Positions 1-64,000 of a stretch of 64,000 nt of DNA are shown here, in pieces. The DNA lies in the NCBI RefSeq assembly GCF_000244915.1, contig NZ_CM001442.1:4154001-4218000 (forward strand). The letters are read 5' to 3'. Both the position numbers and the translations under genes were made by a program. Position 1 is the first letter of the stretch. Each line of letters starts with the position of its first letter. Under the pieces are notes generated by a model, which saw nothing but the letters and a program-made list of their open reading frames with translations, had not been told where the DNA came from and ran no database searches. The DNA is from Bradyrhizobium sp. WSM471 (GTDB taxonomy: Bacteria; Pseudomonadota; Alphaproteobacteria; Rhizobiales; Xanthobacteraceae).

Positions 1-547
1 GCGGATCGGTCAGGCTCTCGGCGCGGATCGCCTCCAGGCTCTGCTGGAGGTTGCTGATCTCGCTCTTCGAGAGAGTCAGCCGGTCTTCCAGCGCCTTGTT
101 GGTCTCGCGCATCTCGTTGGTGGAACGCAGCAGCGTCTCGACGATCGACTTGATCTGCTCGCGGCTCTTGGCCGATGACAGCTTTTCGGTCGCGCCCGAC
201 AGGCTGGCATCGTAGGAGCCGGTCATCCCAAGCGCGTGGCCGAGAACCTTCATCACGTCGTCGATCTCGCCGATGACGCGCGCGCCGACCTTGTCGATGC
301 GGTCGGTGGTCTTGATGTGGGAGAGATAGGTCTCGTAGATCTGATCGAGATCGGCTTCGGTCAGCTTGCCGCTCCGCGCCAGCGTCTCGTTGATGATCTT
401 GTTGAGCGGGGCGTTGTAGCCGGTGGCGTAGACGAACCAGATCTCGTAATTGCGGGGAATTGCCGTCTGCCGTAGCGATCGGATTTGACCGAGCGCTACC
501 TCGGCGAACGCCATCGTGCGTTCGTGTTCGTCGAGCACCTTGACCAC
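1..547 (-). CDS. Diguanylate cyclase (GGDEF), N-terminal part only
   Basis: Partial gene on the minus strand that runs off the left edge. About 182 codons are visible. They encode a helical N-terminal region (GQIRSLRQTAIPRNYEIW, then YATGYNAPLNKII) followed by a coiled-coil-like stretch and RAESLTDP. That last string is the usual lead-in to a GGDEF domain (SLTDPLTGLxNR). The catalytic GGDEF motif itself lies outside the window, so cyclic-di-GMP synthesis is inferred from this signature of rhizobial diguanylate cyclases. The start is uncertain: GTG at 547 keeps the reading frame longest, and ATG at 514 is the alternative. A soluble cytoplasmic enzyme is expected, since no membrane segment is visible. 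Confidence 0.75.
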   Translation of the reverse strand, partial: MVKVLDEHERTMAFAEVALGQIRSLRQTAIPRNYEIWFVYATGYNAPLNKIINETLARSGKLTEADLDQIYETYLSHIKTTDRIDKVGARVIGEIDDVMKVLGHALGMTGSYDASLSGATEKLSSAKSREQIKSIVETLLRSTNEMRETNKALEDRLTLSKSEISNLQQSLEAIRAESLTDP

Positions 548-661
548 GGAACATACCCCACAACGATCGGCGCGCCGTCGACCGCAGCAATACTTAAATT
601 ATGTTCGTAGGCTAACGGACGATCGTGAACGCCCCGTAAATATACGTCCACGAATGCATCC

Positions 662-706
662 GAAAAAGTGCGCGCCGGCTTTATTCAACCAAAGCCGGGC
701 GCGCAC
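662..706 (-). terminator. Rho-independent terminator of rhlE
   Basis: Arms at 668-682 and 691-706 form a stem of about 15 bp with a single bulged C and an 8-nt loop. On the minus strand the stem is followed by a short T run (667-663). It sits just 7 bp beyond the rhlE stop codon. Confidence 0.8.
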
Positions 707-712
707 CGCGCT

Positions 713-2272
713 TCAGGCACCGGCGGGGGAGCGAACCGGCCGCAGCAGAAAGGCCGGCAGATGCGAGTGGTCGCCCGGCTCGCTGTCGGCCTCGCGTTGA
801 CGGCGCGGCTCGGGACGGCCGATCGACGGCACATGCGACGGATTGGGCTGCTGGCGCGCACCGTCACGCGGCTCGGATGATGGCTTGGCTTCACGCGGCG
901 GCCTGGCTTCACGCGGAGGTCTTGCTTCACGCGAAGGCCTGGCCTCGCGCGCGGGCCTTGCTTCGGAAGCGGGCCTTGCCTCGGGAGCGGACCGTGCTTC
1001 GGCTGAAGGCTGTGCCTCGCCACGCGGTTCGTGGCTGCGCTCACGATCGCGACCGCGCTGCGGCTTGCCGCGTCCGCCGCGTGAACGTTCACGGCCGCGC
1101 TGCTCGCGCGGACGCTCGCTCGAATCGGAAGCGTCGGTGCGGACTTCGAAATCGCCTTCGGCGCGTGGAATGGTCTGGCCGATCAGCTTCTCGATCGCGA
1201 CCATCGACTTCTGGTCGAGCGGCGTGACGAGCGAGATCGCCATGCCGGACCGGCCTGCGCGACCGGTGCGGCCGACGCGGTGGACATAATCGTCGGGATG
1301 GTGGGGAACGTCGAAATTGAAGACGTGGCTGACCTCGGGGATGTCGAGGCCGCGGGCGGCGACGTCGGATGCGACCAGCAGGGGCAGCTCGCCCTTGCGG
1401 AACTGCTCGAGTGCCGCCGTGCGGGCCGACTGGTCCATGTCGCCGTGGAGCGCGCCGACGCTGAAGCCGTGCTTTTGCAGCGATTTGTGAACGACGGCGA
1501 CCTCGCGTTTGCGATTGCAGAAGATGATCGCGTTCTGGAGATCCTTGGCCTCGCGCAGCAATCGGCGAAGCAGCTCGCGCTTCTCGTGCGCCTCGCGCCC
1601 GGCCGGGACCTGACACTGCGTAACGGTCACAGCGGTGGTGGCGGGCTTCGATACCTCGACCTTCTGCGGATTGTGCAGGAAGGTTTCGGTGATGCGGCGG
1701 ATCTCCGGCGGCATGGTCGCCGTGAAGAACAGGGTCTGCCGCGTGAACGGGACCAGCTTGCAGACGCGCTCGATGTCGGGAATGAAGCCCATGTCCAGCA
1801 TGCGGTCGGCTTCGTCGATGACGAGCAGCTCGACACCGGTGAGGAGCAGGCCGCCGCGCTCCGTGTGGTCGAGCAGGCGGCCGGGAGTGGCGATCAGGAC
1901 ATCGACGCCGCGCGTCAGCTTGGCATCCTGGTCGCCGAAGGAAACGCCGCCGATCAGGAGGGCGACGTTGAGTTTCTGGCCCGCGCCGTAGCGGTCGAAG
2001 TTTTCCTTCACCTGCGCCGCGAGTTCGCGGGTCGGCTCTAGGATCAGGGTGCGCGGCATGCGCGCCCGAGCGCGGCCCTTCTCGAGAATGGTGAGCATCG
2101 GCAGCACGAAGGCCGCGGTCTTGCCAGTGCCGGTCTGGGCGATGCCGAGCACGTCCTTGCGAGCGAGGACGTGAGGGATCGCCTGTTCCTGAATGGGGGT
2201 GGGGGTGGTGTAACCGGTGGCCGCCACTGCGGCGAGGACTTTTTCGGATAGTCCGAGATGGGTAAAAGACAT
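713..2272 (-). CDS. rhlE: DEAD-box ATP-dependent RNA helicase, RhlE type
   Basis: 519 aa with the full DEAD-box core: Q motif near residue 27, motif I AQTGTGKT (45-52), PTRELA (80-85), TPGR (129-132), DEAD (153-156), motif III as TAT (184-186) instead of the usual SAT, ARGLD (306-310) and HRVGRTGR (331-338). It unwinds short RNA duplexes, probably in ribosome assembly or RNA decay. The tail from about residue 380 is low complexity and very rich in Arg, Glu, Pro and Gly, with repeated EARPxREARP units, as in RNA-tethering tails of RhlE proteins. The start at 2272 (MSFTHLGLS) matches the family. A terminator follows directly. Confidence 0.93.
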   Translation of the reverse strand: MSFTHLGLSEKVLAAVAATGYTTPTPIQEQAIPHVLARKDVLGIAQTGTGKTAAFVLPMLTILEKGRARARMPRTLILEPTRELAAQVKENFDRYGAGQKLNVALLIGGVSFGDQDAKLTRGVDVLIATPGRLLDHTERGGLLLTGVELLVIDEADRMLDMGFIPDIERVCKLVPFTRQTLFFTATMPPEIRRITETFLHNPQKVEVSKPATTAVTVTQCQVPAGREAHEKRELLRRLLREAKDLQNAIIFCNRKREVAVVHKSLQKHGFSVGALHGDMDQSARTAALEQFRKGELPLLVASDVAARGLDIPEVSHVFNFDVPHHPDDYVHRVGRTGRAGRSGMAISLVTPLDQKSMVAIEKLIGQTIPRAEGDFEVRTDASDSSERPREQRGRERSRGGRGKPQRGRDRERSHEPRGEAQPSAEARSAPEARPASEARPAREARPSREARPPREARPPREAKPSSEPRDGARQQPNPSHVPSIGRPEPRRQREADSEPGDHSHLPAFLLRPVRSPAGA

Positions 2273-2570
2273 TGAGCCTCTGGTCGAAACCGCCGTTCGG
2301 AATCGAGGGTAATAAGGCTGTCGCGTTCCACCCCGAAACGGCGCGCTCTCAAAGAAGCTGGGGGTGCTGACTCACGCGAACAAAGCGCCAGGCTCAGGAA
2401 TCGCTCTTCGATCTGAGCCGCGTCGCCACGGAACATAGGCGGGAATCGGCCAAAGTCAATGGAGCAGGCGCGGGAAGGCCCTAAAAAACCTGAGGTTTTC
2501 GCCCAAATAGCGGGCGCGGCTGCAGTTTTCCGCCCAATCGTGCGATCGGCCGGGGCTGCCCAAACGTCGG
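2273..2570. other. Intergenic region between rhlE and the AraC gene
   Basis: About 300 bp hold the rhlE upstream region and the 3' side of the AraC-type gene. A perfect odd palindrome (7-bp arms AAAACCT/AGGTTTT around one G) lies at 2485-2499. It is too tight for a terminator hairpin and could be a protein-binding site. No gene is visible. Confidence 0.35.
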
Positions 2571-3590
2571 CTAACGCCCCTCCGGCCTCTGCGCGCGGAA
2601 GTCGCCGGGGGCCATCCCGTAGGCGGCGTTGAAGACCCGGTAATAGGTCGCGAGGCTGTCGAAGCCGCAGGAGGTCGCGATGTCGGCGATCAACCGGTCC
2701 GGGGCTTCGCGCATCAAGCGGCGGCTCTGGTTCAGGCGTTCGTCGGTCACGATTTGCGAGAAACTCCTGGCGGCGCCTTCGAACAACATATGCAGGTGAC
2801 GCACGGAGACGCCGAGTAGGTCGGCCACCATGGTCGGCGCCAGATTTGGGTCTTGCAGGTGACGCGCGATCAGGCGCCGTGCGTGCGAGAGCCGGGCGGT
2901 CCGCAGCGCGGCCTGCCCGAGGCGGCTGCCGGGCCGCACGATGCCGCGCTCGATCAGCGCCAGATGGGCTAAAGCCTCGACGAGGGAAGCGGCATCGGCG
3001 GCGCCGTCATCACCCGCGGCAACCTCGCCGAGATCGGCGAAGCAGGCGTCGAGCAGGGGCTTCAATCCGGGATCGTCGAACGTCCGAGGCGCAAGCTCGC
3101 GCATGCGCTTGTCCTGCGTGGAGAGGCCGCTCAAGGGAATCTTCAGGATCCGCAGGTGGAAGCCTCCCGCGCCCAGCGGTGCCGCGCGATAGGGCTGGTC
3201 GGTATGGCTGGTCGCGAAGCTGCCATTGGCGATCGTGAAGTCGCTGCCGCGCATGCCGCCGAACCAGGCGCCGCTCCCGAGCTGCTGATAGACGCAGAGG
3301 CTGTCGCCCGGCGCGTCAGCGATGTCGGTCATGCTGCGCTCGACCGTGTAGTGCGAGGCCTTCAGTTCGACGAGGCCGGCTCCGCCAAGCTGGTGCAGCG
3401 AGAATTCGCCGAAGAAGTCCGCGCGGCGTTCGCGCTCGAGTTCGACGGTGACGCCGAACAGGCCCTTGGCGCGCACCTCGCGCCAAAAGTCGAAGCGGTC
3501 GTGCGGCTCGACCTCGTCGGTGCACCAACAATACACAGCGGCCCCCACTTCCAGCGGAATTGCCCACAAGAATTGACCGAGAAAAAGCAA
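2571..3590 (-). CDS. AraC-family transcriptional regulator
   Basis: 339 aa. The N-terminal half resembles the AraC-binding-like domain (DRFDFWREV near the start, then a beta-rich region with CVYQQLGSG). The C-terminal third is a double helix-turn-helix AraC domain: PTMVADLLGVSVRHLHMLF followed by ADIATSCGFDSLATYYRVFNAAYGMAPGDFR, the classical second-helix signature. It should bind DNA and respond to a small ligand, which is unknown. The first 15 or so residues (MLFLGQFLWAIPLEVG) are atypical and the true start may be a later GTG near the VYCW codons. The neighbouring caspase-like gene is divergent, so the shared 155-bp gap could contain its target. Confidence 0.85.
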   Translation of the reverse strand: MLFLGQFLWAIPLEVGAAVYCWCTDEVEPHDRFDFWREVRAKGLFGVTVELERERRADFFGEFSLHQLGGAGLVELKASHYTVERSMTDIADAPGDSLCVYQQLGSGAWFGGMRGSDFTIANGSFATSHTDQPYRAAPLGAGGFHLRILKIPLSGLSTQDKRMRELAPRTFDDPGLKPLLDACFADLGEVAAGDDGAADAASLVEALAHLALIERGIVRPGSRLGQAALRTARLSHARRLIARHLQDPNLAPTMVADLLGVSVRHLHMLFEGAARSFSQIVTDERLNQSRRLMREAPDRLIADIATSCGFDSLATYYRVFNAAYGMAPGDFRAQRPEGR

Positions 3591-3745
3591 ATTCCGGTGG
3601 CATCTACCATAGCTGGACGACAGACCTGAGTCCTCAGGGCTGTTGAACCAGCGATGTGGCTGGGCCGACTATCACATCAACGACGCGGTTCCCATGAACC
3701 GCTGTTCGAGGGAACCGGCGTGGGGCCGTTCTTGAGGGATTTTCG

Positions 3746-5260
3746 ATGACGCGTCGGCTTTTCAGAGTACTGGCAGCGCTTGGCCTCGCGGCCGGCCTCA
3801 GCGGTTTCGCGCTTCCCGCCTGTGCCGAGAAGCGCGTTGCGCTCGTCGTCGGCAACAACGACTACAGGAACGTTCCAAAGCTGCTCAAGGCGGTCAACGA
3901 CGCCCGCACCATGGGCGATACGCTGAAGCAGCTCGGCTTCTCGGTGATGGTCGCTGAAAACCAGAGCCGGCAGCAATTTTCAGAGACGCTGCTCGCGTTC
4001 GATCGGACGATCGAGCCCGGCGACACCGCGTTCTTCTTCTATGCCGGCCACGGCTTCGAGATCGCTGGCCAGAACTATCTGCTGCCGACGGACGTGCCGG
4101 CGGCGACGGAAGGGCAGGAAGAGCTGGTGCGTGACGCCTCCATCCTGGCCGATCGCATCGTCGAGCGCCTCCAGAACAAGAAGGCGCGAACCTCGATCCT
4201 GGTGTTCGACGCCTGCCGCAACAACCCGTTCGAGCGCAAGGGTACCCGCGCCGTCTCCGGTGGTGGCGGGCTTGCCCCGATGGTGCAGCTGCCCGAAGGC
4301 GTGTTCTCGGTCTTCTCGGCCGGCCCGCGCCAGACCGCGCTCGACCGCCTCTCCAACGACGACGCCAATCCCAATTCAGTGTTCACGCGCACCTTCGCCA
4401 AGGAACTGCTCCAGCCCGGCGAGAACCTGGTGCAAGTGGCGCAGCGTACGCGCCGTCTCGTCAGCGAGATGGCCGACACCGTCAAGCACAGGCAGGTGCC
4501 GGTCTATTTCGATCAGATGGTCGACGACGTCTTCCTCAGCGGCATCGCCAAGGATGCCGCCCCGCGCCCGGCCGACCCACCGGCGCAGAAGCTCGCGGCG
4601 CTGCCACCGGTCTCAGTGCCGCGCGTGCCGAAGGAGGAGACCACCAACGCGCCGATCGCGAGCTTCTCGCGCCACAATGGCGGCTGGAGCGTGGTGTTTT
4701 CCTTTGCCGATCCGACGCTCGGCGTTTCCTGGCGCATGGCCGGCAATGGCGACTTCCGCGAAACCGGCTTCATCGATACGCTCGACCCGCGTACGCGCAA
4801 GAGGATGCCGAACCCGTCGATCGAATTGCCGCCGGACGCGCAGGCCGGCACCATCGAGGTCCGCTATGTCGACCAGTCCGGTGATATGCAAGGCCCGTTC
4901 CCGATCAGGTTCGATCCCGAGGCCGCGCTGATCCGCGACCAGCGCAAGATCCTCGACATGACCGCGACGAGCTGGCTGTCGTTCCGCGAGTTCAACGGGC
5001 TGCTGGTCTACTACACGCACCTCGTGTCCTATCGCTGCGCCATCCGCGAGGTGCGCATCGGCATCGACACCGCCGTTCCGAACCAGGTGTTGAAGATGCC
5101 CGGCTGCGACATGCGCGATCCCAGCGCGATCAGCGCCGGCATGCCGCTCTACATGAAGCTCGCGCCGGCAACGCAGTTCATCTCGGTGGAGTTGACCTAT
5201 CGCGACGGCAGCGTGTCGGAGATCAAGAGCTTCCGCAGCGCGAACCGCAGCAACAACTGA
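3746..5260 (+). CDS. Secreted caspase-like (peptidase C14) protein
   Basis: 504 aa with a signal peptide (residues 1 to about 27, ending ALPACA). The caspase fold follows: KRVALVVGNNDY, catalytic His102 in FFYAGHG, and catalytic Cys157 in VFDACRNNP. Both catalytic residues are present, so activity is expected, probably against Arg/Lys sites as in orthocaspases; that specificity is family knowledge. The region after about residue 270 is proline-rich and then forms an unassigned beta-rich C-terminal domain. It is exported to the periplasm or envelope. A single gene, with no partner obvious in the neighbourhood. Its role in the cell is unknown. Confidence 0.87.
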   Translation: MTRRLFRVLAALGLAAGLSGFALPACAEKRVALVVGNNDYRNVPKLLKAVNDARTMGDTLKQLGFSVMVAENQSRQQFSETLLAFDRTIEPGDTAFFFYAGHGFEIAGQNYLLPTDVPAATEGQEELVRDASILADRIVERLQNKKARTSILVFDACRNNPFERKGTRAVSGGGGLAPMVQLPEGVFSVFSAGPRQTALDRLSNDDANPNSVFTRTFAKELLQPGENLVQVAQRTRRLVSEMADTVKHRQVPVYFDQMVDDVFLSGIAKDAAPRPADPPAQKLAALPPVSVPRVPKEETTNAPIASFSRHNGGWSVVFSFADPTLGVSWRMAGNGDFRETGFIDTLDPRTRKRMPNPSIELPPDAQAGTIEVRYVDQSGDMQGPFPIRFDPEAALIRDQRKILDMTATSWLSFREFNGLLVYYTHLVSYRCAIREVRIGIDTAVPNQVLKMPGCDMRDPSAISAGMPLYMKLAPATQFISVELTYRDGSVSEIKSFRSANRSNN

Positions 5261-5402
5261 GGTGTCGAGCGGGCCGCGTCCGCCGCAGCCATTCGCGGCG
5301 CTTCCTGATGAAGCGCTTGACGGCCTCGATCAAGGGCGGAGTCAGCGAGAAGAACGCGCCCATCGCGATCGAGGCGATGACGCGGCGCAGCAGGAGCTTC
5401 TC
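5223..5402 (-). pseudogene. Coding-like remainder of the small membrane gene beyond TAG
   Basis: Sixty codons in frame with the small gene upstream, from GAG at 5402 to TGA at 5225-5223, overlapping the last 38 bp of the caspase gene on the other strand. The predicted segment is hydrophobic and then strongly basic (RFIRKRREWLRRTRP), typical of a cytoplasmic anchor. It has no plausible start of its own with a ribosome site. Called as the lost tail of the gene at 5403-5537. Confidence 0.4.
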
Positions 5403-5537
5403 CTACTCCTCGTACGGGTAGCCGTTCTGCTCGATGCGCACCGGCGCAAGCGGCGGCCTGCGCGGTGCGATCATGATCAAGACGAAAAGCACGTTGATCA
5501 GGATCCAGACGCCGAGCAGTATGAGGATTGTCTGCAC
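5403..5537 (-). CDS. Small membrane protein cut short by an in-frame TAG
   Basis: Starting at GTG 5537, with GAGG placed about 9 nt upstream, the minus strand encodes 44 residues with one strong membrane helix (ILILLGVWILINVLFVLIMI), then APRRPPLAPVRIEQNGYPYEE and a TAG stop at 5405-5403. Past the stop the same frame stays open to a TGA at 5223. It keeps strongly G/C-ending codons and encodes KLLLRRVIASIAMGAFFSL and then a very basic stretch. A single-base change from GAG, AAG or CAG to TAG would explain this. Either a 44-aa truncated protein or a recently broken gene of about 104 codons. Confidence 0.55.
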   Translation of the reverse strand: MQTILILLGVWILINVLFVLIMIAPRRPPLAPVRIEQNGYPYEE

Positions 5538-5655
5538 TGCAATTTCCTCAATGAGTCGGAATTGGCGACAAGGCTAACGGCCATTCACAACTGCGGCAAA
5601 TGATTCTTGCTTGCTGCACTGCACAGAAACATTGACCCCTAGATGAGGACCGGCC

Positions 5656-6912
5656 GTGAAACCCGATACGCCGCAGAATCCCCAAGGCGCTTCGCTGAAA
5701 GTGCGGTGTTGCATCGTCGGCGGCGGACCGGCGGGCATGATGCTCGGCTATCTCCTGGGGCGCGCCGGCATCGATGTCGTGGTGCTGGAGAAGCATGCGG
5801 ATTTCTTCCGCGACTTCCGCGGCGACACCGTGCATCCCTCGACGCTCCAGGTGATGGACGAACTCGGCCTGATCGACGGATTCCTGAAGCTGCCGCATCA
5901 GCGCTTGCAGAAGATGGACGGCCTGTTCGGCGGTACCCCCGTTCGCATCGCCGATCTCAGCCGCCTCCGCACCAAGTACCCCTTCATCGCCTTAATGCCG
6001 CAATGGGATTTCCTGAATTTCCTGCGCGAGGCCGGCCAGCGCTTCGCCTCGCTGAAGGTGATGATGAACACCGAGGCGGTCGATCTGATCCGCCACGGCG
6101 AGACCATCGCCGGCGTGCGAGCGAATACGCCTGACGGCATCGTGGACATCGAAGCCGATCTCACCATCGCCTGTGACGGCCGGCATTCGAGCGTGCGCCA
6201 GCATTCCGGCCTCGAGGTCGAGGAGATCGGCGCGCCAATGGACGTGCTGTGGTTCCGCGTCGGACGCAAGGCGAACGAAACCGAGAACCTGTTCGCTCGC
6301 GTCGAGCCCGGCAAGATGATGATCACCTTCGACCGCGGCGACTACTGGCAGTGCGCCTATGTCATCGCCAAGGGACAATACGACGCGGTGAAGGCGAGGG
6401 GATTGCAGGCGCTGCTCGACGACGTCGTCCGCATGGCGCCGATCCTGAAGGGCGGCATTGCCGATGTGAAGAGTTTCGACGACGTCAAGCTGCTCACCGT
6501 CGCGATCAACCGCCTGCCGCGCTGGACGCGGCCGGGCCTGCTTCTCATCGGCGACGCCGCACATGCGATGTCGCCGGTCGGCGGCGTCGGCGTCAATCTC
6601 GCCGTGCAGGATGCGGTCGCGACCGCAAACCTGCTAGCGGACAAGCTGCAGCGCGCCTGCCCGTCGGAGAACGAACTCGATGCTGTGCGCCGTCGCCGCG
6701 AATTCCCGGTGAAGATGACGCAACGAATGCAGATGATCGTGCAGAACAACATCATCAGCGGCGCCTTGCAGGGTGGCGACCGGCCGCTGAAAGTGCCGCT
6801 GGTCCTGCGCCTCATCACCGCGCTGCCGTGGCTCCAGGGCATTCCGGCGCGCCTGCTCGCCCTTGGCGTCCGGCCCGAGCACGTGCAGTCGAAGGCTGCG
6901 CCGGCACGGTAG
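5656..6912 (+). CDS. FAD-dependent monooxygenase (PHBH/UbiH-like)
   Basis: 418 aa flavoprotein of the aromatic hydroxylase class. The dinucleotide fold GGGPAG is at residues 22-27, the DG motif (ACDGRHSSVR) at 172-181, and the GD motif (LIGDAAHAMSPVGGVGVN) around 299-314. These three define class A NAD(P)H-dependent flavin monooxygenases. The substrate cannot be read from sequence; related proteins act on phenolic or ubiquinone-like rings. No membrane segment. It stands alone between the small membrane gene and a barrel gene. The start at 5656 (MKPDTPQNP) lies just after GGCCGT without a strong ribosome site. Confidence 0.85.
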   Translation: MKPDTPQNPQGASLKVRCCIVGGGPAGMMLGYLLGRAGIDVVVLEKHADFFRDFRGDTVHPSTLQVMDELGLIDGFLKLPHQRLQKMDGLFGGTPVRIADLSRLRTKYPFIALMPQWDFLNFLREAGQRFASLKVMMNTEAVDLIRHGETIAGVRANTPDGIVDIEADLTIACDGRHSSVRQHSGLEVEEIGAPMDVLWFRVGRKANETENLFARVEPGKMMITFDRGDYWQCAYVIAKGQYDAVKARGLQALLDDVVRMAPILKGGIADVKSFDDVKLLTVAINRLPRWTRPGLLLIGDAAHAMSPVGGVGVNLAVQDAVATANLLADKLQRACPSENELDAVRRRREFPVKMTQRMQMIVQNNIISGALQGGDRPLKVPLVLRLITALPWLQGIPARLLALGVRPEHVQSKAAPAR

Positions 6913-7091
6913 CGCAAGGACTTGGTAGGGATAACGCTGCGTTAAATCGCGGTCGACGCGTTGCCCGCGTGCAACAGCGCAAACGGATTGAAGGCGCGCT
7001 GCTTGCCAATCCGACATCTTAACTGTCTTGATTCAAATTTGAGTAAGACCTGCGTGTGAGCGTGCACCCATCAAAGGACACGGGGTGTACC

Positions 7092-7862
7092 ATGCGTAAC
7101 AAGTTGATTGCCGCCTTCGCCTGCACGACCGCTCTGGTTTCGACCGGCGCCGCTTCCGCCGCCGATCTCGGTGCGCGGCCCTACACAAAGGCGCCTGCCT
7201 ATATGGAGTCGATGTTCAACTGGACCGGCTTCTATGTCGGCGGCCACATCGGCGGTGCATGGACCAACGAGCAGTTCATCAACAACGGGACCGGCGCACC
7301 GTTCGGCGATCTGACCCCGGGGCAGGGTTACCGTCAGCGCAACTCCGGCATCCTGGGCGGCGCCCAGATCGGCTACAACTGGCAGGCCAACAACTACGTG
7401 TTCGGTATGGAAGGCACGATCTCGGGCCTCGACAACAAGGGCTCGTTCTTGAACACCGCGTTCGGCGCGGGTGACGACGTGTTCTCCTGGCGCGCCAATG
7501 TGCTGGCCACCGTCGTCGGTCGTGCGGGCTTCGCCGTGCAGAACAACCTGTTCTACATCAAGGGCGGCTATGCCGGCGTGAACAACCGTCTGTCGGTCAC
7601 CGATACCGTCGGCGTGGCCACTGGTTCTGGCGGCCAGACCCATTGGGCCAACGGCTGGACCGTCGGCGCCGGCTGGGAATACGGCATCACCCGCAACTGG
7701 ATCGTCGGTCTCGAGTACAATTACGCAGCCTTCGCCAGCCAGACCTATCAACTTGGCGGCACGTCGGGCAATTACAGCTTCGATGCCAAGCCGCGCGACC
7801 TCCAGTGGGCCGTCGTGCGCGCCAGCTACAAGTTCGACGCGCCTGTCATCGCCCGCTACTGA
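7092..7862 (+). CDS. Outer membrane beta-barrel protein, Omp25/Omp31 type
   Basis: 256 aa. The start at ATG 7092 gives a clean signal peptide (MRNKLIAAFACTTALVSTG, cleavage near ASAA) followed by DLGARPYTKAP, the hallmark of this rhizobial family. The rest alternates glycine-rich strands (WTGFYVGGHIGGAW, GGAQIGYNWQ, WTVGAGWEYGITRNWIVGLEYNY) and ends in VIARY. The aromatic final residue is typical for BAM-dependent insertion. An upstream in-frame GTG would add 12 residues ahead of the signal peptide and is unlikely. One of three paralogues in this window. A strong terminator follows at 7917-7947. Confidence 0.92.
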   Translation: MRNKLIAAFACTTALVSTGAASAADLGARPYTKAPAYMESMFNWTGFYVGGHIGGAWTNEQFINNGTGAPFGDLTPGQGYRQRNSGILGGAQIGYNWQANNYVFGMEGTISGLDNKGSFLNTAFGAGDDVFSWRANVLATVVGRAGFAVQNNLFYIKGGYAGVNNRLSVTDTVGVATGSGGQTHWANGWTVGAGWEYGITRNWIVGLEYNYAAFASQTYQLGGTSGNYSFDAKPRDLQWAVVRASYKFDAPVIARY

Positions 7863-7916
7863 GTGGGTCAACGAACGACCAAGCAGCCATAAAAGACGAT
7901 CACTGCCCAAATTTAA

Positions 7917-7947
7917 AAGCCCCGGCATCGTCCGGGGCTTCTTTTTT
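7917..7947 (+). terminator. Rho-independent terminator of the barrel gene
   Basis: GCCCCGG (7919-7925) pairs with CCGGGGC (7932-7938), extended by flanking AA/TT, with a 6-nt loop and then a T-rich run (7939-7947). The core is the same sequence as the terminator of the second barrel gene at 9175-9202. Confidence 0.92.
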
Positions 7948-7971
7948 GTGTGCAGATTTATTCGCGTACGC

Positions 7972-8742
7972 CTAGGCCATCACCGAGAACCCGCCGTCGA
8001 CCGGGATCGCGGTGCCGGTGACGAAGTTGGAGGCGGACGAGGCAAGGAACACGGTGATGCCGGCGAAGTCGTCGATGTCGCCCCACCGCCCCGCAGGCGT
8101 GCGTGCCAGCACCCGCTCGTGCAATCCTGATACCTGCTGCCGCGCACCGCGGGTCAGATCGGTGTCGATCCAGCCCGGCAGGATGGCATTGACCTGGATG
8201 TTGTCGGGCGCCCACGCATTGGCGCAGGCGCGCGTATACTGAACGATGCCGCCCTTGCTCGCCGCATAGGCCGTTGCGAAGCTCGCGCCGAAGATCGACA
8301 TCATCGAGCCGATGTTGATCACTTTGCCGTTGCCGGACGCCTTCAGCGCCGGATAGGCCAGCTTCGAGCACAGGAAGGCGCTGGTGAGATTGGTGTTGAT
8401 CACCGTATTCCACTCGTCGAGCTCGAGCTCGTGCGGCGGCTTGCGGATGCTCATGCCGGCATTATTGATGAGGATGTCGATGCGGCCGAGATCACCGACG
8501 ACACGCTCGACCATTGCGGCGATGGCCGCCTTGTCGGTGACGTCGGTGGGAACGGAGATTGCCTTCACGCCGCGTTGACCGAGATCGGCAACGGCGGCGG
8601 CGGATTTGGTTTCGTTGCGTCCGACCACGGCGATGTTGGCGCCGGCATCGGCGAGGCCCCGGGCCATGCCGAGCCCGATGCCGCCATTGCCTCCCGTGAC
8701 GATCGCGACCTTGCCGCGGAGATCGAACCGACTGGATGTCAT
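7972..8742 (-). CDS. Short-chain dehydrogenase/reductase
   Basis: 256 aa classical SDR. NAD(P) motif TGGNGGIG at 16-23, NNAG at 93-96, catalytic Ser146, Tyr159 and Lys163 in the usual S-x12-YxxxK arrangement, and a C-terminal FVTGTAIPVDGGF signature. Closest in style to gluconate 5-dehydrogenase or 2-deoxygluconate 3-dehydrogenase proteins, but the substrate cannot be fixed from sequence. It lies 21 bp downstream of the small membrane gene on the same strand, and the two are probably cotranscribed. It converges with the barrel gene and its terminator. Confidence 0.9.
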   Translation of the reverse strand: MTSSRFDLRGKVAIVTGGNGGIGLGMARGLADAGANIAVVGRNETKSAAAVADLGQRGVKAISVPTDVTDKAAIAAMVERVVGDLGRIDILINNAGMSIRKPPHELELDEWNTVINTNLTSAFLCSKLAYPALKASGNGKVINIGSMMSIFGASFATAYAASKGGIVQYTRACANAWAPDNIQVNAILPGWIDTDLTRGARQQVSGLHERVLARTPAGRWGDIDDFAGITVFLASSASNFVTGTAIPVDGGFSVMA

Positions 8743-8763
8743 GCTGCTATTCCCTGGTTTCTT

Positions 8764-8949
8764 CTATTGGTTGCTCTGCCAGATCAGCACCAGCCCGAAG
8801 CCGGCCATGGCTGCGCCATAGCCGGCCCATTGCAACTGGTTGACCATGAAGCTCGATCGCGGCCACGCAACGGTGCCCGTGCCCTGTCCGATCCAGAGCA
8901 GCCCGACGGCAAGGGCAAACAGGCCTGCGATCAGCAGAAATCTGCGCAT
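8764..8949 (-). CDS. Small two-helix membrane protein
   Basis: 61 aa with two hydrophobic segments: FLLIAGLFALAVGLLWIGQG near the N-terminus and YGAAMAGFGLVLIW near the C-terminus, separated by a short polar stretch. Function unknown. It is placed directly ahead of the SDR gene on the same strand, so the two likely form an operon. The start at 8949 (MRRF) follows a GGAGG-like stretch (minus strand of CCTCC at 8955-8959). Confidence 0.7.
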   Translation of the reverse strand: MRRFLLIAGLFALAVGLLWIGQGTGTVAWPRSSFMVNQLQWAGYGAAMAGFGLVLIWQSNQ

Positions 8950-9174
8950 GCATTCCTCCCCATCGGTCTGATTCTGTCATAGCCGGACCAATCGATGCCG
9001 CGGCCACGAAAACTTGGCGAGAGACTAGCCGCAGCCGTGGCTGGGATACAATGCCTGCTGATGCAGGCCGCAGGGCGGATGCATGTCCAGACGCAAGATC
9101 GCGGGAAAGCCAGGTTTGGAGATGCCTACCCAAAGCTGAAAAGCGGGCATCAGCCGCTGAAGCACCGCACAACG
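8950..9174. other. Intergenic region, no gene seen
   Basis: Between the small membrane gene and the terminator of the second barrel gene. Short open frames exist on both strands but none has a ribosome site and convincing composition together. It should contain the promoter of the membrane protein/SDR pair. Confidence 0.4.
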
Positions 9175-9202
9175 AAAAAGCCCCGGACGATGCCGGGGCT
9201 TT
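9175..9202 (-). terminator. Rho-independent terminator of the second barrel gene
   Basis: On the minus strand GCCCCGG and CCGGGGC arms (within 9180-9199) are followed by TTTTT (9179-9175). The hairpin core with its loop matches the terminator at 7917-7940 exactly. Confidence 0.92.
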
Positions 9203-9224
9203 GACGTCTGAACTTGCGTTCGGA

Positions 9225-10010
9225 TCAGTACTTCGCGACGACCGGACCGGTCCAGTTGAAGCGGTAGACCAGCGAGGTGGAGATCGTCTGGTTCCAGCTG
9301 TTGGCGCGGATGCTGTTGATGCCGGTCGGCAGGTTGGTGGCGTCGGAGATTTCGTCCCGGGTCTTCGCACCGTAGAAGGCCGAACGATACTCGGTCTTCA
9401 TGAACCAGCCGGGTGACTGGATGCCGAAGATGTTCAGGTTGTTCTCGACACCGCCGCCGATGAACCAGCCGTTGCGGTTATAGCCGTTGAGATGCACGCC
9501 AGAAGCAACGCCGCCCAGGGTCGTGAAGTTCGTGCTGCCGAAATGGGCGCCCGAGTAACCGCCGTTGACATAGGAGAGAACATTCGGGGCAACCAGCCAG
9601 CCGAGGCGCACACCGGCGGCCCAGGAGTCTTCCAGCTTCTGCTTGCCGGTGTAGCCCAGGATCGGATCCTGAACGGTGCCGCTGATGCTGCCGAACTGGC
9701 CATCGGCGAACACGCCGGCAACCCAGGTGCCGCTGAACTGCCAGTCGTAGCCGAGACCAACGGTGCCGAACCAGCCCGAAGCACCCTGGCGCTGTGCAAT
9801 CGTCAGGGGCAGGCCCGTCGGGGTCGAAAGGATGGTCTGGTCAGAGGCCGAGATGCCGCCGCCGGCGCCGCCGAAGAGGTAGAAGCCGGTCCAGCTGGCG
9901 ACGGGAGCTGCCATCGGGGCCTTCACGTAGGGACGGGCGCCAAGGTCAGCGGCCGAGGCCGAACCGGTCATCGCGGCAACCGCGGTCAGTGCGAGCAAAA
10001 TCTTCTTCAT
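9225..10010 (-). CDS. Outer membrane beta-barrel protein, Omp25/Omp31 type
   Basis: 261 aa. ATG at 10010 gives a signal peptide (MKKILLALTAVAAMTGSASA) followed by ADLGARPYVKAP, as in the paralogues at 7092 and 17145. The barrel region has repeated aromatic/Gly strands (WTGFYLFGGAGGGI, GLGYDWQFSGTWVAGVF) and ends WTGPVVAKY, with a terminal Tyr. A longer open frame upstream to 10277 has no signal peptide logic and is rejected as the start. Probably a surface-exposed porin-like protein; no pore evidence is visible from sequence. Monocistronic with its own terminator. Confidence 0.92.
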   Translation of the reverse strand: MKKILLALTAVAAMTGSASAADLGARPYVKAPMAAPVASWTGFYLFGGAGGGISASDQTILSTPTGLPLTIAQRQGASGWFGTVGLGYDWQFSGTWVAGVFADGQFGSISGTVQDPILGYTGKQKLEDSWAAGVRLGWLVAPNVLSYVNGGYSGAHFGSTNFTTLGGVASGVHLNGYNRNGWFIGGGVENNLNIFGIQSPGWFMKTEYRSAFYGAKTRDEISDATNLPTGINSIRANSWNQTISTSLVYRFNWTGPVVAKY

Positions 10011-10421
10011 CTTAAAATCCCCAAGCTTTGGTCTGTCTGGCAGGCGCGAGCGCACTGAAGTCCGTGTGATCTGATGTTCCGGACTATACCTGCTTCTCTC
10101 CGAAATGCTGTTGCAGAGCAGGCACAGTCGCCGGGAAACGCCGCACGGCGGGGATTCTGAGCGTCGTTGTCGAAATATACAATATGCCTGCATTATCAAT
10201 GCGTTATTTAGAATTTTGCGATCTGTGTTTTGGTAACTTCTCGTTAGCAAATCCGGCTTTGTCCGATATGGAGGCAATCCTGCATCAGCCTGGCTGGGTG
10301 AGTCGTTGGCCGAGTCGCGATGCGACGAGGCCGGAATCAGCGAAGTCGAGGCCGACCGTTGGCCGGGTGGTCGGGCAAGATCGGCGGGCAGGATCGGCGG
10401 GGAAAGAGCGGTTGTCGTCCC
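10011..10421. other. Upstream region of the barrel gene, AT-rich patch
   Basis: A gap of about 410 bp. An AT-rich stretch lies at about 10170-10255, unlike its GC-rich surroundings, and probably carries promoter elements of the barrel gene. A long open frame across this gap and parE on the plus strand is an antisense shadow. No convincing gene. Confidence 0.4.
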
Positions 10422-10457
10422 AAAAACAAGAGAGCCCCGGGCTTCATGCCGGGGCTC
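10422..10457 (-). terminator. Rho-independent terminator of parE
   Basis: GAGCCCCGG (10432-10440) and CCGGGGCTC (10449-10457) form a perfect 9-bp stem with an 8-nt loop. On the minus strand it is followed by a T-rich tail (10431-10422). It lies 32 bp beyond the parE stop. Confidence 0.9.
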
Positions 10458-10489
10458 AGGATGGGATACGACCGGGCAGCGCCTGCGGA

Positions 10490-12532
10490 TCAGACGTCCA
10501 GCAAATCGTCATTGGCGAATTCGGCCTTGTCCGAGATGAACGCGAAGCGCGCTTCGGCCTTGGTGCCCATCAGGCGCTCCACCGAATCCGCCGTGGTGTC
10601 GCGGTCGTCGGCGAGCAGAACCACTTTCAGCATGGTCCGCTTTGCCGGATCCATGGTGGTTTCCTTGAGCTGCGCCGGCATCATTTCGCCGAGGCCTTTG
10701 AAGCGATTGACCTCGACCTTGGCGTTGGCGTTGAACTCGCTCTTGATCAGCGCTGCCTTGTGCGCGTCATCGCGGGCGTAGACCGACTTCGTGCCGTTGG
10801 TCAGCTTGTAGAGCGGCGGCACGGCGAGGAAAAGGTGGCCTTCGTCGATCAGCCGCGGCATCTGCCGGTAGAAGAAGGTGATCAGCAGCGAAGCGATGTG
10901 GGCACCGTCGACATCGGCGTCGGTCATGATGATGATGCGCTGATAGCGCAGATCCTCCTCGCGATACTGCGCGAGCATGCCGCAGCCGATCGCCTGCACG
11001 AGGTCGGCGAGCTGCGTGTTCGCCGTCAGCTTGTCCTTGCCGGCGGACGCGACGTTGAGGATCTTGCCGCGCAGCGGCAGCACGGCCTGGGTCTTGCGGT
11101 CACGCGCCTGCTTGGCGCTGCCGCCGGCCGAGTCTCCCTCGACGATGAAGAGTTCCGAGCCGTCCAGGCCGGCATCGCTGCAATCGGCGAGCTTCCCGGG
11201 CAGGCGCAGCTTCTTGCCGGCCGTCTTGCGCGCGGTCTCCTTCTCTTGCCGGCGGCGCAGCCGCTCCTCGGCGCGGTCGATCACGAAGTCGAGCAGCCTG
11301 TTGGCCTGGTTCGGATTGCCCGACAGCCAATGGTCGAACGGGTCCTTCATCGCCTGTTCGACGATGCGCTGCGCTTCGGCGGTGGCGAGACGGTCCTTGG
11401 TCTGGCCCTGGAATTCAGGTTCGCGCACGAACACCGAGAGCATCACGGCTGCACCCACCATCACGTCTTCAGACGTAATGGACGACGCGCGCTTGCCTTG
11501 GCCGACGCGCTCGGCGTGATCCTTCAGACCGCGCAACAGCGCGCTGCGCAGGCCGGATTCGTGCGTGCCGCCGTCGGGCGTCGGCACGGTGTTGGTGTAG
11601 GAAGACAGGAAGCCGTCGGCATCCGCGGTCCAGGCAACGGCCCATTCGCAGGCGCCATGCGCGCCGTTGCGGCCCGACTTGCCGGAGAAGATGTCGGGAT
11701 GCACCAGCGTGTCGGCATGGATCGCGGCCGCCAGATAATCCTTGAGGCCGCCAGGAAAGTGGAACGTGGCCTCCGCCGGCACGTCGTCGACGCCCTTGAG
11801 CAGTTCGGGCGCGCAATTCCAGCGGATCTCGACACCACCGAACAGATACGCCTTCGAACGCGTCATCTTGAACAGGCGCTGCGGCTTGAACGCGGCCTTG
11901 GCACCGAAGATGTCGGTGTCCGGCTTGAAGCGCACGCGGGTTCCGCGGCGGTTGTTGATCTTGCCGAGATCCTCGAGCTTGCCCTTCGGGTGCCCGCGCT
12001 CGAACGTCATGCGGTAGAGTTTCTGGCTACGCGCGACCTCGACCTCGAGCAGCGAGGAGAGGGCGTTCACCACGGATATGCCGACGCCGTGCAGGCCGCC
12101 CGAGGTCTCGTAGACCTTGGAATCGAACTTGCCGCCCGAGTGCAGTGTGCACATGATGACTTCGAGCGCCGACTTCTTCGGGAATTTTGGATGCGGATCG
12201 ATCGGGATGCCGCGGCCGTTGTCTGTGACGGTCAAAAAGCCGTCCGCGCTCAACTCGACTCCGATGAAGGTCGCATGCCCCGCCAGCGCCTCGTCCATCG
12301 AGTTGTCGATGACCTCGGCGAAGAGGTGATGCAGCGCCTTCTCGTCGGTGCCGCCGATATACATGCCGGGCCGGCGGCGCACCGGTTCCAGACCTTCGAG
12401 CACCTCGATGTCGGCTGCGGTGTAGTCGGCCTCGGCGCCGCCCGCGCGCGGGGCTGCCTTGCCGGGACGAGGCTTCGGCTCATCGCCGCCGAAAAAATCG
12501 TCTTTTGCTTTGGGTTTCAACTGCTTGGACAT
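10490..12532 (-). CDS. parE: DNA topoisomerase IV subunit B
   Basis: 680 aa type IIA topoisomerase ATPase subunit, which works with ParC to decatenate daughter chromosomes. Visible: PGMYIGG and EVIDNSMDEA of the GHKL ATP-binding domain, DNGRGIP, TLHSGGKFD and SGGLHGVGISVVNAL. The TOPRIM signatures are LFIVEGDSAGGSA (with RDRKTQAVLPLRGKILNV) and MTDADVDGAHI. The C-terminus has NRFKGLGEMMPAQL. The DRKTQAVLPLRGKILN stretch and length fit ParE better than GyrB, which in this group is longer. An N-terminal tail rich in Lys and Pro (1-35) precedes the core. Monocistronic, with a terminator at its 3' end. Confidence 0.93.
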   Translation of the reverse strand: MSKQLKPKAKDDFFGGDEPKPRPGKAAPRAGGAEADYTAADIEVLEGLEPVRRRPGMYIGGTDEKALHHLFAEVIDNSMDEALAGHATFIGVELSADGFLTVTDNGRGIPIDPHPKFPKKSALEVIMCTLHSGGKFDSKVYETSGGLHGVGISVVNALSSLLEVEVARSQKLYRMTFERGHPKGKLEDLGKINNRRGTRVRFKPDTDIFGAKAAFKPQRLFKMTRSKAYLFGGVEIRWNCAPELLKGVDDVPAEATFHFPGGLKDYLAAAIHADTLVHPDIFSGKSGRNGAHGACEWAVAWTADADGFLSSYTNTVPTPDGGTHESGLRSALLRGLKDHAERVGQGKRASSITSEDVMVGAAVMLSVFVREPEFQGQTKDRLATAEAQRIVEQAMKDPFDHWLSGNPNQANRLLDFVIDRAEERLRRRQEKETARKTAGKKLRLPGKLADCSDAGLDGSELFIVEGDSAGGSAKQARDRKTQAVLPLRGKILNVASAGKDKLTANTQLADLVQAIGCGMLAQYREEDLRYQRIIIMTDADVDGAHIASLLITFFYRQMPRLIDEGHLFLAVPPLYKLTNGTKSVYARDDAHKAALIKSEFNANAKVEVNRFKGLGEMMPAQLKETTMDPAKRTMLKVVLLADDRDTTADSVERLMGTKAEARFAFISDKAEFANDDLLDV

Positions 12533-12695
12533 ATATCTTTATGCGTTTTGAGGGCCGCATGAGCGGCGAATCGGTTGGCGCGACTATGCCACTTCTGACT
12601 TGGAAAGGTTATCGCAGGGCGGGCCGGGCGGTGTGGTTGGGAGCCAATCCCGGCGATTTTACGCCGCAGCCCTATCAAATCCCGGCAATTTGACG

Positions 12696-12718
12696 GTCCG
12701 GTCCAGCCTGGACCGGAC
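12696..12718. repeat. Perfect inverted repeat upstream of the DedA gene
   Basis: Ten-base arms GTCCGGTCCA and TGGACCGGAC around GCC lie between the divergent parE and dedA-like genes, followed on the plus strand by CTTTGTG. With so weak a T tract it is as likely an operator or RNA hairpin as a terminator. Confidence 0.5.
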
Positions 12719-12806
12719 TTTGTGACTTGATGTCACACAAGTCCTTGGCTTACCAGTCCTTTTCATCGAGCAGCACCTTCGGGCAGGGCGGAAAGGCTAT
12801 TTTTGA

Positions 12807-13337
12807 ATGGAGCAGTTTGCGCACGGGCTCGCTGATTTCGTGCGCGCTCACCAGACATGGGCAGCTCCCATCGTGTTCATGCTCGCCTTCGGGGAGTCGC
12901 TTGCCTTCATCTCGCTGCTGATCCCGGCTTGGGGCGCGTTGGTTGCGATCGGCGCGCTGATCGGCGCGAGTGGCATCAGCTTCTATCCGGTCTGGATCGC
13001 CGGCGGCATCGGCGCGGCGCTGGGCGACTGGGTCTCGTATTGGTTCGGCTATCGCTACAAGGAGAAGGTCGCCCAGATGTGGCCGCTCTCGCGCTATCCG
13101 GAACTCCTGCCCAGGGGTGAGGCTTTCGTGCGCAGCTGGGGCGTGCCGAGCATCTTCATCGGCCGCTTCTTCGGCCCCTTGCGTGCCTCCGTGCCGCTTG
13201 CGGCCGGCATTTTCGAGATGCCCTATTGGAGCTTCCAGGCGGCCAATTTCGTCTCGGCGCTGATCTGGTCGGCGGCGCTGCTGCTGTTCGGGGACGTGAT
13301 CGCGAAGATCATGGAATGGATCTGGCGGGTGGTGTGA
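12807..13337 (+). CDS. DedA-family membrane protein
   Basis: 176 aa integral membrane protein of the DedA (SNARE-associated/VTT) family, which supports envelope homeostasis and undecaprenyl phosphate or lipid flipping in related bacteria. Family features are the early acidic residue in FGESLAFISLLIPAWG, then GDWVSYWFGYRYK, and the conserved FIGRFFGPLRASVPLAAG motif with its essential-type Arg residues. About four to five hydrophobic segments. Slightly short compared with the usual 200 aa. Which lipid is handled cannot be told. Single gene, divergent from parE. Confidence 0.88.
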   Translation: MEQFAHGLADFVRAHQTWAAPIVFMLAFGESLAFISLLIPAWGALVAIGALIGASGISFYPVWIAGGIGAALGDWVSYWFGYRYKEKVAQMWPLSRYPELLPRGEAFVRSWGVPSIFIGRFFGPLRASVPLAAGIFEMPYWSFQAANFVSALIWSAALLLFGDVIAKIMEWIWRVV

Positions 13338-13560
13338 CGTCCGAACCTTGACGCGAACCGCAACTGGCCCTATAGCCCCGCGCCATGATCAACGCCGCGA
13401 CCATTTTGTTCGCCCGTCGCCGCCGCCGCAGCTTTGCGGTTTGGGCGGTCGATCGCGTTTGAGATCATCGTCTTTGCCGCTGGATCCGATCCGCGGCATT
13501 CTCTCTCCTGTCAGTGCGATCTGATCCGGCGGCCACCAAGGAGGCCAGCAGGAGACTACG

Positions 13561-14229
13561 ATGTACACGCCACCCTTTTTCAAGCAGGACCGCGCCGCGA
13601 GCCTGAAATTCGCCGACACGCGCGGCTTCGGCACCATGTGCGCCTTCGACGGCCACAAGCCGGTCGCCTCGCCGCTGCCGTTCTATCTGACCTATGCCGC
13701 GGACGGCACGCCGCAGGCTGCCTTTCATGTCGCCCGTCACAATCCGCTGCTAAAGCTTGCGGACGGGACGACCTCCTGGCTGCTCGCGGTCAACGGTCCC
13801 GATGCCTACGTGTCGCCGGACTGGTACGTCTCGCCGGATCAGGTGCCGACCTGGCTGTACCAGTCGGTCCATCTGACCGGGCCGGTGCGGTTGTTGTCGG
13901 ATGGTGAACTGGCCGAGCAAATCGATACGCTCAGCGACAAGTTCGAGAGCTGGCTGTTGCCGAAGAAGCCGTGGACGTCGGCCAAGATGACGGCCGGGCG
14001 GCTCGAGGCGCTGAAGAAGGCGATCGTGGGTCTGGTCATGACGGTTGAGGAGGTCGAAGCCAGCTTCAAGCTCAACCAGCACAAGTCCGACGCCGACTAT
14101 ACGGCGATCGCCAATGCGCTTGGCGCGCAAGCCCATGCCGACGCCAGGGAGATCGCGCAACTGATGCAGGACGTAAGGCCGGAGGCCTTCGCATCCGAAA
14201 CCAACATGCTCGAAAGGAACGCGCCATGA
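13561..14229 (+). CDS. PaiB-family FMN-binding protein
   Basis: 222 aa beginning MYTPPFF, the near-invariant start of the PaiB (FMN-binding negative regulator) family. It contains [15 protein letters not shown], the [10 protein letters not shown] stretch typical for flavin/heme-binding split-barrel proteins, and [11 protein letters not shown]. Family members bind FMN or heme; a transcriptional role was shown only for the Bacillus protein, so the regulatory name is weak here. A ribosome site (CAGGAG) lies about 8 nt upstream. Its TGA overlaps the next ATG (ATGA, 14226-14229), so it is translationally coupled to the type 2 argC gene. Confidence 0.87.
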
Positions 14230-15224
14230 CCTTTTCTGAAGCCAGCCTCGTTGACACCAAAAATGCCCCGAAGACGGGCGCTGCGACAAAGCCCGCCACG
14301 GTCTTCGTCGACGGCGGCTCCGGCACCACCGGGCTCGGCATCAACGAGCGGCTGAAGCTGCAGAGCGACGTGGTCGTGAAGACGATTGCCGACGACAAGC
14401 GCAAGGATCCCGCAGCCAAGAAGGCGCTGATGGAGGAGGTTGATCTCGTCATCCTCTGCCTGCCGGACGATGCTGCCAGGGAAACGGTTGCGCTCATCGA
14501 CAGCATGGGGCCGTCGGGCCCGAAGGTGCTGGATGCCTCGACCGCGTACCGGGTCGCGCCCGACTGGGCCTATGGCTTTCCGGAACTGACGCCGGATCAG
14601 GCCGGCAAGATCAAGGCTGCGAAGAAGGTCTCCAATCCCGGCTGCTATCCGACCGGCGCGATCGCGCTGCTGCGACCGATCGTCGATGCCGGCCTGCTGC
14701 CGGCGGACTATCCCGTCACCGTCAATGCGGTGAGCGGCCATTCCGGCGGCGGCAAGTCCATGATCGCGAGTTTCGAAGACGGCAGCGCGCCGTCCTTCGA
14801 ACTCTACGGCCTCGGCTTCGAGCACAAGCATCTGCCGGAGATGCAGCTCTATTCGAACCTGGCGCGGCGGCCGATCTTCATCCCGTCGGTCGGCAACTAC
14901 CGGCAGGGCATGCTGGTGTCGGTGCCGCTCCAGCTAGACTCGCTGCCCGGCAAGCCCAGCGGCGCCGATCTCCAGGCGGCGCTGGCAAAGCGTTACGCCG
15001 GCTCGAAATACGTCTCGGCGATGCCGTTGCAGAACGAGGCGACCAAGGGCGGCAAGCTCGAGCCGGAAGCGCTCAACGAAACCAACATGCTCGAGCTCTA
15101 CGTCTTCGCCAGCGACAAATACCACCAAGCGGTGCTGGTCGCCCGGCTCGACAATCTCGGCAAGGGCGCGTCCGGCGCGGCCGTGCAGAACATGCGGCTG
15201 ATGCTGGGCCTTGCCGACGAGTAG
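14226..15224 (+). CDS. argC: N-acetyl-gamma-glutamyl-phosphate reductase, type 2
   Basis: 332 aa. NADP-binding GGSGTTG at 30-36, active-site Cys140 in [10 protein letters not shown], and the [10 protein letters not shown] loop. The compact length and these signatures are those of the AGPR type 2 subfamily. It catalyses NADPH-dependent reduction of N-acetylglutamyl phosphate in arginine biosynthesis. Overlaps the PaiB gene by 4 bp. A second, type 1 argC follows 90 bp downstream, which is unusual. The first 23 residues are a non-conserved extension, and an internal start is possible. Confidence 0.88.
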
Positions 15225-15317
15225 CCGATAAGCGTTGCCCGCGAGACCAGTCACGAAGCGACGCTGCAACTTTCTACTCCGGCAAGACGATCCAGCGACG
15301 CCTGAAAGGAACGTGTG

Positions 15318-16364
15318 ATGAGTTCGAAGAAAATCGGCATTCTCGGCGCCTCCGGCTACACCGGCGCGGATGCGGTGCGTCTGCTGGCGCGGCATCCGAA
15401 TGCGGAAATCACGGCACTCACCGCCAACACCCACGCCGGCAAGGCCATGAGCGAGGTGTTTCCGCATTTCTTCATGCTGGATTTGCCCCAACTCGTGGAA
15501 TGGGAAAAGGTCGACTGGACCAAGCTCGACGCGGTGTTCTGCGGGCTGCCGCACGGCACCACGCAGCAGATCATCGCGGCCGTGCTGAAGGCCAACCCGA
15601 AGATCAAGGTCCTCGACATGTCCGCCGATTTCCGGCTGCGCGACAAGGAAACCTACGCCCATTGGTACGGCCACGAACATCAGGCGCTCGAGCTGCAGGG
15701 CGAAGCCGTCTACGGCCTGACCGAATTCTATCGGGAGAAGATTACCGCAGCGCGGCTGGTCGCCTGTCCCGGCTGCTATCCCACGGCAGCGCTGTTGGCG
15801 CTGGTGCCGCTGGCGAAAGCAAAACTGATCGACGTCGATGACATCGTGATCGACGCCAAATCAGGCGTCACGGGCGCCGGACGCGGCCTGAAGCAGAACA
15901 CGCTGTTCAGCGAGGCGGGCGAGGGGATTTCGCCGTATTCGGTCGGCACGCACCGGCATGCGCCGGAGATCGAACAAGAGATCGGCGTCGCGGCGGGCGC
16001 GAGCGTGACCGTCAATTTCACGCCGCATCTCATACCGATGTCGCGGGGCGAACTCTGCACGTCCTACGTCAAGCTCGACGGCGCGACGCCGGACGACTTG
16101 CGGGCCGCCCTCGAGCAAGCCTACGCAAACGAGCCCTTCGTGCATGTCGTCAAGAAGGGCGTGCTGCCGCAGACCCAGAACGTACGCGGCTCGAACTATG
16201 TCCAGATCGGTGTCATCGCCGACCGGATCAAGAACCGCGCCATCGTGATTTCGGTGCTCGACAATCTGGTGAAGGGCTCGGCCGGTCAGGCAATCCAGAA
16301 CATGAACCTGATGTTCGGATTTCCCGAGACCGCTGGATTGGAGCAGATCGCGCTGTTTCCCTGA
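15318..16364 (+). CDS. argC: N-acetyl-gamma-glutamyl-phosphate reductase, type 1
   Basis: 348 aa from ATG 15318 (GTG 15315 is directly in front and in frame). GASGYTG at 10-16 binds NADP. Cys153 in VACPGCYPTAALLAL is the nucleophile, and GTHRHAPEIEQE carries the conserved His. It performs the same step of arginine biosynthesis as the neighbouring type 2 enzyme. The two differ clearly in length and motifs, so they are not a recent tandem duplication. The ribosome site AAAGGA lies about 8 nt upstream. Probably in one transcript with the upstream PaiB/argC pair and the methyltransferase. Confidence 0.92.
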   Translation: MSSKKIGILGASGYTGADAVRLLARHPNAEITALTANTHAGKAMSEVFPHFFMLDLPQLVEWEKVDWTKLDAVFCGLPHGTTQQIIAAVLKANPKIKVLDMSADFRLRDKETYAHWYGHEHQALELQGEAVYGLTEFYREKITAARLVACPGCYPTAALLALVPLAKAKLIDVDDIVIDAKSGVTGAGRGLKQNTLFSEAGEGISPYSVGTHRHAPEIEQEIGVAAGASVTVNFTPHLIPMSRGELCTSYVKLDGATPDDLRAALEQAYANEPFVHVVKKGVLPQTQNVRGSNYVQIGVIADRIKNRAIVISVLDNLVKGSAGQAIQNMNLMFGFPETAGLEQIALFP

Positions 16365-16369
16365 TCGGA

Positions 16370-16966
16370 GTGGTCGCCGTGGACGAAGGGACTCTGCAAT
16401 TCTATCGGAGCAACGCCCGGTCCTATGCGGACTGGGCGAAGGCGCCCTCGACGCGGCTGCGCGGCTTTCTCGCTCTGCTGCCGTCCGGCGGCTCGATCCT
16501 CGAGCTCGGCTGTGGCGCCGGCAATCATTCGGCGGTGATGCTGGCCGAGGGTTTTTCGGTGCGCGCCACCGACGGCTCGCCTGAAATGGCCGAGATCGCG
16601 TCGCAGCGGCTCGGTCATGCCGTCGAGGCGATGCGGTTCGACCAGCTTGACGCGCACGAGGCCTATGACGGCGTCTGGGCCAGCGCCTGTCTCCTGCACG
16701 TACCGCGCGACGAGCTCGCCGGCATCCTGGCGCGGATTCATCGCGCGCTCAGGCCGTCAGGCGTGTTCTATGCCAGCTACAAGATGGGCGAGGGCGACGG
16801 CCGGGACAGCCTCGGGCGTTACTACAATTATGCGTCGCCAGAATGGCTCGAGGCGACCTACGCCAGCGCGGGTCCATGGATCACGCTGTCGTCGGACAGG
16901 AACGTGATCCGGAGCTTTGACGAGACGCCGGCGAACATGCTGCATCTCGTCGTTCGCAAGGCCTGA
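16370..16966 (+). CDS. Class I SAM-dependent methyltransferase
   Basis: 198 aa with the Rossmann-type methyltransferase fold. Motif I is ILELGCGAGNHS (about 44-55), the acidic residue after strand 2 is in ATDGSPEM, and LLHVPRDEL and ALRPSGVFYAS follow. The substrate is unknown; small size and an open C-terminus fit a UbiE/Tam-like small-molecule methylase. It starts only 5 bp after the argC stop, so it belongs to the same transcript. A GTG start is used, either 16370 or 16379. A 20-bp near-duplicate of its stop region follows (see repeat). Confidence 0.82.
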   Translation: MVAVDEGTLQFYRSNARSYADWAKAPSTRLRGFLALLPSGGSILELGCGAGNHSAVMLAEGFSVRATDGSPEMAEIASQRLGHAVEAMRFDQLDAHEAYDGVWASACLLHVPRDELAGILARIHRALRPSGVFYASYKMGEGDGRDSLGRYYNYASPEWLEATYASAGPWITLSSDRNVIRSFDETPANMLHLVVRKA

Positions 16967-16998
16967 TCTAAAACGACGAGGCCTGATCTCAAACCACC
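16959..16998. repeat. Imperfect 20-bp tandem repeat over the methyltransferase stop
   Basis: Two consecutive 20-bp units (16959-16978 and 16979-16998), both starting AGGCCTGATCT, match at about 17 of 20 positions. The first contains the methyltransferase stop codon. The second merges into the 54-bp direct repeat. Confidence 0.6.
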
Positions 16999-17042
16999 TT
17001 GAAGATTGCGACGGCCAGCACGGCCAGTGCGATGAAGCCAAC
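16989..17042 (-). pseudogene. Copied 3' end of the MAPEG gene (direct repeat A)
   Basis: These 54 bp match 18095-18148 at 50 of 54 positions. On the minus strand they encode AVGFIALAVLAVAIFKVV and a stop, almost the same end as the intact MAPEG protein (TVGFIAQAVLAVAIFKVV). No start codon lies in this frame: a TGA comes shortly upstream. It is a gene fragment, not a gene. Together with the intact copy it brackets the barrel gene 17145-17912. Confidence 0.7.
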
Positions 17043-17144
17043 CGCCGCGGTCGACCGTGGATGTCCGTGGCCTTGGCCTCACCGAAGCGGCTTCGGCCGC
17101 GCAGGCGCGACCTGCCCGGGCATGACGGCTGCGAGGGCGCCTTC

Positions 17145-17912
17145 TCAGTACTTCGCGATGATCGGGCCGCCGAATTTGTAGTTGATGCGGGCGGTGATCA
17201 AATCGACGTCCTGGCCGATGCGGTCGGTGCGTGAGAACGTGCCGACCGGCGTCAGCGCGCCGTTGGAGGTGAGCGTGACGTCGTGGCGGCCCATGAACAG
17301 ATGGTCGTATTCGAGGCCGACCGACCAGTTCGGGGCGAAGCCGTATTCGATGCCGACGCCGACCGTGCCGCCCCAGCGGGTGTCGTCGGCACCGTCGAAC
17401 TCGGCTCCGGCCAGACCGCCCGTTCCGATGCCGCGGTAGCGGTTGCGGGTGACGGCGGCGCCGCCCTTCACGTAAAGCAGTGCGTTATTCCAGGCGTAGC
17501 CGACCTGGCCGGTGAACAGGCCGAAAGCATCGACACGGGTGCGGTTCGCGACGCCGGCCACGGCGCTGGCGTTCCGGCCGGAGAGATCTGCCCAGTCGCC
17601 CTGCGCTTCAAGGCCGAACACGAAGGCGCTGCTCTGCCAGCGATATCCGATCTGGCCGCCGGCGACGGCGCCCGTCGCGTCATGGCAGCCTTCCGCAACG
17701 CCGGCGGCGAAACCAACCGTCTGGTCCCAGCAATTGCGTGACGAGCCATAGCCGCCGTTGGCGCCAATGTAGAAGCCGCTCCAATCATAGATCGCCGCGA
17801 TCATCGGCGGCGCCTTGGTGTAGGGACGTGCGGCGAGATCGGCGGCACTGGCCTGGGTGGTGACGGCTGCGAGCGAGAGTCCGGCGAGCGCGGATGCAAT
17901 CTTCCAATTCAT
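17145..17912 (-). CDS. Outer membrane beta-barrel protein, Omp25/Omp31 type
   Basis: 255 aa. Signal peptide MNWKIASALAGLSLAAVTTQ with cleavage near ASAA, then DLAARPYTKAPP as in the two paralogues near 7-10 kb. Repeated barrel strands follow (WSGFYIGANGGYG, GGQIGYRWQSSAFVFGLEAQG, GVGIEYGFAPNWSVGLEYDH), ending GGPIIAKY. Two Cys residues (NCWDQ and EGCHD) could form a loop disulfide, which the other two paralogues lack. The gene is flanked by a 54-bp direct repeat derived from the MAPEG gene, which suggests rearrangement or insertion here. Confidence 0.9.
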   Translation of the reverse strand: MNWKIASALAGLSLAAVTTQASAADLAARPYTKAPPMIAAIYDWSGFYIGANGGYGSSRNCWDQTVGFAAGVAEGCHDATGAVAGGQIGYRWQSSAFVFGLEAQGDWADLSGRNASAVAGVANRTRVDAFGLFTGQVGYAWNNALLYVKGGAAVTRNRYRGIGTGGLAGAEFDGADDTRWGGTVGVGIEYGFAPNWSVGLEYDHLFMGRHDVTLTSNGALTPVGTFSRTDRIGQDVDLITARINYKFGGPIIAKY

Positions 17913-18094
17913 ATCTGCCCCGAATCATCAATGCGATGACCAAATATACCTGTGGATAGGCGACCCTTCGCGTCAGCCCACGGAAGGCATTCCTGTTTTT
18001 GTCGCACTGTCATCCTTCGGCAACACCAGCAGCCGAGGCAGGCTTTCGAGGATTTTACCCCTTTGTTGCAGCCGCTAAGCCATCGGAGCTGCGA

Positions 18095-18493
18095 TCAAAC
18101 CACCTTGAAGATCGCGACGGCCAGCACGGCCTGCGCGATGAAGCCGACAGTGAAGGCCAGGGTGCGGAAGACGGGGATGCCCATCGCATAGACGATCAGA
18201 TGCGCGACGCGCGACCAGAAATAGACGGCGCAGGCAAGCACCGTCCATTTCGAGGAGTAGTCGATCGCGTTCAGGATCAGCACCAGCGGCGCGAACAGCA
18301 CGAGGTTCTCGACGGCGTTGTCATGCGCGAACATGAGGCGGTTCGCCCATTCCGACTGCGGCTTGTCGGTGCGCGAGGGATTGGCCATCGCGCCACCGAG
18401 ACCGCGAATCTGGCAGCGGTTGATGGTGTAGGGAATCCAGAGGATTCCGGTCAGGACCACCGTCAGTGTCAGCCAGAACAATTCACGCGTCAT
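18095..18493 (-). CDS. MAPEG-family membrane protein
   Basis: 132 aa with four membrane segments, the size and layout of MAPEG (membrane-associated eicosanoid/glutathione) proteins. Typical family strings are the Asn/Glu-containing RLMFAHDNAVENLVLFAPLVL loop and the RVAHLIVYAMGIPVFRTLAF segment. Bacterial members are poorly characterised; glutathione-linked activity is possible but not demonstrated by sequence. The last 54 bp are duplicated at 16989-17042. It starts 65 bp before the phaC stop on the same strand, so it may be read from the phaC transcript. Confidence 0.8.
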   Translation of the reverse strand: MTRELFWLTLTVVLTGILWIPYTINRCQIRGLGGAMANPSRTDKPQSEWANRLMFAHDNAVENLVLFAPLVLILNAIDYSSKWTVLACAVYFWSRVAHLIVYAMGIPVFRTLAFTVGFIAQAVLAVAIFKVV

Positions 18494-18558
18494 AACCCGG
18501 TCCCCTCATCAATTTCTGCCGCAGGCGTGGAGCTTATACGAAAGCGCGGAAGATTCTG

Positions 18559-20367
18559 CTATGCGCGAACCCTGACATAGCTGCCGGGCGCGTCCTCGAT
18601 CGGGGGAAACGCATCGCTGCCGACCGTGCGGGCCGGGACTTCCTCGGGATCGAGCGCGCCCAGCCATTGCCGCCAGTCCGGCCACCACGAGCCCTTGTGC
18701 TCGACCGCGCCCTTCATCCACTCGGCGACGTTGGCGGACTTGACGTTGTCGTTGGTCCAGTACTGGTATTTGTTCGAGGCGGGCGGATTGACCACGCCGG
18801 CGATGTGGCCCGAGCCGGACAGCACGTATTTCACCGGGCCGCCGAAGAACTGGGAGCCGTACAGCACCGATTCCGCCGGCGCGATATGGTCCTCGCGGGT
18901 TGCTAGATTGTAGATCGGTACCATGACCTTGGAGAGATCGAGCAAGGTGTTGTCCAGCACCAACGTGCCGGTCGAGAGCCGGTTCTCAAGATAGCAATTG
19001 CGCAGATAGTACGAATGGTTCGACGCGGTCATGCGCGTCGCGTCGGAATTCCAGTGCAGCAGGTCGAACGCGCTCGGCTGCTGGCCCTTGAGGTAATTGC
19101 TGACGACATAGGACCAGATCAAATCGTTGGAGCGCAGCATGTTGAAGGCCATCGCCATCTTCGAGCCTTCGAGCACGCCCGCCGCCTTCATGTCCTGCTC
19201 GAGGGATGCGATCTGCTCCTCGTCGACGAACACGAGCAAATCACCGGCATGGGTGAAGTCGACCTGTGCCGCGAAGAACGTCGCGGACGCCACGCGCTGG
19301 CGGCGCTTCTCGGCGAGCCAGGCCAGCGTGGTCGCGAGCATGGTGCCGCCGACGCAATAGCCGGCGGTGTGCACTTTCATCTCGCCGGTGACCTTCTCGA
19401 TCACGTCCATCGCCGTGAGCGGGCCTTCCTTCATGTAGTCTTCCCAGCTCTTGGCACCTAGCCGCTTGTCGGGATTGACCCATGAGATCACGAACACGGT
19501 GATGCCCTGATCGACGCACCACTTGATGTAGGATTTCTCCGGCTTGAGGTCGAGGATGTAGAACTTGTTGATCCAGGGCGGGATGATCAGGAGCGGCGTG
19601 CGCAGCACGTTCTCCGTCGCCGGCGCATACTGGATCAGCTGCATCATCTCGTTCTGGTAGATCACCTTGCCCGGCGTCGTCGCCATGTTCACGCCGACGA
19701 CGAGATTGTCAGGATCGGATTGACGGATCTTCAGCGTGCCCTTGCCGGCGGCGATGTCCTCGGCCAGCATCTTCAGCCCGCGCGCGAGATTTTCGCCGCT
19801 GCTGGCCACCGTCGCGCGCAGCACTTCCGGGTTGGTCAGCACGAAGTTGGAGGGCGAGATCGCGTTGGTGAGCTGCTGGACGTAGAACTCGGCCTTGCGG
19901 CGGGTCTGCGGATCGAGCCCCTCGGCGTCCCGCACAAGCTCCTGCGCAAATTTGGTCGTGAGCAGGTAAAGCTGCATCATGAAATCGAAGAACTGGTTCG
20001 ACTTCCATTCCGGATCGGCAAAGCGCTTGTCGCGCGGCGAGGGCGCGATCGCGGGCGGTGCGTCCTGACCGGCCATGCGGCGCGCCGCCGAGCCCCAGAG
20101 GTCGAGATAGTCCTTGGCGAGCTTGGTCTGGAGCTCGGAGGACCGCGACGTATCAGACAGCCAGTATTCGGCGACGGCGGTGAAGGTCTTGATAACCTCG
20201 GTAAGCTCGGCCGGCGGCCGATCCTGCACCTCGCCGCTCTCGCGCGGCTTCAGGTACGCGGCGAGCGCCTTGCCGCCGCTTTCCATCGCCCGCGCGACAT
20301 TCATCGCGAAGGCTTCCGCATCGAACTTCGTCTCGGGTCTGGGCGTATCGGTGGTGGCCATACTCAT
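18559..20367 (-). CDS. phaC: Class I polyhydroxyalkanoate synthase
   Basis: 602 aa. It polymerises (R)-3-hydroxyacyl-CoA into PHA at the granule surface. The lipase-like box GYCVGGT holds the nucleophile Cys338; the catalytic Asp is in ATREDHIAP and the His in SGSGHIAGVVNPP. The conserved PPWINKFYILDL and ISWVNPD segments fit class I, as does the length. No phaA, phaB or phasin gene is adjacent. The start is ATG 20367 or, six bases later, ATG 20361. The C-terminus (DAPGSYVRVRA) is normal for the family. Confidence 0.95.
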   Translation of the reverse strand: MSMATTDTPRPETKFDAEAFAMNVARAMESGGKALAAYLKPRESGEVQDRPPAELTEVIKTFTAVAEYWLSDTSRSSELQTKLAKDYLDLWGSAARRMAGQDAPPAIAPSPRDKRFADPEWKSNQFFDFMMQLYLLTTKFAQELVRDAEGLDPQTRRKAEFYVQQLTNAISPSNFVLTNPEVLRATVASSGENLARGLKMLAEDIAAGKGTLKIRQSDPDNLVVGVNMATTPGKVIYQNEMMQLIQYAPATENVLRTPLLIIPPWINKFYILDLKPEKSYIKWCVDQGITVFVISWVNPDKRLGAKSWEDYMKEGPLTAMDVIEKVTGEMKVHTAGYCVGGTMLATTLAWLAEKRRQRVASATFFAAQVDFTHAGDLLVFVDEEQIASLEQDMKAAGVLEGSKMAMAFNMLRSNDLIWSYVVSNYLKGQQPSAFDLLHWNSDATRMTASNHSYYLRNCYLENRLSTGTLVLDNTLLDLSKVMVPIYNLATREDHIAPAESVLYGSQFFGGPVKYVLSGSGHIAGVVNPPASNKYQYWTNDNVKSANVAEWMKGAVEHKGSWWPDWRQWLGALDPEEVPARTVGSDAFPPIEDAPGSYVRVRA

Positions 20368-20446
20368 GAGCAGAACAGTAACGATTCATTCCGTATTCGT
20401 CACCGCGAAGCTCGCATGTTTGGCGTTAAACACTCTCGAAGATGTG

Positions 20447-20460
20447 TTGCAGTGCGACAA
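20447..20460. promoter_or_regulatory. Candidate regulator site upstream of phaC
   Basis: TTGCAGTGCGACAA, about 80 bp upstream of phaC, has TGC/GCA-type half sites of the kind bound by PhaR repressors. The symmetry is imperfect, so this is tentative. Confidence 0.25.
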
Positions 20461-20622
20461 ATTTTCTTGGTTCCGTCACAATCGAGCCGCACCGCTCGGC
20501 TTGGTGGTCCCGGGGTTGTTTTCTCGCTCGCACCGTTTGGGCAGCAATGGTTTGAGCTTGGGCGCGGATTTGGGTAAGATTGCCCCGGGGCCGTGCTTTG
20601 GTACGAAGTGGGGATTTCCCTA

Positions 20623-20898
20623 GTGTTGGCGTTGAGGGACCTGCAAAAGTCGCGGCGGATCTGTGGCGCGCTGCTGATGGCGGCGCTGGCCTTGGGCGGG
20701 TGCTCGAGCCAGCTTGCGGATATGACGCCTTCCGATGCGCAAGCGCATCCCAGGGAGGCCGGTAGCTATCTGCCGGTGCACGATCTGCCGCCGGATCGCG
20801 ATCAGGCGGTCATGCCGCCGGACCAACGGGCCAAGATCGAGGCCGAACTTGCTGCCGCGCGCGACCGCCAGGCGGTTGCCACCAAGGACGCGAAATAG
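20623..20898 (+). CDS. Small predicted lipoprotein
   Basis: 91 aa from GTG 20623. A basic start (LRDLQKSRR) is followed by a hydrophobic stretch and the lipobox LALGGC, so the mature protein would be lipid-anchored at Cys and begin CSSQLADMTPSDAQ. The remainder is polar, with PVHDLPPDRDQAVMPPDQRAK-like motifs and a helical Ala-rich end. Function unknown. An earlier in-frame start at 20593 would put an odd hydrophobic stretch ahead of the signal, so the later one is preferred. Divergent from phaC, sharing a gap of about 255 bp. Confidence 0.72.
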   Translation: MLALRDLQKSRRICGALLMAALALGGCSSQLADMTPSDAQAHPREAGSYLPVHDLPPDRDQAVMPPDQRAKIEAELAAARDRQAVATKDAK

Positions 20899-21112
20899 GG
20901 CGCTGCAAGGTAATCGCTGGCGCCTCCGCCTCGCCGTGCTAAAAGACCTTAGTTCAGCCGAGAGTCAGGGCGAACGACTTCAGTCAACGTCGGCGATAAT
21001 TGCTCTAAGTATTTGATCTTGAGTAATTTTCGCGAAGGATACGGGCGCCTGCCGCCTGGTCTTTATGGCCTGTCGATTCTGTCCTGACCGGTTGCCCGGA
21101 GCCGAGAGAGCC

Positions 21113-22333
21113 ATGGAAGAATTTTACCGCATCCGCCGTCTTCCGCCTTACGTGTTCGAACAGGTCAACCGGGCCAAGGCAGCCGCGCGGAATGCCGGCG
21201 CCGACATCATCGACCTCGGCATGGGCAATCCGGACCTGCCGGCGCCGGCGCACGTGCTGGAGAAGCTGAAGGAGACGCTGGGCAAGCCGCGCACCGACCG
21301 CTACTCGGCCTCCCGCGGCATCCCCGGGCTGCGCCGGGCCCAGGCCGGCTACTACGCCCGCCGTTTCGGCGTGAAGCTCAATCCCGACACCCAGGTGGTG
21401 GCGACGCTCGGCTCCAAGGAGGGGTTTGCCAACGTGGCGCAGGCGATCACCGCGCCCGGCGACGTCATCCTTTGTCCCAATCCGAGCTACCCGATTCACG
21501 CCTTCGGCTTCTTGATGGCGGGCGGCGTGATCCGCTCGGTGCCCTCGGAGCCGACGCCGCAATTCTTCGAGGCGGTCGAGCGGGCGATCGTGCATTCGAT
21601 CCCGAAGCCGCTGGCGCTCGTCGTCTGCTATCCTTCGAACCCGACCGCCTATGTCGCGAGCCTCGATTTCTACAAGGACCTGGTCGCGTTCGCGAAGAAG
21701 CACGAGATCCTGATCCTGTCCGATCTCGCTTATGCCGAGGTTTATTTCGACGAAAGCAACCCGCCGCCCTCGGTGCTCCAGGTGCCGGGCGCGATGGACG
21801 TCGCCGTCGAGTTCACCTCGATGTCGAAGACCTATTCGATGGCTGGCTGGCGCATGGGCTTTGCGGTCGGCAACGAGCGCGTGATTGCGGCACTCGGCCG
21901 TGTCAAATCCTATCTCGACTACGGTGCGTTCACGCCGATCCAGGTTGCGGCGACCGCCGCGCTGAACGGACCGGACGATTGCATCAAGGAGATGCGCGAC
22001 ACCTACCGCAAGCGGCGCGACACGCTGGTGGAATCGTTTGGCCGTGCCGGCTGGGAGATCCCGCCGCCGGAAGCGTCGATGTTCGCCTGGGTGCCGCTGC
22101 CGGAAGCCTTCCGCAGCGTCGGCAGCATGCAATTCGCGACCCTGATGGTGGAGAAATCCGGTGTCGCGGTCTCACCCGGCGTCGGCTTCGGCGAGCATGG
22201 CGAAGGATATGTCCGCATCGCCATGGTGGAAAACGAGCAACGGATTAGGCAGGCCGCGCGCGGCGTGCGCCGCTTCCTTGAAAGCGGCATCGAAACGTTG
22301 CACAACGTCGTTCCGCTCGCCACTCGGCGTTAA
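21113..22333 (+). CDS. alaC: Class I/II PLP aminotransferase, AlaC-like
   Basis: 406 aa from ATG 21113, which has GAGAGAG just upstream; an in-frame start at 21065 adds 16 unconserved residues. Fold type I aminotransferase: NPSYP, the Asn/Tyr region CYPSNPTAY, SDLAYAEV with the PLP-binding Asp, and Lys239 in SMSKTYSMAGWRMGF as the Schiff-base lysine. Such proteins are named glutamate-pyruvate (AlaC) or LL-diaminopimelate aminotransferases. Linkage to hom and glpX is typical of rhizobia and suggests amino-acid biosynthesis, but the exact acceptor is uncertain. Confidence 0.85.
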   Translation: MEEFYRIRRLPPYVFEQVNRAKAAARNAGADIIDLGMGNPDLPAPAHVLEKLKETLGKPRTDRYSASRGIPGLRRAQAGYYARRFGVKLNPDTQVVATLGSKEGFANVAQAITAPGDVILCPNPSYPIHAFGFLMAGGVIRSVPSEPTPQFFEAVERAIVHSIPKPLALVVCYPSNPTAYVASLDFYKDLVAFAKKHEILILSDLAYAEVYFDESNPPPSVLQVPGAMDVAVEFTSMSKTYSMAGWRMGFAVGNERVIAALGRVKSYLDYGAFTPIQVAATAALNGPDDCIKEMRDTYRKRRDTLVESFGRAGWEIPPPEASMFAWVPLPEAFRSVGSMQFATLMVEKSGVAVSPGVGFGEHGEGYVRIAMVENEQRIRQAARGVRRFLESGIETLHNVVPLATRR

Positions 22334-22362
22334 GTTCTCTTCCGCAGGTTTTCCAAGGCATC

Positions 22363-23679
22363 ATGGTTGCACCCCTGAAAGTGGGCATAGCGGGGCTCGG
22401 CACCGTGGGCGCCGAAGTTGTCCGTCTGATCGAAACGCAGGCGCGCGTGCTTGCCGGCCGCAGCGGCCGCGGCATCCGCGTCGTCGCCGTCACCGCGCGC
22501 TCGAAGGCGAAGAAGCGCGGCGTCGATCTGCGCGGCGTCGAATGGGTCAAGGATCCGCTTGCCCTCGCCACGCATCCCGGCATCGACTGCTTCGTCGAAC
22601 TGATGGGCGGCTCCGGCGACCCCGCGCTGTCGGCGGTCGAAGCCGCGCTCGCTGCCGGCAAGTCCGTGGTCACCGCCAACAAGGCGTTGCTGGCAAAGCA
22701 CGGCCTCAAGCTGGCAAAGGCGGCCGAAAAGCACGGCGGCGCGCTGAATTTCGAGGCAGCCGTCGGCGCTGCGATCCCTGTCATCAAGACGTTACGCGAA
22801 GGTCTTGCCGGAACCGGCATCAACCGTGTCTACGGCATCCTCAACGGCACCTGCAATTACATCCTGACCCGGATGGAGCAGGAGGGCCTGTCCTTCGCCG
22901 AATGCCTGAAGGACGCGCAACGGCTCGGCTATGCCGAGGCCAATCCGTCATTCGACGTCGACGGCCACGATACCGCGCAAAAGCTCGCCATTCTCGCCAG
23001 CCTCGCTTTCGGCACGAAAGTTGCTCAAAGCGCGGTGTATGTCGAAGGTATCTCCTCCATCGCGCCGGAAGATCTCCGTGCCGCTGACGATCTCGGTTAC
23101 CGGCTCAAGCTGCTGGGCGTCGCGGTTCGCACCGCCACGGGCATCGAGCAGCGCGTGCATCCGACCATGGTTCCAAAATCCTCGTCGATTGCGCAGGTGA
23201 TGGGTGTCACCAACGCGGTCACGATCGATGGCGAGGGCATCCCGCCGATCACGCTGGTCGGCCCCGGTGCCGGTGGCGCCGCGACCGCATCCGCCGTCGT
23301 CGCCGACATCGCCGACGTTGCGCGCGGCATTCGCGCCAATCCGTTCGGCCGGCCGGTTTCGCAGCTGCGCGACACCAAGAAGGCGCCGATGGAGCGCCAC
23401 GAGGGCGGCTACTACATCCGCCTTCTGGCCCGCGATTTCCCGGGCACCGCGGCTGCAATCGCGACGCGGCTCGCGGAGCAGAAGATTTCGATCGAGTCGA
23501 TCGTGCAGCGCCATCCCAATGGCGGCGCTGCGTCGACAAACGGCAAGGCGGTCCCGGTGCCCGTCATCCTCATCACCTATGCCACGCACGAGGACGCCGT
23601 GCGCCGCGCGCTCGCGGCCGTGCAGCGCGACAAGGTGATCAGCGGGCGGCCGCAGGTGATACGGATCGAGAAGAACTGA
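22363..23679 (+). CDS. hom: Homoserine dehydrogenase
   Basis: 438 aa. The N-terminal NAD(P) domain has GIAGLGTVGAEV. The catalytic domain contains NFEAAVGAAIPVIKTLREGL, NGTCNYILTRM and ANPSFDVDGHDTAQKL, all diagnostic. The C-terminus is an ACT domain (YYIRLLARDFPGTAAAIA onwards), the usual threonine-sensing regulatory module. It reduces aspartate semialdehyde to homoserine in threonine and methionine synthesis. It follows the aminotransferase by 29 bp and precedes glpX by about 90 bp on the same strand. Confidence 0.96.
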   Translation: MVAPLKVGIAGLGTVGAEVVRLIETQARVLAGRSGRGIRVVAVTARSKAKKRGVDLRGVEWVKDPLALATHPGIDCFVELMGGSGDPALSAVEAALAAGKSVVTANKALLAKHGLKLAKAAEKHGGALNFEAAVGAAIPVIKTLREGLAGTGINRVYGILNGTCNYILTRMEQEGLSFAECLKDAQRLGYAEANPSFDVDGHDTAQKLAILASLAFGTKVAQSAVYVEGISSIAPEDLRAADDLGYRLKLLGVAVRTATGIEQRVHPTMVPKSSSIAQVMGVTNAVTIDGEGIPPITLVGPGAGGAATASAVVADIADVARGIRANPFGRPVSQLRDTKKAPMERHEGGYYIRLLARDFPGTAAAIATRLAEQKISIESIVQRHPNGGAASTNGKAVPVPVILITYATHEDAVRRALAAVQRDKVISGRPQVIRIEKN

Positions 23680-23773
23680 GCATGCTTAGCAATGACACGG
23701 TTCGAACGAACTGTGGGTGTTACGAGTTGATGCGGCGGAGATGTCCGTCCAAAACTGTTTAAGGAGTGAGCCG

Positions 23774-24775
23774 ATGTCGACCCATATTTCAGTCCCGCCG
23801 CAAGCGTTGCTCGAGCGCATTCTCACGCTGGAGATCGTGCGTGTGACGGAGCGGGCGGCGGTGTCTTCGGCGCGTCTGCGCGGGCATGGCAACGAGAAGG
23901 CGGCCGACCAGGCCGCGGTGGATGCGATGCGGCGCGAGCTCAACAAGCTGCCGATCGAGGGCACCATCGTCATCGGCGAGGGCGAGCGCGATGAGGCGCC
24001 GATGCTCTTCATCGGCGAGAAGGTCGGCATGAACGCCGGCCCGCAGGTCGACATCGCGGTCGACCCGCTCGAAGGCACCACGCTGTGCGCCAAGAACATG
24101 CCGGGCTCGATCGCCACCATGGCGATGGCCGACGGCGGTACTCTGCTGCACGCGCCCGACGTCTACATGCAGAAGCTCGCGATCGGTCCGGGTTACGACA
24201 AAGGCGTCGTCGAGCTCGATGCGACGCCGGCCGAAAACGTCCGCCGCCTTGCCAAGGCCAAGGGCGTCAAGCCGGACGGCATCACTGTTCTCGTGCTCGA
24301 CCGGCCACGCCATGCCAGCATCATCGAGAGCGTGCGCTCGACCGGCGCCGCCGTGCGCCTCATCACCGACGGCGACGTCGCCGGCGTGATCCACTGCGCC
24401 GACCCTGATAATACCGGCGTCGACATGTATCTCGGCACCGGCGGCGCGCCCGAAGGCGTGCTCGCGGCCGTGGCGCTGCGCTGCATCGGCGGCCAGATGC
24501 AGTGCCGTCTCATCCTCGACTCCGACGAGAAGCGCGAGCGCGCCGCCAAGATGGGCGTCAACGATCCCAAGATGATCTACGGCATAGAGGACATGGCGCG
24601 CGGCGACTGCCTGTTCGCCGCCACCGGCGTCACCACGGGCTCGCTGCTATCAGGCGTCAAATTCCGCAAGGACGGGGTGATCGAGACCGAGACGGTGGTG
24701 ATGCGCTCCGTCACCGGCACCGTACGCTACATCAAGGCCGAGCACCGCGAGCTGGCCAAGTTCCATTTGGATTGA
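23774..24775 (+). CDS. glpX: Fructose-1,6-bisphosphatase, class II
   Basis: 333 aa from ATG 23774 with a strong ribosome site (AAGGAG, 8 nt upstream); longer in-frame starts are not needed. Class II (GlpX) signatures: GEGERDEAPMLFIGEKVG (68-85) and the metal/phosphate motif DPLEGTT (97-103), then YLGTGGAPEGVLAA and TGVTTGSLLSGV. It hydrolyses fructose 1,6-bisphosphate in gluconeogenesis and, in autotrophic relatives, sedoheptulose bisphosphate. It is last in the aminotransferase-hom-glpX row. A palindromic repeat element starts 8 bp after its stop. Confidence 0.95.
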   Translation: MSTHISVPPQALLERILTLEIVRVTERAAVSSARLRGHGNEKAADQAAVDAMRRELNKLPIEGTIVIGEGERDEAPMLFIGEKVGMNAGPQVDIAVDPLEGTTLCAKNMPGSIATMAMADGGTLLHAPDVYMQKLAIGPGYDKGVVELDATPAENVRRLAKAKGVKPDGITVLVLDRPRHASIIESVRSTGAAVRLITDGDVAGVIHCADPDNTGVDMYLGTGGAPEGVLAAVALRCIGGQMQCRLILDSDEKRERAAKMGVNDPKMIYGIEDMARGDCLFAATGVTTGSLLSGVKFRKDGVIETETVVMRSVTGTVRYIKAEHRELAKFHLD

Positions 24776-24783
24776 TGTTCTCC

Positions 24784-24874
24784 GTCATTCCGGGGCTCGC
24801 GAAGCGAGAACCCGGAATCTCGCGCCACAACTTCTGGATTCCGGGTTCGCGACTTCGTCGCGCCCCGGAATGAC
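24784..24874. repeat. Palindromic intergenic repeat element
   Basis: A nested palindrome of about 91 bp. The outer arms GTCATTCCGGGG (24784-24795) and CCCCGGAATGAC (24863-24874) are exact complements. The inner arms GAACCCGGAATC (24808-24819) and GATTCCGGGTTC (24837-24848) are also exact. Two small hairpins (CTCGC/GCGAG and CGCGAC/GTCGCG) lie between them. This is the form of dispersed REP-like elements common in Bradyrhizobium. It may also fold as the glpX 3' end. Confidence 0.85.
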
Positions 24875-24900
24875 AACAAGAACAATTAAGGGAAGCGCCA

Positions 24901-25620
24901 GTGTCCGACCTGTCCGCCGTCAAAGCCCTGGTCTTCGACGTGTTCGGCACCGTCGTCGACTGGCGCACCAGCCTGATCACCGACTTCATGTGGTGGGCGA
25001 GGGGCCGCGGCATCAGCGCCGACTGGACTGCCTTGGTCGACGGCTGGCGCGGCATGTACATGGCTTCGATGGATGACGTGCGCAAACATCCCGAGCGCGG
25101 CTATGTCATGCTCGATGATCTGCATCGCCGTTCGCTGGAAAAGCTGGTCGCGCAATTTTCGATTCCAGGCCTCACCGAAGCCGATCTCGATCACCTCACC
25201 AAGGGTTGGCACCGCCTGCACCCGTGGCCCGATAGCGTGGCGGGCCTGACGCGGCTGAAGACGAAATTCGTGATCTCGCCGCTGTCGAACGGCAATGTCG
25301 CGCTGCTCACGAACATGGCGAAGTTCGCAGGGCTGCCCTGGGACCTCATCATGTCGGCCGAGCTGTTCGAGCACTACAAGCCTGATCCCGAAACCTATCT
25401 CGGCGCCGCGCGCCTGCTCGGCCTCAAGCCGGAGCAGGTGATGATGGTCGCCGCCCACAACGGCGATCTCGCCGCCGCGCAGAAGAACGGGCTGAAAACG
25501 GCCTTCGTGGCACGGCCGACCGAATACGGTCCGCTCCAGAAGGTCGATTTCGAGGCCACCGGCAACTGGGACATCGTCGCCAAGGATTTTGGCGGGATCG
25601 CCGACACGCTCGGGTGCTAG
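24901..25620 (+). CDS. Haloacid dehalogenase, type II
   Basis: 239 aa HAD hydrolase. The nucleophile Asp13 is in VFDVFGTVVDW, with the SPLSNGN motif II region, KPDPETYLGAARLLGL with the motif III Lys, and MMVAAHNGDLAAA as motif IV. DVFGTxxDW, the SNG motif and AAHxxDLxAA together point to the L-2-haloacid dehalogenase subgroup, hydrolysing 2-haloalkanoates to hydroxy acids. Natural substrates may differ. GTG start at 24901 with an AAGGGAAG site upstream. The first gene beyond glpX, and possibly the left end of the accessory block. Confidence 0.85.
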   Translation: MSDLSAVKALVFDVFGTVVDWRTSLITDFMWWARGRGISADWTALVDGWRGMYMASMDDVRKHPERGYVMLDDLHRRSLEKLVAQFSIPGLTEADLDHLTKGWHRLHPWPDSVAGLTRLKTKFVISPLSNGNVALLTNMAKFAGLPWDLIMSAELFEHYKPDPETYLGAARLLGLKPEQVMMVAAHNGDLAAAQKNGLKTAFVARPTEYGPLQKVDFEATGNWDIVAKDFGGIADTLGC

Positions 25621-25650
25621 GGGGGCTGCGACTTTGCAGAGGGCCAAGGC

Positions 25651-27483
25651 TCAGCCTCGCAGCACGTTCCACGGGGCGAAGGCGTTGTTGACGCCCTCGA
25701 GCGCCGGGCCGAGTTGCGGTACATGCCGCAGCAGTACCGATTTCATTCCGTTGTTGTGGATCCAGTCCAGACCGAAATTGGTGTAGACTTCCGCCCGGTA
25801 GTCATCGGTGAAGAACCGGTCGCTCTTCAGACGCCGCGATGCCATCAGGATGAAAATGCGGAAGGCGGTATCGCTGAAGCCAAAACCGTCCGGCAGGTCC
25901 TCGGCCAATAATCCGACCATCAGATCAACGCGATCGACGTCGCCCTTGTAGATCGCGCGCATCTTCCTGGCGGCATCGGGGATGCTGGTGATTTCCTCGA
26001 ATGTCTTGACCCGCTTCTTGCCGACCAGTTCGCGGAACCGATTGTAGCGCGGCACGCCGCGCTCGCGATCGCGCATGATGTCGATCGCCGCCACGTCCAG
26101 CAGCGGCTGGTCGTCCTTCGTGAACTGGCGCAGAAAGTTGGGATAATTGTGGAGGCGAATGGCGCCGGGATGAGCGGTGCCGAACGAGTATAGCAGGTCG
26201 ACGAAGCCGTGAGTCTGCATGAACTCGCGGGAGGCGCGCCCCTGCATTTTGACCAAATCGCTAGGGGTAATCTCTGTGCTATCGAGCCGCCGTACATCCA
26301 TCGTTTCGGGGATCAGCGGGTGCAGGCGGTACACGGCGGTGAATTCCTCCGTCATCGCGTAGGGCGCGCTGTGCTGATCAGTCGGAGAGCCGATGATACC
26401 AAAGGCGGCTTCGCTGTTCTTGCCGAGCACCGCGCGTAGCACCCGGCACGGGATCCCCGACCAGTTCGCGTGCATGCTGAAGTCCAGCGCGGGATGGCCG
26501 AGGATGCCTGGCGTCCATTCGACGGTGTGGATCTTGGCGATCAGGGCCGCGTTGATCAGGCGCGCATGCTGGAATAGCGCCTCGTCGTTCCAGGTCGGAT
26601 ACCGCGTCTTCAAGCCGTCGCAGATGACATTGTGCTCGCGTGCGAAAAGGTTATGCAGCAGGCTGAGCCCCACCCACCAATTGTCATTGAAGCCGGTGAG
26701 ATCGGCGCCCGGATGCACCGGATCGGCTGAAAGCATCCCATCATCGCCGACCGCGATCTTCCCATCTGCCCCGGAACGGATCTGCATCTGCCTCGCGCGG
26801 TCGCTGCCGTAGATCTGTCCGGCGTCCCACCAGTGCGAGTTGAGGTTGCGGAACGTGGGGGTCGCGCCGAGCCATGGTTCACGTGGCGTCTCGTCGCAAA
26901 CGGTCCGACGGATCGTCATGCAGCCGTCGATCCGCTGATCCGCTGGCCATTCGTCGTTTGGCTTCAGCGGAATCTTGAACTCGTTTCCCGACTTGGGGGA
27001 CCCATGGCTGAACCAATTATGGGTTTCGAACTGGATCCAGGCGGCGGCCAGCAGATTGAGGCTGGTCGCGGGAATGAATTCGCGGCGCGCCAGCAATTCC
27101 TCCGAGATCACGCGCGGACTGGGTTCGAGCAGGTCGTCCAGGCTGTCCGGCACACATTGGGGCAGCGCGAAATTGCGTCCGAACCGGGCGCCAGCCATCC
27201 CCATGCGCGGATGGTCGAGGCTGTTGAACGAGCCGTCGGCGGAACGCCAGCGGTCATTGCCCGTGCTCCAGCGAGGCGATGTCGTGCCGTAGCCGGTATG
27301 GTGCAGATTGTGCTCCCGCAACCGATCGCGGAACGCCGAGAGATTGGCAGCTCCGAGCAGGGTCGGCAGTTTGTCCCATGTGACAAAGAAGTTGATGGCC
27401 CAATAGACAACATCCGGGACCCGTTGGAGCAGGTCACGATGGAAGACAAAACCATCGTTCTCGCGGGACATTGACGCTCCCAA
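25651..27483 (-). CDS. Animal-type heme peroxidase, cyclooxygenase/alpha-dioxygenase-like
   Basis: 610 aa of the peroxidase-cyclooxygenase superfamily. The putative distal heme His155 is in QFETHNWFSH, comparable to QFMIHDW-type motifs of fatty acid alpha-dioxygenases. NLFAREHNVICD and HTVEWTPGIL follow. Tyr385 and the proximal-type His388 in EFTAVYRLHPLIP have the Y-x2-H spacing of the radical Tyr and heme ligand of COX and alpha-DOX. A fatty acid dioxygenase forming hydroperoxides is therefore more likely than a simple peroxidase. No signal peptide is visible. Start 27483 or the ATG four codons later. Regulation unknown. Confidence 0.83.
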   Translation of the reverse strand: MGASMSRENDGFVFHRDLLQRVPDVVYWAINFFVTWDKLPTLLGAANLSAFRDRLREHNLHHTGYGTTSPRWSTGNDRWRSADGSFNSLDHPRMGMAGARFGRNFALPQCVPDSLDDLLEPSPRVISEELLARREFIPATSLNLLAAAWIQFETHNWFSHGSPKSGNEFKIPLKPNDEWPADQRIDGCMTIRRTVCDETPREPWLGATPTFRNLNSHWWDAGQIYGSDRARQMQIRSGADGKIAVGDDGMLSADPVHPGADLTGFNDNWWVGLSLLHNLFAREHNVICDGLKTRYPTWNDEALFQHARLINAALIAKIHTVEWTPGILGHPALDFSMHANWSGIPCRVLRAVLGKNSEAAFGIIGSPTDQHSAPYAMTEEFTAVYRLHPLIPETMDVRRLDSTEITPSDLVKMQGRASREFMQTHGFVDLLYSFGTAHPGAIRLHNYPNFLRQFTKDDQPLLDVAAIDIMRDRERGVPRYNRFRELVGKKRVKTFEEITSIPDAARKMRAIYKGDVDRVDLMVGLLAEDLPDGFGFSDTAFRIFILMASRRLKSDRFFTDDYRAEVYTNFGLDWIHNNGMKSVLLRHVPQLGPALEGVNNAFAPWNVLRG

Positions 27484-27664
27484 ACAAATTCACGTCAATA
27501 AGCTCGATTTGCAATTAGTAGATGTAATTCAATAACATCAAAATGTCCGCTTGCCAACGCCGCCGGAGACATTGCGGATTGCAATTGCTTGCCGGTCAGC
27601 CGGACGGCGGTGATCGTTCGGCGGCCCGGGCGGCGCGTACGCCACCCGGACCCTGATCCGGCGA
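27484..27664. other. Intergenic region, no gene seen
   Basis: Upstream region of the heme peroxidase gene. It begins with an AT-rich patch (about 27484-27550) likely to carry its promoter. The remainder shows no coding signal. Confidence 0.4.
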
Positions 27665-27757
27665 TTACAACGTCATCTGCATCGGTTCGGGACAATAGTG
27701 GAATCCTTCGCCGGCCTTGGCGACATGGCCGTAGCCGGGCCAGGCGAAGTGATGCCG
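27665..27757 (-). pseudogene. Remnant of an MBL-fold hydrolase C-terminus
   Basis: On the minus strand, codons ending at TAA 27667-27665 read HHFAWPGYGHVAKAGEGFHY and then CPEPMQMTL. This resembles the last 30 residues of metallo-beta-lactamase-fold hydrolases (HFPxPGxGHVxKxGxGFxYxP). No start or catalytic HxHxDH region is present. It abuts the 3' end of the GntR gene in the same frame. Called as a decayed gene end. Confidence 0.4.
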
Positions 27758-27805
27758 CGCGATACGGCGTGACCGCAAGATTCTTTTGACGTCGCGAATG
27801 CCGTC

Positions 27806-28486
27806 TCACGCAATCCGCGGCACCAGGTCGCTGCCTTCCGTTTCGGCAAAACCCGCCTGTAAAACCTCTTCGCGCTTGTGGCGCAAATGCGCGCGCAGGA
27901 TATGGGCAAGGCCGACGCCGTCGCGCCTCTGCAGTGCGTTCAGGATGGCATCGTGCTCCTTCACGGCGACCGCCCAGCGCTCGGGCGTCATCGGAGTGAC
28001 GTAACGCGCGCGGCGGATGCGCGCGGTCACGGATGTATAGAGCCCCGCGAGCACCGGGTTTCCGGCCGCAGCGACGATGGCTTCGTGAATGGCGCGATTC
28101 CCGCGATAGTACTGGATCAGGTCGCCCTCGCGATGATGATGCACCATCTCCGCGTGCGCGGCGGCGATCGCGTCGATCTCGGCGTCGGTGATGCGCTCGC
28201 AGGCGAGCTCGCCGGCGAGCGCCTCGAGGCCTTGGCAGACCTCGAACAGGTCGCGCATGTCCTTGTCGGTCAGTTTTGCCGCGCGCGAGCCGCGATGCGG
28301 CAAAAGCTGCACGAGCCCTTCGGCGGCGAGCACCTTGAGTGCCTCGCGGAGCGGCGTGCGCGATATCTGCAGCCGCTCGCACAGCTCGCGCTCGGGAATC
28401 CGCGCGCCCGGCGGGATTTCGCCGTCGAGCAGGATGGCCCGGATGCGGCCGACGACTTCCTCATGGAGCATGGGTCTGAAGTCCAT
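27806..28486 (-). CDS. GntR-family regulator, FCD (FadR) type
   Basis: 226 aa. N-terminal winged helix (IPPGARIPERELCERLQISRTPLREALKVLAAEGLVQLLPHRGS) followed by an all-helical FCD domain with metal-ligand-like residues (YYRGNRAIHEAIVAAAGNP, HDAILNALQRRD, HLRHKREEV). It should act as a ligand-responsive repressor. Divergent from the enoyl-CoA hydratase gene, with a 102-bp AT-rich gap that holds a perfect 13-bp inverted repeat and a smaller palindrome. It probably controls the whole CoA/transporter cassette, with an acyl-CoA or carboxylate as effector. Confidence 0.9.
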   Translation of the reverse strand: MDFRPMLHEEVVGRIRAILLDGEIPPGARIPERELCERLQISRTPLREALKVLAAEGLVQLLPHRGSRAAKLTDKDMRDLFEVCQGLEALAGELACERITDAEIDAIAAAHAEMVHHHREGDLIQYYRGNRAIHEAIVAAAGNPVLAGLYTSVTARIRRARYVTPMTPERWAVAVKEHDAILNALQRRDGVGLAHILRAHLRHKREEVLQAGFAETEGSDLVPRIA

Positions 28487-28559
28487 TTGAATGCAAAAAT
28501 GGAGCTATATACGAATAAATGCAAGTTCCAGCTTGTAAATCGATAATTTTGCATTCAAA
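28486..28559. promoter_or_regulatory. Operator region between gntR and the hydratase gene
   Basis: TTTGAATGCAAAA at 28486-28498 and its exact complement TTTTGCATTCAAA at 28547-28559 flank a central near-palindrome (TGCAAG 28520-28525, CTTGTA 28532-28537). The layout suits looping or cooperative binding of a dimeric GntR repressor controlling both divergent promoters. The first arm overlaps the regulator's start codon. Confidence 0.6.
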
Positions 28560-28588
28560 ACTGTAAAAAACAGAAGGACATTGAGGAA

Positions 28589-29383
28589 ATGGACCAGCAG
28601 GTGGTCGCGGAAGACCTCGTTTTCGAGCGTCAGGACGGTATCGGGCGGATCACCTTCAACCGCCCGCAGGCTCGCAACGCCTTCACCTTCGCGATGTATG
28701 AGCGGCTTGCCGCGATCTGCGAGGAGATCAACGACGATCACGCGATCAAGGTGCTGGTGCTGCGCGGGGCCGGCGACAAAGCGTTTGCCGCGGGCACCGA
28801 CATCAATCAGTTCCGCGATTTCAAGTCGCCGCAGGACGCGATCGACTACGAGAACCGCATCGATCGGGTGCTGACCACGCTCGAGCAGTGCCGCGTGCCG
28901 ACGATCGCGGCGATCAACGGGTTCTGCACCGGCGGCGGCGCGGGCATTGCCGCGGCCTGCGACCTCCGCATCGGCACCCAAAGCGCGAAAATCGGCTTTC
29001 CCATTGCCCGCACGCTCGGCAATTGCCTGTCGATGTCCAATGTCAGTCGTCTCACTGCACTGATCGGCGCCGCCCGCGTCAAGGATCTGATCTTCACCGC
29101 GCGCCTCATCGACGCGACGGAGGCCGCCAGTGTCGGTCTGCTCGGCGAGGTCGTCGAGGATCTCGCCGCGCTCGACAGGCGCGCGGACGAGGTTGCCCGA
29201 TTGCTCGCCAGCCACGCGCCGCTGACGCTGAATGCGACCAAGCAGGCCGTGGCGCGCCTGCAAAGGCGGCTGACGCCGGACGAGGGCGAGGACCTCATTC
29301 TGATGTGCTACACGAGCCAGGATTTTCGCGAAGGGCTCGATGCTTTCCTAACCAAGCGCGCGCCGCAATGGCGCGGCCAATAG
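28589..29383 (+). CDS. Enoyl-CoA hydratase/isomerase
   Basis: 264 aa crotonase fold. The first oxyanion-hole segment is KAFAAGTDINQF and the second is AAINGFCTGGGAGIAAACDLRI, with FPIARTLGNCLS in place of the usual active-site Glu loop. The conserved catalytic Glu positions of classical hydratases are not obvious, so isomerase, hydrolase or lyase activity on an acyl-CoA is equally possible. First gene of a likely operon with the CoA-transferase 9 bp downstream and the TctCBA transporter, facing the GntR regulator. Confidence 0.87.
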   Translation: MDQQVVAEDLVFERQDGIGRITFNRPQARNAFTFAMYERLAAICEEINDDHAIKVLVLRGAGDKAFAAGTDINQFRDFKSPQDAIDYENRIDRVLTTLEQCRVPTIAAINGFCTGGGAGIAAACDLRIGTQSAKIGFPIARTLGNCLSMSNVSRLTALIGAARVKDLIFTARLIDATEAASVGLLGEVVEDLAALDRRADEVARLLASHAPLTLNATKQAVARLQRRLTPDEGEDLILMCYTSQDFREGLDAFLTKRAPQWRGQ

Positions 29384-29392
29384 GACGCTCCG

Positions 29393-30652
29393 ATGCAAAG
29401 CGATCGCTCGCAATCAACCCCCGGCCGTTCGGGGCCGCTTGCCGGCCTCAAGGTCATCGATCTCACCCATGTCATGGCTGGGCCGACCTGCACCTTGATG
29501 CTGGCCGACATGGGCGCCGACGTGATCAAGATCGAGAAATCGCCGAACGGTGACGACACCCGCCATTCGGTGCCGCCGAAGATTGGCGACGAGGCGGCGT
29601 CCTTCCTGATGATGAACCGCAACAAGCGCGGCATTGTGCTGGATCTGAAGACCGTGGGCGGCAAGCAGGTGTTGCGGCGGCTGATCGCGGGCGCCGATGT
29701 GCTGGTCGAGAATTTTGCGCCGGGCGCCATGGAGCGCCTCGGCTTCGGCTACGAAGACCTGCACAAGCAGCATCCGACGCTGATCTATTGCTCGCTGTCG
29801 GGCTTCGGCCGCACCGGACCCTACAAGCATCGCCGCGGCTTCGATCTGGTCGCCCAGGCCATGAGCGGCATCATGAGCTTTACCGGCGAACGTCCCGATG
29901 GTCCGCCCGTGAAATGCGGTCCGCCGCTGTCCGACATCACCGCCGGGCTGCTCGCGAGCATGGGCATCCTCGCGGCCTACACGCACCGTCTCAAGACCGG
30001 CGAAGGGCAGTGGGTCGAGACCTCGCTCTACGAGGCCGCGCTGGTGCAGACCTACTGGCAGTCGACCATCGCGCTGGCCGCGGGCACCGCGCCGCGCGCG
30101 ATGGGTTCGGCGCATCCGCTCAACGCGCCGTATCAGGCCTTCGAGGCCTCGGACGGCTGGCTGGTGGTCGGCGGCGCCAACAAGAAGCACTGGCTGTTGA
30201 TGCTGGACGCGCTCGGTGCGAGCGAACTCGCCTCCGATCCGCGTTTCATCAACGGCGCCGACCGCATGGCCAATCTGAAGGAGCTCGAAGCTGTCCTGAG
30301 CGAGCGCTTCCGCACCCGGACCCGCGCGCACTGGCTGGCGGCGCTGGACGAGAAGGGTGTCCCGTGTGGACCCGTGCACGACATGCTGGAGGCGCTCAGC
30401 GATCCCCAGACGCTGGCGCGCGAGATGGTCGTCGAGGTCGAGCATTCCACGCTTGGACCCGTGAAGACGATCGGCTTGCCGGTCAAGTTTTCGGAGACCC
30501 CAGGCAAAGTGCGCACGGGCGCGCCGGTCTACGGTGAGCATACAAGCGAGGTGCTGGTCGAGCACGGGTTCGACCAGAAGCAGATCGAAGCGCTCGAACA
30601 AGAAGGCGCAATCGTCCTGGCACCGGGAAGACGCGAGGAACGCGTCGCCTGA
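29393..30652 (+). CDS. Class III (CaiB/BaiF) CoA-transferase
   Basis: 419 aa. LKVIDLTHVMAGPTCTLMLADMGADVIKIE at 16-45 is the family signature, followed by MMNRNKRGIVLDLK, VLVENFAPGAMERLGFGYEDL and SGFGRTGPY. It moves CoA between carboxylic acids, probably activating the acid imported by the adjacent transporter. Oddity: the segment expected to hold the catalytic Asp (in VDVSxxDA of relatives) reads WVETSLYEAAL, with Glu in that place by eye; this needs an alignment. Second gene of the cassette, 9 bp after the hydratase. Confidence 0.9.
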   Translation: MQSDRSQSTPGRSGPLAGLKVIDLTHVMAGPTCTLMLADMGADVIKIEKSPNGDDTRHSVPPKIGDEAASFLMMNRNKRGIVLDLKTVGGKQVLRRLIAGADVLVENFAPGAMERLGFGYEDLHKQHPTLIYCSLSGFGRTGPYKHRRGFDLVAQAMSGIMSFTGERPDGPPVKCGPPLSDITAGLLASMGILAAYTHRLKTGEGQWVETSLYEAALVQTYWQSTIALAAGTAPRAMGSAHPLNAPYQAFEASDGWLVVGGANKKHWLLMLDALGASELASDPRFINGADRMANLKELEAVLSERFRTRTRAHWLAALDEKGVPCGPVHDMLEALSDPQTLAREMVVEVEHSTLGPVKTIGLPVKFSETPGKVRTGAPVYGEHTSEVLVEHGFDQKQIEALEQEGAIVLAPGRREERVA

Positions 30653-30704
30653 CCGGACGTCGAAAACGACAAGAACAAGAGACAAAAATCAGCTGGAGGA
30701 AATC

Positions 30705-31697
30705 ATGGGTCGGACGTCAACACTTCTGCTCTCCGCGGCAGCAACCGTGCTTGCCGGCACGATGCCGGCGCTCAGCGCCTGGCAGCCGCAAAAGCCGATC
30801 GAGTTCGTGGCGACCGCCGGGCCCGGCGGCGGCACCGACAATCTCGCGCGCGCCGTGCAGAACATCATCACCAAGCACAAGCTGGTGGAGCAGCCGATCG
30901 TCGTCGTCAACAAAGGGGGCGGCAGCGGCGCGGAAGGCTATGTCTATGGCAAGGCGTCGGCCGGCGATCCCTACAAGGTGATCTTCGGCACGTCGAATGC
31001 CTGGCAGCAGCCGCTCGTCTCCAAGGTCGCCTTCAACTACACCGATCTTACTGCCATCGCGGCGATGGCGCAGGACGAGTTCCTGCTTTGGGTCAAGCAG
31101 GACGCGCCCTACAAGACGGCGGGCGACTATCTAAAGGCGGCCGCGTCGGGCGATTTCAAGATGGGCGGCGCGCAGTCAAAGGACACCGACGAGGTGCTGA
31201 CCCGCATGATCGAGAAGGCCGGCCACGTCAAGCTGACCTACATTCCTTTCAAGAGCGGCGCCGAGACCGCCGTTCAGCTCGCCGGCGGACACCTCGACTC
31301 CCACGTCAACAATCCCAGCGAAAGTCTTGGGCAATGGCGCGGTGGAACGCAGCGGCCACTTTGCGTGTTCAGCCCGAAGCGGCTGCCGCAGGGCGCCAAG
31401 GTCACCGCGACCGAAGGCTGGGGCGACGTTCCGACCTGCGTCGAGCAGGGCCTCGACATCAAGCAATATGAGCAGCCGCGGACGGTGTGGCTCCCCGGCA
31501 AGGTCACCCCCGACCAGGCCGCGTTCTATGTTGACCTGATGAAGAAGGTGCAGGCGACGCCGGACTGGAAGGACTACATCGAGAAAACCTCCCAGGTCGA
31601 CACCTTCCTGACCGGCGCCGAACTCGACAAGTTCATCAAGGAGGACCTCGAGCACGTCAAGCAGGTCGCGGGCGAGCAGGGCTGGTTGGTCAAGTGA
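30705..31697 (+). CDS. tctC: Tripartite tricarboxylate transporter substrate-binding protein
   Basis: 330 aa from ATG 30705 with GGAGGAAA just upstream. Signal peptide of about 25 residues (ALSA/WQP). Bug/TctC fold: PIEFVATAGPGGGTDNLAR is the first ligand loop, VVNKGGGSGAEGYVY the second, and IPFKSGAETAVQLAGGHLDSHVNNPSE the later one. It binds a carboxylate in the periplasm and passes it to TctAB. The bound acid cannot be inferred. Part of the gntR-regulated cassette. A repeat element separates it from tctB. Confidence 0.92.
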   Translation: MGRTSTLLLSAAATVLAGTMPALSAWQPQKPIEFVATAGPGGGTDNLARAVQNIITKHKLVEQPIVVVNKGGGSGAEGYVYGKASAGDPYKVIFGTSNAWQQPLVSKVAFNYTDLTAIAAMAQDEFLLWVKQDAPYKTAGDYLKAAASGDFKMGGAQSKDTDEVLTRMIEKAGHVKLTYIPFKSGAETAVQLAGGHLDSHVNNPSESLGQWRGGTQRPLCVFSPKRLPQGAKVTATEGWGDVPTCVEQGLDIKQYEQPRTVWLPGKVTPDQAAFYVDLMKKVQATPDWKDYIEKTSQVDTFLTGAELDKFIKEDLEHVKQVAGEQGWLVK

Positions 31698-31739
31698 GGC
31701 GGCCGATGGCGTTCGATCGCGCAGCCGAGTTCAATCACC

Positions 31740-31856
31740 GTCCTCATCCTGAGGAGCCCGCCGCAGGCGGGCGTCTCGAAGGATGGCCGCGGATGGGATG
31801 TCGCCTGGAACCGTCCTTCGAGACGCGCGCCAACGCGCGCTCCTCAGGACGAGGAC
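31740..31856. repeat. Palindromic intergenic repeat between tctC and tctB
   Basis: A 117-bp imperfect palindrome. The outer arms GTCCTCATCCTGAGGAGC (31740-31757) and GCTCCTCAGGACGAGGAC (31839-31856) pair with one or two mismatches. The inner arms CGTCTCGAAGGA and TCCTTCGAGACG pair too, with GC-rich small hairpins beside them. It is unlike the element at 24784. Inserted inside an operon, it may adjust the ratio of tctC to tctBA. Confidence 0.85.
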
Positions 31857-31890
31857 TGAGCAAACATCTGGCGTTTCGCTGGAGTGGCTC

Positions 31891-32373
31891 GTGATATCAC
31901 GCCGCGCCCTCGAACTTGCGACCGCAATCCTCACCGGCAGCTTCGGTGTGGCCGTCGTCGTCTCCAGCCTCGATAACGGCATCGGCTGGTCGAGCGCGGG
32001 CGTGGATGCCGGCACGTTCCCGTTCCTGACTGGCATCATCATCGTGCTCGGAAGTCTCTACAATCTGGCGCGCGGTTTGATGCCGGTTGCGTCACTGGCG
32101 AACGTCCCCATCGCGATCACCTCGATCGAGCTGCGCCGGCTTGCCGGCCTGTTCGTGCCGGCCGCGATTTTCGTGGCTGCGATTCCGTTGGCCGGGATGT
32201 ACGTCGCCTCAGCCCTGTACATCTTCGCGGTGCTGGCGATCCCCAAACAACAATCCGTGCCGCGCGCGCTTGGTATGGCGGCGGCGACGGCGCTCGCGCT
32301 CTACGTCGTGTTCGAGCGCATGTTCCAGGTGAGCTTGCCGCACGGCGCGCTCGCCGCGGCCTTCGGCTTCTGA
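31891..32373 (+). CDS. tctB: Tripartite tricarboxylate transporter small membrane subunit
   Basis: 160 aa from GTG 31891, with GGAGTGG about 8 nt upstream. Any earlier start would translate through the repeat element and is rejected. Four membrane segments as in TctB (ATAILTGSFGVAVVV, GTFPFLTGIIIVLGSLYNL, LFVPAAIFVAAIPLAGMYV, AATALALYVVFERMFQV). It is the small DctQ-like subunit that pairs with TctA. Twelve bp separate it from tctA. Confidence 0.85.
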   Translation: MISRRALELATAILTGSFGVAVVVSSLDNGIGWSSAGVDAGTFPFLTGIIIVLGSLYNLARGLMPVASLANVPIAITSIELRRLAGLFVPAAIFVAAIPLAGMYVASALYIFAVLAIPKQQSVPRALGMAAATALALYVVFERMFQVSLPHGALAAAFGF

Positions 32374-32384
32374 CGGGGAGGCCG

Positions 32385-33947
32385 ATGGACAATCTTGGAG
32401 AACTTCTTCACGGCTTCAGCATCGCGATCACGCTGCCGCATCTGGCGCTGATGGTGATCGGCGTGCTGCTCGGCATTCTCGTCGGCGTGCTGCCTGGGCT
32501 GGGTGCTCCGAACGGGGTGTCGCTGCTGCTGCCGCTGACCTTCGGCATGCAGCCGGTCTCTGCCATCATCCTGCTCTCCAGCATGTATTGGGGCGCGTTG
32601 TTCGGGGGATCCGTGACCTCGATCCTGTTCAACATCCCGGGCGAGCCGTCGTCTGTCGCCACCACCTTCGACGGCTATCCGATGGCCCGTGACGGACGGC
32701 CGACCACGGCGCTCGCCACCGCCTTCGGCTCGGCGGCATTCGGCGCGCTGATCGGCGTCATCCTGATCACCTTCCTCGCATCTTGGGTGGCGCAGGTCGC
32801 ACTCGCCTTCGGGCCGGCGGAATATTTCGCGGTCTATTTCCTGGCATTCGCCAGCTTCGTCGGCATGGGCGGGGCAGCGCCGATCAAGACCATCGTCGCG
32901 CTGGCGATCGGCTTTGCCATTGCCGCCATCGGCATCGACACGGTCTCCGGCAGCGTGCGCCTCACGATGGGCGTCGACGAGCTCGTCAAGGGCGTGAACT
33001 TCGTCGTCGCGGTGATGGGCCTGTTCGGCATCGGCGAGCTGCTCGTCGCCGTCGAAGAGGAGTTTCATGCCCGCGCGGTCTCGTCGAAGATTGAGTGGCG
33101 GGAGGTGTTTCGCGCAATCGGCCGCCTGCCGCGGCACAGCGTTGCGCTGCTGCGCAGCGCGGCCATCGGATGCTGGATGGGGATCACGCCAGGCGGCCCC
33201 ACCGCGGCATCCTTCATGAGCTACGGCATCGCCCGACGCTTCTCGCGCCGCGGCCGATATTTCGGCACCGGAGAGGTCGAAGGCATCATCTCGCCGGAGA
33301 CGGCCGATCATGCCGCCGGCACCAGCGCGCTTCTGCCCATGCTCTCGCTCGGCATTCCCGGCTCGGCCACGGCGGCCGTCATGATGGGCGGGCTGATGAT
33401 CTGGGGCCTCAATCCCGGGCCGATGCTGTTCGTCGACCAGAAGGACTTTGTCTGGGGCCTGATTGCCTCGATGTATGTCGGCAATATCGTTGCCGTCGTG
33501 CTGGTGCTTTTGACCGTGCCAGTCTTCGCCGCCCTGATGCGGATTCCCTTCGTCATCATCGCGCCGCTGATCGTGATCATCTGCGTCGTCGGCGCCTATT
33601 CGGTGTCGAACTCCTATCTCGATGTCGTCATGATGCTCGGCTTCGGCATCGTCGGCTATCTCTTCAAGAAGCTGTTCTATCCTCTGGCGCCACTCGTGCT
33701 CGCGATCGTCATCGGCGACAAGGCCGAGGACGCGTTCCGGCAGTCGATGCTGATGTCCAAGGGATCGCTCGGGATATTCTTCGCCAACAAGCTGGTGACA
33801 TGCCTCATCGTGGCCGGCATCGCGCTGTTGCTGCTTCCGCTCGTGCTGCAGCTTGCGCGCCTGCTGCGCAAGCCTGCGCCGTCCGCTGATGAGATGACAG
33901 CCCAAGAGAGAGCTCGAGAGACCGCGCGAGAGAAGGTGACCATATGA
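32385..33947 (+). CDS. tctA: Tripartite tricarboxylate transporter large membrane subunit
   Basis: 520 aa with about 11-12 membrane segments. TctA signatures are visible early: GVLPGLGAPNGVSLLLPLTF and GALFGGSVTSILFNIPGEPSS, with a second half repeat GCWMGITPGGPTAASFMSY and LGIPGSATAAVMMGGLMIWG. It forms the sodium- or proton-coupled translocation path for the carboxylate delivered by TctC. The C-terminal cytoplasmic tail is charged. Overlaps the PdxA-like gene by 4 bp (ATGA), so the two are translationally coupled. Confidence 0.94.
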   Translation: MDNLGELLHGFSIAITLPHLALMVIGVLLGILVGVLPGLGAPNGVSLLLPLTFGMQPVSAIILLSSMYWGALFGGSVTSILFNIPGEPSSVATTFDGYPMARDGRPTTALATAFGSAAFGALIGVILITFLASWVAQVALAFGPAEYFAVYFLAFASFVGMGGAAPIKTIVALAIGFAIAAIGIDTVSGSVRLTMGVDELVKGVNFVVAVMGLFGIGELLVAVEEEFHARAVSSKIEWREVFRAIGRLPRHSVALLRSAAIGCWMGITPGGPTAASFMSYGIARRFSRRGRYFGTGEVEGIISPETADHAAGTSALLPMLSLGIPGSATAAVMMGGLMIWGLNPGPMLFVDQKDFVWGLIASMYVGNIVAVVLVLLTVPVFAALMRIPFVIIAPLIVIICVVGAYSVSNSYLDVVMMLGFGIVGYLFKKLFYPLAPLVLAIVIGDKAEDAFRQSMLMSKGSLGIFFANKLVTCLIVAGIALLLLPLVLQLARLLRKPAPSADEMTAQERARETAREKVTI

Positions 33948-34948
33948 CCGCAAAGCCGCTCATTGCATTGGCAATGGGAGATCCCGCCGGCATCAGCCCG
34001 GAATTGACCGCAAAGCTCGTCGTGCAGGACGACGTCCGCGCCGTCAGCCGGATTGTCGTGATCGGCGACCGCCGCATCTTCGACGAGGGCGCGCGCGTTG
34101 CCGGCGTCAAGCCGGAGCTGACAACAGTGGAGCAGGGGGTGGACTTGCGCGCGGCGAAGGGCGAGACGCTGTTCGTCGATCTCGGCCACCTCGATCCCGG
34201 CGACATCAGGCAGGGGATCGCGAGCCTTGCCGGGGGCCAGTTCGCGCTTGCCAACTACAAGCACGCGCTCGAACTCGGCCGTGACAGCCGGGTCGACGCC
34301 GTCTGCTTTACGCCGTTCAACAAGCAGGCGATGCGGCTGGCTCGCGCCGAGTATGACGACGAGATCGCGTTCTCCGCCGAAGTGGTCGGTCTCAAAACCC
34401 CCGCAAGCGAGTTCAACGTGCTGGACCGGCTCTGGAACGCCCGGGTGACGTCTCATATCTCGCTCAAGGACGTCGCCGCGCGCCTGTCCGGCGAACGTAT
34501 CCATCGCGCGCTCAAGTTGACTGATGCCTGCATGCGCAATGCCGGCTTCGCCCGGCCGCGCATCGCGGTCGCCGGTCTCAATCCGCATGCCGGAGACGGC
34601 GGCAATTTCGGCCGCGAGGAGATCGATGTTATTGCGCCGGTAGTCGCAGCCGGCCAGCGCGAGGGCATCGTCGTCGAAGGACCGTTTCCCGCCGACACCG
34701 TGTTCCTGCGCGCCAAGGGGGGCGCCTTCGATGCGGTGCTGACGATGTATCACGACCAGGGCCAGATCGCGATGAAGCTGATGGGCTTTGATCGCGGCGT
34801 AACGTTGCTCGGCGGCTTTCCATTCCCGATCTGCACGCCCGCGCACGGCACCGCCTACGACATCGCCGGCCAGGGCATCGCATCAATCGGCGCCAGCCGC
34901 GCCGCCGTGCTGCTCGCGGCAGAGATGGCCGGGCGGCGCGCGGCCTGA
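33944..34948 (+). CDS. PdxA-family dehydrogenase (PdxA2-like)
   Basis: 334 aa resembling 4-hydroxythreonine-4-phosphate dehydrogenase: ALAMGDPAGISPEL at the N-terminus, NPHAGDGGNFGREE, and MYHDQGQIAMKLMGFDRGVTLLGG with metal-binding His, then AHGTAYDIAGQGIAS. Its place at the end of a transporter/CoA-transferase cassette, not among vitamin B6 genes, points to a catabolic paralogue oxidising and decarboxylating a hydroxy acid. The true pdxA is probably elsewhere on the chromosome. Last gene of the cassette, convergent with the LysR gene. Confidence 0.85.
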   Translation: MTAKPLIALAMGDPAGISPELTAKLVVQDDVRAVSRIVVIGDRRIFDEGARVAGVKPELTTVEQGVDLRAAKGETLFVDLGHLDPGDIRQGIASLAGGQFALANYKHALELGRDSRVDAVCFTPFNKQAMRLARAEYDDEIAFSAEVVGLKTPASEFNVLDRLWNARVTSHISLKDVAARLSGERIHRALKLTDACMRNAGFARPRIAVAGLNPHAGDGGNFGREEIDVIAPVVAAGQREGIVVEGPFPADTVFLRAKGGAFDAVLTMYHDQGQIAMKLMGFDRGVTLLGGFPFPICTPAHGTAYDIAGQGIASIGASRAAVLLAAEMAGRRAA

Positions 34949-34975
34949 TCTGCGCGATACGCGCGGCGCGGCGGC

Positions 34976-35908
34976 TTACAGCTCCGTAGCCAGCTGCGCC
35001 ACCTGTTCCCGCAGCCAGCTGTGCGCCGGATCGTGATCGTACGACGTGTGCCATAGCAGGGAGACCGTGACCTCGCGCAGCTCGATCGGCAGCGGGCTCA
35101 GGCTGAGTCCGAAGTCGGCGGCGAAGCGACGGGCCAGTCGCGCCTGGATCGTGACGATGACGGGGGCGTGCGCCACCAGCGAGGGCGCCGTGAGAAAGCG
35201 CGGCGTGGTCAGCGCGACGGAACGACGCAATCCGAGCTTCTCCAGCGCTTCGTCTACAATGCCGCGGGCGTTGCGCGCGGGCCTCAGGCTGGTCAGCACA
35301 TGGGGAAGCCGCACGTAGTCATCGAGCGAGATCGGAGGCGTGATGCCGGTCAGCCCGGCGTTGAACATGCAGACATAGCTCTCGGTGAACAGCTTGCGGC
35401 GCTTGTGGTGAAGCTGTCCCTGCTGGAACGCGTCGTAGCCGATCGCGAGATCCATTTCGTCGGCATCGAGATCGTCGAGCAAGCGAGACGCGTCGAAATT
35501 GTAGAGACGCAGGTGAATGCCGGGGGCGACGTCGCGCATGCGCGCGAGTAGCGCCGGCATGAACAGAATTTCCATGCTGTCCGGCAATCCGAACGTGAAC
35601 GTCCGCACCGCCGTCGCCGGGTCGAATGTCTGCTCGCGCGACACGAGCGCCTCGACCTGCGCCAGCATCGACTGCACCGGTTCGAGCAGGGTGACCGCGC
35701 GAGGGGTGAGGCGCATCCCTTCGGGCCCCCGCGTCAGCAGCTCGTCGGAGAACAACTCCCGCAGGCGTGCGAGGTTGTGGCTCATCGCGGACTGGCCAAT
35801 GCCGACGCGGGCCGCCGCCCGTGTGACGCTTCGCTCGGTGAGAAGTGCCCCGAGATGTACGAGCAGATTCAGGTCGATATGACCAAGATTGACAGTATCG
35901 ATGCCCAT
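34976..35908 (-). CDS. LysR-family regulator
   Basis: 310 aa from ATG 35908 (in-frame ATG 35920 adds four residues). N-terminal helix-turn-helix: HLGALLTERSVTRAAARVGIGQSAMSHNLARLRELF, then a LysR effector-binding domain (FTFGLPDSMEILFMPALLARM onward). The later start is favoured because the inverted repeat ATCGATC-N10-GATCGAT (35910-35933) then lies just upstream instead of over the first codon. It may control itself, the convergent catabolic cassette or the small secreted protein gene on the other side. Confidence 0.87.
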   Translation of the reverse strand: MGIDTVNLGHIDLNLLVHLGALLTERSVTRAAARVGIGQSAMSHNLARLRELFSDELLTRGPEGMRLTPRAVTLLEPVQSMLAQVEALVSREQTFDPATAVRTFTFGLPDSMEILFMPALLARMRDVAPGIHLRLYNFDASRLLDDLDADEMDLAIGYDAFQQGQLHHKRRKLFTESYVCMFNAGLTGITPPISLDDYVRLPHVLTSLRPARNARGIVDEALEKLGLRRSVALTTPRFLTAPSLVAHAPVIVTIQARLARRFAADFGLSLSPLPIELREVTVSLLWHTSYDHDPAHSWLREQVAQLATEL

Positions 35909-35909
35909 T

Positions 35910-35933
35910 ATCGATCCCATCTGTTTGATCGAT
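35910..35933. promoter_or_regulatory. Inverted repeat at the LysR gene start
   Basis: ATCGATC (35910-35916) and GATCGAT (35927-35933) are exact complements spaced by 10 bp. The span is suitable for a LysR-type autoregulatory box (T-N11-A geometry). It lies between the regulator and the divergent secreted-protein gene. Confidence 0.5.
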
Positions 35934-36010
35934 GATCATAGCCTGACCATGTCTTGCGGCAAGGGAGCAGACGGGCGTCCCGCCCGCCGCCCAAGCCAAC
36001 GGAGGGTCGC

Positions 36011-36337
36011 ATGTCGATCCGAAGCATGTTTCTCGCAGCCGCCATCACCACGACTTCATGGGGGGCCGCTCACGCCAGCGACCTGAAGCCGATCGCAGGG
36101 CAGAGCATCAAGATCGGCGATCTGTCCGGCGTCGCCTATTACACCGTCGAACCCGATGGATTCCACGTCGTCACGACCGTTGCGCGCGGACAGGCCGGAG
36201 CGCCGATCCGCTTTGTGTCGGTGCTCATGCCCGGCCAGCGCCTCGTTGTCTCCGCTGCGAGCGAGGCCGGCGCGTTGGAGATTGGCCGGACTGGCGACAG
36301 CCTGTCCATCCGCGAGCCTGGCGCGGCCTCGAACTGA
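36011..36337 (+). CDS. Small secreted protein, function unknown
   Basis: 108 aa from ATG 36011 with GGAGGG 4-10 nt upstream. A signal peptide (MSIRSMFLAAAITTTSWGAA, cleavage near AHA/S) is followed by a short beta-rich mature domain (KIGDLSGVAYYTVEPDGFHVVTTV, RFVSVLMPGQRLVVSA). No recognised family or catalytic residues. Probably periplasmic. It lies 15 bp ahead of the SRPBCC-like gene on the same strand, and the two likely share a transcript. The divergent LysR gene may control it. Confidence 0.75.
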   Translation: MSIRSMFLAAAITTTSWGAAHASDLKPIAGQSIKIGDLSGVAYYTVEPDGFHVVTTVARGQAGAPIRFVSVLMPGQRLVVSAASEAGALEIGRTGDSLSIREPGAASN

Positions 36338-36352
36338 ATTCCGGAGCCAGCG

Positions 36353-36826
36353 ATGTCCACCATCCGTCTTCATCGAACCACCACCTTGACCCCCAAGCAG
36401 TACCTTGCCGCGCTGACCGATTTCGGGCCCGGCCGCTCCACGCTTTTCGGCAACAGTGCCGACGAAGATCTCGAACTGCATCATCTCGGCCTGAAGCATG
36501 CAGACGTCACGGAAGGCTCGCGCGGCATCTGGGAACGCTTGCACTATGACTGGTCCAATCCCCACCGCGTCGTCCTGACGACGACCGACTCCAATGTGTG
36601 GGGAGGCGCGTCAGGACACATTTATGCTTTCCGACGCCGGCGCGACGGAATGACCGACATCGACCTTGTCGTCGTGCGCGAAGGCAAGAACATCAAGGGC
36701 TGGGTCCTCGGCTTTGTGCTCGGCACCATCGGCAGAAGCGTTCTGCAAAAGGCGTTCGAGAACTCCGTCCAGGCGATCGAGCGTCGGAACGATCTTTCGA
36801 GCCATCTCGACAGGATCGCTGTTTAG
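36353..36826 (+). CDS. SRPBCC-like protein
   Basis: 157 aa without signal peptide. The layout suggests a START/Bet v1-like (SRPBCC) fold: an early strand RLHRTTTLTPKQYLAALTDF, central strands ERLHYDWSNPHRVVLTTTDS and GHIYAFRRRRDGMTDIDLVVV, and a long C-terminal helix (IGRSVLQKAFENSVQAIERRN). Such proteins bind small hydrophobic ligands. The assignment is by general pattern only. A short gap follows, holding the operator-like motif of the FUSC operon. Confidence 0.6.
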   Translation: MSTIRLHRTTTLTPKQYLAALTDFGPGRSTLFGNSADEDLELHHLGLKHADVTEGSRGIWERLHYDWSNPHRVVLTTTDSNVWGGASGHIYAFRRRRDGMTDIDLVVVREGKNIKGWVLGFVLGTIGRSVLQKAFENSVQAIERRNDLSSHLDRIAV

Positions 36827-36843
36827 TCAAAAGGCCCGATCGA

Positions 36844-36882
36844 ATTGCACCGAGTACAATGTGTATATTGTACTGATGCAAT
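36844..36882 (+). promoter_or_regulatory. Double operator-like site upstream of the FUSC operon
   Basis: ATTGCAC-CGA-GTACAAT (36844-36860) is a near-perfect palindrome. A related half starts at 36867 (ATTGTACTGATGCAAT), 23 bp further on. The same arrangement occurs upstream of the TauE gene at 40183. TTG and TATTG elements inside could also serve as -35/-10 boxes. Confidence 0.65.
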
Positions 36883-36927
36883 TTCCCTCCCAACTGTGAA
36901 CGTATCGGACTGCACCGGAGAATCTCC

Positions 36928-38973
36928 ATGAGCCAACGTTCATCATTTTGGGCCCGGCATGCCGCGCTCGTCTTTTCAATAAGAACGTTCTCGACGGCCA
37001 TGCTGGCATTTTCGATCGCGCTCTGGTTGGGGATGCCGCGCCCTTACTGGGCGATGGCCTCGGTTTACATCACGTCGAACCAGCTGGCCGGGGCGACGTC
37101 GTCGAAGGCGGCTTACCGCATGCTTGGCACGCTGATCGGCGCGACCGCAACGATCGCACTGATCCCGAATCTCGTGAATGCACCCGAACTTCTCAGCCTC
37201 GCCGTCGCGCTATGGGTCGGCCTTTGTCTGTACCTTTCACTGATCGACGGCACCCCGCGCAGCTACATGTTCATGCTGGCCGGTTACACCGTGGCGCTCC
37301 TTGGCCTGCCTGTGCTGTCGATGCCTGAGGCTACCTTCGACATCGTGTCTTCTCGCGTACAGGAAATTATGCTCGGCATCGTCTGTGCGAGCATCGCGTC
37401 GACACTGGTGCTGCCGCAGAGTGCCTCCGCCGTCATCAAGGTGCAGGTGGATGCCTGGCTCGGCGAAGCGCGCCGGCTCGGCGTGGATGTGCTGACCGGT
37501 CGTGGCAGCAATGAAGAGCGCAATGACCACCGCATGCGGCTGGCTGCAGCGGCCTCCGAGATCGACCAGCTCTCCTGGCATCTCGCCTACGAGACCAGCA
37601 GGTCCGCAGGCATCGCGCGTGGCCTCCAGCGCCTGCGCCAACACATGCTGGCGCTGATTCCACTGCTGGCATCCATCGAGGATCAGCGGGTTGTGCTCGG
37701 TGCTCGCGATTTGACGAAAGGGAACGTTGACGACATCAGCAGGAGGGTCGCGCGCTGGCTCGCCGATGGCGGCGAGGACGAAGAGAAGGCCGACGGCCTG
37801 CGGGCCGCGCTCGACGAAGCCCGGCCGCAGCTCGGCGCGAACGCCGCCTGGATCGAGATCGTCATCGCCGGATTTGTGAGCCGGATGCGCAACCTCGTCG
37901 ACATCGTGCAGGACTGCCGGCGTCTGCGCGAGGCAGTTGCTGAGGGCCGCGATCCGGAGGCGGTTCGGCTTGCCTTCATGCCTGATGCGGTCGGCGTCGC
38001 CGAGCTTCATCGCGACCACGGGCTGGCCCTGTGGACCGCTGCCGCAACGACATCTTCGATCCTCGTCTGCTGTGCATTCTGGATTGCCTCTGGCTGGACC
38101 GACGGCGCGTCCGCCCCGATATTCGCTGCGGTCCTCGGCTCCCTGTTCGCCGGCGTGGACAATCCCCTCCCTGCGTTTCGCAAGCTCTATCCGTTGTTCC
38201 TCGCCGTCATCGCCGTCAACGGGATCTACAGCTTCGGCCTGTTGCCCCGGGCTACGACGCTCGAAATGGTCATCGTGATGCTGCTGCCGACATTCGTGTT
38301 GTTCGGCTGGATTGCCGCGCGGCCCGCGACTGCTCGTATCGGCGCGCTGCTGACGATTTACACCTCGGTTCAACTGGCACTGGATTCGTCCTACAGCGCG
38401 GACTTTTCCTCATTCGCCAATTCCAGCGTGGCGCTGATGGTCGGCGTGGCGTTGACCGGTATCGTGTCCGGCATCGTTCGCTTGTTCGGCGCCGAGTGGA
38501 TCGCCTCCCGGCTGCTGCGCAGCAACTGGACGACGCTGGCGGCCGTCGCCGAGGGCAGGGGACCGCAGGATGGCGTCGCCGTTGCCAGCCTTATGCAGCA
38601 CCGGCTGGCGCTTCTTGCTACGCGCATCGCCGTGGTGCCTGCTCAAGCGAGGAGTGATGTCGCCAATCTCCGTCAAATGCGAACCGCCCTCAACGTCATC
38701 CATCTGCGGAAAATAAACGTCGGGCAGGCGCGCCCGGCAATCGACGCATTCCTTGCGCGGCTGGCTTCCGTTTGCCGCGTTCATACGGAGGGCCGCCTTT
38801 CGGACGAGCTGCTCATACGGCTCGACAACACGATCGCAGCAACTTTGCAGGAGCCGGCGGGCCAGGGGCGCGATGAAGCACTACACAGCCTCGCGGGGAT
38901 TCGCGTCGGGCTATTCCCCGGAGCGGTTCCGTATCAACCACATGAGCCGGAGCAGAGGAGTATTGCCGCATGA
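36928..38973 (+). CDS. FUSC-family (AaeB-like) efflux membrane protein
   Basis: 681 aa. Two hydrophobic bundles of about five to six helices each (residues about 20-170 and 370-540), separated and followed by long helical soluble regions; this is the FUSC/aromatic acid exporter plan. The first bundle carries WLGMPRPYWAMASVYITSNQ and the second TDGASAPIFAAVLGSLFAGVDNP. With DUF1656 and HlyD proteins it forms a p-hydroxybenzoate-type efflux pump, substrate unknown. The next gene overlaps by 4 bp. Preceded by the operator-like site at 36844. Confidence 0.9.
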   Translation: MSQRSSFWARHAALVFSIRTFSTAMLAFSIALWLGMPRPYWAMASVYITSNQLAGATSSKAAYRMLGTLIGATATIALIPNLVNAPELLSLAVALWVGLCLYLSLIDGTPRSYMFMLAGYTVALLGLPVLSMPEATFDIVSSRVQEIMLGIVCASIASTLVLPQSASAVIKVQVDAWLGEARRLGVDVLTGRGSNEERNDHRMRLAAAASEIDQLSWHLAYETSRSAGIARGLQRLRQHMLALIPLLASIEDQRVVLGARDLTKGNVDDISRRVARWLADGGEDEEKADGLRAALDEARPQLGANAAWIEIVIAGFVSRMRNLVDIVQDCRRLREAVAEGRDPEAVRLAFMPDAVGVAELHRDHGLALWTAAATTSSILVCCAFWIASGWTDGASAPIFAAVLGSLFAGVDNPLPAFRKLYPLFLAVIAVNGIYSFGLLPRATTLEMVIVMLLPTFVLFGWIAARPATARIGALLTIYTSVQLALDSSYSADFSSFANSSVALMVGVALTGIVSGIVRLFGAEWIASRLLRSNWTTLAAVAEGRGPQDGVAVASLMQHRLALLATRIAVVPAQARSDVANLRQMRTALNVIHLRKINVGQARPAIDAFLARLASVCRVHTEGRLSDELLIRLDNTIAATLQEPAGQGRDEALHSLAGIRVGLFPGAVPYQPHEPEQRSIAA

Positions 38974-39179
38974 AATACCAGCTCGATCTCTTTGGCGTGA
39001 TTGTTCCAAGCCTGCTGCTGTGGTGTGTCGTCGCCTATGTGCTCGCGCGCATCGTGAGCAAGGTGATGGCGCGGGCCGGCCTCTATCGCCACGTCTGGCA
39101 CGGCGCGCTGTTCGAGTTTTCGCTCTATGTCTCTCTGGTCGCCGGTCTGATCCTCGTTTCCAAGGATTTCGTGTCATGA
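38970..39179 (+). CDS. DUF1656 small membrane protein (AaeX-like)
   Basis: 69 aa with two membrane helices (VIVPSLLLWCVVAYVLARI and LFEFSLYVSLVAGLILVS) and the family's LYRHVWH linker. DUF1656 proteins are encoded between the FUSC permease and the HlyD subunit in AaeX-AaeA-AaeB type pumps. Overlaps both neighbours by 4 bp, so all three are translationally coupled. Likely an accessory of the pump. Confidence 0.9.
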   Translation: MKYQLDLFGVIVPSLLLWCVVAYVLARIVSKVMARAGLYRHVWHGALFEFSLYVSLVAGLILVSKDFVS

Positions 39180-40150
39180 AAGCCGCTCTCAATTCGCTAC
39201 GTCGCTTCTCGTTAACCGCTGTCATGGCCCTTGTCGCGCTCTGGGCCGGCTACAAGCTGTGGGACTATTACATGCGGGAGCCTTGGACGCGGGATGGCCA
39301 CGTCAGGGCCGACGTCGTCCCGGTCGCTCCCGACGTCTCGGGCTTCGTCACCGAGGTGCTCGTCAGAGACAACCAGCAAGTCCAGCGCGGGGCGGTGCTG
39401 TTCCGGATCGACCGGGCGCGCTACGACATCGCGCTGAATCAGGCCGAGGCGGTGCTGCTCGGCAAGCGCGCTGCGCTGGACGAAGCCAACGCCGATTTGA
39501 AGCGCTACAGTGCGCTGACGCCCGATGTGACGGTCTCCAAGCAGAGGATCGATCAGGTCGTCGCGACCCAGGGCTCGGCCCAGGCGGGCTATGACGAGGC
39601 CGTCGCGAACCTCAGCCTGGCAAAGCTCAATCTCGAGCGCAGCGAGGTGCGGGCCTCCGTCAATGGAGTCGTCACCAACATGGAGTTGCGGCCGGGCACC
39701 TATCTGACGGCGGGCAAGGGCGTGATGGCGCTGCTCGATTCAGACACGCTCCGCGTCGAGGGCTATTTCGAGGAGACCAAGCTTCCACGCATTCATCTCG
39801 GCGATGCCGTCAGCGTGCGGTTGCTCGGCAGCGAGCGTGCGTTGCGCGGCCGCGTGGAAGGCGTTGCGGCGGGCATCGAGGATCGCGATCGCAGCTCCGG
39901 CGCAAACCTGCTCGCCAGCGTCAATCCGACCTTCAACTGGGTTCGGCTGGCCCAGCGCGTTCCGGTCCGAATCTCGCTCGATCGTGTTGAGCGGCGCGAG
40001 CTTGTGGCCGGAGCGACCGCAACCGTCGAGGTGCTGGGCTCGACGCTCGCTGCCGATCCTGTCGGTAACGAGGAGCGCACGGCCGTTCCGCAGCGGCTCG
40101 CTTGCCGTGCAGTGAAGGTTGCGTTCGGCTCATCCTCTCTGTGCGACTGA
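39176..40150 (+). CDS. HlyD-family periplasmic adaptor (AaeA/EmrA-like)
   Basis: 324 aa from ATG 39176. One N-terminal membrane anchor (FSLTAVMALVALWAGYKLW), then the biotinyl-lipoyl-like half VRADVVPVAPDVSGFVTEVLVRDNQQVQRGAVLFRID. A coiled-coil hairpin (about 85-150), SVNGVVTNMELRPGTYLTAG and a beta-barrel domain follow. It links the FUSC permease to an outer membrane channel. No TolC-like gene is in the window. The C-terminal 25 residues (PQRLACRAVKVAFGSSSLCD) look non-conserved and may be a frame extension. Confidence 0.92.
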   Translation: MKAALNSLRRFSLTAVMALVALWAGYKLWDYYMREPWTRDGHVRADVVPVAPDVSGFVTEVLVRDNQQVQRGAVLFRIDRARYDIALNQAEAVLLGKRAALDEANADLKRYSALTPDVTVSKQRIDQVVATQGSAQAGYDEAVANLSLAKLNLERSEVRASVNGVVTNMELRPGTYLTAGKGVMALLDSDTLRVEGYFEETKLPRIHLGDAVSVRLLGSERALRGRVEGVAAGIEDRDRSSGANLLASVNPTFNWVRLAQRVPVRISLDRVERRELVAGATATVEVLGSTLAADPVGNEERTAVPQRLACRAVKVAFGSSSLCD

Positions 40151-40182
40151 TGCCCGCGTTTGGAATAGCTTCAGGCGTCGAT

Positions 40183-40221
40183 ATTGTACCGAGAACAATG
40201 TTTCTATTGCACTGAGATATG
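40183..40221 (+). promoter_or_regulatory. Second copy of the operator-like site, upstream of TauE
   Basis: ATTGTAC-CGA-GAACAAT (40183-40199) followed 23 bp on by ATTGCACTGA (40206-40215). It aligns with 36844-36876 at most positions and the same spacing. A short palindrome GAGCA-ATA-TGCTC lies just after, at 40227-40239. Confidence 0.65.
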
Positions 40222-40279
40222 TGTCGGAGCAATATGCTCGCGGAAGGGAAAAGCGGGCACGACGGTTGGAGACGGACAC

Positions 40280-41038
40280 ATGGATCTCACGGTCACCACA
40301 ATCCTGATCGCCTTTGCCGGCGTCTTCCTGATCTGTTTCATGAAGGGCGCCTTCGGCGGCGGCTTTTCCATCGTCGGCATTCCGCTGTTGTCGTTCGTGA
40401 TGGACCCGGTGACCGCAGGCGGCCTGCTCGCGCCCCTGTTCATCGCCATGGATCTGTTCGCGCTGCGCTACTGGAAGGCTTCAACCTGGTCGAAGCCGGA
40501 TCTCGTGCTGCTGTTGCCGGGGCTCGTGATTGGCATCGGTCTCGGCTATGTCCTGTTCCGCGTACTCGACCATCGCGCGGTTGCGATCGTGATGGCCGTC
40601 GTCACCTTGATCTTTGTCGGCGTGTGGCTCTTGAGCGACCCCAAGGTCACCATTCAGCCACGCTCGACGCCAAAGGCGGTTGCGGCGGGTCTCGCCTCCG
40701 GCGTCACCACGATGGTCGCGCATTCCGGTGGACCGCCGCTGGCGATGTATCTGCTGCCGCTTGGCCTCAGCAAGGAGATCTATGCGGGAACGACGAGCCT
40801 GTTCTTTACCGTCGGCAATGCGACCAAGGCAGTGCCCTGGCTTCTGCTGGTGCGACCGGCTGGCAACGTCTGGATCGTGATGGCGATATGCCTGCTCGCC
40901 ATTCCCAGTGGCGTCTGGCTGGGCTGGCGGCTGCACGGCAAGCTGGACCAGCGGCAGATCTATCGGGCCTGTTACGGATTGCTGGTTATCACCGCATTGA
41001 AGCTGCTGTGGGACGGCGTGTCCGGCTATCTCGTGTGA
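40280..41038 (+). CDS. TauE/SafE-family membrane permease
   Basis: 252 aa from ATG 40280; earlier in-frame starts would translate the operator-like region. About seven to eight membrane segments in two repeats (CFMKGAFGGGFSIVGIPLLSF, LVLLLPGLVIGIGLGYVLF, then ASGVTTMVAHSGGPPLAMYLLPLGLSKEIYAGTTSLFFTVGN). The GGG/GIPLLS and HSGGPP motifs fit TauE/SafE (DUF81) proteins, linked to export or import of sulfonates and other organic anions. It shares an upstream motif with the FUSC operon, so the two are probably coregulated. Confidence 0.88.
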   Translation: MDLTVTTILIAFAGVFLICFMKGAFGGGFSIVGIPLLSFVMDPVTAGGLLAPLFIAMDLFALRYWKASTWSKPDLVLLLPGLVIGIGLGYVLFRVLDHRAVAIVMAVVTLIFVGVWLLSDPKVTIQPRSTPKAVAAGLASGVTTMVAHSGGPPLAMYLLPLGLSKEIYAGTTSLFFTVGNATKAVPWLLLVRPAGNVWIVMAICLLAIPSGVWLGWRLHGKLDQRQIYRACYGLLVITALKLLWDGVSGYLV

Positions 41039-41200
41039 AGACCGGAGGATGGTTGCGCGGGCGCGTGCTGCCCGTGCTGTCGGAGCCCGCCCGAGTGCAT
41101 TGCTACCTCCGCAAGGTGATCGCCGATAGATGAAGTTGTGCATCGAAGTAGTCCGACGCGCGGAGCGCACGCTGACGCCGGCCTCCACCAGCGGCGCTCG

Positions 41201-42208
41201 CTAGATTGCACGTCCTTGTTGGCGTTCGGTTATAGACGACATTCGCACCACGCAGCGGAACCCGACATGACTGGTCGAGGTATCGACCGGCTCCGCGTGC
41301 CGCGCGGCCGGGCGATATCGGCGGCAATAGTTCGGCGCGCAGAGGTGCGAGCCGCCCTTGAGGACCTTGCGCGGAATCTGGATGTCGGGGAGGCGCGGGT
41401 CGTAACTTGCGTGCTCACCGCCGCCGCGGGGATTTTTGGGGATGCAGCAGGGCTTTGCGGCGTCGGCGGCGTGTTTTGACGACCACCAGTCGACGGTCCA
41501 CTCCCAGACATTGCCGATCATGTCGTAGAGGCCGTAGCCGTTCGGCGGGAAGGCCATGACCGGCGAGGTACGCTCGTACCCATCCTCGCCGAGGTTCTGG
41601 ACGGGGAAGTTGCCCTGCCAGATATTGGCCATGTGCTTGCCGCCCGGCATCAGCGCATCGCCCCAGGCGTATTCCTCCGCCTCGAGGCCGCCGCGCGCCG
41701 CAGATTCCCATTCCGCCTCCGTCGGCAAGTCCTTGCCGGCCCAGCGCGCATAGGCTGCCGCATCGCTAAAGGAGACATGGACGACGGGATGGTCGTCGAG
41801 GTCCTTGATGTTGCTGCCGGGACCATAGGGATGACGCCAGTTGGCGCCGCGCAGGAAAGTCCACCACTGGCTCCAATCGGTGAGATCGGTGATGTGCGGC
41901 AGCGGTGAGAACACCAGTGATCCCGCGTAGAGCATCTCCGCCAGCGCGCCTGGATAGTCCTTCGGATCGGGAACGACCTGCGCCTCGGTGACATGGCCGG
42001 TTGCGTCGACGAACTGCTTGAACTGCCGGTTCGTCACCGGCGTGCGGTCCATCCAGAAGCCGTCGACAGCGACGCGATGGCTCGGCGCTTCCTCGGGATA
42101 ATGATGGTCGGATCCCATGCGAAAGGTTCCGCCGGGAATGAAGACCATCTCGCCGGTCTTCAAATCATCCGGCAACCACTCGCAGTGATCCAGATCCGCT
42201 CGCAACAT
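41201..42208 (-). CDS. Formylglycine-generating enzyme family protein
   Basis: 335 aa SUMF1/FGE fold. FIPGGTFRMGSD at the start, VTNRQFKQFV, LPTEAEWESAARGG, NVWEWTVDWW, and the C-terminal LKGGSHLCAPNYCRRYRPAARH. The two Cys, at 290 and 295, keep the five-residue spacing of the copper/substrate cysteines of true FGE, so oxidation of a Cys to formylglycine in a sulfatase-type target is credible. No sulfatase gene is in the window. Its start is preceded by a hairpin around the ribosome site and a 19-codon ORF. Confidence 0.88.
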   Translation of the reverse strand: MLRADLDHCEWLPDDLKTGEMVFIPGGTFRMGSDHHYPEEAPSHRVAVDGFWMDRTPVTNRQFKQFVDATGHVTEAQVVPDPKDYPGALAEMLYAGSLVFSPLPHITDLTDWSQWWTFLRGANWRHPYGPGSNIKDLDDHPVVHVSFSDAAAYARWAGKDLPTEAEWESAARGGLEAEEYAWGDALMPGGKHMANIWQGNFPVQNLGEDGYERTSPVMAFPPNGYGLYDMIGNVWEWTVDWWSSKHAADAAKPCCIPKNPRGGGEHASYDPRLPDIQIPRKVLKGGSHLCAPNYCRRYRPAARHAEPVDTSTSHVGFRCVVRMSSITERQQGRAI

Positions 42209-42237
42209 GGTGGAAGCTCCGCTACGCGCATTCCACC
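42209..42237 (-). promoter_or_regulatory. Hairpin enclosing the FGE ribosome site
   Basis: In the minus-strand mRNA GGTGGAA (42237-42231) pairs with TTCCACC (42215-42209), immediately ahead of the ATG at 42208. The GGAG ribosome site (42220-42217) lies in the loop. It could tune translation of the FGE gene. Confidence 0.5.
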
Positions 42238-42241
42238 TGAT

Positions 42242-42301
42242 CTACTGCGCTAACTCTGGCAGATTTCGACGATAGCTCTTTGCCCTGCCCATTAGACGCA
42301 T
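42242..42301 (-). CDS. 19-residue leader ORF ahead of the FGE gene
   Basis: Encodes MRLMGRAKSYRRNLPELAQ, from ATG 42301 to TAG 42244-42242. A purine-rich ribosome site (AGAGGGGA) lies about 7 nt upstream. The stop is five bases before the hairpin at 42237, so a terminating ribosome would cover its first arm and open the site for the FGE gene. The peptide is basic and has no hydrophobic stretch. Could also be a chance ORF. Confidence 0.45.
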   Translation of the reverse strand: MRLMGRAKSYRRNLPELAQ

Positions 42302-42709
42302 TGTCTGGTCCCCTCTTTTTTGGCGCTCGGGGGAGAGGAGGACGCTGCATTGCGTCAACATCTCTTTCCTTTGCACGCACGTTTTCGAGCACGCGGCAAA
42401 TCCATGCCGCGTCCGCTCTGCCATCCGCAGAGCGCGTCCGCTGAATATCGCTAAGGTTGTAAACGGTATCCGAAGATTGGACGGCTGTGATGTGCAGATT
42501 GTGCCAGTCTGCGTGGGTAGTTGGTGAGACCTAATTCCCCATGACGCAAATCCCCAACGCAGAGGCACTTCAGCGGCAAATCTTGCAACAAACTCGACGA
42601 TGATTTGCCTCAAAACGCGAACCCAGCTTGTCGCACCCACCTCGCGTTGTGGTGGTGCTTCGCTATCGCCTGCCGCAGAATTGTCGCGCTTCAGTAACAC
42701 GGTACAGCC
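42302..42709. other. Divergent intergenic region, FGE leader/AraC
   Basis: About 400 bp without a convincing gene. Composition is less GC-rich than the surroundings. It should contain the promoters for the FGE transcript and the divergent AraC gene. A 186-codon open frame on the minus strand over this region lacks normal coding composition except at its last 19 codons. Confidence 0.45.
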
Positions 42710-43696
42710 ATGGGGCAATTCCTTCTGGTTGATTCGCGCAAGCTGGATGGTTTCGAAGGTCTTCAGCAGGCCGTCCACGGCTCGCATGTCGATGTGATGC
42801 AACTCGGCCGCGGTCGGTTGCGCGGAACGTTATCCCATGTCGGCATCGGCGACTTCTCGCTCAGCATTGGTGCTTTCAACGTCGGCATGCGCACGCAGCG
42901 GGTTTCCAGCGACGACAGACTGATCATCGGGATGCTGCTTGCGGCCGAAGAGCGCGTCGCCCACTGGTCGTTCGACATGCAGCTCAACGATGTGCTCGTC
43001 ATTCCGCCGCGGCTCGAACATGACGGTGTTTTTCACGGCGGCTCCGCCTACGCCGCCATGCGGTTCGACCTCAACGAGGTCGCGACGCTGTTCGGCGGAG
43101 AAGCACGGCTGAGCGACCCCGACACATGGCGCAGCCGCGGTCATTTCCGCGCGCACATCGAGACCGGCGCGATCGCCTCGCGCCGCCTGGTCCGGATCAT
43201 GTCGCACCTGCGCGACAACAAACATGGGTTGACGCCATCAACTGCCGAGTTCTGGAAGCGATCGATCGCAGAATGCATGGCTGCCAACGTCGCGTCGTCG
43301 CTGCCACCCGATGGCAACGGCTGGCTGCCTTCCGCGCGACGGCTGGTCCGCAAGGTCGAGGAGTTTCTCGACGACGCCGGCACGCGTCCGGTGCATGTTT
43401 CGGAAATTTGCGCGGTGCTCGGCGTATCGCGGCGTACCCTGCACCGCGCCTTTCAGGAGGTATTCGGCCTCGGTCCGGCCAGCTTCCTCAGGCACAAGCG
43501 TCTCTGCGCTGTTCACTCCATCCTGCACCAGAGCGCACCCGGCTCGACCACCGTGACAGCCGTCGCCATGCAGCAGGGCTTTTACGAACTCGGCCGGTTT
43601 TCGCAATATTACTTTGCAATGTTCGGGGAGCGTCCGTCGCAAACGCTTGGAATTACGATGCTGCAGCCAGTCGAAGACGACATCGCCAGAGCCTAG
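42710..43696 (+). CDS. AraC-family transcriptional regulator
   Basis: 328 aa. N-terminal half is a cupin-like sensor region without clear relatives (LSIGAFNVGMRTQRVSSDDRL, VLVIPPRLEHDGVFHGGS). The C-terminal AraC domain has PVHVSEICAVLGVSRRTLHRAFQEVFG and VTAVAMQQGFYELGRFSQYYFAMFGERPSQTL. It starts at ATG 42710 and is divergent from the FGE gene, its most likely target. Not close to the AraC protein at 2571. Ligand unknown. Confidence 0.87.
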   Translation: MGQFLLVDSRKLDGFEGLQQAVHGSHVDVMQLGRGRLRGTLSHVGIGDFSLSIGAFNVGMRTQRVSSDDRLIIGMLLAAEERVAHWSFDMQLNDVLVIPPRLEHDGVFHGGSAYAAMRFDLNEVATLFGGEARLSDPDTWRSRGHFRAHIETGAIASRRLVRIMSHLRDNKHGLTPSTAEFWKRSIAECMAANVASSLPPDGNGWLPSARRLVRKVEEFLDDAGTRPVHVSEICAVLGVSRRTLHRAFQEVFGLGPASFLRHKRLCAVHSILHQSAPGSTTVTAVAMQQGFYELGRFSQYYFAMFGERPSQTLGITMLQPVEDDIARA

Positions 43697-43766
43697 CGCT
43701 CTGGGCCCGGACCGCGACCGACGCCATGATCGCATGCATGCCGGTGTTTTGCCGGCGTGAAACGGC

Positions 43767-43828
43767 GAAAAAAACCGTCATGAAAACAACCAGATGGCTA
43801 CTGTGCATGGGGTTGTTTTCACGGTTTT
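43767..43828 (-). terminator. Bidirectional-looking terminator between AraC and MCP genes
   Basis: AAAACCGT (43771-43778) and GAAAACAACC (43782-43791) pair with GGTTGTTTTC (43811-43820) and ACGGTTTT (43821-43828), a stem of 18 bp with a 3-nt bulge and a loop of 19. On the minus strand it ends in eight T residues, strong for the MCP-like gene. The plus side has only four. Confidence 0.85.
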
Positions 43829-43856
43829 GAGTTGGATAGGCAGGCCGCCTCCAGCT

Positions 43857-44933
43857 TCAGGCCCCGCAGACGATCACGCCATACCAGCCGAGCCCGCGAT
43901 AGGTTTCGTAGCCCGGCGTGGCATGGAACGCGACCAGCGTGCCCGAGCGGTCCTGATAGAAGCCGGAGCGCTGGCCGTCCAGCGAGAGCGAGATGCGCTC
44001 GCTGAGGATGCCCTGGCCGTCCGAGGCGGCGATGATGCGAAGATTGGAATCGACCAGCAGCACGCGCGCCTTGTCGCTGTCGCCGACGCGCACGCCTTGC
44101 ACGATGGCGCGGGCCTGTGCCTCCCAGTCGAAATGGATGGCGAGCACGCCGATTGGCGCGCCGTTGGCATGGCCGCCGGCGCGGACGCTGGCGCAATAGG
44201 TCGCGACCTGGGCATTGCCGAGCAGCGGCTGATTTTCGACGTCGCCGGCGACATAGTCGTCGCCCGAGCGCAGGGTATTGGCCTCGCGAAACCATTTGGT
44301 GTGGGCGACGTTCTGGCCGACGGTGCGAAAGCGGTCGGCGCGGCCGTTGGCGATGACGTTGCCGTCGAGGTCGCAGAGCCAGAGGTCAAGATAGACGGTG
44401 TAGGCTCCCAGGATCACGCCGAGACGCTGCGAGGCATGGGACACGGCCGCGCCGTCGGGCGAGGCCGCGCAATCGACCAACGCGGAATCGGTCGCCCACC
44501 AGCGCACGTCGCAGGTCCGTTCATAGAGATTGCGGTCGATCAACTCGATGGCGTTGAGCGAGAGATCGACCATGCGCTCGCCGCGCGAGCGCTGGCTCAT
44601 CCGGTCGATCGAGGAGACGAGATCGCCGGTCCGTTTCGTCAGCTGGCTTTCGAGCTCGCGGGCGATGGCCTCGACCTGCTGGCCGACGCCGCGGACCTCC
44701 TGCGCCACCACCGCGAAGCCCGCGCCCTGCGCGCCGGCGCGGGAGCTTTCGATCAGCGCGTTCAGCGCCAGCATCTTCATCTGGTTGGTGATCTGCTGGA
44801 TCGCCTTGGTCTTGTCGACCGCGATCTGGTTGACCTCCGCGGTGAGGCGATTGATCAGCGCGGAGATGTCGGACTCATCATCAGCGGGTTCATTTGCGAT
44901 CGGCTTGGCTTTGAGACCCAGCGCAGCAGACAT
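43857..44933 (-). CDS. Cytoplasmic MCP-like protein with reversed domain order
   Basis: 358 aa from ATG 44933 (MSAALGLKAK), with AAGGGA upstream. An earlier frame start adds 18 basic residues and is less likely. Residues about 20-110 carry the tip of a methyl-accepting chemotaxis domain (IQQITNQMKMLALNALIESSRAG, GFAVVAQEVRGVGQQ). Residues about 140-358 look like a Cache-type sensor (VILGAYTVYLDLWLCDLDGN, GVLAIHFDW, VLLVDSNLRIIAASD). No membrane segment, and no HAMP. The signalling part precedes the sensor and is much shorter than in normal MCPs. It may act with a kinase or c-di-GMP system in place of the flagellar array. Confidence 0.8.
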   Translation of the reverse strand: MSAALGLKAKPIANEPADDESDISALINRLTAEVNQIAVDKTKAIQQITNQMKMLALNALIESSRAGAQGAGFAVVAQEVRGVGQQVEAIARELESQLTKRTGDLVSSIDRMSQRSRGERMVDLSLNAIELIDRNLYERTCDVRWWATDSALVDCAASPDGAAVSHASQRLGVILGAYTVYLDLWLCDLDGNVIANGRADRFRTVGQNVAHTKWFREANTLRSGDDYVAGDVENQPLLGNAQVATYCASVRAGGHANGAPIGVLAIHFDWEAQARAIVQGVRVGDSDKARVLLVDSNLRIIAASDGQGILSERISLSLDGQRSGFYQDRSGTLVAFHATPGYETYRGLGWYGVIVCGA

Positions 44934-45204
44934 CGGGGGCTTCCCTTGGCAATGAGGTCTGATCTGCAACGAACCCGGAACAACCACTACAGATCGAATA
45001 CATTTCTTTTTCGAAGATTCCGCCTAACGCCTGCTTAATTTGCTGTTTTGCGGAATGCTCAAATGATAGTCAGTGCGCGTAGCAAAGCGGCAATCCACCG
45101 CTTTGTGCGGCGCAGACATTGCAAATCCCGGGGGATTGCGAGCCAATCGTGCCATCGGCCGGAGGATGCAATACCTCCGGCTTCCAGGTTCCTCAAACCG
45201 ACCG

Positions 45205-47052
45205 ATGTTCATGACGCCGCCCGCCACCGCCTTGCCTGTCGAAGCGCCCCAGGCGTTCCTGGGGGTGGCGCGCTCGCTCACCGACAAGCTCTGGCGCGAT
45301 CGGCTGGATGCGCGCGGGGCGGCGAAGGCGCTTGCCATCGTGCAGCGCCACCAACTGCCCGAGCTGCTGGCGCGGGTGCTGGCAGGCCGCGGTGTCGACA
45401 GCGACGCCGTCGCAGATTTCCTCGATCCAACCATACGCAAGCTTCTGCCGGACCCGTTCACGGTGACGGAGATGGAGGCCGCCGCGAAGCGGATCGCGGA
45501 TGCCGCAGGGAACGGCGAGAAGGTCGCGATCTTCGGCGACTACGATGTCGACGGCGCGACCTCGGCGGCGCTGCTGACCTGGCATCTGCGCCATTGCGGG
45601 CTTGATCCGCTGATCCACATTCCCGACCGCATCTTCGAGGGCTACGGGCCCAACACGGAAGCCGTGCGTGCGCTGGCCGAAAAGGGCGCCACGCTGCTCG
45701 TCACCGTCGATTGCGGCACCACCAGCATCGAGCCGCTCGCCGAAGCAAAACGTCTCGGCATGTCGGTCGTCGTGATCGACCATCATCAGGCCGGCACGGA
45801 ATTGCCGGAGGTCGACGCCTTGGTCAATCCGAACCGGCTCGACGATCTCTCCGGTCTCGGCCATCTCGCCGCCGTGGGCCTCGTGCTGGTGACGCTGGTC
45901 GCGGTCAATCGTGAACTACGCCAGCGCGGTTTCTGGAATGCGGAGATGCCCGAGCCGGACCTGCTCGGCATGCTGCATCACGTTGCGCTCGGCACGGTTG
46001 CCGATGTCGCGCCGCTGATCGGTCTCAACCGCGCTTTCGTCGCCAAGGGCCTGATCGCGATGCGGCGCCGCGACCATGTCGGCCACACCGCGCTGATGGA
46101 TGTGGCGCGGCTCAACGGCCCGCCGGAGGCCTGGCATCTCGGCTTCATGCTGGGACCGCGCATCAATGCCGGCGGCCGCATCGGCCGCGCCGACCTCGGC
46201 GTGCGGCTGCTTTTGGAGGGTGACAGCGTCGAGGCCGCGCGGATCGCAGCCGAACTCGACCGCCTCAACAGCGAGCGCCGGATCATCGAGCAGGCCGCCG
46301 AAGCGCAGGCCGAAGCCGAGGCGCTGGCCTCGATCGGACTCGAGGACAAGATCGGCGTGATCGTGACGGCCTCCGAAGGCTGGCATCCGGGGGTGGTCGG
46401 TCTCGTTGCATCCCGGTTGAAGGAGAAGTTCTCGAGGCCCGCCTTCGCGATCGCGCTGGAGCCCGGCGGCATCGGCACCGGCTCCGGCCGCTCGATTGCC
46501 GGCGTCGATCTCGGCAAGGCAGTGCGTCAGGCGGTCACCGACGGCATTCTGCTCAAGGGCGGCGGCCACGCGATGGCTGCGGGCGTCACGCTGCGGAAGG
46601 AAAAGCTCGCCGAATTTCGCGCCTATCTCGAGCATGCGTTGGCGCGCGACGTTGCCGAGGCGCGCCACGTCAACGAGCTCTACATCGACGGCGCGGTCTC
46701 CGCGCGCGCGGTGACCACCGAGCTTGCAACGACGCTCAACCGCGCTGGTCCCTTCGGCAGCGGCAATCCGGAAGTCGTGTTGGCGCTGCCGGCGCACCAG
46801 CTCGTCTATGCCGACGAGGTGGGGCAGGCACATTTGAGGCTGCGCTTCAAGTCGGGCGACGGTGCCATCGTCAACGGCATCGCGTTCCGTTCGATCGGAC
46901 AGAAGCTCGGCAACGCGCTCGTTGCCAATCGCGGCCAGCAATTGCATGTCGCGGGATCATTGTCGGTCGATCGCTATCAGGGCGCCGAGCGTGTGCAATT
47001 CCGCGTCATCGACGTCGCGCTACCCGACCAGGGACCATCCATGATTAGATAG
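45205..47052 (+). CDS. recJ: Single-stranded-DNA-specific exonuclease RecJ
   Basis: 615 aa. DHH phosphoesterase core: AIFGDYDVDGATSAALL with DYDVDG at 112-117, LVTVDCGTTS, VVIDHHQAG, then the DHHA1 domain with LKGGGHAMAAG and a C-terminal OB-like part ending RVIDVALPDQ. A 5'-3' exonuclease on single-stranded DNA in recombination and mismatch repair. The start is uncertain among ATG 45166, 45205 and 45211; homologs begin around MTPP, which suits 45205/45211. In several alphaproteobacteria recJ directly follows glpX, which here lies 20 kb upstream. Confidence 0.93.
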   Translation: MFMTPPATALPVEAPQAFLGVARSLTDKLWRDRLDARGAAKALAIVQRHQLPELLARVLAGRGVDSDAVADFLDPTIRKLLPDPFTVTEMEAAAKRIADAAGNGEKVAIFGDYDVDGATSAALLTWHLRHCGLDPLIHIPDRIFEGYGPNTEAVRALAEKGATLLVTVDCGTTSIEPLAEAKRLGMSVVVIDHHQAGTELPEVDALVNPNRLDDLSGLGHLAAVGLVLVTLVAVNRELRQRGFWNAEMPEPDLLGMLHHVALGTVADVAPLIGLNRAFVAKGLIAMRRRDHVGHTALMDVARLNGPPEAWHLGFMLGPRINAGGRIGRADLGVRLLLEGDSVEAARIAAELDRLNSERRIIEQAAEAQAEAEALASIGLEDKIGVIVTASEGWHPGVVGLVASRLKEKFSRPAFAIALEPGGIGTGSGRSIAGVDLGKAVRQAVTDGILLKGGGHAMAAGVTLRKEKLAEFRAYLEHALARDVAEARHVNELYIDGAVSARAVTTELATTLNRAGPFGSGNPEVVLALPAHQLVYADEVGQAHLRLRFKSGDGAIVNGIAFRSIGQKLGNALVANRGQQLHVAGSLSVDRYQGAERVQFRVIDVALPDQGPSMIR

Positions 47053-47096
47053 GCCCGGCAAACAACAAAAAACGAATAGCAAAAAAGGGAGTGAAC

Positions 47097-47906
47097 ATGG
47101 CAGGGCAGGTTGAGGGAAAGGTCGCGCTGGTGACGGGCGGGGCCTCCGGCATCGGCGAGGCCGTCGTCGAGTTGTTCGCGCGCGAGGGCGCCATCGTCAT
47201 TGCCACCGACATCGACGAGCTGCGCGGCCCCGAGCTCGCCAATCGCATCACCAAGGCCGGCGGCAAGGCGATTTTCCTGGAGCAGGACGTCACTAGCGAA
47301 GAGCGCTGGATCGAGATCACAGCCGAGATCACGAAGCGCTTTGGCCAGCTCGATATTCTCGTCTCCAATGCCGGCATCGGCATCGCCGTGCCCTCGATCG
47401 TCGACATGACGCTCAGCGACTGGCGCAGGCAGAACGCGATCAACCTCGACGGCGTCTTCCTCTCGGTGAAGCATTGCCTGCCCTTGATGCGCAAGACCGG
47501 CGGCGGCTCGATCGTCATGATGTCCTCGCTTGCGGGCTTGCGCGGCGCACCCGGGCTGTCGGCCTATTCGGCGACCAAGGGAGGCGTGCGGCTGTTCGCA
47601 AAGTCGATCGCGATGGAGTGCGCTGCCGCCGGCGACGGCATCCGCGTCAACTCCGTCCATCCCGGCATCATCGACACGCCGATCTGGGGCAAGATCCCGA
47701 CCGGCGCGACAGGCGCCGGCCAGAACGCACCGATCGATCCCGAAGAGCGCGCCCGGCTTGTCGCACCGCTGGGTCGGGCCGGACAGGCTGCGGAGATTGC
47801 CTCCGGCGTGCTGTATCTGGCCTCAGATGCCTCACGCTACGTCACCGGCAGCGAGCTCGTCATCGACGGCGGCATAAACGCCGGTGGCGTGCCACGGCGG
47901 CAATAA
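47097..47906 (+). CDS. Short-chain dehydrogenase/reductase
   Basis: 269 aa from ATG 47097 (AAGGGAGTG upstream). TGGASGIG at 13-20, NAG at 91-93, and catalytic Ser144, Tyr157 and Lys161. C-terminus YVTGSELVIDGGINAGG. Resembles cyclohexanol or glucose-1-dehydrogenase type SDRs; the substrate is not clear. It lies 44 bp after recJ and 109 bp ahead of the class II aldolase gene on the same strand, so the three may be read together, although the functions do not obviously connect. Confidence 0.9.
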   Translation: MAGQVEGKVALVTGGASGIGEAVVELFAREGAIVIATDIDELRGPELANRITKAGGKAIFLEQDVTSEERWIEITAEITKRFGQLDILVSNAGIGIAVPSIVDMTLSDWRRQNAINLDGVFLSVKHCLPLMRKTGGGSIVMMSSLAGLRGAPGLSAYSATKGGVRLFAKSIAMECAAAGDGIRVNSVHPGIIDTPIWGKIPTGATGAGQNAPIDPEERARLVAPLGRAGQAAEIASGVLYLASDASRYVTGSELVIDGGINAGGVPRRQ

Positions 47907-48015
47907 GCCGCCGCGCGGGGCGCGAAGGGCAGGGTGGCGCCCGCAGGGGCTGACGTGCAAGCGTCGTCCCTGTACAACGCGGGCGTCCTCCGACCGACAG
48001 AGGTGTCCTCCCGCC

Positions 48016-48813
48016 ATGGCGCACAGCCTTCACTCTTCGTCATCCACGCCCGCAACATTTCGCTCGAACCGTCCGGATCTCGCGAGCGATGCGATCCGCA
48101 GCGCGCGCGAGGATCTTGCCGCCTGCTTCCGCATGGCTGCGCGCAACGGCTTTGAGGAGGGCATCTGCAACCACTTCTCCGCGGTGGTGCCTGGCCATGA
48201 CGACCTCTTCCTGGTCAATCCCTACGGCTACGCCTTCCGCGAGCTGACCGCGTCAAAACTTCTGATCTGCGACTTCCACGGCAACGTGCTCGACGGCGAG
48301 GGCGTGCCCGAGGCGACCGCGTTCTATATCCATGCCGAGATGCACAAGCGCCTGCCGCGCGCCAAGGTCGCCTTCCACACCCACATGCCCTACGCCACGG
48401 CGCTGTCGATGACCGAGGGCGATCCGCTGATCTGGGCCGGCCAGACCGCGCTGAAATTCTACGGTCGCACGGCTGTGGACCGCAACTACAACGGCCTCGC
48501 ACTCGACAACCGCGAAGGCGCGCGCATCGCATCCGCCGTTGGGGATGCCGATATCATCTTCATGAAGCATCACGGCGTGATGGTGCTGGCCCCAACCATC
48601 GCGGAAGCCTGGGACGATCTCTACTATCTCGAACGCGCCGCCGAGGTGCAGGTGCTGGCAATGTCGACGGGGCGACAGGTGCTGCCGGTCGATCCTGCGA
48701 TTGCGGCCGAGACCTACAGGCAGATGCGCGAGGGCGATTCCGAATCCGCGCGGCTGCATCTTGCTGCAATCCGGCGGCAGCTCGATGCGGAAGAGCCGCA
48801 ATATAGGCACTGA
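48016..48813 (+). CDS. Class II aldolase/adducin-family protein
   Basis: 265 aa. AraD/adducin fold: GFEEGICNHFSAVVPG, the zinc motif VAFHTHMPYATAL with two His, and MKHHGVMVLAPTIAEAWDDLYYLERAAEVQ with the later His. Zinc-dependent aldol cleavage or decarboxylation of a sugar- or hydroxy-acid is typical. The usual acidic catalytic residue could not be placed with certainty. Start at ATG 48016. Together with the SDR it may form a small catabolic pair. Convergent with the transglycosylase gene, only 6 bp apart. Confidence 0.87.
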   Translation: MAHSLHSSSSTPATFRSNRPDLASDAIRSAREDLAACFRMAARNGFEEGICNHFSAVVPGHDDLFLVNPYGYAFRELTASKLLICDFHGNVLDGEGVPEATAFYIHAEMHKRLPRAKVAFHTHMPYATALSMTEGDPLIWAGQTALKFYGRTAVDRNYNGLALDNREGARIASAVGDADIIFMKHHGVMVLAPTIAEAWDDLYYLERAAEVQVLAMSTGRQVLPVDPAIAAETYRQMREGDSESARLHLAAIRRQLDAEEPQYRH

Positions 48814-48819
48814 GCCTGC

Positions 48820-50049
48820 CTACGACCCCTGCCGCAGCTTTGCCAGCACCTTCAACCCGCCATAGCCGTCCGCGGGCGTGATGCCCGCGCGCTGCTGAAA
48901 ATCCTTGATTGCCTTCATGGTGTCGTTGCCGACACGGCCGTCGGTGCCGCCAGTGTCGAAACCGGCCTTGGTCAGGCGTGTCTGCATCTCCTGCACCTCG
49001 GCGAGCGTCAGCGCGCGCTCGGAGCCGGGGAACGGCTGGATGAAGGGCGGGGCGCCGAGGCAGCGGTCGCCGAGATGGCAGATCGCCAGCGCATAGTTCA
49101 TCGAGGGATTGTAGCTCTTCACCGCGTTGAAATTCGGTCCCAACAGGAACGTCGGTCCGCCAGCAACCGGGGTCCACATCTGCGCGGATGCGGAGACTTG
49201 CGGGAACGGTTGGCCGTCGGCGCGGGTGACGCCGGCCGCCTGCCAAGCCGCATAGGTCCGGGTGCCGCTCATCTCACCGGGCGCGCGCACCTCGTAGCCC
49301 CAATGCTCGCCGCGGTGCCATTTGCCCCGGTTGACGAGATATTTTGCGGTCGAGCCCAGCGCATCGTCGGGCTTGCCGAACGGCGAGACCTTGCCGTCGC
49401 CGTCATAGTCGATGCCGACATTGAGCCAGACTTCCGGCATCCATTGCGAATGCCCCATCGCGCCGGCCCAGGATCCCTGCATCTGCTCCGGCGTGCTCCA
49501 GCCCTTGTCGACGATGCGTAGCGCGTTGATCAGCTCGGTCTCCCAATAGGCTTTTCGGCGCGGCTCGTTCCAGGCGAGGGCGGCGAGAGAGGGAAACACC
49601 GGCGTCATGTGGTTCTGCTGCACCAGCGGATCGCCATAGGCGGACTCGACGCCCCACAGCGCCAGCAGCGTACCGCGCTCGACGCCGAAATCGCGCTCGA
49701 TGCGTGCAAGCAGCGCCTCGTTGTTCTTCAGCGCGATCTTGCCGTTGATGATGCGCCAGTCAGAGACGCGGCGGTTGATGTATTGCCAGACCTGCTCATG
49801 GAATTCGGGCTGGTTGCGCATCTGCTTGAACACGCTCATGTCGGGCTCGACCCGCGCCATCGCGCGCTGCCAGGTCGCAGCCGAGATGCCCTTGGCCATT
49901 GCACGCGCGCGAAAGCCCTCGCGCCATTCCTCGAAGCCTGGAGGCGCGGCCAGGATCCGCGTTGGGATTGCGATGAGTGCGGCTGCGCCCAGCGTGGATC
50001 GAAGCAGAGCGCGGCGGCTGCGAGAGGCCATGGAATCAGCGTGTTTCAT
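48820..50049 (-). CDS. Lytic murein transglycosylase with peptidoglycan-binding domain
   Basis: 409 aa of the MltB/SLT_2 family. N-terminal twin-Arg-like export signal (SRSRRALLRSTLGAAALIAIP). The catalytic domain has LALWGVESAYGD with Glu135, GSWAGAMGHSQWMP and FLLGPNFNAVKSYNPSMNYAL. A C-terminal peptidoglycan_binding_1 repeat (LTLAEVQEMQTRLTKAGFDTGGTDGRVGNDTMKAIKDFQ) follows. It cleaves glycan strands to 1,6-anhydromuramyl ends in the periplasm. Lacks the lipobox of MltB itself, so it is probably soluble. Confidence 0.92.
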   Translation of the reverse strand: MKHADSMASRSRRALLRSTLGAAALIAIPTRILAAPPGFEEWREGFRARAMAKGISAATWQRAMARVEPDMSVFKQMRNQPEFHEQVWQYINRRVSDWRIINGKIALKNNEALLARIERDFGVERGTLLALWGVESAYGDPLVQQNHMTPVFPSLAALAWNEPRRKAYWETELINALRIVDKGWSTPEQMQGSWAGAMGHSQWMPEVWLNVGIDYDGDGKVSPFGKPDDALGSTAKYLVNRGKWHRGEHWGYEVRAPGEMSGTRTYAAWQAAGVTRADGQPFPQVSASAQMWTPVAGGPTFLLGPNFNAVKSYNPSMNYALAICHLGDRCLGAPPFIQPFPGSERALTLAEVQEMQTRLTKAGFDTGGTDGRVGNDTMKAIKDFQQRAGITPADGYGGLKVLAKLRQGS

Positions 50050-50184
50050 GGACCCATTCTAGCGGGAAACATGGCGGCTGTGACCCGGTTCCTGGAACTG
50101 GAGGAAGAGACGAAGGCCCCGCGTTCCCCGGAACAAACTGTCGCACTCCCGCATTCCCCCAGCACCAATTTGGAGGAGGAGAAG

Positions 50185-50445
50185 ATGAGGAAATATCTGT
50201 TTGCCGCCGCCATGGTCACCGCCATCGCCGCGCCCGCGTTTGCCGACGAAGTCGGCGTTCATGTCGGCCCGGTCGGTGCCGGCGTGACGGTCGGACAGTC
50301 TCACGAATATCGTGAGCGGGACCGCGATCGCGACCGCACCACGGTCATCAGGGAGCGCGAGCCCGCCGACCGCACCACGGTGATCAAGAAGGAAGATGAA
50401 TTCGGCAATCGCAGCAAGACCGTGATTCATCACGACAACGACTGA
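50185..50445 (+). CDS. Small secreted charged protein
   Basis: 86 aa from ATG 50185 with GGAGGAGGAGAA just upstream. Signal peptide (MRKYLFAAAMVTAIAAPAFA) and a mature part HVGPVGAGVTVGQSHEY followed by an Arg/Asp-rich repeat (RERDRDRDRTTVIRERE) and TVIKKEDEFGNRSKTVIHHD. Many rhizobia carry such periplasmic proteins; no function is known. A GC-rich hairpin follows at 50453-50477. Confidence 0.8.
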   Translation: MRKYLFAAAMVTAIAAPAFADEVGVHVGPVGAGVTVGQSHEYRERDRDRDRTTVIREREPADRTTVIKKEDEFGNRSKTVIHHDND

Positions 50446-50452
50446 TGAAGTG

Positions 50453-50477
50453 GGGCCCCGGCCGATCGCCGGGGCCC
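50453..50477 (+). terminator. GC-rich hairpin downstream of the secreted protein gene
   Basis: GGGCCCCGGC (50453-50462) pairs with GCCGGGGCCC (50468-50477) with a 5-nt loop. Very stable, but not followed by a T tract, so termination may be incomplete. Confidence 0.55.
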
Positions 50478-50517
50478 GCCGTCGCACGCAGTCCATTCAT
50501 CGAGAATTCGGGGTGGA

Positions 50518-50769
50518 ATGAAGATACGCGCGCATGCGGAAAGCCATGTCGTCGAGCTCGACGACGGCTCGCAATGGCAGATCTTTCCCGGCGATCTCGC
50601 GACCACGCTGAGCTGGAAGCCCGAAACCGATCTGCACCTGGAGCGAAGCGGCGACCAGGTGAGTTCGCATGAGCTGGTCAATGACGCCGATCAAAGCCGC
50701 GTGCGGGTGATCGCAGCGGGCGAGGCTTGGCCTGATGGCGAAGTTAAGAAAGTGTTGAAGGGCGGGTAG
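50518..50769 (+). CDS. Small hypothetical protein
   Basis: 83 aa, soluble, no signal. Two beta-hairpin-like stretches are visible: AESHVVELDDGSQWQIFPGD near the start and SRVRVIAAGEAWPDGEVKK near the end, with TTLSWKPETDLHLE between. No known family recognised. ATG 50518 has a GGGGTG site just upstream. Stands alone between a hairpin and the next small gene. Codon use matches the host. Confidence 0.65.
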   Translation: MKIRAHAESHVVELDDGSQWQIFPGDLATTLSWKPETDLHLERSGDQVSSHELVNDADQSRVRVIAAGEAWPDGEVKKVLKGG

Positions 50770-50854
50770 GGCGCGCCCGCAACGGGTCGGATATCCCCAA
50801 TTTTGAGCCTGTCACTTTACGGTCGGTTTGCTTCCGTCTGCGCACAATCCGTGA

Positions 50855-51031
50855 ATGCAGGAGCTGTTCGACATCATCTGCGCCAATCCCTGGCCGTTCG
50901 GCGCCGGGTTGTTCGTCGTGATCCTGATGATCCTCGCGGAGAACTTTGGGCGCGGTATTCAAGGCGACGGCGCAGTCAGTGACTTCTCGGATTCGGACGG
51001 TGGCGGCTGCGGCGACGGAGGAGGTGACTAG
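50855..51031 (+). CDS. Small membrane protein with Gly/Asp-rich tail
   Basis: 58 aa: MQELFDIICANPWPFGAG, then one membrane helix (LFVVILMILAEN), then a soluble tail with GDGAVSDFSDSDGGGCGDGG. The C-terminal Ser/Asp/Gly/Cys cluster resembles short anchored proteins of the same genus; function unknown. ATG 50855, preceded by GTGA but without a clear ribosome site. Convergent with the MarR gene 27 bp further on. Confidence 0.55.
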   Translation: MQELFDIICANPWPFGAGLFVVILMILAENFGRGIQGDGAVSDFSDSDGGGCGDGGGD

Positions 51032-51058
51032 GTCCCACCAGCGGCGAACGCGCTTCGC

Positions 51059-51580
51059 CTAGTCCTCTTGCAAATCGGCCGCGATGCCTGCGAGCCAGCG
51101 GCGAATGCTTGTTTCGGCCCTGGCATCGAGCCCGGCGGCCAGGCGCTTTTCCAACGCAATCACCCGTTCCCGGCACGCTTTCAAAAGCGTCGCGCCGCGC
51201 GGCGTCAGCGTCCATTGCTGGATGCGGCCGTGGACGGGATGGGGCGTCATCGCAATCGCACCGTCACGTTCGAGATTGCGGATGATGACGCCGACGGTCT
51301 GGGGCGTCAGAAAGGTGAGGCGGGCGACGTCGGCGCCGGAAAGGCCCGGATAGGCGTTGAGCATGGTCAGCACCGCGAATTGCGGTGAGGTGACACCGAG
51401 ATCGGCCAGCGACCGCTCCATCGTCAGACGGACTGCGGCGTGGGCCTGGCGCAGCAGATAGCCGAGATAGCCTTGTTCGCCGCGCTTGCCTTTCCCTGGT
51501 GCTGGTACCCGAACCGCCGGGGCAGCCGTGGGGGTGTTCCGCCGCGGTTGCGATCTCGTGATGTCGGCCGGCTTGCGCAT
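51059..51580 (-). CDS. MarR-family regulator
   Basis: 173 aa. A basic, disordered N-terminus (1-35) precedes the winged helix: LGVTSPQFAVLTMLNAYPGLSGADVARLTFLTPQTVGVIIRNLERDGAI, then the wing HPVHGRIQQWTLTPRG. Typical MarR dimers repress nearby divergent genes. Here the AhpD-like gene is divergent, 57 bp away, and the gap has inverted TGTAAG/CTTACA elements. The effector is probably an oxidant or phenolic compound. No conserved redox Cys other than the single one in KACRERV. Confidence 0.88.
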   Translation of the reverse strand: MRKPADITRSQPRRNTPTAAPAVRVPAPGKGKRGEQGYLGYLLRQAHAAVRLTMERSLADLGVTSPQFAVLTMLNAYPGLSGADVARLTFLTPQTVGVIIRNLERDGAIAMTPHPVHGRIQQWTLTPRGATLLKACRERVIALEKRLAAGLDARAETSIRRWLAGIAADLQED

Positions 51581-51582
51581 GA

Positions 51583-51617
51583 TGTAAGGGCTCTTATAAT
51601 GTCTCAGCGCTCTTACA
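51583..51617. promoter_or_regulatory. Candidate MarR operator
   Basis: TGTAAG (51583-51588) and CTTACA (51612-51617) are exact complements, and GCTCTTA occurs twice between or within them. The site covers the short gap between marR and the AhpD-like gene, fitting repression of both. Confidence 0.5.
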
Positions 51618-51637
51618 ATACCACGAGGTGAACGGCA

Positions 51638-52117
51638 ATGTCACACGCCCGCAGCGAATACGAGGACTTCAAGAAGATCGCGCCGGATGCGTATGAGCTG
51701 GTGCTGGCGCTCGGCCAGGTGGCGGCCAAGGCTGGCCTCGACAAGCAGCTTCTCGAACTGGTCAAGCTGCGCGCATCGCAGATCAACGGCTGCGCCTTCT
51801 GCCTGCAGCATCACATCCTGCTTTCGGAGCGGATCGGCGTGCCCGTCGACAAGCTCAATTTGGTCGTGGTCTGGCGCGAGGCGCCGATCTTTTCCGCGCG
51901 CGAACGTGCCGCGCTGGCCTGGACCGAGGCGCTGACCTGCCTGCCCAACGGCGTCGGCGAGAACGTGTACGCCGAGGCGAGCCGTGAATTCTCCGAGAGC
52001 GAGCTGACGTACCTGACCTCGGCGATCGCCTCGATCAACGTCTGGAACCGTTTTGGTGCGGCGTTTCGCTGGACACCGGCGAAGCGGCCGGTCGCAGCGA
52101 ATGCGGCGGCATCCTGA
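51638..52117 (+). CDS. Carboxymuconolactone decarboxylase/AhpD-like protein
   Basis: 159 aa. The CAFCLQHH motif with Cys52, Cys55 and His59 (C-x2-C-x3-H) is the redox-active signature of alkylhydroperoxidase AhpD-like proteins, in the CMD fold. LRASQINGCAFC and RERAALAWTEALT are the two conserved blocks. It reduces peroxides or handles a lactone; the former is likelier given the Cys pair. MarR-controlled by position. The cupin gene follows by 18 bp, so they form an operon. Confidence 0.9.
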   Translation: MSHARSEYEDFKKIAPDAYELVLALGQVAAKAGLDKQLLELVKLRASQINGCAFCLQHHILLSERIGVPVDKLNLVVVWREAPIFSARERAALAWTEALTCLPNGVGENVYAEASREFSESELTYLTSAIASINVWNRFGAAFRWTPAKRPVAANAAAS

Positions 52118-52135
52118 TTGCAACGAAGGGAGAAC

Positions 52136-52642
52136 ATGATGACAGCAATGTGTTTGCCCACCCTACCGCGCCCGGTGCCATCGCGCTCGATGGCGATCGC
52201 CGTCGTCGGCGGGCTCGCCTGCGCGCTTGCGATCGGCAAGGCGCTGCTGGTGACGATGGACGCCATTTCCGGCACACTCTCGCCGGTCTGCGCCACCGCC
52301 GCCGAAAGCTCGCCGCTCGACAAGGTCGAGCCGATCGGCTCCTACGCGCTGCCGAACGTACCTGGCAAGCGCGTCACCATCGTGCGCGTGTTCTACGGCC
52401 CCGGCGGGTTCTCGCGGTCGCATCGTCACGCGGGATCCGTCACCGCCTACATCACCAAGGGCGAGATCCGCTCCCAGCTCGGCGGCGGTCCGGTCGAGAC
52501 GTTCGGCGTCGGCCAGTCCTTCTTCGAGCCGCCCGGCTCGACGCATCTGGTCTCGGCCAATGCCAGCACCACGGAGCCGGCTGAATTGATCGCCGTGTTC
52601 GTGGCGGACGAGGGCGCGCAGCTGACGACGTTGCTGGAGTAG
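52136..52642 (+). CDS. Exported cupin-domain protein
   Basis: 168 aa from ATG 52136 (or 52139) with AAGGGAG upstream. One N-terminal hydrophobic segment (AIAVVGGLACALAIGKALLV) may be a signal anchor. The cupin follows: PGGFSRSHRHAGSVTAYITKGEIRSQ with the metal-binding H-x-H type motif 1 and FGVGQSFFEPPGSTHLVSAN as motif 2 with its His. Function unknown; in this operon perhaps a quinone or peroxide-related partner. Confidence 0.85.
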   Translation: MMTAMCLPTLPRPVPSRSMAIAVVGGLACALAIGKALLVTMDAISGTLSPVCATAAESSPLDKVEPIGSYALPNVPGKRVTIVRVFYGPGGFSRSHRHAGSVTAYITKGEIRSQLGGGPVETFGVGQSFFEPPGSTHLVSANASTTEPAELIAVFVADEGAQLTTLLE

Positions 52643-52672
52643 CTGGCGCTCGCAATCCGAAGTCGCCGTTGT

Positions 52673-53662
52673 TCACGTAGGCTGTGATCGCTTCACACGT
52701 TTCCATAGCGGTGAAAGACCGTATGCGACGGCGGGTATCGCAACTGCGCCGACAAGGAGCCCCATGACGCCTGAGATGGCTGCCTCGACTGACCATTCGA
52801 CGATGCCGGCGATGGAGGGAAGGAGGCGCGCGGCAGCTTCGGTCGCGGCATGGACCGTATGGCCGACTACTGGTGGGCCATATTGTTCGATGCCGTGCAG
52901 GATGATGCCGCCGCCGACCCAGATCATGGCGGCGGTGCCGATGGTGCTCAGCACCGCCAGGAAGGCAGGCATGCCGCGGACGAGCGCACGTCCAAGCAAG
53001 CGGATTGCGCCGCCAATGACCGAGGCGCCGTCATATCGCGCAAGGGCCAAGCCGACATCGTCCGCCTTCACGATCAGGGCGACCACGCCGTAGACACCAA
53101 CCGTGATGAAAATGGCGACGAGCGCCAGCACGAGTGCCTGGGTCCAGATGCTGCCTGCCGGGACGGCTGCCAGCGTGATCGCCATGATCTCCGCCGATAG
53201 GATGAAATCCGTCTTGATGGCGCTTGCGACCTTCTCGTCCTCAAGTGACCGCGCATTCGACGCCGCTGGCTGGCGTTGAGTTTCGTGGTCGTGCGCATGA
53301 TGCGGCATCACGGCCTCGAGCACCTTCTCGGTGCCCTCATAGCACAGGAAGGCTCCGCCCAGCATGAGCAGCGGCGTAACCGCGGCGGGAAGGAAATAAC
53401 CAAGCAACAGGGCGATGGGCAGCAGGATCAGCAATTTGTTGCGGAGTGACCCAACCGCAATCTTACCCACGATCGGCAGTTCGCGTTTCGAAGCAAAGCC
53501 GATCACGTAGTTCGGCGTGACGGCTGCATCATCGATGACCACGCCAGCCGCCTTTACTCCCGCCTTGGCCGTCTGGCCCGCGACATCGTCGAGCGAGGCT
53601 GCCGCCACCTTTGCAATCGCCGCGATATCATCGAGAAGACCAATCAGTCCGGCACTCATCAA
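52673..53662 (-). CDS. DUF808-family membrane protein
   Basis: 329 aa. N-terminal AGLIGLLDDIAAIAKVAAASLDDVAGQTAKAG, then DDAAVTPNYVIGFASKRELPI, is highly typical of DUF808/YedI proteins. It is followed by about six to seven membrane segments (LLILLPIALLLGYFLP, LLMLGGAFLCYEG, IWTQALVLALVAIFITVGVYG). A His-rich loop (HHAHDHE) lies around residue 122. The function is not established. Single gene, convergent with the cupin gene. Confidence 0.9.
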   Translation of the reverse strand: MMSAGLIGLLDDIAAIAKVAAASLDDVAGQTAKAGVKAAGVVIDDAAVTPNYVIGFASKRELPIVGKIAVGSLRNKLLILLPIALLLGYFLPAAVTPLLMLGGAFLCYEGTEKVLEAVMPHHAHDHETQRQPAASNARSLEDEKVASAIKTDFILSAEIMAITLAAVPAGSIWTQALVLALVAIFITVGVYGVVALIVKADDVGLALARYDGASVIGGAIRLLGRALVRGMPAFLAVLSTIGTAAMIWVGGGIILHGIEQYGPPVVGHTVHAATEAAARLLPSIAGIVEWSVEAAISGVMGLLVGAVAIPAVAYGLSPLWKRVKRSQPT

Positions 53663-53701
53663 CCCTGTTCCTTCGACCGCCCGGCATGAGGACGAGCAGC
53701 G

Positions 53702-55303
53702 TCAATTCTCCTCGCCGCCCGATCCCTCGCGAAAGTCCGGCTTGAGCACGTCCTCCGGCAGCGCATGCGCCACGGGCTGCGGCGTGCCGGCGATCTCCGG
53801 GCCGACCTCGCGGCCGCGGGCGCGGATGAGGCGCTCGTACGCCGAGACCAGCGTGACGTACGGACTGACCCAGATCCAGCCGTCGCGGGTAAACACTTGC
53901 ACGTCGAAATGCAGGTGCATCGAGGTGCCGGCGGGATGGTCGAGATAATTCGAGACCATGCCGATCCTCTCGCCCTCCGATACGATGCGGCCATTGAGCA
54001 GGCCATCGGCGTTTAGCGCCTGCGGGTTCATATGCATGTAGCGGAAACGGATGTGCTCGGTCCGGCTGTTGATTTGCAGCGTCACGGCCTGGTCCTTGGA
54101 AGCGCGTATGACCCTGGCATCGCGCACGGCGACGACGGCGCGCTGCTTGGGATCACAGGCTTGGCGGCCTTCACCGGGCGGTGGGCACTCGGCCGCGCGG
54201 ATGTCCTCGCCCTGATGGCCATAACCGCCGCCGCATTGCCAGACCTCGAAACTGCGGGATTCGCAGAAATTGTCGCGCCAGGGGTAAGCGGTCGTGCTCT
54301 CCATCTTGTCGCGCTTGGCATAGGATTGCGAGTGTATGAACGCGGGCGCCTTCTCGAGAGGAAACCGGATCTGTGCGTAGGCCATCACGTCGGGATGGCC
54401 GCCCTGCTTGCGATAGCCGGTGTTCGGGATGATGTCGCCGCTCGGCCGGTAGCTGAAGTCCGGGGAACGTACCGCGGGACGATCGAGAATGTTGGAAGCA
54501 ACGTCTGTCAGCGGCCGCATGCGTTGCCCGCCGGCCACGCGCAGCGCCCTCACGAAGCGTTCGGCGACCGGATAGGCCTCCTTGCAGGCAAGCCGCCGCG
54601 GCTTGGCGACGCTGTCGAGGCATTGGATCGACACCACATAGGCGACGCCGAAACGGGTGAAAGCGTAGCGCACATAGCCTTCCCGGATGAATTTGCGCAG
54701 GTCCGGGTAGAGCGCCGCGAGCGATTTGACCGGCTCGCCCTTGCCGCCGGATGGATCGGCAATGTCATAGACGAGCGCCGAACCCGTGATCTGCACCTCG
54801 ACCGGCCTTGCGAACACCCGGCTCGGCATGCCGTCTCCCGCGCCAGGCTCGAACGAGAAGGTCGCGCTGTAGCCGGCGGGGCCGGCATCGAACAGGTCGA
54901 CGGAATTGAAGTCAGCCTGGTAGCGCGACAGCGCGACGGTCGCCGGCGCGCCATTGCGCCGTGCTTCGAAATAAGCGGCTGCGTCGAACGGCAGCAGCAC
55001 GGGCACGGAGCTGTTGGCGATGCCGGTGAAGAATTGCGAGGAGATCGCGTTGAGCTGCACCAGCGCCGGCATCGTGCGCGGATCGTAGCGCGGCACCGAA
55101 CGACGGGGCGCGAAGATGAAATCGTCCGCGGCCCGGGGATGGGCATTGATTTCGGTGCGGAGCTGGTCGAGCGCCGCGCGCCAATCGACGCGCAGCGCCG
55201 TGAGTGAGGGGCTGCGGAACTCATCCGCAGCGAGCGGAGAGGCAATGAGGAGCGAAAGCGACGCCAGAAGTTGCGAGACGAAGCGGAAACCTTTCCCAAC
55301 CAC
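53702..55303 (-). CDS. M23-family metallopeptidase with long N-terminal domain
   Basis: 533 aa with a signal peptide (MVGKGFRFVSQLLASLSLLI, cleavage near ADE). Residues about 30-330 form an uncharacterised domain. The C-terminal part shows the LytM motifs GYGHQGEDIRAAEC (Hx3D) and MHLHFDV (HxH), with the metal ligands present. Peptidoglycan or peptide cleavage in the envelope is likely. A Cys pair around ECPPPGEGRQACDP probably forms a disulfide. C-terminal 40 residues are charged and flexible. Confidence 0.88.
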   Translation of the reverse strand: MVGKGFRFVSQLLASLSLLIASPLAADEFRSPSLTALRVDWRAALDQLRTEINAHPRAADDFIFAPRRSVPRYDPRTMPALVQLNAISSQFFTGIANSSVPVLLPFDAAAYFEARRNGAPATVALSRYQADFNSVDLFDAGPAGYSATFSFEPGAGDGMPSRVFARPVEVQITGSALVYDIADPSGGKGEPVKSLAALYPDLRKFIREGYVRYAFTRFGVAYVVSIQCLDSVAKPRRLACKEAYPVAERFVRALRVAGGQRMRPLTDVASNILDRPAVRSPDFSYRPSGDIIPNTGYRKQGGHPDVMAYAQIRFPLEKAPAFIHSQSYAKRDKMESTTAYPWRDNFCESRSFEVWQCGGGYGHQGEDIRAAECPPPGEGRQACDPKQRAVVAVRDARVIRASKDQAVTLQINSRTEHIRFRYMHMNPQALNADGLLNGRIVSEGERIGMVSNYLDHPAGTSMHLHFDVQVFTRDGWIWVSPYVTLVSAYERLIRARGREVGPEIAGTPQPVAHALPEDVLKPDFREGSGGEEN

Positions 55304-55349
55304 TGTCTCGCCCCCCCCGGCGGCACCTGTTGCGCTCGCTTTGGTCCCG

Positions 55350-55916
55350 TCAGTCCTTGGCGCGCTCGGAGTAGGAGCCGTCTTCGGTCATCACGACGAT
55401 TCGGGTGCCGACGGCGATGTGCGGCGGCACCGTGGTGCGAACGCCGTTCGAGAGCACAGCGGGCTTGTAGGACGAGGAGGCGGTCTGGCCCTTGGTCACG
55501 GGCTCGGTCTCGACCACTTCCAGCGTCACGCGCTGCGGCAGGGCGATCGATACCGGATTGGAGCCGTGCAGCGACAGCTTGACCGTCATGCTCTCCTGGA
55601 GATAGGCCGCCGCATCGCCGATCACGTCCTTGGACACCTGGACCTGGTCATAGGTCTCCGGGTTCATGAAGTGATAGCCGTCACCATCTTCATACAGGAA
55701 GGTGTAGTTGCGCTCTTCGATCGTGGCTTTCTCGACCTGGTCGGTGGTCTTGTAGCGCTCGGAGATCTTTACCCCGTCCGAGATTCGGCGCATTTCGATC
55801 TGGCTGACCGGGGTGCCCTTGCCGGGATGGATGTTCTCGGCGGTCACGACGACATATAGCTTGCCGTCTTGCTCGATCACGTTGCCCTTGCGAATAGAAC
55901 TGGCGATGACTCTCAA
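55350..55916 (-). CDS. efp: Elongation factor P
   Basis: 188 aa with three beta-barrel domains. N-terminal KOW-like domain with the modified-lysine loop HPGKGTP, Lys33 (equivalent to Lys34 of E. coli). The OB domains have [25 protein letters not shown] and [20 protein letters not shown]. It relieves ribosome stalling at polyproline. Divergent from epmA and epmB, which attach and prepare beta-lysine, so lysylation of Lys33 is expected. Start at ATG 55916. Confidence 0.96.
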
Positions 55917-56078
55917 AGCTTTATTTCCTGCTTGCTTGGCCCGGCTCGGGCCAGGACGTGGTCAAATTGATGGGGGACCTGGGGCCCCAAATCAGACCGC
56001 GGCACCCGTTTCGGGCCGCAACATACTGGTTTTGCCGTTGGATGCCAGCATTTTGCTGGCCTGCGGGACGGCCGGTTA

Positions 56079-57143
56079 ATGGCTGGGGACAAGCCGATGT
56101 CGCCGTTCTGGTCCCCCTCGCGGCATCTCGACCGCCGGCCCTTCCTGCAGGCCAGGGGAGCCATCACCGGGGCTCTACGGGGATTTTTCGCCGAGCAGGG
56201 CTTCGTCGAGGTCGAAACCTCCGTTCTCCAGGTCTCCCCCGGCAATGAGACCCACCTGCACGCCCCCCGGACGGAGATCATGCGACCCGACGGCAGCCGT
56301 GTGAGTCGATATTTGCGGACGTCGCCGGAATTCGCCTGCAAGAAGCTGTTGGCGGCCGGGGAGACCCGGATTTTCGAGTTCGCCCGGGTGTTCCGTGACC
56401 GCGAGCGCGGCGACCTGCATTTGCCCGAATTCACCATGCTGGAATGGTACCGGGCAGGCGCCCCCTATGACGCCATCATGGCCGACTGCGTCGTCCTCAT
56501 CGCCCGCGCGGCCCAGGCGACCGGTATCGGCGCCTTCGCCTTCCGCGGCAGGACCGCCGATCCCTTCGCCGAGCCTGAGCTTGTGACGGTAGCCGGCGCC
56601 TTCGAGCAGTTGGCGGGGATTGATCTGCTTGCGACCATTTCCGGGGGCGAGGGCGACCGCGCCGCGCTCGCCCGGGCGGCTGCCGGCAAGGTCCGCGTGG
56701 CCGAGGACGACACCTGGTCCGACATCTTCAGCAAGGTTCTGGTCGAGCATGTCGAGCCGCATCTGGGGCAGGGGCGTTTGACCATTCTGTTCGAATACCC
56801 ATCTCCAGAGGCGGCACTGGCGCGCGTGAAGGCGGGCGATCCCCGCGTTGCCGAGCGGTTCGAGGTCTATGCCTGCGGTGTCGAACTCGCCAACGGCTTT
56901 GGCGAACTGACCGACGCCGAGGAGCAGCGCAAGCGCTTCACGCAATCCATGGCGGAGAAGCAGCGCCGCTACGGCGAAGCCTATCCGCTGGACGAGGACT
57001 TTCTGGCCGCGGTCGCGGCGATGCCGGAGGCGAGCGGGGTCGCGCTCGGCTTCGACCGGCTGGTAATGCTGGCGAGCGGCGCATCGCGAATTGATCAGGT
57101 AGTCTGGACGCCGCCCGCAAATGAAACGTTGAGCGAGACATGA
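56079..57143 (+). CDS. epmA: EF-P beta-lysyltransferase
   Basis: 354 aa class II lysyl-tRNA-synthetase-like catalytic core without the anticodon domain, as expected for EpmA/GenX/PoxA. Motif 2 region FARVFRDRERGDLHLPEFTMLEWYR, TILFEYPSPEAALARV, and motif 3 GVALGFDRLVML. It transfers (R)-beta-lysine to EF-P. Shares a divergent gap of about 160 bp with efp and overlaps epmB by 4 bp, forming an efp modification locus. No epmC hydroxylase is visible here. Confidence 0.95.
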   Translation: MAGDKPMSPFWSPSRHLDRRPFLQARGAITGALRGFFAEQGFVEVETSVLQVSPGNETHLHAPRTEIMRPDGSRVSRYLRTSPEFACKKLLAAGETRIFEFARVFRDRERGDLHLPEFTMLEWYRAGAPYDAIMADCVVLIARAAQATGIGAFAFRGRTADPFAEPELVTVAGAFEQLAGIDLLATISGGEGDRAALARAAAGKVRVAEDDTWSDIFSKVLVEHVEPHLGQGRLTILFEYPSPEAALARVKAGDPRVAERFEVYACGVELANGFGELTDAEEQRKRFTQSMAEKQRRYGEAYPLDEDFLAAVAAMPEASGVALGFDRLVMLASGASRIDQVVWTPPANETLSET

Positions 57144-58234
57144 CGAAGAGCAATCTTGCACGGACATTGCGCGAGCCGGCCGAACTTGTGGCCGAACAGC
57201 TGGCGCCTGCCACAGCGCTGCCGGCGCTCGATCGCGTTGCGGCACGCTATGCGGTTGCGATCACGCCGGCGCTGGTCGATCTGATCGACAGGTCCGATCC
57301 CGACGATCCCATCGCGCGGCAATTCGTTCCGACTGCCGCGGAGCTGGAGATGCAGCCGGGCGAGAACGCAGATCCGATCGGCGATCATCCACACTCGCCG
57401 GTTCCCGGGATCGTGCATCGCTATCCCGACCGCGTGCTGTTCAAGCTCGTCCACGTCTGCGCGGTCTATTGCCGCTTCTGCTTCCGCCGCGAGATGGTCG
57501 GCCCCGGCAAGGAGAACGCGCTCTCGGATGGCGCCTATCGCGCGGCGATTGACTACATCCGCTCGCACGGTGATATCTGGGAGGTGATCCTGACCGGGGG
57601 CGATCCCCTGATGCTGTCGCCGCGGCGGATGAGCGAGATCATGGCCGATCTGGCCGGCATCGATCACGTGAAGATCATTCGCCTTCACACTCGCGTGCCG
57701 GTGGCCGAGCCCGCGCGCATCAGCGACGAGATGGTCGCTGCCCTGAAGGCCGAAGGCGCCACCACCTGGGTAGCGCTGCATGCCAACCATGCGCGCGAAC
57801 TGACGAGGCCGGCGCGTGCCGCCTGCGCGCGGCTGGTCGATGCCGGGATTCCCATGGTGAGCCAGTCCGTGCTTTTGCGCGGCGTCAATGACAACGCGAC
57901 CGCCCTGTCGGATTTGATGAGAGCTTTCGTCGAATGCCGGATCAAGCCCTATTATCTGCATCACGGCGATCTCGCGCCCGGCACGGCGCATCTGCGAACG
58001 ACACTCGCCGAGGGGCAGAATTTGATGCGGCAGCTGCGCGGACGGGTGTCGGGACTGTGTCAGCCCGACTACGTCATCGACATTCCCGGCGGCGCCGGCA
58101 AGTCGCCGGTGGGGCCGAATTACGTGTTGCCGATGCAAAATACCGCACCCGATGCGCGTGATGCAGATCAAGAAACGCGCTATCGTATCGTCGATTATTG
58201 TGGCGACGTTCACCTCTATCCGCCCGAGACCTGA
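57140..58234 (+). CDS. epmB: EF-P (R)-beta-lysine aminomutase
   Basis: 364 aa radical SAM, KamA-like. The 4Fe-4S motif CAVYCRFCFRR has Cys107, Cys111 and Cys114 (CxxxCxxC). PLP-binding DIPGGAGKSPVGP lies near the C-terminus. Shorter than lysine 2,3-aminomutase, as in EpmB. It converts (S)-alpha-lysine to (R)-beta-lysine for EpmA. Translationally coupled to epmA (ATGA overlap). No other candidate pathway genes surround it. Confidence 0.93.
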   Translation: MTKSNLARTLREPAELVAEQLAPATALPALDRVAARYAVAITPALVDLIDRSDPDDPIARQFVPTAAELEMQPGENADPIGDHPHSPVPGIVHRYPDRVLFKLVHVCAVYCRFCFRREMVGPGKENALSDGAYRAAIDYIRSHGDIWEVILTGGDPLMLSPRRMSEIMADLAGIDHVKIIRLHTRVPVAEPARISDEMVAALKAEGATTWVALHANHARELTRPARAACARLVDAGIPMVSQSVLLRGVNDNATALSDLMRAFVECRIKPYYLHHGDLAPGTAHLRTTLAEGQNLMRQLRGRVSGLCQPDYVIDIPGGAGKSPVGPNYVLPMQNTAPDARDADQETRYRIVDYCGDVHLYPPET

Positions 58235-58277
58235 ATGGTCGTGATGGAGATGCTGGCTTGAGGAATGGAGAGGTAAA

Positions 58278-58529
58278 ATGAGAAGCATCATTTTGGCACT
58301 GTCGCTTCTGACGGTGTTCGGCAGCGCCGGCTTCGCGCAGACGGGAAGCAAGGGATCGACGTCCTCGGGGCAATCGGCGGGTTCTTTGCCGCCTGCACCC
58401 GTGGGCCATCGCCAGCCGCGCGTCGGCGACGTGCCGAACGAGAAGAACCTGAGCGACCCGAACGATCCCCTCAGCAAGGAAAATCAGGCGCTCGACAAGA
58501 AGATCAAGAGCATCTGCCGCGGCTGCTAG
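58278..58529 (+). CDS. Small secreted protein, function unknown
   Basis: 83 aa. Signal peptide (MRSIILALSLLTVFGSAGFA) then a Ser/Gly/Pro-rich, mostly disordered mature part with RQPRVGDVPNEKNLSDP and LSKENQALDKKIKSICRGC, with two Cys at the end. Similar short secreted proteins are common in rhizobia. GGAGAGG about 4-10 nt ahead of the ATG. Not linked in function to epmB as far as the sequence shows. Confidence 0.78.
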   Translation: MRSIILALSLLTVFGSAGFAQTGSKGSTSSGQSAGSLPPAPVGHRQPRVGDVPNEKNLSDPNDPLSKENQALDKKIKSICRGC

Positions 58530-58583
58530 GCGCCGGAGCAGCGGGCAGGGTGCGACAGCCTCACCCCGCCCGCAATCGTTCGG

Positions 58584-59669
58584 TCAGGCGGAGCGCTCGT
58601 GCAGCCCTGCGCGCTTGGTGTTGCGCCGGATCTCGACCGCGTCAGCGAGCTGCTTGAGCACGGTTGCCGTGGTCGCCCAGTCGATGCATCCGTCCGTGAT
58701 GCTCTGGCCATAGATGAGCGGCTTTCCCGTCACCACGTCCTGGCGTCCGGCGACGAGATTGCTCTCGACCATCACCCCCATGATGCGGTTCTCGCCACCG
58801 GAAATCTGCCCGGCGATGTCGGCCGTCACGAGCGGCTGGTTTTCCGGCTTCTTGCACGAATTGGCGTGGCTCGCATCGACCATCACGAGCGGTGCGACGC
58901 TCGCTTTCGCCAGATCGTTGCAGGCCGCTGCGACGCTTGCCGCATCGTAATTCGGAGTGCTGCCGCCGCGCAGGATGATGTGACAATCCTCGTTGCCCGC
59001 GGTTGAAGCGATCGCCGAGCGGCCGAGCTTGGTCACCGCCATGAAATGATGCGGATTCGAGGCCGACTTCACCGCGTCCGCCGCGATGCGCACGTTGCCG
59101 TCGGTACCGTTCTTGAACCCGACCGGGCAGGACAGCCCCGAGGCCAGCTCGCGATGAATCTGGCTTTCGGTCGTGCGCGCGCCGATCGCAGCCCAGGACA
59201 CGAGGTCCGCAATGTATTGCGGCGTCGTCATGTCGAGAAATTCGGTGCCGGCGGGCAGGCCGAGATTATTCACCGCCGAGAGCACGTTGCGCGCCAGCCG
59301 CAGGCCCTTGTTGATGTCGAAGCTGCCGTCCAGATCAGGATCGTTGATCAGGCCCTTCCAGCCGACCGTGGTGCGCGGCTTCTCGAAATAGACCCGCATC
59401 ACGATTTCGAGTTGGTCGTCAAGCTCTTCGCGCAAGCTCGCGAGGCGCTCGGCGTAGTCGAGCGCAGCCTTGGGATCATGCACCGAGCAGGGGCCGACGA
59501 CGACCAGAAGCCGGTCGTCCTGGCCATTGAGGATCGCATGGATGGCGTTGCGTGCGGCCATCACCACGCGCGTCGCGGTGAGCGTGCGCGGGACTTCCCG
59601 CATCACCTCTTCGGGCGTGCTCAGCTCTTTCAGTTCGCGGATACGAAGATCGTCGGTCGTGCTCAGCAC
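58584..59669 (-). CDS. aroG: DAHP synthase, class I (AroF/G/H type)
   Basis: 361 aa. VVVGPCSVHDPKAALDYAERL, RVYFEKPRTTVGWKGLINDP with the PEP-binding Lys-Pro-Arg-Thr, and GFKNGTDG near residue 195 are class I signatures, with DASHANSCKKPENQPLV as a metal/phosphate site. It condenses PEP and erythrose 4-phosphate, the first step of aromatic amino acid synthesis. An attenuator-like leader (59704-59890) precedes it. The symbol among aroF, aroG and aroH is a convention here; feedback specificity cannot be told. Confidence 0.93.
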   Translation of the reverse strand: MLSTTDDLRIRELKELSTPEEVMREVPRTLTATRVVMAARNAIHAILNGQDDRLLVVVGPCSVHDPKAALDYAERLASLREELDDQLEIVMRVYFEKPRTTVGWKGLINDPDLDGSFDINKGLRLARNVLSAVNNLGLPAGTEFLDMTTPQYIADLVSWAAIGARTTESQIHRELASGLSCPVGFKNGTDGNVRIAADAVKSASNPHHFMAVTKLGRSAIASTAGNEDCHIILRGGSTPNYDAASVAAACNDLAKASVAPLVMVDASHANSCKKPENQPLVTADIAGQISGGENRIMGVMVESNLVAGRQDVVTGKPLIYGQSITDGCIDWATTATVLKQLADAVEIRRNTKRAGLHERSA

Positions 59670-59703
59670 GGCGGGCTCCTGTCATGTTGAGACCCTGCCG
59701 GCC

Positions 59704-59732
59704 AATAAAAAAGCCGCCAGGTCTGGCGGCTT
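59704..59732 (-). terminator. Attenuator terminator ahead of the DAHP synthase gene
   Basis: In the minus-strand RNA GCCGCCAG (59730-59723) pairs with CUGGCGGC (59720-59713), flanked by AA/UU, and is followed by UUUUUUAUU (59712-59704). It lies 34 bp before the aroG start codon and after the leader ORF stop. It has the form of an intrinsic terminator inside a leader. Confidence 0.9.
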
Positions 59733-59755
59733 GTTCGGACGTTTGCTGCAATGTT

Positions 59756-59836
59756 TCAGATTGAGCGCGATCCTCCTGCCGCCAGCGAGCTGTCGTAGCT
59801 AAAGTACCAAAAATAGCTGGTGACCAGGGTGATCAT
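59756..59836 (-). CDS. Aromatic-rich leader peptide of the DAHP synthase attenuator
   Basis: A 26-residue ORF, ATG 59836 to TGA 59758-59756. Codons 7-14 read SYFWYFSY: six aromatic residues in seven positions (8-14), covering Tyr, Phe and Trp. Codons 17-20 contain CUGGCGGC (59785-59778), the same 8 bases as the terminator's 3' arm, so it can pair with the terminator's 5' arm as antiterminator. A ribosome halted on the aromatic codons would leave it free and allow aroG transcription. No Shine-Dalgarno is seen; transcription may begin at or next to the AUG. Confidence 0.85.
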   Translation of the reverse strand: MITLVTSYFWYFSYDSSLAAGGSRSI

Positions 59837-59843
59837 GGCCAGT

Positions 59844-59890
59844 CATATAGCGCGCGATCGGCGGCTTGTCACCCCCCAATGGAGGGTGAC
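59844..59890 (-). promoter_or_regulatory. Promoter and inverted repeat ahead of the aromatic leader
   Basis: On the minus strand GTGACA (59872-59867) and TATATG (59849-59844) are spaced by exactly 17 bp, matching a sigma-70-like -35/-10 pair. Initiation about 7 nt further would fall at the leader's AUG. GTCACCC (59868-59874) and GGGTGAC (59884-59890) form an inverted repeat overlapping the -35 box, a possible repressor site. Confidence 0.65.
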
Positions 59891-59904
59891 GGCCAAGCGG
59901 CGCC

Positions 59905-60483
59905 TCAACTGTTGCTTTTGCGTGCCGCCAGCGCCATGCCGATCAGCGTGGCGCCGCCGAACAGCAGGTTGATGCCGACGAGGATGCCGATCGCCCATTC
60001 CGCCGAGCTCGGCAATCCCGTGATCACCATGAACGAGATCGCGATGTCGACGAGGCCCGAGATCAGGAGCCACGACCAGCGGCCGCCCGGCTCGCGGCGA
60101 TGCTCCAGCGCGTACATGATGGTGGCGACGCCCTCGGCGAGGAAATAGGCGCCGAGCACGATGGTCAGCGTCAGCACGGCCTGCATCGGCCGGGCCAGCA
60201 GCAGCATGCCTGCGAGCACGGCGAGCGCGGCCGAGATCAGCGACCACCAGAAGCCCGGCGTGCTGCGCGCCCAATACGTCGCGATCAATCCGCCGATGCC
60301 GCTGATCAGGAACATCCAGCCGAGGAAGATCGCAATCGCAAGGCTTGCGAGCGGCGGCAGGATCAGCGCGGCAACGCCGAGCACCGCAAGCAGGATCCCT
60401 TCGAACAGGAAGGCCTTCCAATGTGCCTTGACCGTCCGGCTCATGGCGGATTGCAGCCGGGAAAGATCCTCAGGCGATGTCAT
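59905..60483 (-). CDS. HdeD-family (DUF308) membrane protein
   Basis: 192 aa with six membrane segments in three repeated hairpins (FEGILLAVLGVAALILPPLASLAIA, FLISGIGGLIATYWARS, LISAALAVLAGMLLLARP, TIVLGAYFLAEGVATIMYALEHR), the HdeD/DUF308 pattern. In enteric bacteria HdeD supports acid resistance; in other groups its role is unknown. It starts at 60483 and lies about 75 bp after the PrsW-like stop on the same strand. Confidence 0.88.
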   Translation of the reverse strand: MTSPEDLSRLQSAMSRTVKAHWKAFLFEGILLAVLGVAALILPPLASLAIAIFLGWMFLISGIGGLIATYWARSTPGFWWSLISAALAVLAGMLLLARPMQAVLTLTIVLGAYFLAEGVATIMYALEHRREPGGRWSWLLISGLVDIAISFMVITGLPSSAEWAIGILVGINLLFGGATLIGMALAARKSNS

Positions 60484-60557
60484 GGGCAGGCTCCGGATCG
60501 AGAGGTGTGTGCTCGATCTAGTCTAGTACGTGCGCACCGCGCTTGCCATCCCGCGGT

Positions 60558-61598
60558 TCAGCCGCCGCCGTGCGCCGACGAAAAACCTTCGCCGCTGGTG
60601 CGGATGCGGTTGCGGCCGAGAACATAGATCGCGGTCGTGACGATCAGAAGTGCGAGGCCGAGCAGGATCGAGACCAGGCCGATCGGGATCAGGGCCAGCG
60701 TCAGATTGCGCTCGGGATTGATGAGCCAGTGATGGATCGAGGTCAACACGAAGGCAAGACCGAGAAAGCCGACGCCGCCACCGGCAAGCAGCAGCGCCCA
60801 CATCCGGCGGAGCTGGCTGAGGCGCTCCCGCGCGACGTCGGTCCGGGGGGCGTGATGGCGCGCGACGCGCCGTACCAGTCGGATGGCGAAGGCGATCGAG
60901 CTGAAGCCGATCAGCAGGCTCGCGCCGCCCAACCACATCCGCAGCGTCGGATCGAGATCCGGCATGCGCTGGAGTGTGAGCAGGGGGAAGTCGAAGGCCG
61001 AATGCAAGGCGAGCGGGCCTGCGAAGATCAGCAGGCGGCTGGAGAGACGGGCCCAGTCGCGATGATGGCGGTTCGCACCCAGCGCCGTGCCAGCGCGCGC
61101 GATGGTTAGATAGGCGCCGGCGATGATGCCGAGCGCGCCGTGGAACGGCACCGTCAGCACGCTGCGCAAGGCGGCCAGCGAACGCCACATCTCGGCATGC
61201 TGGACGAGATAGGCGAGGTTCTCGTAGGCGGCGAAGCCGAGGCCGACCGCGGCGCCATAGACCACGCTGTCCATCGGATTGGCGAAGGTCCGCCGCTTGG
61301 TCGAGGCGACCAGCACGATGGCGATCACCTTGACCGCTTCCTCCGGCAGCGCGACGCCGAAGATCGAATGCATGGCCAGCGCCGCCCACGGGTTATCCGG
61401 GGCCGCGACCATCTTGGCGAAAGGGGCGCGGGCCAAGCCCAGCAGCGAAATGCTGGCCGCGCCGAGCAGGAACGCGGTCCAGACCTGGGCCGGCGGTCCC
61501 GGGCGTTCCTCGGCGGCAATGACAAGCCACAGCATCAGCAGCGCCGGGGCGATGGCGGCCGTTCCGATGACGGTGGGTAACGCTTCGATCAGGTACAT
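60558..61598 (-). CDS. PrsW-family intramembrane protease-like protein
   Basis: 346 aa with about eight membrane helices. Family hallmarks: the ALPEEAVKV motif (Glu86-Glu87) on one helix, GLGFAAYENLAY with Glu126, and later PFHGALG (His153) and LHSAFDF. PrsW glutamic-type proteases cut membrane substrates such as anti-sigma factors, but whether this copy is active cannot be told. No sigma/anti-sigma gene is adjacent. Start at ATG 61598. Confidence 0.82.
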   Translation of the reverse strand: MYLIEALPTVIGTAAIAPALLMLWLVIAAEERPGPPAQVWTAFLLGAASISLLGLARAPFAKMVAAPDNPWAALAMHSIFGVALPEEAVKVIAIVLVASTKRRTFANPMDSVVYGAAVGLGFAAYENLAYLVQHAEMWRSLAALRSVLTVPFHGALGIIAGAYLTIARAGTALGANRHHRDWARLSSRLLIFAGPLALHSAFDFPLLTLQRMPDLDPTLRMWLGGASLLIGFSSIAFAIRLVRRVARHHAPRTDVARERLSQLRRMWALLLAGGGVGFLGLAFVLTSIHHWLINPERNLTLALIPIGLVSILLGLALLIVTTAIYVLGRNRIRTSGEGFSSAHGGG

Positions 61599-61927
61599 CG
61601 GCGCCGAAAATAGGTTCCCTTGATCCGCTTATCTACATTCCCTGATGCGACCTTGTGTCATGCGCTCGCTGTCGGGTCTCTTAACAAGCGTGACAGCCTG
61701 CGTTCATCAGGATGGTCGCCGGGGTGTCGAATATGGAGCGCAATCAATCGCATGACAGAACCACCTCGTTATCCATGACAACGGTCGCGCGCCTGTCATC
61801 GGATCGCGATTGGTAAGTCAGATCAAGGCAATGTGCAGGTTTCTTCGATTCACGATGCACGTGTCGCCGCGGCAAGTCCAGAGCCGGGATTGCCCCGTCC
61901 GGGCAACGCATGGCCTCGCGGACCGGC
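61599..61927. other. Intergenic region, no gene seen
   Basis: About 330 bp upstream of the PrsW-like gene. Short repeated CATGAC/TGTCAT strings occur around 61750-61800 but form no clear site. No open frame with a ribosome site and normal composition. Confidence 0.4.
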
Positions 61928-62077
61928 CTAGTCACGCCCGGTCGCGCGGGAGGGCGACGCGGTCCGGCGGGCCCGGACTTGCTCCACCTCCCAGAAGGCG
62001 CGGATAAGGCACGTGCCGAGGCAGAGCACGATGAGCAACAGCAGGAAGGCCTGGTCGGCGGCAGGGATGTGAGTCAT
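61928..62077 (-). CDS. Possible small membrane protein
   Basis: 49 aa from ATG 62077: MTHIPAADQAFLLLLIVLCL, then GTCLIRAFWEVEQVRARRTA and a basic tail. One membrane helix with a positively charged C-terminal side. No ribosome site is clear, and an in-frame ATG at 62146 would add 23 residues. Codon composition is like that of neighbours. Could be real or chance. Confidence 0.4.
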   Translation of the reverse strand: MTHIPAADQAFLLLLIVLCLGTCLIRAFWEVEQVRARRTASPSRATGRD

Positions 62078-62179
62078 GGCAATGATAAAGCAACGCCCAT
62101 GCCATACGTTCCCGCACGCGTCTGCCGCGGCTTGCGCCATCTGCAACGGCTGCCGATCCCAAATCCGCTTTTGACTGTC

Positions 62180-62437
62180 TCAATGCGTGGTGAACGGCGG
62201 CGGTGCGTCGGGCGCGACGTCGAAGGCGCCGAGATGGAATTCGTCGCCGATGGACGCGTCCGGCTCGGAATGCTGCGCCATCAGCGTGAACGCGGCCTGC
62301 GGGTATTGCCTCCAGATATCGAGGTCGCCGGCGGTGATGGTGAGCCAGCCGAACGTGTACATGTAGCGTCCGGGTTCGGTGACCCGGCCGACCTTGTCCC
62401 AGGTGATCTTATCGACTGTAATTTTCTCGACTGCCAT
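62180..62437 (-). CDS. Small hypothetical protein
   Basis: 85 aa from ATG 62437 with GGGGGA close upstream: MAVEKITVDKITWDKVGRVT, then EPGRYMYTFGWLTITAGDLDIW and an acidic end with DEFHLGAFDVAPDAPPPF. Soluble, beta-rich, no family recognised. A longer open frame to 62749 would run through Arg-rich non-coding-like sequence and is rejected. The PilZ-like gene lies upstream on the same strand. Confidence 0.7.
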   Translation of the reverse strand: MAVEKITVDKITWDKVGRVTEPGRYMYTFGWLTITAGDLDIWRQYPQAAFTLMAQHSEPDASIGDEFHLGAFDVAPDAPPPFTTH

Positions 62438-62541
62438 TCGGTCCCCCGATCGCAGGTCTGCAGATGATGCCCGGCACGAGGCGCGGACCTTCAAAAGCTT
62501 ATCTCGAAATAGGGCTGCGATAGGGCGGCGCGGCCGGCGGA

Positions 62542-63168
62542 TCAGGCCGATTGCAGCATAGGCGAGCGGACGATCAGCCGGACGACGTCGTCCCGCGACT
62601 GCTTTTCCGCGAATTTGACCGCAAAGCCGTTTTCGAATTTGCGGATCACGCGCCCGACGCAAGCGCCGACCGCAAGCGGAGTTCCCACTGGCGGATCGTA
62701 TTCGCAGGATATCGCGACACCGGCCGTGGAGACGTCGATGATGAAGCAAGCATGGGTGCTGCCGTCGGCGAGCGTCAGGAAGGTGTGCGCGACCTGCGGA
62801 ACGAAGCGGGCGTCACGCCGCAGCTCCTGGACGCTGGCGTCCTTCTGCTTCTTCTCGAGCCAAGTCAGCTTTTCCGACATCCAGGCGCGCCGGGCCCGCG
62901 TCATCTCGAGCTCCATCAGGAAGCCCAATTTCAGCGTCGCGCTGATGGTGCATTGGAATTCGCCGAAATCCTGGAAGTAGGAGGTCACGCGCTCGCCGAC
63001 CTTTCCGACCACGGGAACGTCGACCATCATCCGGAACGGCGACACGCGGCTGGTGCGGCAGGCGAAGGTTCGGAGCTTACCCTCGCAATCGTACCAGCGC
63101 GGCAGCGAGTAGCTGCCGCTCACGGTGACTTGCACGGCACGCTGTCTGAGGAACTCTGCGACGGACAT
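62542..63168 (-). CDS. PilZ-domain protein
   Basis: 208 aa from ATG 63168 (MSVAEFLRQ). The C-terminal part has RRDARFVPQV (near the RxxxR motif) and IIDVSTAGVAIS (D-x-S-x2-G), the c-di-GMP-binding pattern of PilZ, with the first Arg cluster slightly changed. The N-terminal half (LPRWYDCEGKLRTFACRTSRVSPFRMMVDVP) looks like a second, degenerate PilZ-type domain. No catalytic partner adjacent. A likely c-di-GMP receptor, which could answer the diguanylate cyclase at the other end of the window or others. Confidence 0.8.
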   Translation of the reverse strand: MSVAEFLRQRAVQVTVSGSYSLPRWYDCEGKLRTFACRTSRVSPFRMMVDVPVVGKVGERVTSYFQDFGEFQCTISATLKLGFLMELEMTRARRAWMSEKLTWLEKKQKDASVQELRRDARFVPQVAHTFLTLADGSTHACFIIDVSTAGVAISCEYDPPVGTPLAVGACVGRVIRKFENGFAVKFAEKQSRDDVVRLIVRSPMLQSA

Positions 63169-63333
63169 GGGCGCCAATCGTGTTTCGGAGTGTTTCCGTA
63201 ATTCCACGGTAACAAGCAAATTCTAAGCAAATGATACCGGCACTCACGAGCAGGGGTAAATTCTTGGTAAATGCGCGGATCCGGACGGGCGGCATAGCGC
63301 CGCAATTATGAGGCACGTGACCTCACGATCGCG

Positions 63334-63981
63334 TCATCCGAGCAGCGCCAGCAGGGCGAGCACGCCGATGGCCAGGACGAGCTTGATCGTCGCGCAGGCC
63401 AGGCTGTCCGGTCTGCTCTCAAGTCCGAACCACGGCAATGCATGCCGCATCGCACGCGTCGCAAATGCTTCGACGATGGCGAGCAGAAGAGCGATTCCGG
63501 CGAGGAAGGACCATGATGCGTCCGGCAGCATCCATGCCGCGAGCCACGCGGGGACGGACGCTTTCATCGATGCCAGCAGCGCGAACCATCCGAACAGGGA
63601 TACGAAGCCCTTGATGATTTCGGGCCCGACCGTGCCAGGCTCGAGACGGATGCCGATCTTTCCAAGAGCGAGTTCGATGCGCTCGCCATCGCTGAAGAAG
63701 AGGAAGGCGCCGAGATAGAGAGGGACGCGCGACTGAAACAGCAGCGCGATGATGCCGAACAGGACGGCGTAGCCGAAAGCGTCACTGACGACGGTCGTGC
63801 CGGCCCTATGCAACGGCTCCGACACAGCCGTGGCCCGAGGCCCCGATCTGGCGCGCGCCATGTGTTCCAGCATTCTGGCGCGCCGTTCCGGCGCGTAGGC
63901 TGCCGAGCGGTGGATCCATGGCGGCGGCGCCGGCGAGGCGATCCCGGCCTGGTCGTCCGAGGGAGATTTATGCTGCGCCAT
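63334..63981 (-). CDS. Membrane protein, function unknown
   Basis: 215 aa. A polar N-terminus (about 60 residues, Arg/Pro/Ala-rich) is followed by four to five hydrophobic segments (DAFGYAVLFGIIALLFQSRVPLYLG, GFVSLFGWFALLASM, SWSFLAGIALLLAIVEAF, IKLVLAIGVLALLALLG). No family recognised. Start at ATG 63981 near the right edge; the upstream sequence is cut off. An in-frame shorter start is possible. Confidence 0.72.
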   Translation of the reverse strand: MAQHKSPSDDQAGIASPAPPPWIHRSAAYAPERRARMLEHMARARSGPRATAVSEPLHRAGTTVVSDAFGYAVLFGIIALLFQSRVPLYLGAFLFFSDGERIELALGKIGIRLEPGTVGPEIIKGFVSLFGWFALLASMKASVPAWLAAWMLPDASWSFLAGIALLLAIVEAFATRAMRHALPWFGLESRPDSLACATIKLVLAIGVLALLALLG

Positions 63982-64000
63982 GGGCCTGCATCCGGTTCCA

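Follow-up and report, generated by a model that had tools for sequence, protein, structure and literature searches.

A putative ribosome-mediated attenuator with an aromatic leader peptide upstream of type I DAHP synthase genes in Bradyrhizobium and other proteobacteria

Aromatic synthesis is entered through DAHP synthase, a step that enterics handle with three isozymes and two repressors. An attenuator of the Corynebacterium glutamicum aroR-aroF genes was reportedly described by Neshat et al. in 2014. There, according to the accessible part of the source, an aromatic leader peptide precedes the DAHP synthase operon and stalling raises transcription (PMC11802643). The other close relative among known systems is the leaderless trpL of S. 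meliloti, an alphaproteobacterial leader whose transcript begins at the leader AUG and which chooses between a terminator and an antiterminator, as far as the available portions of two papers tell (PMC7298713, PMC10117765).

The element considered here lies in a 64,000 nt stretch of the genome of Bradyrhizobium sp. WSM471 (the window), upstream of a type I DAHP synthase gene. An earlier note had proposed a classical attenuator at this place with all its parts, and every part was found on the minus strand where the note had put it. Comparison among relatives, at the level of sequence, likewise supports its reading of ribosome-mediated attenuation. Very probably the element is a transcription attenuator of the trp/phe type that ties expression of type I DAHP synthase to charged aromatic tRNAs. 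The support comes from conservation of the anatomy, from the covarying and mutually exclusive helices 2:3 and 3:4, from the spacing and from co-occurrence with the gene.

Parts of the locus

Coordinates are collected in Table 1. The promoter, the 26-codon open reading frame with its aromatic residues at codons 8-14 and the terminator with a U tail are as first proposed, and the leader-internal repeat of the terminator 3' arm is CUGGCGGC, in leader codons 18-20. The terminator, AGCCGCCA-gacc-UGGCGGCU followed by the U run (59707-59731), has a folding energy of -14.5 kcal/mol, and none of 200 shuffles was equally stable. The DAHP synthase gene does follow, but its GTG start is 37 nt from the U run; the 34 bp given earlier are counted from 59704. 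Assignment of the enzyme is by TIGR00034 (532.1 bits, cut-off 173.2), with a match to PF00793 as well.

Table 1. Features of the DAHP synthase leader region, in window coordinates
Feature	Position	Strand	Remarks
-35 element GTGACA	59867..59872	-	17 bp upstream of the -10 element
-10 element TATATG	59844..59849	-	7 nt upstream of the leader ATG at 59836
Leader open reading frame MITLVTSYFWYFSYDSSLAAGGSRSI, 26 codons plus stop	59756..59836	-	
Segment 1 (GAUC, CCUG, UC, CCAGC)	59816..59834	-	able to pair with segment 2
Putative sensor codons 8-14, Y8 F9 W10 Y11 F12 S13 Y14	59795..59815	-	
Segment 2, GCUGGCGGC and bases up to GGAUC	59769..59786	-	common to helices 1:2 and 2:3
Segment 3, terminator 5' arm AGCCGCCA	59724..59731	-	
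Segment 4, terminator 3' arm UGGCGGCU and U run	59707..59719	-	
Type I DAHP synthase, 361 aa, GTG start at 59669	58584..59669	-	presumed controlled gene; TIGR00034, PF00793
HdeD-like gene	59905..60483	-	upstream neighbour

Where would transcription begin? Among 113 genus-type regions the -35 element is GTGACA or ATGACA in 112, and the spacer is 17 in 110. The -10 element ends 6-9 nt from the leader ATG in 95 of the 113 genus-type leaders and in all 69 other alphaproteobacterial ones (164/182 in total); in the 18 remaining genus-type leaders two ATGs stand in frame 6 nt from each other, and the script had picked the second. Shine-Dalgarno-like motifs precede 9/222 leaders, versus 203/222 DAHP synthase genes. 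Because of this promoter spacing and the lack of a Shine-Dalgarno motif, the leader frame is probably leaderless, with transcription starting at or beside its AUG. For B. japonicum, 192 transcription starts mapped exactly onto a start codon are reported in the part of the paper available (PMC4842269). The -10-to-ATG spacing seen in alphaproteobacterial leaders was not found in the betaproteobacterial ones.

Some further observations concern the surroundings. Directly past the U run, GCCGGCAGG (59690-59705) is strongly conserved within the genus. In several relatives a CTCCT/AGGAG pairing could mask the Shine-Dalgarno sequence of DAHP synthase, a possible second control step. At 55350-58234 of the window, genes for elongation factor P, a class II synthetase and a radical SAM protein adjoin one another; we take the latter two to be EpmA/GenX-like and EpmB/KamA-like.

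Occurrence among relatives

Upstream regions were scanned by a script for a frame of 8-60 codons with at least four Phe, Trp or Tyr per 8 codons and a nearby downstream terminator (a stem of at least 6 pairs with a T run). The alphaproteobacterial set comprises 174 regions: 110 from the genus (of 139 genomes with a match, those whose upstream region was read), to which the family search added 16, the order search 36 and the class search 12 outside the genus. Leader and terminator were called in 171/174. The aromatic leader, whose conservation had been proposed as a check, is present in 172/174; the exceptions are L165, where the contig breaks off, and L166, whose leader has just two aromatics, and the script missed one further locus (L085) where a G-U pair interrupts its reading of the terminator stem and the leader is present.

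Could such a combination arise by chance? A background of 492 regions upstream of frames of at least 200 aa was drawn from 400 kb of the own genome plus the window, spurious frames kept. One region passed, and this is the same DAHP synthase read from an inner Met; leader plus terminator was found in 0/491 other upstream regions of Bradyrhizobium sp. WSM471, and chance occurrence was rejected on this result. With the threshold relaxed to at least three aromatics per 8 codons, one further region passes. A second full copy in the own genome was also rejected, as there is one match (3.6e-25) and the next (E 0.04) covers the model's terminator end only.

In the named genomes, where the best 80 of at least 591 matched stretches were scanned, the script found the element at 49/80 loci, and at 50/80 once a Rhodanobacter locus was added by eye. 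The positives in this best-80 set are all 15 Alphaproteobacteria (Bradyrhizobium, Mesorhizobium, Devosia, Methylosinus, Rhizobium tropici and Leisingera), 26 betaproteobacteria (Burkholderiales by label in 24 cases), all 7 Lysobacterales (Xanthomonas, Stenotrophomonas, Dyella and relatives), [Pseudomonas] boreopolis and a single proteobacterial genome that is unplaced. The element is absent from 29 readable loci of the same set, among them 7/7 Enterobacterales, the sole Vibrionales, 3/3 Rhodocyclales and Undibacterium; one other locus is incomplete. In enterics, short aromatic-containing frames without a terminator are present and were left out of the counts. A phylum-wide search gave 2/30 positive loci, these being the 30 best by enzyme score and no random draw. 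Judged from these regions, the element occurs in many alphaproteobacteria and betaproteobacteria and in some gammaproteobacteria.

In a quick tree covering 125 DAHP synthases, in which many inner forks are open, presence of the element requires 9 changes. Every member of the clade that holds the alphaproteobacterial and Xanthomonadales enzymes (support 98) has the element, save for the contig-end and two-aromatic loci. Presence thus largely tracks the enzyme tree, a pattern that fits joint inheritance of leader and gene. The gene itself is patchy, with a type I match in 23/198 genomes of the family and a score over cut-off in 48/347 of the order. Type II DAHP synthase scores over cut-off in 38/41 relatives, and Bradyrhizobium sp. 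WSM471 encodes one too. An aromatic leader was seen in none of 30 regions upstream of type II genes, that of the own genome included (40 genomes matched), and the same leader before this enzyme was rejected on these 30 regions.

A first covariance model, R1, gave 48 strong matches in 48 type I genomes, a result that is partly circular because R1 contains many sequences among its own matches. A second, R2, was built to escape this circularity from 23 non-alphaproteobacterial leaders (betaproteobacteria, Xanthomonadales and one unplaced genome). R2 recovers the window element end to end (E=5.6e-15, 64 kb searched) and matches 24/24 of the alphaproteobacterial DAHP synthase loci supplied (E at most 3.5e-5). 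Searched against 400 kb of own-genome background and two type II loci, it gave no match of E 1 or lower.

A related leader is also found before a different gene. When 20 further order-level model matches were inspected, six proved to be leaders with terminators (e.g. MIKTAATFVYFYYVTSIPAAA) before tyrosyl-tRNA synthetase-like genes (L389-L393, L398). The six carrier genomes belong to one other family of the order, and none is among the type I matches. At L389, the one locus of the six tested by HMM, the downstream gene matches TIGR00234 with 350.7 bits; R2 matches both tyrS loci supplied, L389 and L392. The other 14 order-level matches were set aside as unlike aromatic leaders by eye, and several resemble ends of coding genes with ordinary terminators.

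Alternative helices and the position of the ribosome

Folded free and complete, the leader has segments 1 and 2 in one extended hairpin and segments 3 and 4 in the terminator (-42.8 kcal/mol, z -2.45, 2/200 shuffles as good). The CCAGC/GCUGG pairing pointed out in the earlier note exists, as part of a longer 1:2 helix in this minimum free energy fold (GAUC 3-6/65-68, CCUG 9-12/59-62, UC 14-15, CCAGC 17-21/51-55). Without segment 4 the leader folds 2:3, with or without its first 24 nt, and since z against shuffles is -0.47 and -0.28, this fold is no more stable than the shuffles. The long 1:2 helix is not formed by the first 58 nt of the window leader folded alone.

Compensatory changes, the other check proposed, are found in both competing helices, as 2:3 and 3:4 stay paired through changes on both sides. 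Over 77 aligned sequences, 95.1% of cells are paired in the 8-pair terminator and 83.5% in the 8-pair antiterminator core, and both sides have changed in 36 and 18 cells, respectively. These values were equalled by 0/500 shuffles each and by no slide of the alignment; the pair-type count of the antiterminator core was matched by 92/500 shuffles.

As flanking helices slip in the alignment, a swap test was used, in which within-species segment duplexes were compared with partners from other species in 5000 swaps. With 78 representatives, z was -5.95 for 1:2, -7.84 for 2:3 and -13.2 for 3:4, with 0/5000 swaps as good; the controls gave -0.14 for 1:3 and -2.72 for 1:4 (15/5000 swaps as good). The 1:4 signal perhaps reflects the repetition of segment 2 by segment 4. 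In two smaller sets kinship is reduced, not removed. With 44 sequences, z was -3.13 (1:2), -6.14 (2:3) and -10.5 (3:4), against -1.41 (1:3), -2.80 (1:4) and +0.72 (2:4); with the 28 most divergent, it was -2.72, -4.78 and -8.03, against -0.65, -2.22 and +1.49 for the same controls. Helices 2:3 and 3:4 are firm on this comparative evidence. The protector helix 1:2 is swap-positive and belongs to the whole-leader fold, yet it is minor before segment 4 is made; it is likely but not firm, as its z nears that of control 1:4 when the sequences are more divergent, and for the window it is the least secure of the parts.

How far would a ribosome reach? Measured from the start of the last aromatic codon, the core of segment 2 lies a median of 13 nt away, and at minimum 10 (75 of the 78 representatives). 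In a folding model with a ribosome footprint, the aromatic run stops where the ribosome would start covering segment 2. In this model, without segment 4, the antiterminator probability is 0.72-0.87 with the A site 0-5 codons past the first aromatic codon, 0.10 at 9 codons past it, at most 0.04 at 10-17, and it partly rebounds near the stop codon (0.17-0.29 at 18-20). The frequency of aromatic codons drops in step with this probability (Spearman 0.89, over 17 non-independent registers). Upstream of the run the probability is 0.71-0.82, about equal to that within it, so the model accounts for the end of the run and not for its beginning.

For the complete window leader the same kind of folding gives the terminator 0.97 when the RNA is free, and the antiterminator 0.74, 0.17 and 0.00 with codons 8, 11 and 14, respectively, in the A site. 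Averaged over 75 representatives, a stall lifts 2:3 in the complete RNA merely from 0.02 to 0.13; such averages are weak because equilibrium folding of the finished RNA prefers the terminator, and attenuation is kinetic. Without segment 4, the window leader favours 2:3 over 1:2 at equilibrium (0.92 vs 0.02) when no ribosome is present, and 2:3 stands at 0.94 with a ribosome at the stop codon. Since 2:3 is thus favoured before segment 4 exists, termination must rest on kinetics or on competition by segment 4.

The following working may be proposed. Transcription would begin at or beside the AUG of the leader frame. A ribosome waiting on the early aromatic codons would cover segment 1 while its leading edge does not quite reach segment 2, and the free segment 2 would pair with 3 and let RNA polymerase continue into DAHP synthase. 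When aromatics are plentiful, the ribosome would pass over segment 2, or free segment 1 to hold it; with segment 2 occupied, 3:4 would pair and transcription would stop before the gene. Translation of the leader, stalling, termination and readthrough in the cell, as well as the role of 1:2 and the choice of amino acids that count, are what we infer from the parts.

Sensing codons, other readings and known systems

A broader proposal can be made, tentatively and with a little more doubt than belief: that one element, inherited with type I DAHP synthase in alphaproteobacteria, betaproteobacteria and Xanthomonadales, works as an OR gate that responds when any one of the aromatic amino acids runs short, with the leading edge of the ribosome serving as a ruler, such that every codon of the mixed run would halt it short of segment 2, and that this element was carried to tyrS in one alphaproteobacterial family. 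Phe, Trp and Tyr are all present in 113/113 genus-type leaders. Trp stands at codon 10 in all 93 of the genus leaders that have 26 codons, and Tyr and Phe replace each other at codon 8 (Y 67, F 12) and at codon 9 (F 74, Y 19), as if any aromatic suffices. These two facts stand against the possible but not favoured reading that the attenuator works and only some of its codons sense, the first Tyr/Phe or Phe alone, with no three-input sensor. That reading draws on the window model, where the response is strong at codon 8, weak at codon 11 and nil at codon 14, and on the leaders that lack Trp (it is present in 62/69 other alphaproteobacterial and 16/27 betaproteobacterial leaders); moreover, C. 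glutamicum aroR reportedly responds to Phe and not to Tyr, in the part of the source at hand (PMC11802643).

Codon usage within the run is also skewed. Phe is written TTT in 208/221 codons of 111 genus leaders, versus 503/3070 in 210 background frames of the own genome, and TTTAGC is retained in most of the Oxalobacteraceae leaders aligned, too. There may be a need here for a slow codon or for an unpaired stretch.

Does the terminated leader RNA or its peptide additionally act in trans, like rnTrpL and peTrpL of S. meliloti? We consider this unlikely. The layout as a small leaderless mRNA does resemble that reported for rnTrpL in the portion of the paper available (PMC7298713), and in the 93 genus leaders the peptide is nearly invariant from codon 10, codons 17 and 20 excepted. 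Against a role of the peptide, third positions are almost as fixed as the others from codon 12, except at codons 20 and 23, which points to constraint on the RNA, and the GGCGG core lies in a different reading frame in 9 of the 72 representatives (of 78) where it could be placed, the RNA segment being kept. What is conserved seems to be the RNA and not the tail of the peptide.

A metabolite-binding riboswitch or a protein-binding antiterminator, with the open reading frame incidental, would equally put a structured leader before a biosynthetic gene; this is very improbable, as conservation of the aromatic run extends over more than one class, the end of the run stays at a ribosome-like distance from segment 2, and Rfam gave no family at gathering score in seven related loci and none above threshold in the window stretch searched. 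That the hairpin is a mere terminator of the HdeD-like gene, which lies on the same strand about 170 nt upstream, is hardly credible and was rejected: a promoter-like sequence intervenes, and in regions reaching about 700 nt upstream the HdeD-like gene was seen at 103/110 genus loci, at L111-L114 and at 4 named Bradyrhizobium loci, and at none of L115-L162 or 76 other named loci, while the element persists in all of L115-L162 and in 46 of those 76.

The attenuator reading can now be set beside known systems. The C. glutamicum aroR leader has Phe-Tyr-Phe residues, with Trp unmentioned in the part of the account available, and comes from another phylum; the comparison is by description only (PMC11802643). 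The trpL leader of S. meliloti and the leader peptides of Agrobacterium and Bradyrhizobium carry Trp only and control trpE(G), and the trpL-type peptides printed in the available portions, MSTAVAPARLWWRTS among them, are unlike the DAHP synthase leader (PMC7298713, PMC10117765). Putative attenuators before aroAI-alpha-Y > tyrA of Vibrio parahaemolyticus and V. vulnificus, likewise a proteobacterial DAHP synthase, appear in Table 7 of a further paper as entries originating, so far as its accessible part indicates, from a web list and naming no leader peptide (PMC1173090). Enterovibrio (L254), the lone vibrio relative in the best-80 named set, has no such leader. In Acholeplasma, uORFC-13-1 is likewise an upstream frame, holding one or more Phe codons, that together with a terminator precedes aroF (DAHP synthase); as described in the part available, it has a ribosome binding site and is limited to Acholeplasma and environmental sequences, and here again the comparison is by description (PMC8632094). 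Phe_leader (RF01859) is a leader with a terminator as well, and its match to the window terminator is weak, at 23.6 bits (E=1.2) and below the gathering score of 55.

Among the matches listed, no description of the DAHP synthase leader was found in the open literature, the vibrio table entry being nearest in the part of that paper available (PMC1173090); an earlier mention is possible in Vitreschak 2004 or Neshat 2014. That this leader is in its working a classical ribosome-mediated attenuator is strongly supported by the comparative data. If this is true, attenuation of DAHP synthase would be common where the type I enzyme occurs, i.e. in rhizobia, Mesorhizobium, Devosia, Burkholderiales and Xanthomonadales. 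The alignment at hand suits a new RNA family, and the leader offers a clean test case for the integration of three amino acid signals by one leader. Should the OR gate hold, one leader would do the job for which enterics use their three isozymes and two repressors.
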